Assembly: GCA_036387335.1 (NCBI GenBank)
Contig: DASVTZ010000211.1
Location: 1 to 32,515, forward strand
DNA length: 32,515 nt
Direction: 5' to 3'
Source of the DNA: Longimicrobium sp.
Lineage (GTDB): Bacteria; Gemmatimonadota; Gemmatimonadetes; Longimicrobiales; Longimicrobiaceae
Of the stretch, positions 1 to 32,515 are shown piece by piece. Numbering within the stretch: the first letter of the stretch is position 1; each line of letters opens with the position of its first letter. The translations under genes were made by a program, and so were the position numbers. Below the pieces are notes generated by a model. That model ran no database searches and was not told the DNA's origin. It saw only the letters and a list, made by a program, of their open reading frames with translations.

Positions 1-22
1 ACATGAGGAATCGGTGAACTGC

Positions 23-453
23 AGTGCCAAGTGCCTAGTGCCAAGTGCCTAGTGTGCGCGGATGAAAGTCTCGCGCTTCGAGGAGCTGATCGCGTGGCAG
101 AAGGCTAAGGCGTTGTGTGTGCGGGTTTACCGAGCCACGGCCAAGGGGCAGTTCGCGAAGGACTTCGGCCTGCGTGACCAGATACAGCGGGCTGCGGTGT
201 CCGTGATGTCGAACATCGCGGAGGGATTCGACCGGAATAGTCGTCCCGAGTTCGCGCGCTTTCTGACGTTCGCCCGAGGATCGGCGGGCGAGGTCCGGAG
301 TCAGCTGTACCTGGCGGCAGAACTCGGATATTTGCACCCTGAGGAAGCCGCGGCACTGATCGAAGCGTGCAACGAAGTGACGCGCATCCTTGTCGCGCTA
401 CGCAAATCGCTGGACCGCAGTTACTAGGCACTAGGCACTGGGCACTAGGCACT
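23..453. mobile_element. Candidate IVS-like element: four-helix-bundle gene between inverted heptad arrays
   Basis: Positions 23-53 hold four AGTGCCN heptads plus AGT. Positions 423-453 hold the inverted arrangement, ACT followed by four NGGCACT heptads. The two 31-base arms match at 28 positions as an inverted repeat and enclose one small gene at 62-427, whose TAG stop lies inside the right arm. The unit sits directly upstream of the pyruvate dehydrogenase E1 beta gene. Known four-helix-bundle (S23/IVS) genes are often carried in intervening sequences folded by flanking complementary ends, so a mobile or formerly mobile element is a reasonable inference. No transposase or target duplication is visible. 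Confidence 0.5.
62..427 (+). CDS. Four-helix-bundle protein, 23S rRNA intervening-sequence (S23) family
   Basis: A 121-residue, mostly helical protein. The opening pattern F-E-E-L-I-A-W-Q-K-A, the central R-D-Q-I-Q-R-A-A-V-S-V-M-S-N-I-A-E-G-F block (about residues 38-58) and the following R-F-L-T-F-A-R-G-S-A-G-E-V segment are characteristic of the S23/IVS four-helix-bundle family. Its length is typical. Members form oligomeric bundles; relatives such as Avd act with reverse transcriptases in diversity-generating retroelements, but none is seen here, and the cellular role of stand-alone copies is unknown. The ATG at 62 follows the left heptad array by a few bases and has no clear Shine-Dalgarno. 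Expression may depend on readthrough in the dehydrogenase operon. Confidence 0.88.
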   Translation: MKVSRFEELIAWQKAKALCVRVYRATAKGQFAKDFGLRDQIQRAAVSVMSNIAEGFDRNSRPEFARFLTFARGSAGEVRSQLYLAAELGYLHPEEAAALIEACNEVTRILVALRKSLDRSY

Positions 454-471
454 CTAACTGAAGATGAACGA

Positions 472-1452
472 ATGGCAGTAATTACTTACCGCGAAGCGCT
501 CAACCAGGCGCTCGCTGAAGAGATGCAGCGCGACCCTGACGTCTTCCTCATGGGCGAGGAAGTCGGGGTGTACAACGGCGCTTACAAGGTATCGAAGGGG
601 TTGCTGGAGCAGTTCGGGGAGCTGCGCGTGGTGGATACGCCGATCACGGAGCTCGGGTTCGCGGGGCTGGGGGTGGGCGCGGCGATGACGGGGATCAGGC
701 CGGTGATCGAGTTCATGACGTGGAACTTCGCGATCCTGGCGTTCGACCAGATCTTTAACGCCGCCAGCAAGATGCGCAGCATGAGCGGCGGCCAGTTCAA
801 CATCCCCATCACCTTCCGCGGGCCGAGCGGCGCGGCGCTGCAGCTGGGCGCGCAGCACTCGCAGGCGCTGGAGTCGCAGGTGGCGCACTATCCGGGGGTC
901 AAGGTGGTGGTGCCCGGCACCCCGGCGGACGCCAAGGGGCTGCTCAAGGCCGCCATCCGCGACGACGACCCGGTGTGCGTCTTCGAGGGGGAGATGCTGT
1001 ACAACATCAAGGGCGAGGTGCCCGAGGATGACGACTTCATCATCCCGCTGGGCGTGGCGGACCTGAAGCGCGAGGGGAGCGACGTCTCCATCATCACGCA
1101 CGGCAAGATGATCCACGTGGCGCTCCAGGCGGCCGCGCAGCTCGAAAAGGATGGCATCCAGGCCGACGTGCTGGACCTCCGCTCGCTGCGCCCGCTGGAC
1201 ACCGAGTCGATCATGCGCACCGTCGCCAAGACGAACCGCGTGGTGCTGCTGGAGGAAGGGTGGCCGTTCGGCGGCATCACGACCACGGTGGCCGCGCTAA
1301 TCCAGGAAGAGGCCTTCGACGAGCTGGACGCCCCCATCCTCCGCGTGACGCAGGCCGACGTGCCGATGCCGTACGCCAAGGCGATGGAGCGCGCCGCCAA
1401 GCCGAGCGCGGAGATGGTGGTGGAGAAGGTGAACCGGGTGCTGTACAGATAA
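472..1452 (+). CDS. pdhB: Pyruvate dehydrogenase E1 component, beta subunit
   Basis: A 326-residue transketolase-like beta subunit, full length for the family. With the E1 alpha subunit (not in the window, presumably upstream) it decarboxylates pyruvate and passes the acetyl group to the E2 lipoyl arm. The N-terminus M-A-V-I-T-Y-R-E-A-L-N-Q-A-L and the G-E-E-V-G-V-Y-N-G-A-Y-K stretch are standard for bacterial E1 beta, as are the R-G-P-S-G-A block and the C-terminal V-P-M-P-Y-A-K-A-M-E tail. The ATG at 472 is chosen because the reading frame upstream of it runs through repeat DNA and out-of-frame sequence of the previous gene. E2 follows 99 bases downstream, separated by a large inverted repeat. 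A branched-chain 2-oxoacid dehydrogenase beta subunit is the main alternative. Confidence 0.93.
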   Translation: MAVITYREALNQALAEEMQRDPDVFLMGEEVGVYNGAYKVSKGLLEQFGELRVVDTPITELGFAGLGVGAAMTGIRPVIEFMTWNFAILAFDQIFNAASKMRSMSGGQFNIPITFRGPSGAALQLGAQHSQALESQVAHYPGVKVVVPGTPADAKGLLKAAIRDDDPVCVFEGEMLYNIKGEVPEDDDFIIPLGVADLKREGSDVSIITHGKMIHVALQAAAQLEKDGIQADVLDLRSLRPLDTESIMRTVAKTNRVVLLEEGWPFGGITTTVAALIQEEAFDELDAPILRVTQADVPMPYAKAMERAAKPSAEMVVEKVNRVLYR

Positions 1453-1462
1453 AGAAGTTCCA

Positions 1463-1526
1463 AGTGCCCAGTGCCAAGTGCCTAGTAACCTCGGGCGCAT
1501 CTACTAGGCACTTGGCACTGGGCACT
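1463..1526. repeat. 25-bp perfect inverted repeat of NGGCACT heptads
   Basis: Bases 1463-1487 and 1502-1526 are exact reverse complements, giving a 25-bp stem with a 14-base loop; the right side carries one further heptad to 1533. Each arm is built from the same AGTGCCN units as the arrays at 23-53 and 423-453. It lies between the E1 beta stop and the E2 start, so it would form a large hairpin in the operon transcript. No U-run follows, so a simple intrinsic terminator is unlikely. It could affect mRNA processing or be a gene-less derivative of the upstream element. Confidence 0.85.
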
Positions 1527-1551
1527 AGGCACTTATCAACGGAAGCTCGCA

Positions 1552-2874
1552 ATGGCCACGAAAGTCTACATGGAAGCCCTCTCCCCCACGATGGAGGAGG
1601 GGCGGATCAGCACCTGGCTCAAGAACGAGGGCGACGAGGTCAAGGAAGGCGACGTCCTCGCCGAGGTCGAGACCGACAAGGCCACGATGGAGCTGGTGGC
1701 GCGCGGCTCCGGCGTCCTGCGCAAGCGCATGATCGGCGACGGCGACACAGCCAACGTCGGCGTGGTGATCGCCGTCATCGGCGCGGCGGACGAGGACGTC
1801 TCTGCCCTCACCGGCGGCGGCGATGCGCCGGCGGCACCCGCCAAGGCTCCCGAAGCCGCCGCGCCCGCGCCGGCCGCTCCAGAGCCCGCGCCTCAGCAGG
1901 CGGAAGAGGCTCCGGCTCAGCCAGCAGCTCCCGCCGCGGAGGCCGAGAGCGCCGCGCCCGCGGGCGGCGATGGGCGGGTGAAGGCGTCGCCGCTGGCCCG
2001 GCGCATGGCGGCCGACGCGGGGGTGGACGTCGGCTCGATGCGCGGCAGCGGGCCCGGCGGCCGCATCGTCCGGCGCGACGTGGAGGCGGCGATGCAGGCG
2101 GGCGGTGCGCAGCAGCAGCCCGCACAGCCGCAGGCCGCGGCTCCCGCGCCGCAGCCCCAGGCGGCCGCTCCGGCTCCGCAGGCGGCGGGCGGGCGCGACG
2201 TGCCGGTGTCGCAGATGCGGAAGGCCATCGCCAAGCGCCTTTCCATGTCCAGCGGCCCCGTCCCGCACTTCTACCTCACCGTCGAGATCGACATGGGCGA
2301 GGCGGTGAAGATGAGGGCGCGCATCAACGAGCGCTTCGCCGCCGACGGGGTCAAGGTCTCGCCGAACGACCTGGTGATCCGCGCGGTCGCCGGGGCGCTG
2401 CGCAGGCACCCGTGGGTCAACGCGTCGTGGCAGGGCGACACCATCCGCATGAACGACCGCGTCAACATCGGCGTGGCGGTGGCGGTGGAGGAGGGGCTCA
2501 TCACCCCCGTGATCTTTGACGCGGACCGCAAGGGCGTGACGGAGATCAGCCGAGAGGTGAAGGAGCTTGCCGGGCGCGCCCGCGAGAAGAAGCTGAAGCC
2601 GGAGGAGTACACCGGCTCCACCTTTTCCATCAGCAACCTGGGGATGTTCGGGATCGAGGAGTTCACCGCAGTGCTCAACCCGCCGGAGGCCGCGATCCTG
2701 GCCATCGGCGCCTCGGTGGACAAGGTGGTGGCGGTCGACGGCGAGATGCAGATCCGCCCGCGGATGCGCGTCACCCTCACCTGCGACCACCGCGTCATCG
2801 ACGGGGCCACCGGCGCGGAGTTCCTCCGCACCTTCAAGAGCTACCTCGAAGACCCCATGCTGATGATCGCCTAG
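1552..2874 (+). CDS. pdhC: Dihydrolipoamide acetyltransferase, pyruvate dehydrogenase E2 component
   Basis: A 440-residue E2 with the classic three parts. One lipoyl domain spans about residues 1-80, with the lipoylated lysine at K43 in E-T-D-K-A-T-M-E. A long Ala/Pro/Gln linker follows, then a peripheral-subunit-binding domain at about 143-182 (S-P-L-A-R-R-M-A-A-D...G-P-G-G-R-I). After a second Ala/Pro/Gln linker comes the catalytic acetyltransferase domain at about 213-440, with the active-site D-H-R-V-I-D-G near residues 412-418. It transfers acetyl groups from lipoate to CoA and forms the complex core. The ATG at 1552 has GGAAG eight bases upstream. Neighbours and a single lipoyl domain favour the pyruvate complex over the branched-chain complex. 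Confidence 0.95.
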   Translation: MATKVYMEALSPTMEEGRISTWLKNEGDEVKEGDVLAEVETDKATMELVARGSGVLRKRMIGDGDTANVGVVIAVIGAADEDVSALTGGGDAPAAPAKAPEAAAPAPAAPEPAPQQAEEAPAQPAAPAAEAESAAPAGGDGRVKASPLARRMAADAGVDVGSMRGSGPGGRIVRRDVEAAMQAGGAQQQPAQPQAAAPAPQPQAAAPAPQAAGGRDVPVSQMRKAIAKRLSMSSGPVPHFYLTVEIDMGEAVKMRARINERFAADGVKVSPNDLVIRAVAGALRRHPWVNASWQGDTIRMNDRVNIGVAVAVEEGLITPVIFDADRKGVTEISREVKELAGRAREKKLKPEEYTGSTFSISNLGMFGIEEFTAVLNPPEAAILAIGASVDKVVAVDGEMQIRPRMRVTLTCDHRVIDGATGAEFLRTFKSYLEDPMLMIA

Positions 2875-2897
2875 CCCGCATCACCCGCACATCCACC

Positions 2898-2929
2898 ACG
2901 CCCCGGACAGCCTCCGCCGTCCGGGGCGT
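2898..2929 (+). terminator. Hairpin after the E2 gene
   Basis: An 11-bp perfect stem (2898-2908 with 2919-2929) and a 10-base loop lie 24 bases after the E2 stop. There is no T-run after it, so it is at best a weak or factor-assisted terminator or a 3'-end protecting hairpin. Confidence 0.5.
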
Positions 2930-2949
2930 CGTGCATCCTGCCACGCCCC

Positions 2950-2987
2950 CCCGTAGGGGCCGCCCCACGTGGCTGCCCGTGCCCGCC
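2950..2987 (+). repeat. Palindromic intergenic repeat, type P1 (CACGTGG core)
   Basis: A copy of a family with a GTAGGGGC left flank, a GCC-CCACGTGG-CTGCCC core and a GTGCCCGCC right flank. Other copies are at 13998, 16435 and 32282. This 309-base gap (2875-3183) otherwise holds the E2 hairpin and presumably the promoter of the PPC gene; a weak TAGATT -10-like hexamer sits at about 3110. Confidence 0.8.
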
Positions 2988-3183
2988 ATTGCTCCCGCAC
3001 CCCGCCGTGAGCACCGAACATTGGCGGCGAACGATCCTGCATCAGCCGTCATCGTGCCTCCACCCCTGCAACCGCCGGAGAGAAGCCTTTTCTTTCTTAC
3101 GCCGCACGCTAGATTGGCGACGGCGCACCCTCCTCACCGGGCACCTCCGCACCGCCCGAGCTCACCACCACATCCCGATCGCG

Positions 3184-4323
3184 ATGCTCAGAACTTCGTT
3201 GCTGGCAGCAGGGGCCGTCCTGGCCTTCGCGCTTCCGCTGCACGCCCAGGTCCCCATCCGCGTCGGGCAGACGGTGCGCGGAGAGCTCTCCGCCACCGAC
3301 CCCAAGGCGGACGACGACTCGCACTACGACCTCTACACCTTTCGCGCCCGCCAGGGTGAGCGCGTGACCTTTACCCTGCGCTCCTCCGCGTTCGACGCCT
3401 ACCTGGCGGTCGGGCGCATGGAGGGCGGCGAGTTCGACCAGATCGAGAGCGACGACGACGGGGCCGGCGGCACCGATGCGCGCGTCACCATCACCTTTTC
3501 GGAAGCTGGGGACTACGTCGTCCGCGCCAACTCGCTCGGCGCGGGGGAGACGGGCGCGTACACCCTGATGGCCGAAGCGGGGGGCGAGGAGGAGGACGAC
3601 GAGGACGAGAGCACCCCGGCAGCCGTCGCCGCGCCGATCCGCATGGGGCAGACGGTGAGCGGAGCGCTGGCGGCATCCGACCCCAAGATGGGCGACGGAT
3701 CGTACTTCGACCACTTCAGCTTCACCGGCCGCCGCGGCGATCGGGTGGAAGTGGTGATGCGCTCCACCGCCTTCGACTCGCACCTGTCGGTGGGGCAGCT
3801 CAACGGCACCGAGCTGAACGTCCTGGAATCGGACGACGACGGCGCGGGCGGAAACGATGCGCGCGTGCGCCTGACCCTGCCGGAGGACGGCCAGTACGTC
3901 ATCCGCGCCAACTCCGTGGAGGGCGGCGAGACGGGCGCGTACACCATCGCCCTGCGCCCCTTCACGCCGCCGCCGGCCCCGCGGCCACAGGCGATCCGCG
4001 CGGGCCAGACCGTCAGCGGCCAGCTCTCCGACAGCGACGCGCAGGCGGACGACGACTCCTACTACGACGCCTTCGTGTACGAGGGCCGCGCGGGCGAGAA
4101 GCTGCGCATCACCATGCGCTCGCCGGACTTCGACGCCTTCCTCTCCATCGGCCAGGGGACGGGGGAGGCCTTCGAGTCGATCCAGACCGACGACGACGAG
4201 GGCGGCGGCACCGACGCGAAGATCGAGATCACCCTTCCGCGCACCGGCACGTACGTGATCCGCGCGAACACCCTCGGCGGCGGCGAAACGGGGGCGTACA
4301 CCCTGATCGTCGAGCGGCTGTGA
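3184..4323 (+). CDS. Secreted protein of three 110-residue PPC-like modules
   Basis: A 379-residue exported protein. Residues 1-22 form a signal peptide ending A-L-P-L-H-A-Q. The rest is three homologous modules of exactly 110 residues each (24-133, 151-260, 270-379), joined by an acidic linker and a proline-rich linker. Each module starts P/A-I-R-x-G-Q-T-V-x-G, has a Y-D-x-F core and an S/T-D-D-D-x-G-G-G/N-D-A acidic loop, and ends Y-V-I/V-R-A-N...E-T-G-A-Y-T. This matches bacterial pre-peptidase C-terminal (PPC) beta-sandwich domains. The Asp-rich loops suggest Ca2+ binding, by inference. No protease or other catalytic domain is present, so a surface or periplasmic binding role is likely. 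The ATG at 3184 is chosen because it begins the signal peptide. A related gene follows. Confidence 0.85.
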   Translation: MLRTSLLAAGAVLAFALPLHAQVPIRVGQTVRGELSATDPKADDDSHYDLYTFRARQGERVTFTLRSSAFDAYLAVGRMEGGEFDQIESDDDGAGGTDARVTITFSEAGDYVVRANSLGAGETGAYTLMAEAGGEEEDDEDESTPAAVAAPIRMGQTVSGALAASDPKMGDGSYFDHFSFTGRRGDRVEVVMRSTAFDSHLSVGQLNGTELNVLESDDDGAGGNDARVRLTLPEDGQYVIRANSVEGGETGAYTIALRPFTPPPAPRPQAIRAGQTVSGQLSDSDAQADDDSYYDAFVYEGRAGEKLRITMRSPDFDAFLSIGQGTGEAFESIQTDDDEGGGTDAKIEITLPRTGTYVIRANTLGGGETGAYTLIVERL

Positions 4324-4382
4324 TCCTTTCCCGACCGGCGGCTCCCAAGGCCGCCACCCACTTCCCCCGGAACGAGAAGACG

Positions 4383-5525
4383 ATGAACGCGATTCGACGT
4401 GGCGCCGTGGCGGCGCTCCTCCTGGCGGGCGCGGCGGCTCCCGCCGTGGCGCAGGCCAATCACCCCGCCATCCGCCCGGGGCAGACGGTCAACGGGACGC
4501 TCTCCGAGTCCGATCCCACCCCCACCGAGCGGGGCCGCTTCAAGGTGTACCGCTTCGAGGCCGCCGCGGGGCGCCCGTACGTCATCGTCATGCGCTCCAA
4601 GGATTTCGACGCGTACCTGCGCGTGGCGCGCAACGTGGGCGGCATCACCGACGTCCTCAAGGAAGACGACGATCACGGCGGCGACACCGACGCGCGCATC
4701 CGCTTCACCCCCAAGGACGCCGGCACCTACCTGCTGGTAGCGCAGTCGCTGGACCCGGAGAAGACGGGCGCCTTCACGCTCAGCCTGGCGGACGCGCCGC
4801 GCGTCTCCACCGGCGCGCCGCGCCCCATCCGCGTCGGCGAGACGGTGACGGGCTCGCTCTCCGAGACCGACGCGATCCTGGAGGACGACGACACCTTCTA
4901 CGACAGCTACATCCTCACCGGCCGCCCCGGACAGCGCCTGTCGATCGAGATGAAGTCCGACTCGTTCGACACCTTTCTGAACCTGGGGCGGATGACGGGC
5001 GGCGAGTTCGTCTCCAAGTCCACGGACGACGACGGCGCGGGGGAGGGCACCAACTCGCGGATGCGGGTGACGCTGGACGAGGAGGGCGAGTACGTGCTGC
5101 GCGCCAACTCGGTGGGGAGCGCCACCGGGCCGTACACGCTGATGGTTACCGAGCGCCCGGCGAGCCGCCCCGCCACCCCGCAGGCGCTGCGCCCCGAGAC
5201 GGACGCAGAGGGCGCGCTGGAGGACGGCGACGCCGAGGCCGACGACGGAGCGCTGTACGACTACTGGAGCTTCCGCGGCCGCAAGGACGAGCCGGTGACC
5301 TTCACCCTGTCGTCCGACGCGTTCGACACGGTGGTGGCGGTGGGGCGGCTGGTGAACGGCCGCTTCGAGGAGATCTCCAGCAACGACGACGGCCCGGACG
5401 GCACCAACTCGCACCTGGAAGTCACCCTCCCGGAGGACGGCGACTACGTGGTGCGCGCCAGCTCTCTGGGCGCGGGCGGCGTCGGCGCGTACAAGCTGCG
5501 GATGAGTAGCGCGCGCAACCGGTAG
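4383..5525 (+). CDS. Second secreted three-module PPC-like protein
   Basis: A 380-residue paralogue of the preceding gene, 59 bases downstream and probably co-transcribed. A signal peptide (about residues 1-24, ending A-V-A-Q) is followed by three PPC-like modules. They have the same Q-T-V-x-G or E-T-V-x-G start, F-D-x-F/Y-L core, D-D-D acidic loop (N-D-D-G-P-D-G-T-N in the third) and Y-V-x-R-A-x-S end. Divergence from the first gene is much greater than among the first gene's own modules, and the first module here is the most drifted (D-D-D-H-G-G-D-T-D-A). The ATG at 4383 begins the signal peptide. A GTG overlapping the previous stop at 4320 would add 21 unlikely residues. A strong terminator follows. 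Confidence 0.83.
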   Translation: MNAIRRGAVAALLLAGAAAPAVAQANHPAIRPGQTVNGTLSESDPTPTERGRFKVYRFEAAAGRPYVIVMRSKDFDAYLRVARNVGGITDVLKEDDDHGGDTDARIRFTPKDAGTYLLVAQSLDPEKTGAFTLSLADAPRVSTGAPRPIRVGETVTGSLSETDAILEDDDTFYDSYILTGRPGQRLSIEMKSDSFDTFLNLGRMTGGEFVSKSTDDDGAGEGTNSRMRVTLDEEGEYVLRANSVGSATGPYTLMVTERPASRPATPQALRPETDAEGALEDGDAEADDGALYDYWSFRGRKDEPVTFTLSSDAFDTVVAVGRLVNGRFEEISSNDDGPDGTNSHLEVTLPEDGDYVVRASSLGAGGVGAYKLRMSSARNR

Positions 5526-5557
5526 GGGGCCCCACCCCCAGCGTCGCTCCGCGACGC

Positions 5558-5596
5558 ATCCCCCTCCCCCGATACTGCCCGGGGGAGGGGGATTTT
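5558..5596 (+). terminator. Intrinsic terminator after the PPC gene pair
   Basis: A 13-bp perfect stem (5558-5570 with 5581-5593), a 10-base loop and a TTTT run. A smaller perfect hairpin (5541-5557, 7-bp stem) precedes it. It closes the plus-strand PPC unit, facing the convergent anti-sigma gene that ends at 5607. Confidence 0.85.
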
Positions 5597-5606
5597 GCAT
5601 GCGTGG

Positions 5607-6539
5607 CTAGTTCTGCTCTTTGTCCGCGGAGGATGGCTCGGCGGTCGCCTGCAGGGGGATCGTCCAGATCCAGTCGGTCTTGGACTTGGAAATACCGATC
5701 ACCGACTCAGGCCCGTCGCCCACCTGCACGCGCAGCGAGCGGAAATACACGGGGATGGTGAGCATGTAGTGCGCGCGGGAGCTCGGGCGGTTCCGCACGC
5801 GGACGCCGCCCTCCACCGCCACGATCCGCTCGCCGCGATGCCCGCTGGTGACCTGCGCGGTGGCATCCTCCACGTCGCGCAGCCAGACCGTGGCCGTGCC
5901 GCCGCGCTGCAGCGTCTCGAAGCGGATCGTCACCTCCGGACCGTCGGGGGTGAACTTCACCGGCGCGGTGGCCCCCGGCGCTACGGTCCTGCGGGGCTGC
6001 ACCTGCACGCGCTGCCGCGGCGTGGCGTCCGGGCGCTGGGTGCGTACGGCCTCCACGGCCGGCGGGGCGGCGGCGGCCACCGGCGGGGGCGGCTCGTCGC
6101 CATCCAGCATGCGCAGGACGCCCGCCAGCAGCGGTCCCGGCTTGTCGCCCGCCACCGCCTCCACGCGGTCGGAGACCCAGGCGCGGCCGGGCTGCGTCGT
6201 CATCGCCCCCAGCAGCCCGAGCATGAAGAGGGCGGCCGCGCGCAGCAGCACCCTGCCGCTGAGCGGGCCGGTGGCCGAGCTGCGCAGGCGGGCGCGGTCC
6301 ATGGCGGCCAGCGCCACGGCCCGCTTTCCGGAGTCGGGGAGCTGCACCGGCAGCTCGCCGATCAGCGCGCTGACGGTGGCGGAGCGCCGCTCCAGCTCGG
6401 CGAGCTGGGCGGAGCAGGCGGCGCACTGCCCCAGGTGGTGCCGCGCGTGCCGAAGCGCGTCGCGGTCGAGCTGCCGGTCCAGGTATCGAAGCAGGTCCGT
6501 CTCACCCAGATGGGTGCGCGGACCGATCACAAAGCTCAT
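5607..6539 (-). CDS. Anti-sigma factor with N-terminal zinc finger and one membrane segment
   Basis: A 310-residue protein. The N-terminal region carries an H-L-G-Q-C-A-A-C zinc-binding motif (H35, C39, C42), typical of zf-HC2/ZAS anti-sigma domains that bind and inhibit ECF sigma factors. One transmembrane helix lies at about 98-114. The remaining 195 residues are predicted extracytoplasmic: a Pro/Ala-rich linker followed by a beta-rich C-terminal domain of no recognised family. The ATG at 6539 overlaps the sigma gene stop (ATGA), so the two are translationally coupled. The likely role is to hold the cognate sigma factor at the membrane until an envelope signal arrives; the signal is unknown. 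Confidence 0.85.
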   Translation of the reverse strand: MSFVIGPRTHLGETDLLRYLDRQLDRDALRHARHHLGQCAACSAQLAELERRSATVSALIGELPVQLPDSGKRAVALAAMDRARLRSSATGPLSGRVLLRAAALFMLGLLGAMTTQPGRAWVSDRVEAVAGDKPGPLLAGVLRMLDGDEPPPPVAAAAPPAVEAVRTQRPDATPRQRVQVQPRRTVAPGATAPVKFTPDGPEVTIRFETLQRGGTATVWLRDVEDATAQVTSGHRGERIVAVEGGVRVRNRPSSRAHYMLTIPVYFRSLRVQVGDGPESVIGISKSKTDWIWTIPLQATAEPSSADKEQN

Positions 6540-7054
6540 CGAAGGCTCTCGGTTGAGGGAGAGAGCTCCGCGGAAAGTTTCTTGAGCGCCCGTGCCAGCA
6601 TGGTTCCCACCGACCCGGTGGTGGTCCCCACCGCGTCTGCGATCTCGTGATGCGCGAAGCCTTCCTCGCGCATCAGCAGCACGGTGCGCTCCTTCCACGA
6701 AAGGCGGTCCAGCGCGGCCCTCACCAGGCGCCGCCGTTCCTCACTCTCGGTAGCCGCGTCCGGCGCGGGGCCCATGTCGCCCACGGGCGCCCTCTCGGGC
6801 GTCGCGCGGAGCAGCGTGAGCCAGCGCGCACGGGCGCGGGCGGTGTCGCGTACCACGTTGGTGGCCACCGCGTACAGCCAGGCCCGCACGTGGCGGTCCT
6901 GCGGCGGCCGCTCCACCAGGCGTACGAACGCTTCCTGCGCCGCGTCCGCCGCCAGGTCCGGGTCGCCGGTCAGGCGCACCAGGTAGCGGTACAGCCCGTC
7001 GTAGTGCTCCAGGAAGAGCTTCGTGGGATTCAACGGCTCTTCCTCGTCGTACAT
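6536..7054 (-). CDS. ECF-family RNA polymerase sigma factor
   Basis: A 172-residue group 4 sigma factor. Region 2 spans about residues 14-78, including D-L-A-A-D-A-A-Q-E-A-F-V-R-L (33-46) and R-A-W-L-Y-A-V-A-T-N-V-V-R-D. Region 4 spans about 108-162, with L-S-W-K-E-R-T-V-L-L-M-R-E-E-G-F and a helix-turn-helix at 132-157. It directs RNA polymerase to a small regulon, probably including its own operon. The ATG at 7054 starts M-Y-D-E-E-E; longer upstream readings run into repeat DNA. No strong Shine-Dalgarno is visible. It overlaps the anti-sigma gene by four bases. Confidence 0.92.
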   Translation of the reverse strand: MYDEEEPLNPTKLFLEHYDGLYRYLVRLTGDPDLAADAAQEAFVRLVERPPQDRHVRAWLYAVATNVVRDTARARARWLTLLRATPERAPVGDMGPAPDAATESEERRRLVRAALDRLSWKERTVLLMREEGFAHHEIADAVGTTTGSVGTMLARALKKLSAELSPSTESLR

Positions 7055-7402
7055 CGGAGGCAAGATGGCTACGGGCTCTGAATTGTCGGGGTGGAACGCG
7101 CCGGGCCGGCGGATTCTGACCGGAGCTGCGGCAGGAAGGGTGCCGGGAAGGATATTGCGCGGGGGCGGGGGGGCGGAAGGGAGTGCATTAGTGCGTGAGT
7201 GCGGCGGGCCCCCTCCCCCCGGCCGCCTCCCCCGCCCGCGGGGGCGCAGGGCGAGGGCGGGGGACAACACCGTGTGCGTTGCGCGATGCCCGTACGGGCG
7301 CGCACCGCAAACTGCGCCCATGCCAGACCGCTTCAGCGGTCTTCGCGTAGTTCCAGCCGGGGGATTTATCCCCCGGCGGTGCGGGCGCCGGCCCTGCCCT
7401 GC
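7055..7402. repeat. Gene-free interval with G/C-rich repeat and two palindromes
   Basis: This 348-base stretch holds an inverted copy of the P5 repeat (about 7202-7265; other copies at 23284 and 32474), a perfect 8-bp palindrome at 7325-7342 and a perfect 9-bp palindrome with a TT loop at 7357-7376. The two palindromes lie downstream of endonuclease V on the minus strand and could end its transcript, although neither has a T-run. The sigma-factor promoter must lie in the low-coordinate part; none is clear. Confidence 0.6.
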
Positions 7403-8095
7403 CTACCCCTTGTCCCCCCGCCTTATCGCGTTGACCAAACGATGGCTGCGGCGGGTGGTCTCCGGCTCGCGGTACTTGGGGGAGACGGAGAGGACGACGC
7501 GAACGGCCGTCTCGATGTCCATGAGGTGGCCGGGGGAGACGTACACGGGCTTGACGCCGTCGCGCGTGCGCAGGGCCACGCCGACGGTCTCGCCCTGGTG
7601 CACGAGCGGGGCGGTGGATCCGCGCGCCCACCCCGGCTCGTCGTGCTCGCCCACCAGGATCGATTTCGCGCAGCCGATGGTGGGGACGTCCCACAGCAGC
7701 CCGCCGTGGCAGGCGATGCCGAAGCGGCGCGGGTGCGCGAGCCCCTGCCCATCGAAGATCACGACATCCGGCTTCGTCCGCAGCTTGCGGAACGCGTCGT
7801 CGAGCGGGGGAAGCTCGCGGAAGGAGAGGTAGCCCGGGATGTACGGCATCTGCAGCGTGGCGGCGCAGCTCGCTTCCTCCAATGTTTCGAGCGTGGCGGC
7901 GTCCAGCGTCACGATACCCGCGTAGCCGCGCTTCGCGAACTTCTCCATCGACACGTCCGCGCCGGCGATGGTGCGCGGGCGGAAGTCCGGCGGGGCGCGC
8001 AGCACGATGCGCTCGCGCAGGTCGAGCTGCAGCTCGCGCGCTTCGGCTACCGTGAGGCCCCAGCCGTGGCCGAGCGGGTTCGCGGAATCGGTCAT
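7403..8095 (-). CDS. nfi: Endonuclease V (deoxyinosine 3' endonuclease)
   Basis: A 230-residue protein, normal for the family. It cleaves DNA (or RNA) one phosphodiester 3' of inosine and starts repair of deaminated adenine. Visible signatures are G-A-D-V-S (D47), the damage-sensing P-Y-I-P-G-Y-L-S-F-R-E (84-94, with E94), F-D-G-Q-G (D115), H-P-R-R-F-G-I-A, K144 and H218. These correspond in order to the metal-binding and catalytic D, E, D, K and H of the Thermotoga enzyme. The ATG at 8095 is preferred to the GTG at 8107 because GAGGTG lies nine bases upstream of it and contains that GTG. Confidence 0.95.
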   Translation of the reverse strand: MTDSANPLGHGWGLTVAEARELQLDLRERIVLRAPPDFRPRTIAGADVSMEKFAKRGYAGIVTLDAATLETLEEASCAATLQMPYIPGYLSFRELPPLDDAFRKLRTKPDVVIFDGQGLAHPRRFGIACHGGLLWDVPTIGCAKSILVGEHDEPGWARGSTAPLVHQGETVGVALRTRDGVKPVYVSPGHLMDIETAVRVVLSVSPKYREPETTRRSHRLVNAIRRGDKG

Positions 8096-8119
8096 GAGCG
8101 TCGACACCTCAAGAAAAGC

Positions 8120-8218
8120 GCCTCACACAGAGCCACAGAGGGGGACGGAAAGCAAAACGGAAAGGCTTTTCTCAGCGCCTTTCCGTTTTCCTCCGTGCTC
8201 TCTGTGTGATGCTGTTCA
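8120..8218. repeat. CACAGAG inverted repeat (type P6) with internal 13-bp hairpin
   Basis: The outer ends are CCTCACACAGAG and CTCTGTGTGATG, an imperfect inverted repeat. Inside is a perfect 13-bp stem (8154-8166 with 8177-8189, 10-base loop) flanked by T-rich sequence on both strands, which can act as a terminator after the gene ending at 8216. A second copy with the same ends is at 20127-20220 and a short version at 11890-11916. Confidence 0.75.
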
Positions 8219-8860
8219 GCCGCGGGCGCGCGCCAGCGTGTGCTCGACGGCCGCGATCCACTCGGGCGGGAAGCGGCTCGCGTCGCACACCCACTCGGTG
8301 AGCGAGGGGACGGCGTACTCGATGCCGGAGCGTTCGTCCGCCACGGCGGCCACCAGGAGGCCGCCCATCCCGCGCAGCCGGCGGTTCCATGGCTCGCCGA
8401 CCGCCGCGTCGAATGCGTCGGTGAGGGCCTGGAAGCGGGCCGGGGGGAAGTGCGCCTCGCGCATGGAGCGCAGCTCGCGGGCGCAGAGCAGGAGGATCGT
8501 GTAGCGCCCCGCCGACTCCGGGAGCGCGGCCGAAAGCTCCTCGTGGAGGATGCCCAGGTGGCGCTCCAGCATCCACTGCGGCATCCCGCGCGAGGCGAGG
8601 ACGCCGCCCAGCCACTTCACCTGCTCGATCGCCACGTCCGGCGTCAGGTCGACCAGGGTGGCGAGCCAGCCGCTGTCGCTCAGCGAAAACTGGCGGCCAC
8701 GCGTGCCGTAGCGGTGGCCGTAGTACGGGAACTCCGCCCACGAGCGCTGCGCCGCCCGCTTGGCCGCCTTCACCTCGCGCGGGTCGCTGGTGACGACGTG
8801 GTTCCCCGCTTCGGGGTTGAGGATGTTCGCTTCGTGGTAGCGGACGTGCTTCGCGATCAT
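8216..8860 (-). CDS. Conserved-looking hypothetical protein
   Basis: A 214-residue soluble protein that I do not recognise. It has no signal peptide or membrane helix, appears mainly alpha-helical, and is rich in aromatic and charged residues (W-A-E-F-P-Y-Y-G-H-R-Y-G-T near residue 45). There is no zinc-ligand cluster or nucleotide-binding motif. The ATG at 8860 is chosen because GGAGG lies five bases upstream; an in-frame ATG at 8872 would place that site inside the gene. Strong third-position GC supports real coding. It lies between a VTT-type membrane protein and endonuclease V on the same strand, which does not indicate a function. Confidence 0.75.
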   Translation of the reverse strand: MIAKHVRYHEANILNPEAGNHVVTSDPREVKAAKRAAQRSWAEFPYYGHRYGTRGRQFSLSDSGWLATLVDLTPDVAIEQVKWLGGVLASRGMPQWMLERHLGILHEELSAALPESAGRYTILLLCARELRSMREAHFPPARFQALTDAFDAAVGEPWNRRLRGMGGLLVAAVADERSGIEYAVPSLTEWVCDASRFPPEWIAAVEHTLARARG

Positions 8861-8923
8861 CGGTCCCTCCATTTTCGGGTGCCGCCTTCAAGCTGTACGC
8901 AGCCGCCCGCGCGCGCAACCGAC

Positions 8924-9379
8924 TCAGCCGAAGATCTGGCTCCACAGGTCGGGGACCATCGCCACCACCGCGAAGTGGATGAAGCGCCCCACCAGGCACG
9001 CCACCACGAAGAAGGCGATGTTCATCCGCACCGCGCCCGCCGCGAGCGCCATCACGTACAGCGGCGGCAGGCCCACCAGCGAGCTGCAGAAGAAGACCAG
9101 CTTCCCCCACATCGGCCGCGCCTCCAGCTTCGCCTGGGTCGCCTCCAGCCCGCGCTGCACGCGGCCGGCGGGGAGCTTCAGCACGCCGAGCCCCACGTAG
9201 TACATCGCGATCTTCCCCACCGTCTGCCCCAGCGTGGCCGCGATCACCAGCGGCAGCACGTACGACTTCGGTGAGAGCGCCACCGCGGAGAGCAGGTAGA
9301 TCTCCGTGTTGACGAAGGGGACGAGCGAGCCCAGCACGCAGACGGCGAACGTGGTCAGCCAGACGGCTACGAGCGGCAT
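8924..9379 (-). CDS. Small VTT/YqaA-like integral membrane protein
   Basis: A 151-residue protein with about four hydrophobic segments (around 3-28, 38-66, 90-115 and 118-140). The pattern V-P-F-V-N-T-E-I-Y-L-L near the N-terminus and the glycine-rich turn before the last helices resemble the VTT (SNARE-associated/DedA) superfamily, especially short YqaA-like members. Such proteins sit in the inner membrane and some scramble or transport lipids; this one's substrate cannot be read from the sequence. The start at 9379 lacks a strong ribosome site. Confidence 0.65.
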   Translation of the reverse strand: MPLVAVWLTTFAVCVLGSLVPFVNTEIYLLSAVALSPKSYVLPLVIAATLGQTVGKIAMYYVGLGVLKLPAGRVQRGLEATQAKLEARPMWGKLVFFCSSLVGLPPLYVMALAAGAVRMNIAFFVVACLVGRFIHFAVVAMVPDLWSQIFG

Positions 9380-9410
9380 CGCGTGCGGAGCGGTTGGATG
9401 CGGAGCGGGC

Positions 9411-9989
9411 TCACGGCTTCACGAGCAGGGGATACGGGTTCAGGTCCCTTCCCCGCCACCAGCGGTTCGGGTCGGATACGGTGTAGACGGCAAAGTGCAG
9501 GTGCGGGTTTCCGGGGGGCGCGTTGCCGGTGTGCCCCACGTACCCGATGACGTCTCCGGCGCGCACCAGGTCGCCCTCCTTGAGGCCGGCTCGGTAGCGC
9601 TGGAGGTGCGCGTAGTAGTAGATGGTGCGCCCGTCCGCGTCGCGGTGGTAGAGCGAGGTCCCGCCCAGCGCGTTCGAGGCCCGCTTCACGATCACCCCGC
9701 CCGACGCCGCCAGCACCGGCGTGCCGTCCGGCGCAAAGATGTCCACGCCCTTGTGCTTGCGCCCGCCGGAGCGCCCCGCGCCGTAGCTGTCGGCCAGGTC
9801 GTGCTCCCGCACCCCCGCCACCGGGATCACCAGCCGCGCGGCGGTGGCCGCCGGCTTCAGCTCCTCGCGCGTCGCCACCCTCACCAGCAGCGTCTTCTCG
9901 GTCGCGGCCAGGTAGACGACGAGCCCCAGCAGCAGCGCGACCTCCGCCAGCGCCACGCCGATGGTGGCGCGGCGCAGGGTGATGCGCAT
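9411..9989 (-). CDS. Membrane-anchored M23 (LytM-type) peptidase
   Basis: A 192-residue protein with one N-terminal transmembrane helix (about 9-29) and a C-terminal peptidase_M23 domain. Zinc ligands are visible as H79 and D83 in H-K-G-V-D-I-F-A and as H163-L-H165-F. The Y-Y-Y-A-H-L-Q strand and the G-D-V-I-G-Y-V-G-H-T-G-N-A turn are typical. It is predicted to cut peptidoglycan cross-bridges or to regulate amidases outside the cytoplasmic membrane. The ATG at 9989 has GGAGG a few bases upstream; the same frame continues upstream only through the anti-phase of the neighbouring hydrolase gene. It starts 56 bases after that gene's stop and is probably co-transcribed with it. Confidence 0.88.
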   Translation of the reverse strand: MRITLRRATIGVALAEVALLLGLVVYLAATEKTLLVRVATREELKPAATAARLVIPVAGVREHDLADSYGAGRSGGRKHKGVDIFAPDGTPVLAASGGVIVKRASNALGGTSLYHRDADGRTIYYYAHLQRYRAGLKEGDLVRAGDVIGYVGHTGNAPPGNPHLHFAVYTVSDPNRWWRGRDLNPYPLLVKP

Positions 9990-10045
9990 GCGCCTCCGCC
10001 GCGGCGCGGGCTCCGGAGCCGGTGCGGGCGCGGCGGCGTCCTGGG

Positions 10046-10996
10046 TCAGCGCGGCAACGGGGGAAGCGGCGCGGCCGGGTTGTAGTGCCGGAACACCTCG
10101 CGGCCGATGCGCGCGATCAGGAGGTTGGCGGGATTGTCCGGCATGTACGATTTGTCCTGGTTTTCGCGCGTCATCACGCAGACCGCCACCGGGGCCTCGG
10201 CGCCGTACAGGATGCCGCAGTCGCTGCGCGCCTGGTCCACTTCGCCCGTCTTGTGGGCGGCGACGAGGTCCTCGGGGAGCCAGCGCTGCAGCTTGCTGGG
10301 GTCCTGGTTGGCGCGCAGCATCCGCAGCGCCAGCGAGTCCATCGCGGGGGACACCGCGCGGCCCTGGTGCAGCAGGGTGAAGAGGCGCGTCGTCTCGTCC
10401 GGCGTGGTGACGCCCAGGCCGTACTTCACCGAGCTGTCCATGGCCACCGAGGTGGCGCGGAGAAAGGTCTTCGAGTGGATCTTGGTGTGCGGCAGGCCCA
10501 GCGCCTCCATCTTGCTCCACACCGTGCGGATGTTGAGGCGGTCCAGGAGGAGGTTGGTGGCGGTGTTGTCGGAGAGGGTGATCATCAGCCACGCCGCGTC
10601 CTCGACCGTGAGGTTGAGGCCGGACGCCATGTACTGCAGCACGCCGGAGCCACCCACCCGGTCGCGCGCGATCATCCCGATGCGCTCGTCCAGCCGGATC
10701 GATCCCTTGCTGACCTCGTCCAGCAGCGCCACCAGGATCGCCACCTTGATCAGCGACGCGGACGGGTACGTCTCCCCGCCGCGGATGGAGAGCGTCTCGC
10801 CCGTCCTGAGGTTTGCGACGCTGACCCCCGCCACCCCCGCGTAGCCGCGCATCACGCCCTCCAGCGTGCGGCGCAGCGCGGTCGTATCGCCGCTGACGGC
10901 GCTCGGAGCCGGGCGTCCCGCGGCGGGCGCGGCGGCGGCGCAGGCCAGCGCGGCGAGCGCCAGCAGGGGTACGGCTGTGCGGAAGAGGCGGCTCAT
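10046..10996 (-). CDS. Exported serine hydrolase of the class A beta-lactamase fold
   Basis: A 316-residue protein with a signal sequence (about 1-27; a Cys at position 19 makes a lipoprotein possible but the box is imperfect). Active-site motifs are present in order: S81-L-I-K84 (SxxK), S142-D-N (SDN) and K249-T-G (KTG). I do not see the E-x-x-L-N omega-loop that supplies the deacylating glutamate of true class A beta-lactamases, so a peptidoglycan-related D,D-peptidase or slow beta-lactamase is as likely as resistance. The ATG at 10996 directly begins the signal sequence; an in-frame ATG at 11038 is possible. It is transcribed divergently from the NlpC/P60 gene. Confidence 0.85.
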   Translation of the reverse strand: MSRLFRTAVPLLALAALACAAAAPAAGRPAPSAVSGDTTALRRTLEGVMRGYAGVAGVSVANLRTGETLSIRGGETYPSASLIKVAILVALLDEVSKGSIRLDERIGMIARDRVGGSGVLQYMASGLNLTVEDAAWLMITLSDNTATNLLLDRLNIRTVWSKMEALGLPHTKIHSKTFLRATSVAMDSSVKYGLGVTTPDETTRLFTLLHQGRAVSPAMDSLALRMLRANQDPSKLQRWLPEDLVAAHKTGEVDQARSDCGILYGAEAPVAVCVMTRENQDKSYMPDNPANLLIARIGREVFRHYNPAAPLPPLPR

Positions 10997-11168
10997 GGCG
11001 GATGCGTCGGGATTGGCGGGGATGGTCTTCCGCAACATGGGGCGGGCCGCCCGCGTTGTCCATCAGCGGCCGGCGCGGGGTGGAAACCGCCGAATGCATC
11101 GATTTCCGCAAGCCGTTGTAGTGCATCGGCTTAGTGTCTGAGAGCCGAATCGGCGGCGCACGAGGTGG

Positions 11169-11197
11169 TTGACGAGGCGGGTCGGCGGGGGTATCAT
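11169..11197 (+). promoter_or_regulatory. Sigma70-type promoter for the NlpC/P60 gene
   Basis: TTGACG at 11169-11174 and TATCAT at 11192-11197 are separated by 17 bases. Transcription would start near 11204, about 60 bases before the gene. It is one of the clearest vegetative promoters in the window. Confidence 0.65.
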
Positions 11198-11262
11198 GCC
11201 CCCCTTCACACCCCGATCGATTCCGCTTCGGCGCCGCCGCGGCCATTCCCCTGACAGGGGGG

Positions 11263-11883
11263 ATGCCACCCGGTGGGATGGTCCCCGCGCCGATCCGCTT
11301 TCACCCGCGTTCCCCCACATCAGCCTTGCTTCCAAGCCGCGGCAGCGCACTATTCGCCATTGCCCTGGGTCTCGTGCTGGCCCTTCCCGGCGCCGCACCG
11401 GCGCAGGAGAGCTTCCCCAGGCTGCGTGAGTTCCTGCGCGGCGAGAATGCCCCGCGCGGCGAGGCGGATGCGAAGCGCGACTCGGTGGTGGCGCTGGCCC
11501 GGCGGCAGCTGGGGGTGCGGTACGTGCTGGGCGGCACCTCGCCCGACCGCGGCTTCGACTGCAGCGGCTTCATGCAATACCTGATGCGCGGCCTGAACGT
11601 GCGCCTCCCCCGCACCGCGGCCGAGCAGGCTCGCGTGGGCCAGTCGATCCCGCGCGACGTGAGCCGCATGCTGCCGGGCGACATCCTCACCTTCGGGTAC
11701 GGCGGGCGCACGACGCACGTGGGGGTGTACATCGGCGGCGGGCGCTTCATCCACGCCAGCACGGGATCGCGCCGCATCGCGGAGGCGCGGCTGGACCGCT
11801 CCTCATCGCTGGTGCGCGCCTGGACGGGGGTGCGGCGGATGCTGGGCCGCAGCGACAGCACCGTCGCCGTCGCGAACCGCTGA
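11263..11883 (+). CDS. Secreted NlpC/P60 cysteine endopeptidase
   Basis: A 206-residue protein with a hydrophobic export signal (about residues 26-48, ending A-A-P-A-Q) and a C-terminal NlpC/P60 domain. The catalytic triad is visible: C100 in F-D-C-S-G-F, H152 in T-T-H-V-G-V-Y-I and H164 in F-I-H-A-S. Such enzymes hydrolyse D-Glu-diaminopimelate bonds in peptidoglycan stem peptides. The start at 11263 is uncertain: an ATG at 11278 would give a shorter, more usual n-region. It completes a cell-wall cluster with the divergent serine hydrolase and M23 peptidase. Confidence 0.9.
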   Translation: MPPGGMVPAPIRFHPRSPTSALLPSRGSALFAIALGLVLALPGAAPAQESFPRLREFLRGENAPRGEADAKRDSVVALARRQLGVRYVLGGTSPDRGFDCSGFMQYLMRGLNVRLPRTAAEQARVGQSIPRDVSRMLPGDILTFGYGGRTTHVGVYIGGGRFIHASTGSRRIAEARLDRSSSLVRAWTGVRRMLGRSDSTVAVANR

Positions 11884-11889
11884 ACCGCG

Positions 11890-11916
11890 CCTCACACGGA
11901 GATACTCTGTGTGAGG
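11890..11916 (+). terminator. Hairpin after NlpC/P60 gene, short P6-type repeat
   Basis: CTCACACGGAG and CTCTGTGTGAG pair with one mismatch around an ATA loop, seven bases after the stop. The sequence matches the ends of the repeats at 8120 and 20127. No T-run follows. Confidence 0.5.
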
Positions 11917-11933
11917 CTGTCGTTACGATGCCC

Positions 11934-11963
11934 GGCCCGCTCCCACGCTCGTGGAAGCGGGCC
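11934..11963 (+). terminator. Second hairpin between NlpC/P60 and cytidine deaminase genes
   Basis: A 14-bp stem with one mismatch (11934-11947 with 11950-11963), with only CT between the arms, followed by TTGTG. It is a plausible weak terminator or a structure in the deaminase leader. Confidence 0.45.
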
Positions 11964-12023
11964 TTGTGCTATGCGGCGCGGCGCTTGCAACTCCAAGCCG
12001 CAAACCCTTCGGAGCGAACGACG

Positions 12024-12482
12024 TTGACCAATCCGACCGAGAACCCGGCGCTGGACGAGCCGCAGGCGCAGGCGCTGATGGAGAGCGCACGAAGCGCCCG
12101 CGGCTTCGCATACGTGCCGTACAGCCGCTTTCCGGTGGGCGCCGCGCTGCTGGCCGACGACGGCACCGTCTTCACCGGGTGCAACGTGGAGAACGCCTCG
12201 TACGGCCTCACCAACTGCGCCGAGCGCACCGCGATCTTCAAGGCCGTCTCCGAGGGGCGAACCACCTTCCGCGCCATCGCGGTGGTGGGCCCGCAGGACG
12301 ACCTCGCCTGCGCGCCGTGCGGAGCATGCCGCCAGGTGCTGTACGAGTTCGGCCCCGAGATGGTGCTGGTGACGCCGGCCGGGCCCAACGACCCGGGAGG
12401 CGTGCGCATGACCACGGTCGGGGCCCTCCTCCCCGGCGCATTCGACGGGTCGGATCTCCCCGCGCTCGCGGAGGATGCGTGA
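12024..12482 (+). CDS. cdd: Cytidine deaminase
   Basis: A 152-residue zinc enzyme converting cytidine and deoxycytidine to uridine forms. Motifs: F-P-V-G-A-A-L-L, G-C-N-V-E-N-A-S-Y, the catalytic C65-A-E67, and C99-G-A-C102, giving the three Cys ligands C65, C99, C102 and the proton-shuttle E67. A TTG start at 12024 is preferred because GGAG lies nine bases before it and the length then fits the homotetrameric family. Longer readings use repeat DNA. The stop overlaps the GTG of the nucleoside phosphorylase gene, which uses the uridine produced here. Confidence 0.93.
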   Translation: MTNPTENPALDEPQAQALMESARSARGFAYVPYSRFPVGAALLADDGTVFTGCNVENASYGLTNCAERTAIFKAVSEGRTTFRAIAVVGPQDDLACAPCGACRQVLYEFGPEMVLVTPAGPNDPGGVRMTTVGALLPGAFDGSDLPALAEDA

Positions 12483-13789
12483 GCAGTGGGGCGGTGCCGC
12501 TGATCGAGCGGAAGAAGAACGGCGGCGAGCTCTCCCCCGACGAGATCCGCGCGCTCCTGGCCGGCTACCTGGACAGGTCGATCGCCGACTACCAGGTGGC
12601 GGCGTGGCTGATGGCCGTCTGCTGGCGCGGGATGACGGAGGGCGAGACGCTGGCGATGACCCAGGCGATGGTCGACACCGGCGCCACGCTAGAGTGGGCG
12701 GACCTCGACCGCCCCACCGTCGACAAGCACAGCACCGGCGGCGTGGGCGACAAGACGTCGCTCGTCCTGGTGCCGCTGATGGCGGAGGCGGGCGCGGCCT
12801 TCGTGAAGATGTCGGGGCGCGGGCTGGGGCACACGGGCGGCACGCTGGACAAGCTGGAGTCGATCGCCGGCTTCCGCACGGAGCTCGGGCTGGAGGAGAT
12901 GAGCGCCCAGGTGCGGCGGATCGGGTGCGCGCTCGTGGGCCAGAGCCCCGCCCTCGTCCCCGCTGACGGCGCGCTGTACTCGCTGCGCGACGTCACGGCG
13001 ACGGTGGATTCGGTGCCACTGATCGCCAGCAGCATCATGTCGAAGAAGCTGGCCGGCGGCGCGGGGACCATCGTGCTGGACGTGAAGTGGGGCTCCGGCG
13101 CCTTCATGACCACGCAGGAGGCCGCGCGCGAGCTGGCCGGCGCCCTGGTCCGCATCGGCGAGGGAGCCGGGCGCCGCACGCGCGCCGTCCTCTCCTCCAT
13201 GCGCGAGCCGCTGGGGCGCGCCGTGGGCAACGCGCTGGAGGTGCGCGAGGCGCTCGAGACCCTCAACGGCGGCGGCCCCGCGGACCTGTGGGCGCTCACC
13301 CTGGAGCTCGGCACGCACCTGATGCTCCTCTCCGGCCTTGCATCCTCGGCCGACGAGGCCGTGCGCACCCTCACCGCGCTTCGTGACTCGGGAGCGGCGG
13401 CGCGGCGGATGGAGATGCTGGTGGAGGCGCAGGGAGGCGACCCGCGCGTCGTCGCCCGCCCCGACCTCCTCCCCGCCGCCCCCGTCGTGCGCACCGTCGC
13501 CGCCGACGCGGACGGATGGGTGGCGGAGGCGGACGCGCGCACCATCGCGGAGGCGGCCCTGCAGCTCGGCGCCGGGCGCCTGCGCAAGGGCGACCCCGTG
13601 GATCCCGCGGTCGGCATCGTCGTCCTCGCCCGCGTCGGCGACCGCCTGGCCCCGGGCGCCCCCCTGGCCGAGGTGCACGCCCGCACGGACGCCACCGCCG
13701 AGGCCGCCGAAGCCCGTCTCCGCGACGCGTTCCGCCTCTCGCCGGAAGCCGTAGCGGCGCACGCGGAGCCGTACGAGACGGTGGGGTAG
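12479..13789 (+). CDS. pdp: Pyrimidine-nucleoside (thymidine) phosphorylase
   Basis: A 436-residue enzyme that phosphorolyses uridine, deoxyuridine or thymidine to the base and (deoxy)ribose-1-phosphate. Landmarks: the N-terminal I-E-R-K-K-N-G-G-E-L-S, the phosphate-binding V-D-K-H-S-T-G-G-V-G-D-K-T-S-L, G-R-G-L-G-H-T-G-G-T-L-D-K-L-E-S-I, and S-I-M-S-K-K-L-A-G-G. The C-terminal alpha/beta domain is complete. It starts with GTG at 12479, overlapping the cdd stop by four bases (GTGA), so the pair forms a translationally coupled pyrimidine salvage unit. Pdp and DeoA cannot be separated by eye. Confidence 0.93.
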   Translation: MSSGAVPLIERKKNGGELSPDEIRALLAGYLDRSIADYQVAAWLMAVCWRGMTEGETLAMTQAMVDTGATLEWADLDRPTVDKHSTGGVGDKTSLVLVPLMAEAGAAFVKMSGRGLGHTGGTLDKLESIAGFRTELGLEEMSAQVRRIGCALVGQSPALVPADGALYSLRDVTATVDSVPLIASSIMSKKLAGGAGTIVLDVKWGSGAFMTTQEAARELAGALVRIGEGAGRRTRAVLSSMREPLGRAVGNALEVREALETLNGGGPADLWALTLELGTHLMLLSGLASSADEAVRTLTALRDSGAAARRMEMLVEAQGGDPRVVARPDLLPAAPVVRTVAADADGWVAEADARTIAEAALQLGAGRLRKGDPVDPAVGIVVLARVGDRLAPGAPLAEVHARTDATAEAAEARLRDAFRLSPEAVAAHAEPYETVG

Positions 13790-13806
13790 GGCCCTCACCC
13801 CCCCGG

Positions 13807-13860
13807 CCCCCCTCTCCCGATAACAGGAGAGGCTGGCGCCTCTGTTATCGAGAGAGGGGG
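13807..13860 (+). repeat. Long hairpin repeat type P4 (CCCGATAACAGG)
   Basis: CCCCTCTCCCGATAACAGGA pairs with a nearly complementary right arm ending at 13860. It comes 17 bases after the phosphorylase stop and is preceded by GGCCCTCACCCCC, as in the copies at 16607 and 27251. Termination of the salvage operon is possible, without a U-run. Confidence 0.75.
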
Positions 13861-13861
13861 G

Positions 13862-14034
13862 AGTAGGGGCGCGATTTATCGCGCCCGTGCCTGCCGCTGC
13901 TCGGTCGGCCGCCTTTTCGCACGAATCCCGTGGGGGCCGACCTGCGTGTCTGCCCGCCCTCGCCGCCGCACCTCCCCCCGCCCCTTCACACCAGAACCCG
14001 TAGGGGCAGCCCCACGTGGCTGCCCGTGCCCGCC
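13862..14034 (+). repeat. Composite palindrome cassette P3-P2-P1
   Basis: Three different palindromic units share the GTAGGGGC-like left flank and a GCCC-rich right flank: P3 with a GCGCGATTTATCGCGC core (13862-13894), P2 with a GACCTGCGTGTC core (13927-13959) and P1 with a CCACGTGG core (13998-14034). With P4 just before them, they fill most of the 360-base gap (13790-14149). The same set in mirrored order is at 16435-16662 and 32282-32453. Confidence 0.8.
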
Positions 14035-14149
14035 CCCGCGACGATGTCAGCGGCCCGCACCGAAACCGTTGTGGTGAATGGCCGGATCCGGTACAGTGCC
14101 CCGTCCATCCCTCCCGCAAGACCGCTTCCCCGCTTACCCCGCCGTCCTC

Positions 14150-14404
14150 ATGCACCTCGTTGCCTGTGCCCTGCTCTTCATACTGACCGCGTCCTCAGGC
14201 GTGACGGCTTTCGTAAGCATGCTGGTTTCCATCTCGGAGACGGCGCCGGGGACGAGTGCGTGGGCCGTGGTCACACGGTACGCTTTTCTCAGCCGCAAGC
14301 ACTTCACGGAGCGCGGATGGACGCTGCGCGGGCGCGCGATCCGCTTTCAGCTCCTGACGATGGCGCTGATGGGCGTCCTCTTCCTCACCTGCGCCGAGCT
14401 ATGA
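14150..14404 (+). CDS. Small two-helix membrane protein, unknown
   Basis: An 84-residue protein beginning M-H-L-V-A-C-A-L-L-F-I-L-T, with a first membrane helix at about 2-28, a short basic loop (S-R-K-H-F-T-E-R-G-W) and a second helix at about 62-80. I do not recognise it. An in-frame ATG at 14078 would add 24 residues that resemble out-of-frame repeat DNA. It ends 22 bases before the next small envelope protein, so the two may be co-transcribed. Confidence 0.5.
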   Translation: MHLVACALLFILTASSGVTAFVSMLVSISETAPGTSAWAVVTRYAFLSRKHFTERGWTLRGRAIRFQLLTMALMGVLFLTCAEL

Positions 14405-14426
14405 GCGGGCGTCCGATCCGAATCCC

Positions 14427-14942
14427 ATGACACGATTGATCCTCACGATCATCATCGGACTGTGCCTGCGCGGCGGGCTGGCGGCGCAGGGCACCGTCGC
14501 GCAGGACATCCGCCTCGTGCCCGATGCGCCCATGCGGGTCACGGCGGAGGGCGGCGTGTGGGTGCGCAGCGAGGCGCGCTTCGTGGCGGTGCGCGGCGAC
14601 ACGCTGGTGGTGGCGCGGCCGGGCGTGGCCGAGGCGGCGCTCCCGCTCGCGAGCGTGCAGGCGGTGCAGGTGATGGCGCGTCCGTCGCGGAGGCGTGCGT
14701 ACGCGTTGCGAGGGGCGGTGGCGGGGGCGCTGGTGGGGTTCGTCGTGGCCGGGGCGGTGCTGGGGGATGGCTACGACGGAGACGATCCCGGGTTTGGCGT
14801 CTTCCTGGCCGCGGGCGCGGGCGCGCCGGTGGGGGCGCTGCTGGGCGCCGGGGCCGGCTACGCGATCGGCGCGCCGCGGTGGGAGGACGTTCGCGTGTGG
14901 CCGCAGAGGGTGCGCGTGGGGATGAGTCTCCCGACGCGATAG
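14427..14942 (+). CDS. Exported protein with glycine/alanine-rich membrane segments, unknown
   Basis: A 171-residue protein with a signal peptide (about 1-20, ending G-L-A-A-Q), a beta-rich middle part (V-R-G-D-T-L-V-V-A-R and L-P-L-A-S-V-Q-A-V-Q-V) and two Gly/Ala-rich hydrophobic stretches (about 91-112 and 125-147) resembling glycine-zipper segments. The middle resembles short proteins that place a small SH3-like strand set before such a hairpin. No function can be assigned. A strong bidirectional terminator follows. Confidence 0.65.
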   Translation: MTRLILTIIIGLCLRGGLAAQGTVAQDIRLVPDAPMRVTAEGGVWVRSEARFVAVRGDTLVVARPGVAEAALPLASVQAVQVMARPSRRRAYALRGAVAGALVGFVVAGAVLGDGYDGDDPGFGVFLAAGAGAPVGALLGAGAGYAIGAPRWEDVRVWPQRVRVGMSLPTR

Positions 14943-14956
14943 CGTGTGAGGAGCCA

Positions 14957-14996
14957 AAAGAAGCGGCACCGGAACGATCCGGTGCCGCTTTCGTTT
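14957..14996. terminator. Bidirectional intrinsic terminator
   Basis: A perfect 13-bp stem (14961-14973 with 14978-14990) and an ACGA loop. It is followed by T-rich sequence on the plus strand (TCGTTT) and, read on the minus strand, by CTTTTGG. It separates two convergent genes (plus gene ending 14942, minus gene ending 15012). Confidence 0.88.
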
Positions 14997-15011
14997 ACCT
15001 CATCTTGCCGG

Positions 15012-15728
15012 TCAGAGTCCCTGCGGCGAGCGCACCGGCCAGGCGTCGGCGGCCGGATCTTCGTCGCGGGGCGGCGGAGAGTAGGGGCGGCGCACGTCCG
15101 GCCGATCGTAGACCGGGCGATCGTACGACTGGGTGCGCTCCTGCCGCTCGTAGGGGCGGCGGTCCTCGGGGCTGGCGAGGAGGAAGGTCTGGAGCAGCTC
15201 GGGGGTGATGACGGTGCGGTCGTCCGCCTCTTCCCACAGGTCGCGGTGCGGCTGCTGCGGGCCGGTGCCGTGGAAGAGGTGGATCAGCACCCCCTCGTTC
15301 TTGGCCGCGCGAATCGCCGGGAGGAAATCGCTGTCGCCGGTGATGAGGATGGCGCGGGACACGCGCTGCTTTACGGCCAGCAGCACCAGGTCCACCCCCA
15401 GGTAGATGTCCACCCGCTTTTGCTCGAAGATGGGGCGCTCGCTCTCGCGGTCGGTGCCGCGGTACTCGAGCTTCCCTTCGCGCACTTCGAAGCGGTTCAG
15501 GCGGTTGAGGGCGCTGAAGAAGCGCTTCTTCCCTTCCAGCCTCTCCAGCTCCTCCGGCGTCGGCACCGGCGAGACGTAAGGGAGGCAGTGATAGTAGTAG
15601 GTTCGCAGGAGGTCGTTGGGCCGTGCCAGCTCGGTGGCCAGCTTGCCGAAGTCGATCCGCGGGGAGCCGCAGTCGCGCGAGACGCGGTCGAAGTAACCGC
15701 CGTCCACAAAGATCGCCGCCGCACTCAT
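15012..15728 (-). CDS. NYN-domain (LabA/DUF88-like) putative RNase
   Basis: A 238-residue protein. Residues 4-165 form a PIN-like NYN domain: I-F-V-D-G-G-Y-F at the start (D9), the K-R-V-D-I-Y-L-G-V-D-L stretch (D107, D113) and I-L-I-T-G-D-S-D-F-L-P-A-I (D132, D134). These acidic residues would bind the metal for RNA cleavage. The tail (about 190-238) is disordered, rich in Arg, Pro, Tyr and Asp with R-P-Y/R-P-V-Y-like repeats. The ATG at 15728 is preferred over the TTG six bases upstream because AAGGA is well spaced from it. Substrate and role are unknown; NYN proteins are usually linked to RNA turnover. Confidence 0.85.
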   Translation of the reverse strand: MSAAAIFVDGGYFDRVSRDCGSPRIDFGKLATELARPNDLLRTYYYHCLPYVSPVPTPEELERLEGKKRFFSALNRLNRFEVREGKLEYRGTDRESERPIFEQKRVDIYLGVDLVLLAVKQRVSRAILITGDSDFLPAIRAAKNEGVLIHLFHGTGPQQPHRDLWEEADDRTVITPELLQTFLLASPEDRRPYERQERTQSYDRPVYDRPDVRRPYSPPPRDEDPAADAWPVRSPQGL

Positions 15729-15778
15729 AATCAATCCTTCAATGGGGATAACGAACCCGCCCGGTGCACGCGGCGGTG

Positions 15779-15829
15779 AAAAGAAATAGACCCGCGGAGG
15801 CGGCCGTCATCATCCGGCGCGCCTCCGCG
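15779..15829 (-). terminator. Hairpin between FKBP and NYN genes
   Basis: On the minus strand a 9-bp stem (15821-15829 with 15793-15801), with further pairing inside, is followed by a pyrimidine-rich TCTATTTCTTTT run. It probably ends the FKBP transcript. A TTGACA at 15859-15864 (minus) with a weak -10-like AAATTC 17 bases on would start transcripts that run through this hairpin, so an attenuator for the NYN gene cannot be excluded. Confidence 0.5.
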
Positions 15830-15944
15830 TCCGATGAATTTGCCACCCCCGCGAGTCGTGTCAAGTTCCATCCCGCCATCGCTTGGGATAGGACAAAATC
15901 ACTTCAGCGCCCAAACTTACCAGAATCCGCCACGACTCTCGCGG

Positions 15945-16298
15945 CTAACGGATGCCGATCAGCTCCACGTCGAACACCAGTGTCGCGTTGGGCGGAATGA
16001 CGGCGCCGGCACCCCGCGCGCCGTACCCGAGCTGCGGCGGAATGACCAGACGCCGCCTGCCGCCTACCTTCATCCCCGCCACGCCTTCGTCCCACCCGCG
16101 GATCACGGTGCCCGCGCCGAGGGGAAACTCGAACGGCTTGTTGCGGTCGCGGCTGCTGTCGAACTTGCGGCCGTCGGTGAGCGTGCCGGTATAGTGCACC
16201 ACCACGTGATCGCCTGCGTGCGCCTCCTGGCCGCTTCCCACCGCCTCGTCGGTGTACTGGAGCCCGGAGGCGGTGGTCGTCATCGCGTCGTCGCTCAA
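15945..16298 (-). CDS. FKBP-type peptidyl-prolyl cis-trans isomerase
   Basis: A 117-residue single-domain [42 protein letters not shown] and the Y-G...[13 protein letters not shown] end contain the usual active-site aromatic residues. It catalyses proline isomerisation and has no signal peptide, so it is cytoplasmic. A TTG start at 16298 is chosen because GGAGAG lies six bases upstream; an ATG at 16283 would remove five residues and leave a poor spacing. Confidence 0.93.
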
Positions 16299-16434
16299 CG
16301 GAGTCTCTCCTGCTGCTGGTTCTGCATGGACGGCCGCGCGCCGTCCGTGGCGTGTGGGTGAAGGTATGCGGCGGGGGCGGGAGGGGACAGGGGAGCGGGC
16401 GTGTGTCCGTCGCGCGCATAGGGACCGCGTGACG

Positions 16435-16662
16435 GCGGGCACGGGCAGCCACATGGGGCGGCCCCTACGGGATTCGGGTGCGAAAGGGCAGAGGTTGAGG
16501 TTGCGGAGAGGGTGGGCAGACACGCAGGTCTGCCCCTACGGAATTGGGGTGCGTGGGGCGAGGGGCGAGGCGGCGGCGGGCACGGGCGCAGCGCACGCAG
16601 TTCCAGCCCCCTCTCACGATGACAGGAGGGCGCAGCCCTCTCCTGTTATCGGGAGAGGGGGC
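16435..16662 (-). repeat. Composite palindrome cassette P1-P2-(P3 remnant)-P4, mirrored
   Basis: P1 at 16435-16471 and P2 at 16511-16541 are read on the minus strand. Near 16573 is a piece with the P3 left flank (GGCGGGCACGGGCGC) without its palindrome, and then a P4 hairpin lies at 16607-16662. The order mirrors that at 13807-14034. It fills much of the 486-base gap between the FKBP and L,D-transpeptidase genes. Confidence 0.8.
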
Positions 16663-16723
16663 AGGCGAGTGTAACGAGCCGGGGGTGAGGGCCGGGGGCC
16701 CTGTACTTGCCGCAGACTACCCT

Positions 16724-16739
16724 TGGCGCACAGGTTGCA
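16724..16739 (+). promoter_or_regulatory. Candidate sigma54-type -24/-12 promoter
   Basis: TGGCGCACAGGTTGCA has GG and GC at the exact 12-base separation of sigma54 promoters and matches the TGGC...TTGCA consensus. It lies about 46 bases before the L,D-transpeptidase start. No enhancer-binding site or RpoN gene is visible, so this rests on the motif alone. Confidence 0.35.
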
Positions 16740-16784
16740 ACCTCGTGCACGACCTTGTCTTCCGCGCGAGAAAGAAGCAGCCGT

Positions 16785-17936
16785 ATGATTCGCCTGATGA
16801 ACCGATCGTTCGCCGCACGTGCGCCGCTGGCCCTGTGCGCCGCGCTCCTGGTGGGCGCATGCTCCACGATGGGGAGCCGCAAGCCCGCGCCGCTGCCGCC
16901 CGCCCCGCCGCCGGCGCCCACGTTTCCCGTGCCCGACCGCAAGGTCGTGGTGGTGGACGTGGAGCGGAACGAGCTGCGCTTCATGGACGGCGAGCGCGTC
17001 CTGTGGCGCGCGCCCGTGGGCACCGGAACGGGCTTCCGCCTGAGCACGCGCAGCGGGCGGCAGTGGCAGTTCCACACGCCCAGCGGCACCATGCAGGTGC
17101 AGTACAAGGAGCTGAACCCCGCCTGGTTCCGCCCCGACTGGTGGTTCATCGAGAACAAGCGCCCCGTCCCCCCGCAGGACTCGCCGCTCCGCAAGGAGGA
17201 GGGCGGGCTGGGCGCGGCGGCCGTCTTCCTGGGGAACGAGCTCGCCATCCACGGCACCGACAAGCCGGAGCTGCTGGGGCGGCGCGTGTCGCACGGGTGC
17301 ATCCGGCTGTCCAACGCCAACGCGGTGCGCCTCTTCCACAACGTGCAGGTGGGGACGCCGGTGATGATCGTGGGCGAGTCCGAGGTGCTCAACGAGGAGC
17401 AGCCGGACAGCGTGGCGCGCTTCACCCGCAGCGCCCGCCGCGTCCCGCGCCGCCCCAACCCGCTCGACCGCGTGACCACCACGCAGCTCCTCACCCGGCT
17501 GGACGCGCAGCTCAACGCCCCGGGCGACTCGGCGTGGGTCGCGTTGGCGGCGGAGCTGGTGGAGCGCGGCGTCAAGGAAGATGCGCCCGCGCTGCGCGGC
17601 CTCCTGTCCCGCGCCGGGGCCCCGCCGAGCGCGGAGCGCCGCGACGAGTACTCCACCTTTCTGGCCGACGTCTTCTCGCGCGGGGCGCTGCGCACGGTGG
17701 TGGCGCTCAACCGGATCGCGCCCGACGCGCGGGAGCGGGCCGTGGAGGACATCGTGTACGCGACCATGTCGCTCTACCACGGCGATCTGAACGCACCCAT
17801 GGCGCCGTGGCCCACCCGCCGCGTCCCCCGCGAGCGGCTGGGGCCGGAAGGGCAGGCGGGATGGGCCGCGCTGCAGAGGGCGGAGCAGGCGTACAAGGAC
17901 CGCTACGGGGTGCGGATGGCGGCGGGGCGCCCGTGA
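16785..17936 (+). CDS. L,D-transpeptidase (YkuD) lipoprotein
   Basis: A 383-residue protein. A basic N-terminus and hydrophobic stretch end in the lipobox V-G-A-C (C26), predicting a lipoprotein. A proline-rich linker follows (34-50), then a YkuD catalytic domain at about 53-198 with H156 in I-H-G-T-D and S169-H-G-C172-I-R-L, the nucleophile motif. The helical C-terminal half (about 215-383) is an extension of unknown role. It forms 3-3 cross-links or attaches proteins to peptidoglycan outside the membrane. The ATG at 16785 is chosen; an ATG at 16797 would also begin a good signal. The next gene overlaps by four bases (GTGA). Confidence 0.9.
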   Translation: MIRLMNRSFAARAPLALCAALLVGACSTMGSRKPAPLPPAPPPAPTFPVPDRKVVVVDVERNELRFMDGERVLWRAPVGTGTGFRLSTRSGRQWQFHTPSGTMQVQYKELNPAWFRPDWWFIENKRPVPPQDSPLRKEEGGLGAAAVFLGNELAIHGTDKPELLGRRVSHGCIRLSNANAVRLFHNVQVGTPVMIVGESEVLNEEQPDSVARFTRSARRVPRRPNPLDRVTTTQLLTRLDAQLNAPGDSAWVALAAELVERGVKEDAPALRGLLSRAGAPPSAERRDEYSTFLADVFSRGALRTVVALNRIAPDARERAVEDIVYATMSLYHGDLNAPMAPWPTRRVPRERLGPEGQAGWAALQRAEQAYKDRYGVRMAAGRP

Positions 17937-18715
17937 GCGCGGAGCGTCTGGGGAGGCAGGACCTCCACTGCCACACCAACATGTCCGATGGCGACCTGCC
18001 GCTGGAGCGGGTCGTCGCCCGCGCGCGCGAGCTGGGCGTCGAGATGGGGATCGCGGACCACGTGTCCAGCCGCAACACCCAGCGCTTCCTCTCCACCGAG
18101 GCCCGCGTGCGCGCCTACCTGGACGTGCTGGAGGACGCCCCCGTCTTCCGCTCCGGCGAGTTCTGCTGGTGCGACGAGATGTGGAAGGAGCTCCCCGCCG
18201 AGGTGATGGACCGCTTCGACTACCGCGTGGGCTCCAACCACGGCTTCTACCTCCCCGATGGCACCATGGGCTCCCCCTGGTGGCAGGAGCTTCCCGATCC
18301 GTGGAAGGGGCGGCCGCAGGAGGTGATGGACGCGATGGTGGACAACCTTTGCGACATGGTGCGCACCATGCCCATCCACATCGCGGCCCATTCCACGCTC
18401 ACGCCGCCCGCTTTGTTCGACCTGGAGAGCGACGTGGACGCCTGGTGGACCGACGAGCGCGAGGACCGCTACGTCGACGCCCTTGCGGAAAGCGGGGTGG
18501 CGCTGGAGATCTCCAACCGCTACCGTCTCCCGCACGACAGGCTCCTGGGGAAGGCGCTGCGGGCCGGGGTCCGCTTTTCGCTGGGGAGCGACGGGCACAC
18601 GCAGCGGCAGGTCGCGCAGCTGGGGTGGGCCGCCGAGACGGCGCGGCGGGTGGGGATCACGGACCGGGAGCTCTTCGCGCCGGAGCGGCGGCGGGGCGGC
18701 TCATCTCAACGATGA
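17933..18715 (+). CDS. PHP-domain metal-dependent phosphoesterase
   Basis: A 260-residue protein of the PHP/histidinol-phosphatase-like superfamily. Metal ligands are visible: H12-C-H14 and D19 in D-L-H-C-H-T-N-M-S-D, D42-H43 in I-A-D-H-V, H in G-S-N-H-G-F, H in H-I-A-A-H-S and the terminal S-L-G-S-D-G-H-T. It should bind three metal ions and hydrolyse a phosphomonoester or phosphodiester in the cytoplasm; the substrate is unknown and histidinol phosphate is unlikely without his genes nearby. The GTG at 17933 overlaps the L,D-transpeptidase stop, and its own stop overlaps the next ATG. Confidence 0.87.
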   Translation: MSAERLGRQDLHCHTNMSDGDLPLERVVARARELGVEMGIADHVSSRNTQRFLSTEARVRAYLDVLEDAPVFRSGEFCWCDEMWKELPAEVMDRFDYRVGSNHGFYLPDGTMGSPWWQELPDPWKGRPQEVMDAMVDNLCDMVRTMPIHIAAHSTLTPPALFDLESDVDAWWTDEREDRYVDALAESGVALEISNRYRLPHDRLLGKALRAGVRFSLGSDGHTQRQVAQLGWAAETARRVGITDRELFAPERRRGGSSQR

Positions 18716-19248
18716 CGGGCGGAGGGGGGATGGATCGCGACGATCTGGAGGGCGGCGCCCAGCGCACGCCCGCTGTGCGGACGGAAGAGACGACGACACA
18801 CGCGGCGGGCCAGGGCACCCCGGACCTCGCCCCGGCGGCGCGTGGCGCGGTCCCGACCCGCCAGGGAAGCGCTGAAGACGAGGCCGCGCGCATCGAGCGC
18901 GAGCGCACCACGCCCGGCTCCGTGCGCGCGGAAGACACCGAGCCCTACATCGGCCTGCAGTACATCGCGCGGCTCTTCAAGATCGTCTCCTTCATGGTGA
19001 TCTTTGCGCTGGTGCTGGAGGTGGTGCTGGGCGTGGCGAGCGACGGGGCACGGGCCGTCCTCCCGCTCTTCGCGGAGATAGTGCAGAACGGGGTGCTGGC
19101 GGCCATCCTCTGGGGCGCGGCGGACATCGTGCTCCTTCTGATCGACCTTGGGCACGACGTGCGTGCCTCCCGCGTCCTCCTGGGACGCGTTTCCGCCCGC
19201 GGCGAGCAGCAGTACGGCGGGCAACGGCAGCGCGAAAGGGAGCGTTGA
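18712..19248 (+). CDS. Two-TM membrane protein, first of a tandem paralogous pair
   Basis: A 178-residue protein with a disordered N-terminal part (1-75) followed by a conserved core. The core holds E-D-T-E-P-Y-I-G-L-Q-Y-I-A-R-L-F-K, transmembrane helix 1 at about 91-110, transmembrane helix 2 at about 125-146 and a basic tail (D-V-R-A-S-R-V-L-L-G-R). I do not recognise a named family. The ATG at 18712 overlaps the PHP stop (ATGA); an ATG at 18730 with GGAGG just before it is an alternative start. The next gene repeats the core almost exactly. Confidence 0.75.
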   Translation: MTGGGGMDRDDLEGGAQRTPAVRTEETTTHAAGQGTPDLAPAARGAVPTRQGSAEDEAARIERERTTPGSVRAEDTEPYIGLQYIARLFKIVSFMVIFALVLEVVLGVASDGARAVLPLFAEIVQNGVLAAILWGAADIVLLLIDLGHDVRASRVLLGRVSARGEQQYGGQRQRERER

Positions 19249-19733
19249 TGATGAGCGACGAGACGAGAGGCGCCACCCCCGAGCGTCCGGACGACCAGAC
19301 GCTCCTGCACGCGGAGGCCGCGGCCGCCACTCCGCCCGCAGGACGCCCGCCCACGGACGAGGAGGCGCGGATCGCGCGCGAGCGCACCGCGCCCGGCTCC
19401 ATCCGCGCGGAGGACACCGAGCCCTACGTGGGGCTCCAGTACATCGCGCGGCTTTTCAAGATCGTGTCGTTCCTGGTGCTGATCGCCATGGTGCTGGAGA
19501 TCGTGCTCGGGGTGGCCGCGGAGGGGCTCAATGCGCTCCTTCCGCTCCTGGCCGAGGTGGTGCGCGCCGGCGTGCTGGCCGCCATCCTGTGGGGGAGCGC
19601 GGACGTGGTGCTCCTGCTGATCGACCTGGGCCACGACGTGCGCGCCTCGCGGGTGCTCCTGGGCCGCATCTCCGCGCGCGGCGAGCAGCAGTACGGCGGC
19701 AAGCAGCGCCAGCGGGAGCGTCCGCGGGAGTGA
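19248..19733 (+). CDS. Two-TM membrane protein, second of the tandem pair
   Basis: A 161-residue paralogue of the preceding protein. From the R-E-R-T-A-P-G-S-I-R-A-E-D-T-E-P-Y segment to the R-G-E-Q-Q-Y-G-G end the two are aligned without gaps and are highly similar in both membrane helices, while the N-terminal 50 residues differ. GGGA lies six bases before the ATG at 19248 (ATGATG, either could be used). The close similarity and direct adjacency indicate a tandem duplication kept under selection, perhaps forming a hetero-oligomer. It overlaps the next gene by four bases. Confidence 0.75.
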   Translation: MMSDETRGATPERPDDQTLLHAEAAAATPPAGRPPTDEEARIARERTAPGSIRAEDTEPYVGLQYIARLFKIVSFLVLIAMVLEIVLGVAAEGLNALLPLLAEVVRAGVLAAILWGSADVVLLLIDLGHDVRASRVLLGRISARGEQQYGGKQRQRERPRE

Positions 19734-20125
19734 GGCTAGCCGCCCTCTTCCTGCTCCTCGCGCTCGCCGCCTGCGGGGGGCGCGAGGCGGAGGACACGGG
19801 GCTGTCGCTGGTGGCGCGCAGGGAAGGGGACGACGGCTACCTGGTGTGGGGCCGCACCACCAGCCGCGAGGCGCTGGAGCTCTCCGTGGAGGATGGCGAG
19901 CGCGTCCTCTTCGGCCCGGTGCCGCTCCTGGCGCGCGAGGGCCGCTTCCGCGTGGACTTCACCGTCGAGCCGACCGAGCGCCGCGTGCTCTACCTCTTCC
20001 TCTCCGATGCGGGGGGCGGGCGGCAGTGGCGGGTGGAGATTCCGCGCGGGCGCCGCGAGGTGCGGTTCGGCCCTCCGCTCCCACCTGAGCCGCCGCCTCC
20101 GGAATATCTTCCGCTGGCGAGGTAA
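19730..20125 (+). CDS. Small lipoprotein, unknown function
   Basis: A 131-residue protein with a short signal and the lipobox L-A-A-C (C15), predicting lipid anchoring. The mature part is beta-rich with repeated R-E-G-R-F-R-V-D-F and R-R-V-L-Y-L-F-L-S-like strands and a proline-rich tail, suggesting a small immunoglobulin-like sandwich. It starts with GTG at 19730 overlapping the previous stop, with GCGGGAG upstream. It is the last gene of the transpeptidase-PHP-membrane pair operon, which may act on the cell envelope. Confidence 0.7.
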   Translation: MRLAALFLLLALAACGGREAEDTGLSLVARREGDDGYLVWGRTTSREALELSVEDGERVLFGPVPLLAREGRFRVDFTVEPTERRVLYLFLSDAGGGRQWRVEIPRGRREVRFGPPLPPEPPPPEYLPLAR

Positions 20126-20126
20126 A

Positions 20127-20220
20127 CAGCATCACACAGAGGGCACAGAGGGAACTACAAGGCGCAGAGAACCCCTCCTCCCCTTCTTTCCCTGCCCCTC
20201 TGTGGCTCTGTGTGAGACTG
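20127..20220. repeat. CACAGAG inverted repeat (type P6)
   Basis: Ends CAGCATCACACAGAGGGCAC and CCTCTGTGGCTCTGTGTGAG match those of the copy at 8120-8218 in opposite orientation. Apart from a short GGCGC-GAGAA similarity the interior differs. It follows the lipoprotein stop and may end that operon. Confidence 0.7.
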
Positions 20221-20253
20221 CCGTTTTTTTCTGGCCTCGACGCAAACTGAGCT

Positions 20254-21081
20254 TTGTCCGATCATTTCGATACTGACGAACCGTCCGCCCCCGGCCGCCG
20301 CGCGCTGCAGGGGGTGGTCGTGGTTCTGTGGGAGACGCAGGACCGGGTCAACGTCGCCGGCACCATCCGCGCGATGAAGAACTTCGGTCTGGAGCGCCTG
20401 CGCCTGGTGAACCCGGCCGAGTGGGACCCCTATCGGATCGAGGGGATCGCCCACGATACGCAGGAGATCGTGGAGCGCACCGAGATCCACTCCTCGCTGG
20501 AGGGCGCGCTCGCCGACTGCTCGTTCGTCGTCGGGATGACGGCCCGTTCCCGCCGCGCCAAGCGCGCCACCGCCCGCCCGCGCGCCCTCGCGCCGGAGCT
20601 GCTGGGGCGCGCGCTGGACGCGGTGGAGGGACGCGGAGGCCCGGTCGCGATCCTCTACGGTCGCGAGGATCACGGACTTCCCAACGAGGCGCTCGATCTC
20701 TGCCATCGCACGGCACACATCCCCACCAACCCGGACCACGCCTCGCTGAACCTGGCGCAGGCGGTGCTGGTGATGGCGTACGAGCTGTGGATGGCCGCCG
20801 AGGGCGAGGTGCAGCCCTTTCGCGGTCCCCGCCGCGAGGTGCAGCCCGTCACCGTCGAGTTCCTGGAGATGCTCTTCACGGACGCCGAGCGCGCGCTGTG
20901 GGCGATCGACTTCTTCAAGAGCCGCCACACGGAGAGCGTGATGCGCACCCTCCGCGAGCTCGTCCACCGCTCCGACGTCGACGCCCGCGAAGCCGCCTTC
21001 CTCCGCGCCATCGCCATCGAGATCGTGAAGTACCTCCAGCGCACCGGCGTTTACAACGAGGCGTGGGAGAAACGGGGCTGA
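20254..21081 (+). CDS. TrmJ-like tRNA (cytidine/uridine-2'-O-)-methyltransferase
   Basis: A 275-residue SPOUT (SpoU) enzyme. N-V-A-G-T-I-R-A-M-K-N-F-G-L-E-R-L-R-L-V-N-P (about 34-55), L-Y-G-R-E-D-H-G-L-P-N-E-A-L and A-S-L-N-L-A-Q-A-V are the three SpoU knot motifs, and the order and C-terminal helical tail match TrmJ, which methylates position 32 of tRNAs. It uses SAM. The TTG at 20254 is the only reasonable start upstream of the first motif except a GTG near 20311, which would trim the N-terminus; the ribosome site is weak. Other RNA 2'-O-methyltransferases are possible. Confidence 0.87.
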   Translation: MSDHFDTDEPSAPGRRALQGVVVVLWETQDRVNVAGTIRAMKNFGLERLRLVNPAEWDPYRIEGIAHDTQEIVERTEIHSSLEGALADCSFVVGMTARSRRAKRATARPRALAPELLGRALDAVEGRGGPVAILYGREDHGLPNEALDLCHRTAHIPTNPDHASLNLAQAVLVMAYELWMAAEGEVQPFRGPRREVQPVTVEFLEMLFTDAERALWAIDFFKSRHTESVMRTLRELVHRSDVDAREAAFLRAIAIEIVKYLQRTGVYNEAWEKRG

Positions 21082-21194
21082 GAGGAGGTTGCACCCCGCT
21101 CGTACTCGCTGCTCTTCTCCAGTGACCTGTGGGATAGCCACTATCCAGTAACCGCTCACCATGTGCCTACCAGGCTGAACACCTCCCATGGCAG

Positions 21195-21226
21195 AGCGCC
21201 CCAGCATCTAATGCGGGGGCGCTTTT
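21195..21226 (+). terminator. Strong intrinsic terminator after the methyltransferase gene
   Basis: AGCGCCCC (21195-21202) pairs with GGGGCGCT (21216-21223), and GCAT/ATGC pairs inside around a CTA loop; TTTT follows. It lies 115 bases after the stop. The bases between (21082-21194) contain a 6-bp hairpin near 21131 but no tRNA or recognisable RNA. Confidence 0.85.
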
Positions 21227-21312
21227 CGGTTACCCGAAACTCTCTGACCACAACCTCCGGGATGGCAAGCTCCCCATCGGAGGCCGACACCGAACCTTCG
21301 ACTCCGCATTTG

Positions 21313-22155
21313 TCACGAACCGGCGGCAGCCTGTTTTAAGTCCTTTGGCAGATGCTCCTCAGCCCAATCTGAGATTTCATCCTCGTCGAGCAAGGTGACT
21401 TTCAACCTGCGGAAGATGATATCCGCTCGGTCCATCTCCTTCGGTGCGGCTCGGCCTCTACGTCTCAGGGCGGCTATGCCTATCGGGAGCTGTGGATTCT
21501 TGCGCCGCACATCTCCGATTGAGTATGCAATTGCTCGAACGTCGTTGTCGATATCACCTGGGTTTACCTTCTCGAACGACAACCCATGAGCCGCAAGATA
21601 TGGCCGTCCGTTCGCCACTACGGCGTCGAATCGATGCGGAACGTCGGCTCCCTGAACTTCCGTGTTCGGATGGAGCAGCTCATTCGTCAGGGCGCGGTCA
21701 CCCCCCTTAGCGTCGAGCGCGAGCCTCACTCCCCGGATCGTAATTTGTGCCGCGACATCACGCCCTCGTCGCTCCTTCTTGGGCGGGTCGTCCTCACGGA
21801 GGTATCGCTTAACTATCTCGCGAAGGGCTGCGTCCGCTGGGCGCAATGAAATTCGTGGGGCTGTGAACTGAATGCTATTCGCCCAGTTTCCAGCAATCTT
21901 CCGGAGCACCTCGTCATTTATGTGCGGGTGCGCGAGTGCTTCAGAGAGAGTGTACCCCTCAGCGGCTCGTTCCACTTGCGATGCGAACTCACGCAGGAAC
22001 TCCACGCTCTCGCCTCCGAAGTGCCGAAGCCGACCGAGTCGATGCAGGAAGTGGCAGCGGAGTTGCCCTTCACCGAACACGATGACCCCGAAGTTCGCGC
22101 GCTCATCCGCGATCGGGTCAGGGACGTATTGAGCTACGATGAAGTGAACGGACAT
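21313..22155 (-). CDS. DUF3037-family protein
   Basis: A 280-residue protein whose first 30 residues (Q-Y-V-P-D-P-I-A-D-E-R-A-N-F-G-V-I-V-F) match the DUF3037 signature. The middle is helical and the C-terminal 100 residues form a mixed domain of no known type. Its function is unknown. It starts three bases after the stop of the HipA-like kinase gene, so they form one unit; DUF3037 genes commonly accompany HipA-like kinases. The coding sequence is visibly AT-richer than neighbours, pointing to horizontal acquisition. Confidence 0.8.
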   Translation of the reverse strand: MSVHFIVAQYVPDPIADERANFGVIVFGEGQLRCHFLHRLGRLRHFGGESVEFLREFASQVERAAEGYTLSEALAHPHINDEVLRKIAGNWANSIQFTAPRISLRPADAALREIVKRYLREDDPPKKERRGRDVAAQITIRGVRLALDAKGGDRALTNELLHPNTEVQGADVPHRFDAVVANGRPYLAAHGLSFEKVNPGDIDNDVRAIAYSIGDVRRKNPQLPIGIAALRRRGRAAPKEMDRADIIFRRLKVTLLDEDEISDWAEEHLPKDLKQAAAGS

Positions 22156-22158
22156 ATT

Positions 22159-22917
22159 TCAGTCCTCCCTCTCGTTACCAAGGATCGTCGCGATCATGTC
22201 GTCACGCCGTCTGGCCAGGAATTCCGCAAGAGCTACTCGCTCGTTAAGGTTGATACCCCATCCCTCGGGCGGAGACGCGACGGCAGTCGCAATGTGCTCA
22301 TCGGACACATGGCGAAGGCCTTTACACGCTGTCGCAATCTCCCGATCCGAAATGCCGCAGGACATTCGTACTGCAAGATGCGGCGCGACTTTCGGAAGTG
22401 CATCTGGGCCCAGGGTCTCCGGCGACCATACATCCCCATATGGAAGGCACTCGCCATGATCTACCGAGAAGATCGATTCCGGGGGTGTCTTGAGTTTCAC
22501 TACCTGACAATCGTGCGAGTCAACCCAGCCCCAGAGGATCGCGAGCTGTGCGAGCCGCCTGCGATTGTGCGTGTCCGCGTACGGCTCCAGCGGCAGGCGG
22601 TCCGTGCAGTTTTCAATCATCAAAGATCCGTGTGAAACGCCAGCTTTGAAGAACCGCATTTCCACGGGTCTGTCGTCGATAATCTCCTGCGGCACATGGA
22701 CAAGCCGAACTTCCGCGACTGGCGCACCCATGGCCTGACCGAGATGAGCCACAACTTGCTCGGCACAGAGTTCGCGCCCGCGGTGGATTCCTTTCACCGC
22801 ATAGATGCGGTCATCAGAGCACCCCAGAGCTACCGGGTCCGTAGTACCCGGTAGAACGCGGTGGAAATCCAACGCGTTCACGGCTGCGGGACGACGTTTG
22901 ACCGCAGTCTCGATCAT
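22159..22917 (-). CDS. HipA-like kinase-fold protein
   Basis: A 252-residue protein resembling the short HipA-like kinase family (HipA_2). It has I-Y-A-V-K-G (K42, ATP-phosphate lysine), W-V-D-S-H-D-C-Q (D133, catalytic-loop position, with Q138 where metal ligands sit) and F-S-V-D-H-G-E (D153, equivalent to the DFG aspartate). It lacks the N-terminal domain of full-length HipA, and no HipB-type repressor is adjacent. The ATG at 22917 is chosen because a good promoter lies at 22975-23003, which excludes the in-frame start at 23010. It could be a toxin-like Ser kinase or a regulator; the partner is the DUF3037 protein. The AT-rich composition suggests transfer. Confidence 0.75.
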   Translation of the reverse strand: MIETAVKRRPAAVNALDFHRVLPGTTDPVALGCSDDRIYAVKGIHRGRELCAEQVVAHLGQAMGAPVAEVRLVHVPQEIIDDRPVEMRFFKAGVSHGSLMIENCTDRLPLEPYADTHNRRRLAQLAILWGWVDSHDCQVVKLKTPPESIFSVDHGECLPYGDVWSPETLGPDALPKVAPHLAVRMSCGISDREIATACKGLRHVSDEHIATAVASPPEGWGINLNERVALAEFLARRRDDMIATILGNERED

Positions 22918-22974
22918 AGCCGTCCAAGGGTTGCTGGTCCGCAGGATCAAAGGGTCTCTCTCTCTGATGCTGAA

Positions 22975-23003
22975 TTCATAATCAGTCGCTCGTCCAGTTA
23001 CAA
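22975..23003 (-). promoter_or_regulatory. Sigma70-type promoter for the HipA-DUF3037 unit
   Basis: On the minus strand TTGTAA (22998-23003) and TATGAA (22975-22980) are 17 bases apart. Transcription would start near 22968, about 50 bases before the kinase ATG. Confidence 0.6.
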
Positions 23004-23347
23004 CCATCACAAGTGTACATCACGCGGCACACGGTACCTGTTCCACGCCTCGCCGCTTCCTCTGCCACTGCATCGATCCACCGCACCCGCGCAAAATCTC
23101 ACTCGGTTTGTGCAGCCAGGCCGAAGCTCAAGGAGGGAGCAGAGGGTCGGCGCAATATATGGCGCCCATACACTATTGCGCACCCCGCGCGTATCGGTGC
23201 GTGCACCCCTTCCCCAGGAGTTTGGGAGAAGGCGGGGAAGAACGAACGTGGAGAGCGCTTGCGATGCCCGGGCGCGCGCAGGGCAGTTCTCCCCCTCACC
23301 CGCCCTGCGCCCCCGCAGGCGGGGGAGGGGGTCGGGGGGAGGGGGTC
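23004..23347. other. Gene-free interval with a P5 G/C-rich repeat
   Basis: No convincing gene is seen. Bases 23284-23345 hold the P5 repeat (CTCCCCCTCACCCGCCCTGC, then a CCCCCGC...GCGGGGG hairpin and a G-rich end); other copies are at 7202-7265 (inverted) and 32474 to the window end. The 3' end of the cold-shock transcript borders this stretch. Confidence 0.55.
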
Positions 23348-23384
23348 AGAAAAGGCCGCTCCCCGAACCTCGGGGAGCGGCCTT
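23348..23384 (-). terminator. Intrinsic terminator of the cold-shock gene
   Basis: A perfect 15-bp stem (23370-23384 with 23352-23366) with a three-base loop, followed on the minus strand by TTTTCTG. It begins 22 bases after the cold-shock gene. Confidence 0.92.
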
Positions 23385-23406
23385 CGCCGTCAGGAGCGGG
23401 GCGTTT

Positions 23407-23619
23407 TCAGGCGCCGACGCGAACCACGTTCTCGGCGGCGGGACCCTTGGGGCCCTCGACCACGTCGAACTCCACCTCTTCACCTTCGGCGAGGGTCTTG
23501 AAACCCTCCTGCTTGATGGAAGAAAAGTGGACGAACAGGTCCCGGCCGCCCTCGTGCTCGATGAAGCCGAAGCCCTTGGCGTCGTTGAACCACTTTACCT
23601 TTCCAGTCGTGCGTTCCAT
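23407..23619 (-). CDS. Cold-shock protein (CspA family)
   Basis: A 70-residue single OB-fold protein. RNP1 is K-G-F-G-F-I (residues 15-20) and RNP2 is L-F-V-H-F-S (28-33). It binds single-stranded RNA and DNA and melts mRNA structure. The ATG at 23619 follows AGGAGTAGGAG, a strong ribosome site. The best promoter lies at 23855-23884, giving a leader of about 230 bases; long structured leaders are typical of temperature-regulated csp genes, so post-transcriptional control is plausible here. Confidence 0.96.
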
Positions 23620-23854
23620 CTCCTACTCCTGCGGCTCTGCGGTGAAGAGGCGACGTGCGGGGCGTCCACACGCGCGTGGTTTCGCGGTCGCGCCAGACGG
23701 CGCGTGGGCCCCCGCGCGGGCACAAGCACGGTCAGCCCACGGGCACACGCGTGGCGATGGCGGCAGTGGAAAGGGTGTTCGGCAAGGAGGTCGGGCGGTG
23801 TGCGGGGGGCACGTCTTGCGATGGGCGGCACGTCCTGCGGTGTCAGCGATGCAT

Positions 23855-23884
23855 CTTATACGTCCGGAACCGGCCCGCTGTCAA
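23855..23884 (-). promoter_or_regulatory. Sigma70-type promoter with long leader for the cold-shock gene
   Basis: TTGACA (23879-23884, minus) and TATAAG (23855-23860) are 18 bases apart; the -35 overlaps the stop codon of the upstream chemoreceptor gene. The start near 23848 gives a leader of about 230 bases to the ATG at 23619. The leader carries a direct repeat of GGCACGTCYTGCG (near 23808 and 23827). Confidence 0.65.
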
Positions 23885-25656
23885 GGTTTTTCGTCGCGCG
23901 CGGCCCGTCCGGCGCCCACCAGCGCGGCCATCGCCGGCTCCACCGGCACCGCGGGCGCGTCCGCGGCCAGGACGCGGAAGCGCCCCGCCAGCGCGCGCAG
24001 CCCGGCGGCGGTTTCCGCGGCGCCGCGGCTGCCGCGGGCCAGCTCCTCCATGGCCGTCCACTGCGCGTCGGCGGCGGCGGCAGTCTGGCGGGCGCGCTCC
24101 GCGGACGCATCCGCGATCTCCCGCACGCGCGCCATGTCGCCGCGCAGGCCGCCGAGCGCACCCGCCTGCCGCTCCGCGTCGCCCGCGATGCGCTCCACGA
24201 ACGCCACCGTGCGCTCCAGGCCCTGCACGATGGAGGCGAGTGCGTCGCGCCCGCTTTCGGACACCTCGCCCACGCCGCTGAGCCGGGTGCTGCCCGCTCG
24301 CAGGCGCTGGCGCACCTCCGCGATGGCCGAAGCGGTCGCCTCCACCACGCCGCTCACCTGGGCGGCGGACGCGGCGGACTGGCCGGCCAGCTTCCTCACC
24401 TCGTCCGCCACCACCGCGAAGCCGCGGCCGTGCTCGCCGGCACGCGCGGCCTCGATGGCGGCGTTGAGGGCGAGGAGGTTGGTCTGCTCGGCGATCTCGC
24501 CGATGGCGGCCACGAAGCCGCTCACCCGCTCGCCCGCGGCTTCCAGCGCGTCGGTGGCGGCGTCCAGGCGGCGGTAGTCCTCGCTGAGGTCGGTCAGCAG
24601 CAGCCCCGCGCGCTCCACGCGGCCGGCGTGCTCCTCCGCCTCGCGCTCCAGGTGGCGCGCCTCCTCGGTGGAGCGGGCGGCCTGCGCGCGCAGCGCCTCG
24701 CCCTCGCGCGCGACGGCTTCCAGCGCGTCGCTCCCGTGCGCCACCAGCGCCATCTGCGTCTCGGCGGCGGATGCGGCTTCGCTGGTGGTGGCGCCGATCT
24801 GCCGCGCCGCCGCCTGCACCTCGCCCGCGGTGGCGGCCAGCGCGTCGGCGAGGCTCGCGAGTGTGCGGGCGCCGTCCTGAACTTCGCGCACCATTTCGCC
24901 TACCGTGAGCGACATGCGATTCATGGAGACGGAAAGGAAGCCGATGTCGTCCAGGTGGCGGTCGGGAAGGCGGCCGGTGAAGTCGCCCTCCTGCGCGCGG
25001 GCGAGCGCCTGGCGCACCCGGCGCAGGCGGCGCGTGTAGGCGACCGGACCTTGGGTGGAGAGCCACCCGGTGCCCACGAGGAAGAGCCACTCGATGAACA
25101 CCGTCCACGCGGTGACTGAGCCCCCCTCGCCGCGCAGGCCGATCCAGCGTCCCGCGGGGTAGAGGATGGCGGCGAGCACGAGCTGCACCTGCGCCGCCCG
25201 CGGCATCCCCAGCGCGTAGCCGCCCACCGCGAAGATCAGGAAGGGGAGCACCAGGTACCCCCGCACTCCCAGCGCGGCGGTGAACGCGGCGAGGCCGATG
25301 GAGTCCAGCCCCAGACTCCACCAGAACTGCTGCGGCGCGAAGCGGTCCGCGCGCAGGAGGACGAACCAGAGCAGGTTCACCACGAAGAAGGAGCCGCTCA
25401 GCGCCGCCGCCACCGGGAGCGTGATGGTCAGCGCGCCCGTCAGGTTCCCGATGAGGGCGAGCCCCAGCGAGAGGAAGACGAGGAACCAGCGCTTGTCCAC
25501 GGCCTGCTGGTGCCGCTCGCGCAGGACGAGCCAGCGCTCGCGGACGAATAGCTGGTCGAAGTCGGTGTTGGAGCTCACGGAAGGGGACTGCCGGGGAACC
25601 ACTGGAGCAGCCGCGGGCGGCTTGGGGGTGGAAGGATGCCCCGTGCCGCCCGGCAT
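23881..25656 (-). CDS. Methyl-accepting chemotaxis-type signal transducer with six-TM sensor
   Basis: A 591-residue protein. The cytoplasmic N-terminus (about 1-55) is followed by six hydrophobic helices with no periplasmic domain (about 57-210), a HAMP-like segment (about 215-270) and a coiled-coil signalling domain. The hairpin tip contains [30 protein letters not shown], split here as the universal CheA/CheW-binding motif. It would transmit a membrane signal to a chemosensory kinase; no che genes are in the window. The ATG at 25656 starts 14 bases after the decarboxylase stop; a TTG lies six bases earlier. No clear ribosome site is seen. Confidence 0.9.
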
Positions 25657-25669
25657 TGTCAAGGCTCGG

Positions 25670-27142
25670 TCACGATTCCGCGACGGCGCGGCGTAGCAGA
25701 TCCCAGGCGTGCGCCACGTGCGCCTCGGTGGTGCGCAGGTTGCCGACGGCCAGGCGCAACGCCGTGCGGCCGTTGAGCTTCGTGTGGGAAAGGAGCGCCT
25801 CGCCGCTCGCGTTGACAGCCGCCATCACCTGCTCGTTGTGCGCGTTGGTGGCCTCTTCGCCCATCCCCTCCGGGCGGTGGCGGAAGACGACGAGGCTGAG
25901 CGGCACGGGCGCCATCCGCTCCCATCCCGGCTCCGCATCGACCCAATCCGCGAACAGCCGCGCCAGCCGCACGTGCTCGCGGATGCGCGCCGCCATCCCT
26001 TCGGCGCCAAAGCGGCGCAGCGTCATCCACAGCTTGAGCGAACGGAAGCGCTTCCCCAGCGCCGGCCCGTAGTCCATCAGGTTGGTGACGCTCTCCCCTT
26101 CCGGCGTCACCAGGTATTCGGGGATGAGCGAGAAGGCGCGGCGCACCACCTCTGGCCGGCGCAGGTAGAGCACCGAGCAATCGATGGGCACGAAGAGCCA
26201 CTTGTGCGGGTTTACGACGATGGAGTCGGCCCGCCCGGCGCCGTCGAGCACCCCGCGCAGCTCCGGCACGATCGCCGCCGAGCCGCCGTACGCCGCATCC
26301 ACGTGCAGCCAGAGCCCGTGCCGCTCGCAGACGTCCGCGATGGCGGCCACGGGGTCGATGCTGCTGGTGGAGGTCGTCCCCGTCGTGGCCACGACGCAGA
26401 ACGGGCGGGTGCCGCTCGCTTTGTCCTCCTCGATGGCGCGCTCCAGGGCGGCGGGGTCCATGCGGAACGCGTCGTCGGTGGCGATCCTGCGCGTCCCCGT
26501 GCGCCCGATGCCGACCGTGATCCCCGCCTTTTCGATGGACGAGTGCGCCTCCTCGGAGCAGTACAGCCGCAGCTTGGGGAGGTCGCGCCCGCTCATTCCC
26601 TCCTCGCGCACCTGCAGCCCCGCCTCCTCGCGCGCCGCCGCCACGGCGATCAGGGTGGAGATCGAGGCCGTGTCCTGGATGGTGCCGCGGAACGCTTCGG
26701 GGAGCCCCATCATCTGCCGCAGCCAGTCCAGTGTGCGCTCTTCCAGCTCGGTCTGGGCGGGCCCGGTGCGCCAGAGCATGGCGTTGTTGTTGAGCGCCGC
26801 CGTCAGCATCTCCCCCAGGATTCCCGGCCCCGCGCCCGTGATGGCGAAGTAGGCGAGGAACGCGGGATGGTTCCAGTGCATCGTGCCCGGCACGATGATG
26901 TCGCGGAAGTCGCGCAGGATCTCGTCGAACCCCTCCGGCTGCTCCGGCGCGGATGCGGGGAGCTTCGCCGCCACCTCACCCGGCCGCACGTCCCCCAGCA
27001 CCGGAAGCTCGCCGACACCGCCGACGTACTCCGCGATCCAGTCGACCACCTCGTGCCCGAAGCGGCGGAACTCTTCCGGCGAAATGTCGCCTGTCTCGGT
27101 GGCGGCTTGCTGGAGCGGCCCGAGCTGGGGATACGGATCCAT
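25670..27142 (-). CDS. PLP-dependent amino-acid decarboxylase (group II, aromatic type)
   Basis: A 490-residue protein of the aromatic-L-amino-acid decarboxylase family. H200 in S-E-E-A-H-S-S stacks on the cofactor ring, D282 in H-V-D-A-A-Y-G-G binds its nitrogen and K314 in N-P-H-K-W-L forms the Schiff base. The N-terminal P-G-T-M-H-W-N-H-P segment and D-T-A-S-I-S/T block are also typical. It removes CO2 from an aromatic or related amino acid; the exact substrate cannot be told. It is transcribed just ahead of the chemoreceptor gene and is likely in one unit with it. The upstream region carries a P4 repeat. Confidence 0.92.
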
Positions 27143-27250
27143 CGTGCGCGATTGGTGTCGGGGTGCGTTTCCTCTGGCGTGCGAGCGGCGTAACTTACGG
27201 GCGGGACGGCGGCGCGGGGAGGGGCCCTCACCCCCGCTCGTTCCTCGCTG

Positions 27251-27304
27251 CCCCCTCTCCCGATAACAGGAGAGGGCTCCGCCCTCCGTTATCGAGAGAG
27301 GGGG
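27251..27304. repeat. Long hairpin repeat type P4 between divergent genes
   Basis: CCCCCTCTCCCGATAACAGG and its near complement form an almost perfect stem, preceded by GGCCCTCACCCCC near 27222. It lies between divergent genes, where a terminator has no use, which argues that P4 spreads as a repeat rather than serving only termination. Confidence 0.75.
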
Positions 27305-27315
27305 CGGAGGGTGTT

Positions 27316-27346
27316 ACTAGGCACTCGGCACTGGGCACTCGGCACT
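27316..27346 (+). repeat. Solo NGGCACT heptad array upstream of psuG
   Basis: ACT followed by four heptads (AGGCACT, CGGCACT, GGGCACT, CGGCACT), the same layout as 423-453, but without a partner arm. Weaker ACGCACT units follow up to the psuG start at 27371. Confidence 0.75.
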
Positions 27347-27370
27347 TTCTTTACGCACTCACGCACTTTC

Positions 27371-28261
27371 ATGCTCATCCGCACCTCCGCCCCCGTTAGC
27401 GCCGCGCTGCGCGAGGGGCGCGCCGTGGTGGCGCTGGAGTCCACGGTGCTGGCGCACGGGCTGCCAAGGCCGCGCAATCTGGAGGTGGGGCGAGCGCTGG
27501 AAGCCGAGGTGCGCTCCGGCGGCGCTACGCCGGCGACGGTGGGGGTCGTCGGTGGCGTGCCGGTCGTGGGGCTGGGTGATGCGGAGGTGGTCCGGATGGC
27601 GACGGCGGAGGGGGTGCTCAAGGTCTCCACGCGCGACCTGGCCGTGCCCGTGGCGCGGGGGCTGGACGGTGCAACGACCGTGGCGGCGACGATGTTCCTG
27701 GCGCACCGCGCGGGGGTGCGGGTGTTCGCCACCGGGGGCATCGGGGGCGTGCACCGGGGCGAGGCGCGCGACGTCTCCGCGGACCTGACCGAGCTGGGGC
27801 GCACGCCAATGATCGTGGTGTGCGCCGGTGCCAAGTCCGTCCTCGACCTCCCCGCCACCCGCGAGGCGCTGGAGACGGCCGGCGTCCTCGTCGTCGGGTG
27901 GATGACGGACGAGCTGCCCGCGTTCTACGCTCGCGAGAGCGGCCTCTCGGTGGACGTGCGCGCCGACAGTGCGGAGGAGGTGGCGGATCTGTGGCGCGCG
28001 CACCGTGGGCTGGGTTCGCCGGGCGCCATCCTCCTCTGCGTCCCGCCGCCGCCCGAGCACGCACTCCACGCCGATGCCATCGAGGCGACGATTCGCGAGG
28101 CGCTCGCCCTGGCCGACCGCGCGGGCGTCACGGGCAAGGAGGTGACGCCGTTTCTGCTGCGCGCGGTGGCGGAGAGCACGGGCGGGAGGTCGCTGGAGGC
28201 GAACGTGGCGCTCCTCCTCAACAATGCGCGTGTGGGTGCCGCCGTGGCCGCCGCGCTGTGA
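27371..28261 (+). CDS. psuG: Pseudouridine-5'-phosphate glycosidase
   Basis: A 296-residue PsuG/IndA-fold enzyme that splits pseudouridine 5'-phosphate to uracil and ribose 5-phosphate. Signatures are A-L-E-S-T-V-L-A-H-G-L-P (E23), G-V-L-K-V-S-T-R-D-L (K84), T-G-G-I-G-G-V-H-R-G and C-A-G-A-K-S-V-L-D-L-P (K155, the imine-forming lysine), plus the C-terminal L-L-N-N-A-R. The ATG at 27371 follows the heptad array, with no good ribosome site. A pseudouridine kinase is not adjacent. The stop overlaps the fthC start by four bases. Confidence 0.94.
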   Translation: MLIRTSAPVSAALREGRAVVALESTVLAHGLPRPRNLEVGRALEAEVRSGGATPATVGVVGGVPVVGLGDAEVVRMATAEGVLKVSTRDLAVPVARGLDGATTVAATMFLAHRAGVRVFATGGIGGVHRGEARDVSADLTELGRTPMIVVCAGAKSVLDLPATREALETAGVLVVGWMTDELPAFYARESGLSVDVRADSAEEVADLWRAHRGLGSPGAILLCVPPPPEHALHADAIEATIREALALADRAGVTGKEVTPFLLRAVAESTGGRSLEANVALLLNNARVGAAVAAAL

Positions 28262-28839
28262 CCAAGGACGAGCTCCGCCGCGAGGCCCGCCGCCGCATGC
28301 GCGATCTCCTCCCCAGCGAGCGCGCCGCCGCCGAAACGGAGATCGCCCGCCTGGTTTGGACGGTGCCGGAGGTGGCTGCCGCGCGCACCCTCCTCCTCTA
28401 CGCGCACCTCCCGGACGAGGTCTCCACCGACGCCATCGCCCTCGAAGCGCTGACGCGGGGCGTGCACGTCGTCTTTCCGCGCGTCCTCCCCGACTCCCGC
28501 GCGCTGGATCTGCACACGGTCGCGGAGCCGTCGTCGCTGCGGATCGGCGCGTACGGCATCCGCGAGCCGGACCCGGAGCGCTGCGCCCGCGTCCCCGTAG
28601 CGGCCGTGGACGCGGTGCTCGTCCCGGGCCTCGCCTGGGACCGCGGGGGCGCCCGCCTGGGCCGCGGCGCCGGCTACTACGACCGCCTCTTCGCGCTCCC
28701 CGAGTGGCGCGGGTTCCGATGCGGGGTATTCTTTAATGCGCAGGAGTTCCCCGCCCTCCCCACCGACCCTTGGGACGTGCCCCTGCAGGCTGTAGTGACG
28801 GAGGGTGGGGTGGTGGCGGGAATTTGTTCGGCTTTTTAG
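28258..28839 (+). CDS. fthC: 5-formyltetrahydrofolate cyclo-ligase, intact copy
   Basis: A 193-residue ATP-dependent enzyme converting 5-formyl-THF to 5,10-methenyl-THF. The N-terminal K-D-E-L-R-R-E-A-R-R-R-M-R, central L-P-D-E-V-S-T-D and C-terminal R-L-G-R-G-A-G-Y-Y-D-R-L phosphate-binding motif are present, so it appears complete. It starts with GTG at 28258 overlapping the psuG stop (GTGA). The 3' two-thirds is repeated as a truncated copy at 30512-30870, on the far side of a two-gene insert, which makes this gene a likely integration or recombination site. Confidence 0.93.
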   Translation: MTKDELRREARRRMRDLLPSERAAAETEIARLVWTVPEVAAARTLLLYAHLPDEVSTDAIALEALTRGVHVVFPRVLPDSRALDLHTVAEPSSLRIGAYGIREPDPERCARVPVAAVDAVLVPGLAWDRGGARLGRGAGYYDRLFALPEWRGFRCGVFFNAQEFPALPTDPWDVPLQAVVTEGGVVAGICSAF

Positions 28840-28904
28840 GCAGACCCCTGGACAGCTGAGCCGGAGTGCGTGAAGCGAGGGAAAATCACTTGAGCATCAC
28901 GCGC

Positions 28905-29822
28905 TCACGAGCTTTCCGGCACAGTAACGGCCGATTGCGACTTTTCGAACCGGAAACTCGGTTCTTCATCTGTATCCCATACCGGTTGAATGGAAGAGCT
29001 CCAGCCGTCGTGATGCGCGACTATCCGTGGCCGTGCAAGGAGCGCTGCGTCATACATTCCGGAAAACTGATACTTCCCTTCCTTGTCGCTCGTGGCATGT
29101 GCCAGCTGTTCGCCTGATGCGTTCACGAGTTCTACCTCCACACCGGGCACCGGCTGTCCCTCGGTGCAAACCCAGCCCCATACACTCACCGCAAGGGGGT
29201 CGGGTGACCCATGATATTTTGTAGCCAGTCGGGCATAAATAGTCTCCACGTCACCGATTTCGCTGAGATAGTCCCGCGCCGAAGTGGCGAATAAGATTGC
29301 GGCTAGCGGCGCAAGGCTTACCGAGGGAAGGTTCCACCCTCCTCCCAGGTGCGTTTTGACGCGGAGGATTTGGGCAGACGCATCCGCCACCGACTCGGCA
29401 TCAGAGGCGGCGACGCCGAGGATGGCGATTTGCAACAGCAGGTAACAGAGCAGGAAAAAAGCAACGGTACGATGGAAATGTACATAACCTGCTGTCAGGT
29501 ACGCGTATTCGCGCTCTTTGTCGTCGATGCGCTCGTAGAATAGCTTGTCATAGTTCCAGTTCGTTCCCCACCAGGCAAGTCTCGCTTCGGCTTCCCGACT
29601 CTTGGACCTCAGCACCGGAACGCACCAGAAAGCCCACCTCGCCAGCTTCTTCAGCGGGGTGTGCAGAGTGTAGCTGAACAGCGCCGCCCCCAACAGCACG
29701 CTAGCAAACGTATCTGGTGGCGCAAGGTACGGAGCGAACAACGCAGCCCCAATCACTACTGGGAGAACGTGCTGAATCGTATCCCGCACCGAGAATGGGG
29801 AAGCCTTGACTAGGTCACTCAT
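28905..29822 (-). CDS. Multi-TM protein with C-terminal carboxypeptidase-regulatory-like domain, unknown
   Basis: A 305-residue protein. Helices at about 18-34 and 38-54 form a hairpin, a charged cytoplasmic-type stretch (55-115, rich in W, Y, E, R) follows, and two further helices lie at about 118-138 and 168-181. Residues about 212-282 form a beta-sandwich-like unit (V-W-G-W-V-C-T...P-V-P-G-V-E-V-E-L...S-D-K-E-G-K-Y-Q-F) resembling CarboxypepD-regulatory/CNA-B domains. I do not recognise the whole protein. The ATG at 29822 overlaps the end of the upstream gene by eight bases; a GTG lies nine bases earlier. Low GC and the fthC-flanked location suggest imported cargo, possibly defence related. 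Confidence 0.72.
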   Translation of the reverse strand: MSDLVKASPFSVRDTIQHVLPVVIGAALFAPYLAPPDTFASVLLGAALFSYTLHTPLKKLARWAFWCVPVLRSKSREAEARLAWWGTNWNYDKLFYERIDDKEREYAYLTAGYVHFHRTVAFFLLCYLLLQIAILGVAASDAESVADASAQILRVKTHLGGGWNLPSVSLAPLAAILFATSARDYLSEIGDVETIYARLATKYHGSPDPLAVSVWGWVCTEGQPVPGVEVELVNASGEQLAHATSDKEGKYQFSGMYDAALLARPRIVAHHDGWSSSIQPVWDTDEEPSFRFEKSQSAVTVPESS

Positions 29823-30216
29823 CCGGCTCACTCAACAGGCGCTCGTAGAGCGGGAGCCGCTCGACAAGTTTCTCGTGGCGGCTGATCACAGTACGGAAAA
29901 GACATTTGTGCGGCGGACAGTTGCCCGCAGCATTCAGCTGCTCGGACCAACCGTTCCTGAAGTCCTCCACCCGTACCCTCCCGCGGGCCTTTGTCGATCC
30001 CACTGCGCCAGCGAGGAGTCCTGCCGAGGCCTTGCGGATGTCGTCCGAGGTTTCGAGGGTACCCGCGCGAACTCCCTTGTTCAACTGCGAGTAGAGCCAC
30101 CGTCGGGCGCTTGGATAAACTTGGACGTCTGTAGCTTTCGCAATGCCCAGTACAGTGTCAGCGTGTTCCCGGATGGCCCGTTTGTCGGGACGATCACCAA
30201 ATCGAAATTCCGGCAT
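29815..30216 (-). CDS. Small helical protein, unknown, first gene of the island unit
   Basis: A 133-residue charged, mainly alpha-helical protein without signal or membrane segments. Features include R-R-W-L-Y-S-Q-L-N, a mid-region S-A-G-L-L-A-G-A-V-G and a C-terminal P-P-H-K-C-L-F-R-T-V-I-S-R-H-E-K-L. There are only two cysteines (C-P-P-H-K-C), which could be part of a metal site or be incidental. No known family is recognised. It is expressed from the promoter at 30285-30313, and translation of the membrane-protein gene is coupled to its end, so the two likely work together. Confidence 0.65.
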   Translation of the reverse strand: MPEFRFGDRPDKRAIREHADTVLGIAKATDVQVYPSARRWLYSQLNKGVRAGTLETSDDIRKASAGLLAGAVGSTKARGRVRVEDFRNGWSEQLNAAGNCPPHKCLFRTVISRHEKLVERLPLYERLLSEPDE

Positions 30217-30284
30217 TATCTCTTTTCCCCCGATTGTGCAGCGAGAAGCCCGCCATCACGCGAGCGTCGATCAGTTCAGGAAAC

Positions 30285-30313
30285 TATCTAACCCGGACGG
30301 TTCCAAGGTGCAA
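30285..30313 (-). promoter_or_regulatory. Sigma70-type promoter of the two-gene island unit
   Basis: TTGCAC (30308-30313, minus) and TAGATA (30285-30290) are 17 bases apart; transcription would start near 30278, about 60 bases before the ATG at 30216. The rest of 30217-30511 shows no gene. Confidence 0.6.
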
Positions 30314-30511
30314 GAAGAATATCCAGTGTAACCGCCGCTGAGTGCTATCTGGTACAAGCTTGCCCCGTAGCGCCTTCCGGTGCGAGCGGATGGGCCTGCT
30401 TTCTGTTGGTGTATCGTGTAGTCTGCTTGATCGGGCGGAGGATTGGTCAGTAAAGCCTCGGCGGAGCACCTATGTTCTCGGTCATCAACGGGATCTTGGG
30501 CGCCCCGCAAC

Positions 30512-30870
30512 GCGCATGTCGTCTTCCCGCGGGTCCTCCCCGACTCCCGTGCGCTCGACCTGCACACGGTCGCGGAGCCGTCGTCGCTCCGTATCGGCGC
30601 GTACGGCATCCGCGAGCCGGACCCGGAGCGCTGCGCCCGCGTCCCCGTGGAGGCCGTGGACGCGGTGCTCGTCCCCGGCCTCGCCTGGGACCGCCGCGGC
30701 GCCCGCCTCGGCCGCGGCGCCGGCTACTACGACCGCCTCTTCGCCCTTCCCGAGTGGCGCGGGTTCCGATGCGGGGTATTCTTCAGTGCGCAGGAGTTCC
30801 CCGCCCTTCCGACCGACCCCTGGGACGTGCCCCTGCAGGCGGTGGTGACGGAGCGGGTGTCGTGGCGCTC
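30512..30870 (+). pseudogene. fthC: Truncated second copy of fthC
   Basis: Homologous to 28464-28815 of the intact gene. Over about 345 bases I count some 23 differences (about 93% identity), most at third codon positions, with only three amino-acid changes (A to E, G to R, N to S). The first about 69 codons are missing and the frame after Q-A-V-V-T-E leaves the fthC sequence. The R-L-G-R-G-A-G-Y-Y-D motif is still there. An open frame continues upstream to 30443, but without the enzyme's N-terminal part it should not be functional. Confidence 0.88.
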
Positions 30871-30885
30871 TGATCGCCGGACCAG

Positions 30886-30899
30886 CCACTGCCAAGTGG
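30886..30899 (+). promoter_or_regulatory. Candidate operator palindrome upstream of the toxin-antitoxin operon
   Basis: CCACT-GCCA-AGTGG is a perfect 5-bp inverted repeat, 13 bases before the -35 hexamer. Xre-type antitoxins usually repress their own operon through such sites, so this is a plausible operator. It is short and could be chance. Confidence 0.4.
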
Positions 30900-30911
30900 T
30901 TGCTGAACAAC

Positions 30912-30940
30912 TTGCATTATGCTTGCAGACGCACTATCCT
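30912..30940 (+). promoter_or_regulatory. Sigma70-type promoter of the Xre-RES operon
   Basis: TTGCAT (30912-30917) and TATCCT (30935-30940), 17 bases apart. A start near 30947 leaves about 20 bases before the antitoxin ATG, including the AGAGGAG ribosome site. Confidence 0.55.
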
Positions 30941-30966
30941 TGTCATACCCTCACAGAGGAGCTGAC

Positions 30967-31740
30967 ATGGGTGCTACGGCGCTGCTGACCGGGAGCCGGC
31001 AGGAGATCGAGGAGGCCGCGCGCGATCCGAGGATCGAAGAGGCGAAGGCCGCGATCACCCGCTTCAGGCGGACGGGCGCGGTGCGTGACGCCAGCGCCTA
31101 CGCGCGCTCCTGCTACTCGCTCGTGCACGAGGTCGTTCACCACGGATTCCCACGCGAGACGAGGCGCGACGCGCTCCAGGTGGCCGCGGTCAAGGTGATC
31201 GATGCGGGGCTGACCGCCAGCGCGGACGATGACGCGCCCGGAGGGTGGCTGGTCTGGTCGCTTGCCCACGAGCTTCGTGACCTTGCCACGGACTACGGAG
31301 TCGACGTCGAGACGATCCGGCCACCGCGGCACCGGCCGGGGTGGGTGCGCACGAGCCCCGGAATCACGGCGAGCTTCGTGGGAACCCTCACGCAGGAGGT
31401 CCTCCGCGTCACCGGCAGTGTGAACGCGCTGGAGGAGATCCAGCAGATCATGGGCTTGAGCAGCGCGGAGGTCGCGAGGCTGTTCGGCGTGCAGCGCCAG
31501 GCGGTCGACCAGTGGCTCAAGAACGGCGTCCCCGCGGGTCGCATCGCCGACGTGGAGCAGGTGAGGGACGTGGCGCTCGTCCTCTTCGACGAGCTGATCC
31601 CCGAGCGGATTCCGCAGATCGTACGAAGCCCGGCGAAGGGGCTGGGTGGGCGCTCCCTCCTCCAGGCCCTGGCCGGCCCGGACGGTGCCGATGACGTTCG
31701 CGCGTACCTCGCGCGGCTATACTCGTTCGCCGGCAGATGA
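30967..31740 (+). CDS. Xre/ParS-like antitoxin (large form)
   Basis: A 257-residue antitoxin of a Xre-RES module. Residues about 162-190 form a helix-turn-helix (S-S-A-E-V-A-R-L-F-G-V-Q-R-Q-A-V-D-Q-W-L-K-N-G-V-P), and about 195-236 form the toxin-neutralising Xre/MbcA/ParS C-terminal region, ending in I-V-R-S-P-A-K-G-L-G-G-R-S-L-L-Q-A-L. The 150-residue N-terminal half is unusual: most such antitoxins are about 110-150 residues in total. It is helical and not recognised. The ATG at 30967 has AGAGGAG upstream. The stop overlaps the toxin ATG (ATGA), fixing stoichiometry. Confidence 0.85.
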   Translation: MGATALLTGSRQEIEEAARDPRIEEAKAAITRFRRTGAVRDASAYARSCYSLVHEVVHHGFPRETRRDALQVAAVKVIDAGLTASADDDAPGGWLVWSLAHELRDLATDYGVDVETIRPPRHRPGWVRTSPGITASFVGTLTQEVLRVTGSVNALEEIQQIMGLSSAEVARLFGVQRQAVDQWLKNGVPAGRIADVEQVRDVALVLFDELIPERIPQIVRSPAKGLGGRSLLQALAGPDGADDVRAYLARLYSFAGR

Positions 31741-32261
31741 AGCATGTCGAGCGCGGGGGCGAGTTCTATCGGGTGTGCAAGCCGGATTGGACCGAGTGCG
31801 GCGACACGTCCTACACGCGGATCACGGGTGGACGGTGGAACGCACCCGGTGAGCACGCGGTGCTGTACCTGAACCGCACCGTGCGGATGGCCGCGCTCCA
31901 GGCGTACGACAACTTTCGGGGCGAGGCACACAGCCTGTTCGACCTGCGCTCCGAGCGGCGGCCCGACCTCCAGGCGTTCGACGTTCCGCGAGCCGACTAC
32001 GTGGATGTGGTGACGGACGACGGGATCGTGGCACTCGGTCTTCCACCCACCTATCCGGACGGCGTCGGCTGGGAGCGGTGCCAGGCGATCGCGCGCGCGG
32101 CGTTCGCCAGCGGCGAGCGCGGCATCGCGTGCCGAACCGCCTGCGAGGGCGGTGGCGACCCGGAGCATGAGGAGCTGGCGCTGTTCGAACGTGATGGGCC
32201 GCCCGCGATCCCCGGCGCGCGGCGCGCGTTCGCGGAGTGGTTCCCGACGGGCAGGTTTTAG
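31737..32261 (+). CDS. RES-domain toxin (putative NAD+-degrading)
   Basis: A 174-residue RES-domain protein. The opening Y-R-V-C-K-P (R12), G-G-R-W-N-A-P-G (R33), V-L-Y-L-N-R-T-V-R-M-A-A-L and G-I-A-C-R-T-A...E-E-L-A-L-F blocks follow the family order. Characterised RES toxins deplete NAD+ by hydrolysis or phosphorolysis and stop growth. In this copy the position usually occupied by Glu after A-A-L is Gln (Q55), and the usual Ser in the C-R-S-A-like motif is Thr (T134). Activity may be altered or shifted to nearby residues. The ATG at 31737 overlaps the antitoxin stop. Confidence 0.85.
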   Translation: MKHVERGGEFYRVCKPDWTECGDTSYTRITGGRWNAPGEHAVLYLNRTVRMAALQAYDNFRGEAHSLFDLRSERRPDLQAFDVPRADYVDVVTDDGIVALGLPPTYPDGVGWERCQAIARAAFASGERGIACRTACEGGGDPEHEELALFERDGPPAIPGARRAFAEWFPTGRF

Positions 32262-32281
32262 ACAGCAGGCGCCAGAGCCGC

Positions 32282-32453
32282 GGCGGGCACGGGCAGCCAC
32301 GTGGGGCGGCCCCTACGGGTTGGGTGCCAGGGGCGGAGATCGAGGCGGGGGCGAGGGCGGGCAGACACGCAGGTCTGCCCCTACGATTTCTGGGCAGACG
32401 GGCGGGCGGTGGTGCGGCGGCGGGCACGGGCGCGATGAATCGCGCCCCTACGG
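32282..32453 (-). repeat. Composite palindrome cassette P1-P2-P3, mirrored
   Basis: P1 at 32282-32319, P2 at 32355-32386 and P3 (GCGCGATGAATCGCGC core) at 32418-32453, all ending in GCCCCTACG. The order is the mirror of 13862-14034. They follow the toxin stop by 21 bases. Confidence 0.82.
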
Positions 32454-32473
32454 GATCTGTGCAGCCGCATTGT

Positions 32474-32515
32474 AGTTCTCCCCCTCACCCGCCCTGCGCC
32501 CCCGCAGGCGGGGGA
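32474..32515 (+). repeat. P5 G/C-rich repeat cut by the window end
   Basis: CTCCCCCTCACCCGCCCTGC followed by CCCCCGCAGGCGGGGGA matches 23290-23330 base for base where both are present. The element continues beyond the window. Confidence 0.75.

Follow-up and report, generated by a model that had tools for sequence, protein, structure and literature searches.

The window, by which we mean the whole 32,515-nucleotide stretch of Longimicrobium sp. DNA analysed here, opens on the forward strand with the 3' end of pdhA (positions 1–17, stop codon TGA at 15–17) and continues with pdhB (472–1452, forward strand), whose 326-residue query was conserved in all 26 genomes searched. These two genes form the upstream and downstream flanks of an insertion, the former aligning with relatives in which the junction is empty. 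The inserted element is 431 nt long (23–453) and comprises, all on the forward strand, a left arm read from the sequence as four AGTGCCN heptads followed by AGT (23–53), a gene encoding a 121-residue S23-family four-helix-bundle protein (62–427), and a right arm of four NGGCACT heptads (423–453). The right arm is an inverted copy of the left, agreeing at 28 of 31 nt (90%), and the TAG stop codon of the S23 gene (425–427) falls within it. The initial annotation had described the four heptads on each side, the 28/31 inverted repeat, the stop codon inside the right arm and the placement within the PDH operon, all of which were borne out, the gene lying between pdhA and pdhB.

Two further features of the window were absent from that annotation. 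A gene-less palindrome of AGTGCCN-type heptads occupies the gap between pdhB and pdhC on the forward strand (1456–1534, arms 1456–1486 and 1503–1533), with the start of pdhC downstream of it in window positions 1–1600, and a lone NGGCACT array, a dispersed copy, lies on the reverse strand at 27316–27346. Next to the latter, at 27350–27366 on the reverse strand, is a short GTGCGTGA octad stretch, so that two repeat types stand side by side. The RNA of the gene-less palindrome is predicted to fold with -57 kcal/mol (z -10.5), and the predicted fold of RNA 10–470 pairs both arms of the S23 element (z -4.7), while an Rfam search of window positions 1–3000 matched no family. As a separate observation, the open reading frames at 28500–28840 and 30470–30990 have a long near-identical stretch (PRVLPDSRALDLHTVAEPSSLRIGAYGIREPDPERCARVPV...) in common, part of a gene being duplicated at a distance of about 2 kb.

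Sites matching AGTGCCNAGTGCC with at most one mismatch number 15 in the window against 0.23 expected, and shuffling produced a maximum of 2. Many of the loci considered below come from metagenome-assembled genomes, which is the one point in favour of attributing the arrays to chance, low complexity or faulty assembly; given the excess of sites, and the occurrence of the same arms in sequence records of named strains (cyanobacteria, Gemmatirosa, Azospirillum), we consider that explanation refuted.

The S23 protein

Assignment of the framed gene to the S23 family, as originally proposed, is secure: the product of 62–427 matches PF05635 at 2.9e-37 (127.5 bits, curated cut-off 33.8) and TIGR02436 at 1.6e-36 (124.9 bits, curated cut-off 24). 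An AlphaFold2 model built from 30 aligned homologues is a four-helix bundle with a pLDDT of 95.5, and its closest solved structures are the S23 proteins XCC0516 of Xanthomonas (2gsc, Z 20.1) and BT_0352 (2rld, Z 17.4). The next fold after these two is that of Avd, a subunit of the reverse-transcriptase ribonucleoprotein of the Bordetella-phage retroelement (a diversity-generating retroelement, or DGR; 8ub7/8ube, Z 14.7). Three residues, S47, E54 and E77, do not vary across 133 homologues, and N51, A53, A71 and S74 hardly do. A comparison of the PDH S23 genes of three congeners gives dN/dS values of 0.06–0.10, indicating that the protein is under purifying selection.

Inverted arms around S23 genes

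S23 relatives were gathered by protein sequence alone from about a dozen phyla. With complementary flanks of score at least 12 taken as arms, inverted arms frame 75 of 108 S23 loci and 2 of the 154 genes used as controls, which lie away from S23 (Fisher 1.7e-36), and when left and right arms are swapped between loci pairing is seen in only 6%. Flanks taken from the profile envelope give a similar picture, with 106 of 133 distinct S23 genes armed, compared with 12 among 400 intervals chosen at random; the roughly 20% of S23 genes without scored arms are explained in part by gaps or contig ends. The arms are usually tandem 7-mers and sometimes 8-mers, with a median length of 31 nt, and a period of 7 fits best for 68 left and 76 right arms, followed by 14, 8, 15 and 6. 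The early suggestion that the element codes for a protein and has ends of its own is thus supported, since such arms flank S23 genes generally.

Among named strains, armed S23 genes are found between the beta and alpha genes of ribonucleotide reductase on plasmid pNe_5 of Nostoc edaphicum (GTAGGGA), between cas6 and cas4 on pANA02 of Anabaena sp. 90 (GACAGGT), between cas10 and cmr3 in Picosynechococcus, and in Geminocystis, Gemmatirosa and Nostoc ATCC 53789. Exceptions are a Trichormus S23, with an arm score of 11, and the S23 gene between cas6 and cas4 on pPg_01 of Pseudanabaena galeata, which is accompanied by long same-direction AGCTAAA/AGCCAAA arrays and for which scoring found no inverted arms. 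A bias in the orientation of S23 genes relative to their neighbours was also considered and ruled out (57 of 108 same-same, against 51 of 101 control triples), and the window S23 matched no S23 in the phage records searched. At two loci (L034 on contig C170 and L035 on C188) heptad arms about 400 nt apart have no S23 gene between them but repeats of another family, with GTCATCCTGAG...CTCAGGATGAC ends.

Repeat words and S23 subfamilies

The window genome carries three S23 genes with three types of arm, namely AGTGCCN (the window), GGGGAAT (contig C118) and a GTGCGTTA-type octad (contig C87). Genome-wide there are 101 matches to the AGTGCCN pattern, 205 to GGGGAAT and 696 to the octad GTGCGTNA, the reversed control for the octad not being neutral. 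The octad-armed S23 on C87 is also in frame with an 895-residue upstream open frame, possibly a fusion or read-through.

Over 100 armed loci, the arms are the more alike the higher the identity of their S23 proteins (rho 0.38, 0 of 300 permutations), and the correlation is kept when only cross-phylum pairs are compared (Mantel rho 0.40, 0 of 1000). S23 proteins of at least 55% identity from different phyla have a mean arm sharing of 7.6, with 24% at 10 or above, against 4.05 and 1% for dissimilar S23 proteins within one phylum and 4.8 and 0% for shuffled arms. The comparison shows that, across phyla, the arm word goes with the subfamily of the S23 and not with the lineage of the host. The check proposed in the initial annotation, whether S23 genes of related genomes are flanked by the same heptad ends, came out positive in that arms are general and negative in that the word differs from one subfamily to another. 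A single origin of the octad S23 genes was rejected, the tree not being clean; the octad and heptad S23 genes at locus A are sisters, which means that the unit of the arms can switch within a lineage.

An analogous case may exist in Xanthomonas, where dispersed intergenic GGGAATC heptads are reported to include 70–75 convergent inverted pairs (PMC4692102); the Xanthomonas S23 protein XCC0516 scores 101.8 bits against the GGGGAAT-type S23 and 72 against the AGTGCCN type, which by sequence would place it nearer the former.

The main rival to an active role for S23 holds that the heptad palindromes are independent, or products of slippage, and that S23 genes merely insert in their loops with no action on the repeat. 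The pairing of protein and word weakens it, as the type of repeat depends, from phylum to phylum, on the subfamily of the S23 and not on the host, and three S23 genes in one genome have three different repeats.

The PDH site among relatives

The initial annotation had proposed a search for empty sites, and these exist. A compact, empty pdhA–pdhB junction is present in three genomes of the genus, G004 (CGCTGAAG|ATGG), G002 and G009, and in three other members of the family (G011, G014 and G015), so that comparison shows both presence and absence of the element at this site. A second, partial pdhA–pdhB junction in the window's own bin (C103, 3501–5438) is also empty; over 438 nt its pdhB has 94% identity, and this copy probably belongs to a co-binned related strain. 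In the pdhB tree G004 falls among the carriers (support 0.53) and the PDH S23 genes form one group in their tree (90/58), a combination that allows both lineage losses and repeated insertion. CTGAA in G005 and GAGGAATCGCTGA in G008 hint at a target-site duplication where the element sits in the PDH operon, yet their lengths differ and we do not claim one.

The gene-less palindrome between pdhB and pdhC is present in all nine genomes of the genus with an assembled PDH locus, its position kept and its unit differing, and is absent outside the genus in genomes with a readable gap. Its arms pair with a score of 20.3 within a genome against 9.8 between genomes (0 of 50000 permutations), which means that the two arms of the palindrome change together.

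Dispersed arrays and copy number

Counts of AGTGCCN matches were in hand before the PDH sites were read. Genomes carrying the PDH S23 have 101 (G000, the window genome), 96 (G001), 179 (G003), 329 (G005), 162 (G006) and 329 (G008), and those with an empty junction have 0 (G002), 17 (G004) and 13 (G009); G007, from whose assembly the PDH locus is absent, has 67. For GGGGAAT the order was reversed, the armed S23 genes of the genus being identified first and the arrays counted afterwards. The three genomes then known to have a GGGGAAT-type S23 have 205 (G000), 102 (G004) and 216 (G006) matches, and elsewhere in the genus there are 18 in G009, 5 in G005, 1 in G007 and 0 in four others. G007 has an AGGGAAT-armed S23 yet this single match, in a genome that is 76% complete and in a count that covered the word GGGGAAT and not AGGGAAT, which makes the agreement between GGGGAAT arrays and S23 across the genus good but not perfect. 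Each of the two separations has a chance probability of about 0.01 if the genomes are treated as independent, which they are not, and because the GGGGAAT carriers belong to one clade their contrast amounts, in terms of phylogeny, to little more than one event. With these limits, the comparison of genomes shows an association of copy number with the cognate S23 for both words.

For octads the link is weak. They are frequent in all genomes of the genus except G005, and are common even in G002, which has 115 matches and in which no S23 was found. A third S23 in G001 does have octad arms, of a related word.

At the level of the phylum, 21 of 298 genomes contain heptads of the AGTGC type, and an S23 is present in 20 of these 21, against 159 of 298 overall (p=4e-5, kinship ignored). 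The reversed AGTGCNN pattern was rejected as a neutral control, since it matches other S23-associated heptad families (26 of 29 genomes); with it added, 42 of 46 heptad genomes have an S23 (p=4e-9, kinship ignored).

Arrays distributed without relation to S23 genes had been named at the start as one result that would speak against an S23 element. Many arrays indeed stand without an S23, while two of the three repeat types track the matching gene; because array abundance follows the S23 of the same repeat for these two types, the S23-less arrays widen the idea and do not refute it. The same facts bear on the independence of the palindromes from S23. That arrays far outnumber S23 genes, that G002 keeps its octads, that the pdhB–pdhC hairpin persists gene-less throughout the genus, and that rRNA intervening sequences (IVSs) sit on hairpin helices (PMC4990558), all agree with passive insertion into loops; two repeat types rising and falling with the S23 that carries them speak against it, and on balance we think it unlikely.

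A regulatory reading, in which the arrays are operators and S23 is a nucleic-acid-binding regulator of itself and of a dispersed regulon through heptad sites, would account for the specific pairing of S23 type and repeat and for the retention of the pdhB–pdhC hairpin in the genus though its unit changes, and translational control has been proposed for the TAACTGA repeats of Beggiatoaceae (MacGregor 2015, PMC4679880). Hundreds of matches per genome, ranging from 0 to 329 among congeners, fit a turnover of repeats better than they fit a stable regulon, and we hold this reading to be very unlikely.

A proposed selfish cassette acting in trans

The reading we prefer, with a probability of roughly 60%, is that the S23 gene and its inverted heptad ends form a selfish cassette resembling an IVS, whose protein acts in trans on cognate palindromes in the manner of a RAYT on REPINs. 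The gene with its inverted tandem-heptad ends would have inserted between two genes of the operon; its protein would recognise the framing repeat and act in trans on the dispersed gene-less palindromes, which would spread or stay uniform as a result, an Avd-like four-helix-bundle protein standing in place of a transposase. Copying could be carried out by a reverse transcriptase of the host working together with the Avd-like S23, a reasonable guess since S23 shares the Avd fold, or by replication slippage with template switching at hairpins. In the transcript, the long stem formed by the arms would probably lead RNase III to trim the cassette out, as for rRNA IVSs, and such trimming would make insertion inside operons tolerable. 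Binding by S23, mobility of the element and excision from the mRNA are what we infer from comparison of sequences.

Two further points count against the selfish cassette. Under the strict pattern the dispersed AGTGCCN arrays are mostly single arms, with 6 convergent pairs among 40 arrays, and to our knowledge S23 has no recognised catalytic domain. An unrelated host enzyme, such as an IS200/IS605-type Y1 transposase or a group II or DGR-type reverse transcriptase, might instead move the palindromes, with S23 as accessory or passenger; S23 folds like Avd, which partners the reverse transcriptase of DGRs, and REPs, which are also palindromes, are associated with Y1 transposases. We regard this as decidedly unlikely.

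If the selfish-cassette reading holds, it offers a candidate partner for two unexplained matters, what S23 does inside rRNA IVSs and how the dispersed heptamer repeats of cyanobacteria, xanthomonads and other bacteria arose. Because each subfamily is paired with a word, binding assays that use matched and mismatched repeats could put the function of S23 to a direct test.

Comparison with known systems

The closest likeness is to the IVSs of 23S rRNA genes in Leptospira and Coxiella, which have an S23 open reading frame, a length of about 430 nt and inverted ends forming a stem of about 28–31 bp like the window element. The Coxiella IVS is described as 428 nt long with 28-bp stem ends cut by RNase III, and as having tandem GACAGAT heptads just upstream of the S23 frame (PMC4990558). 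The window element likewise combines an S23 frame, complementary ends and about 430 nt; it differs in lying between protein genes of an operon and outside any 23S rRNA gene, its stem being predicted and its trimming by RNase III putative. A direct bridge is provided by Azospirillum lipoferum 4B, where a 23S rRNA gene (Rfam LSU, 2145 bits) on plasmid AZO_p2 contains an S23 that is framed by inverted arms of the heptad type (score 23.5), in support of the initial annotation's likening of the element to an rRNA IVS placed between operon genes. The pairing of word and subfamily and the dispersed gene-less arrays found here are not described for the Coxiella IVS in the passages of PMC4990558 consulted. 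No prior report of a general link between S23 and heptads was found in the open literature searched; heptads at a single Coxiella IVS are already on record (PMC4990558).

The S23 system also resembles REPIN–RAYT systems, in which inverted repeats frame a gene, and palindromes of their family without a gene are scattered in many copies. The RAYT proteins are Y1 (HUH) transposases, and REPs are not tandem 7-mers. The window genome has the dispersed palindromes of the flank family, and the gene framed by the repeats is an S23 in place of a Y1/HUH transposase.

Avd of the DGRs is a four-helix bundle of the same fold as the predicted model of the window S23 (4dwl, 8ub7/8ube; Z 14–15), with 13–14% identity to this protein, whose neighbours are pdhA and pdhB. 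Known heptamer repeats in Xanthomonas, Nostoc and Beggiatoaceae are 7-nt tandem repeats like the AGTGCCN arrays; they include GGGGA(C/T)T in Nostoc (PMC4692102), the P6b heptads of Nostoc trnL (PMC4476775) and TAACTGA in Beggiatoaceae (PMC4679880), for which MacGregor suggested that the mobile element could be a protein binding the repeat. Term searches of PMC4692102 and PMC4679880 returned no mention of an S23 gene, and S23 is proposed here as the partner of such repeats. Finally, the occurrence of S23 genes next to cas4 and cas6 is already on record (PMC3936711), and because on the plasmids analysed here such genes lie between cas genes next to heptad-type arrays, a simple reading is that they look like insertions and not CRISPR components. 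We suggest tentatively, at somewhat less than even odds, that S23 is a large family of sequence-specific repeat-handling proteins with subfamily-matched 7- or 8-nt words, which together with their palindromes would form a distinct class of selfish elements, the rRNA IVSs, at least some of the Xanthomonas and Nostoc heptamers and the S23 genes of cas loci being parts of one system.
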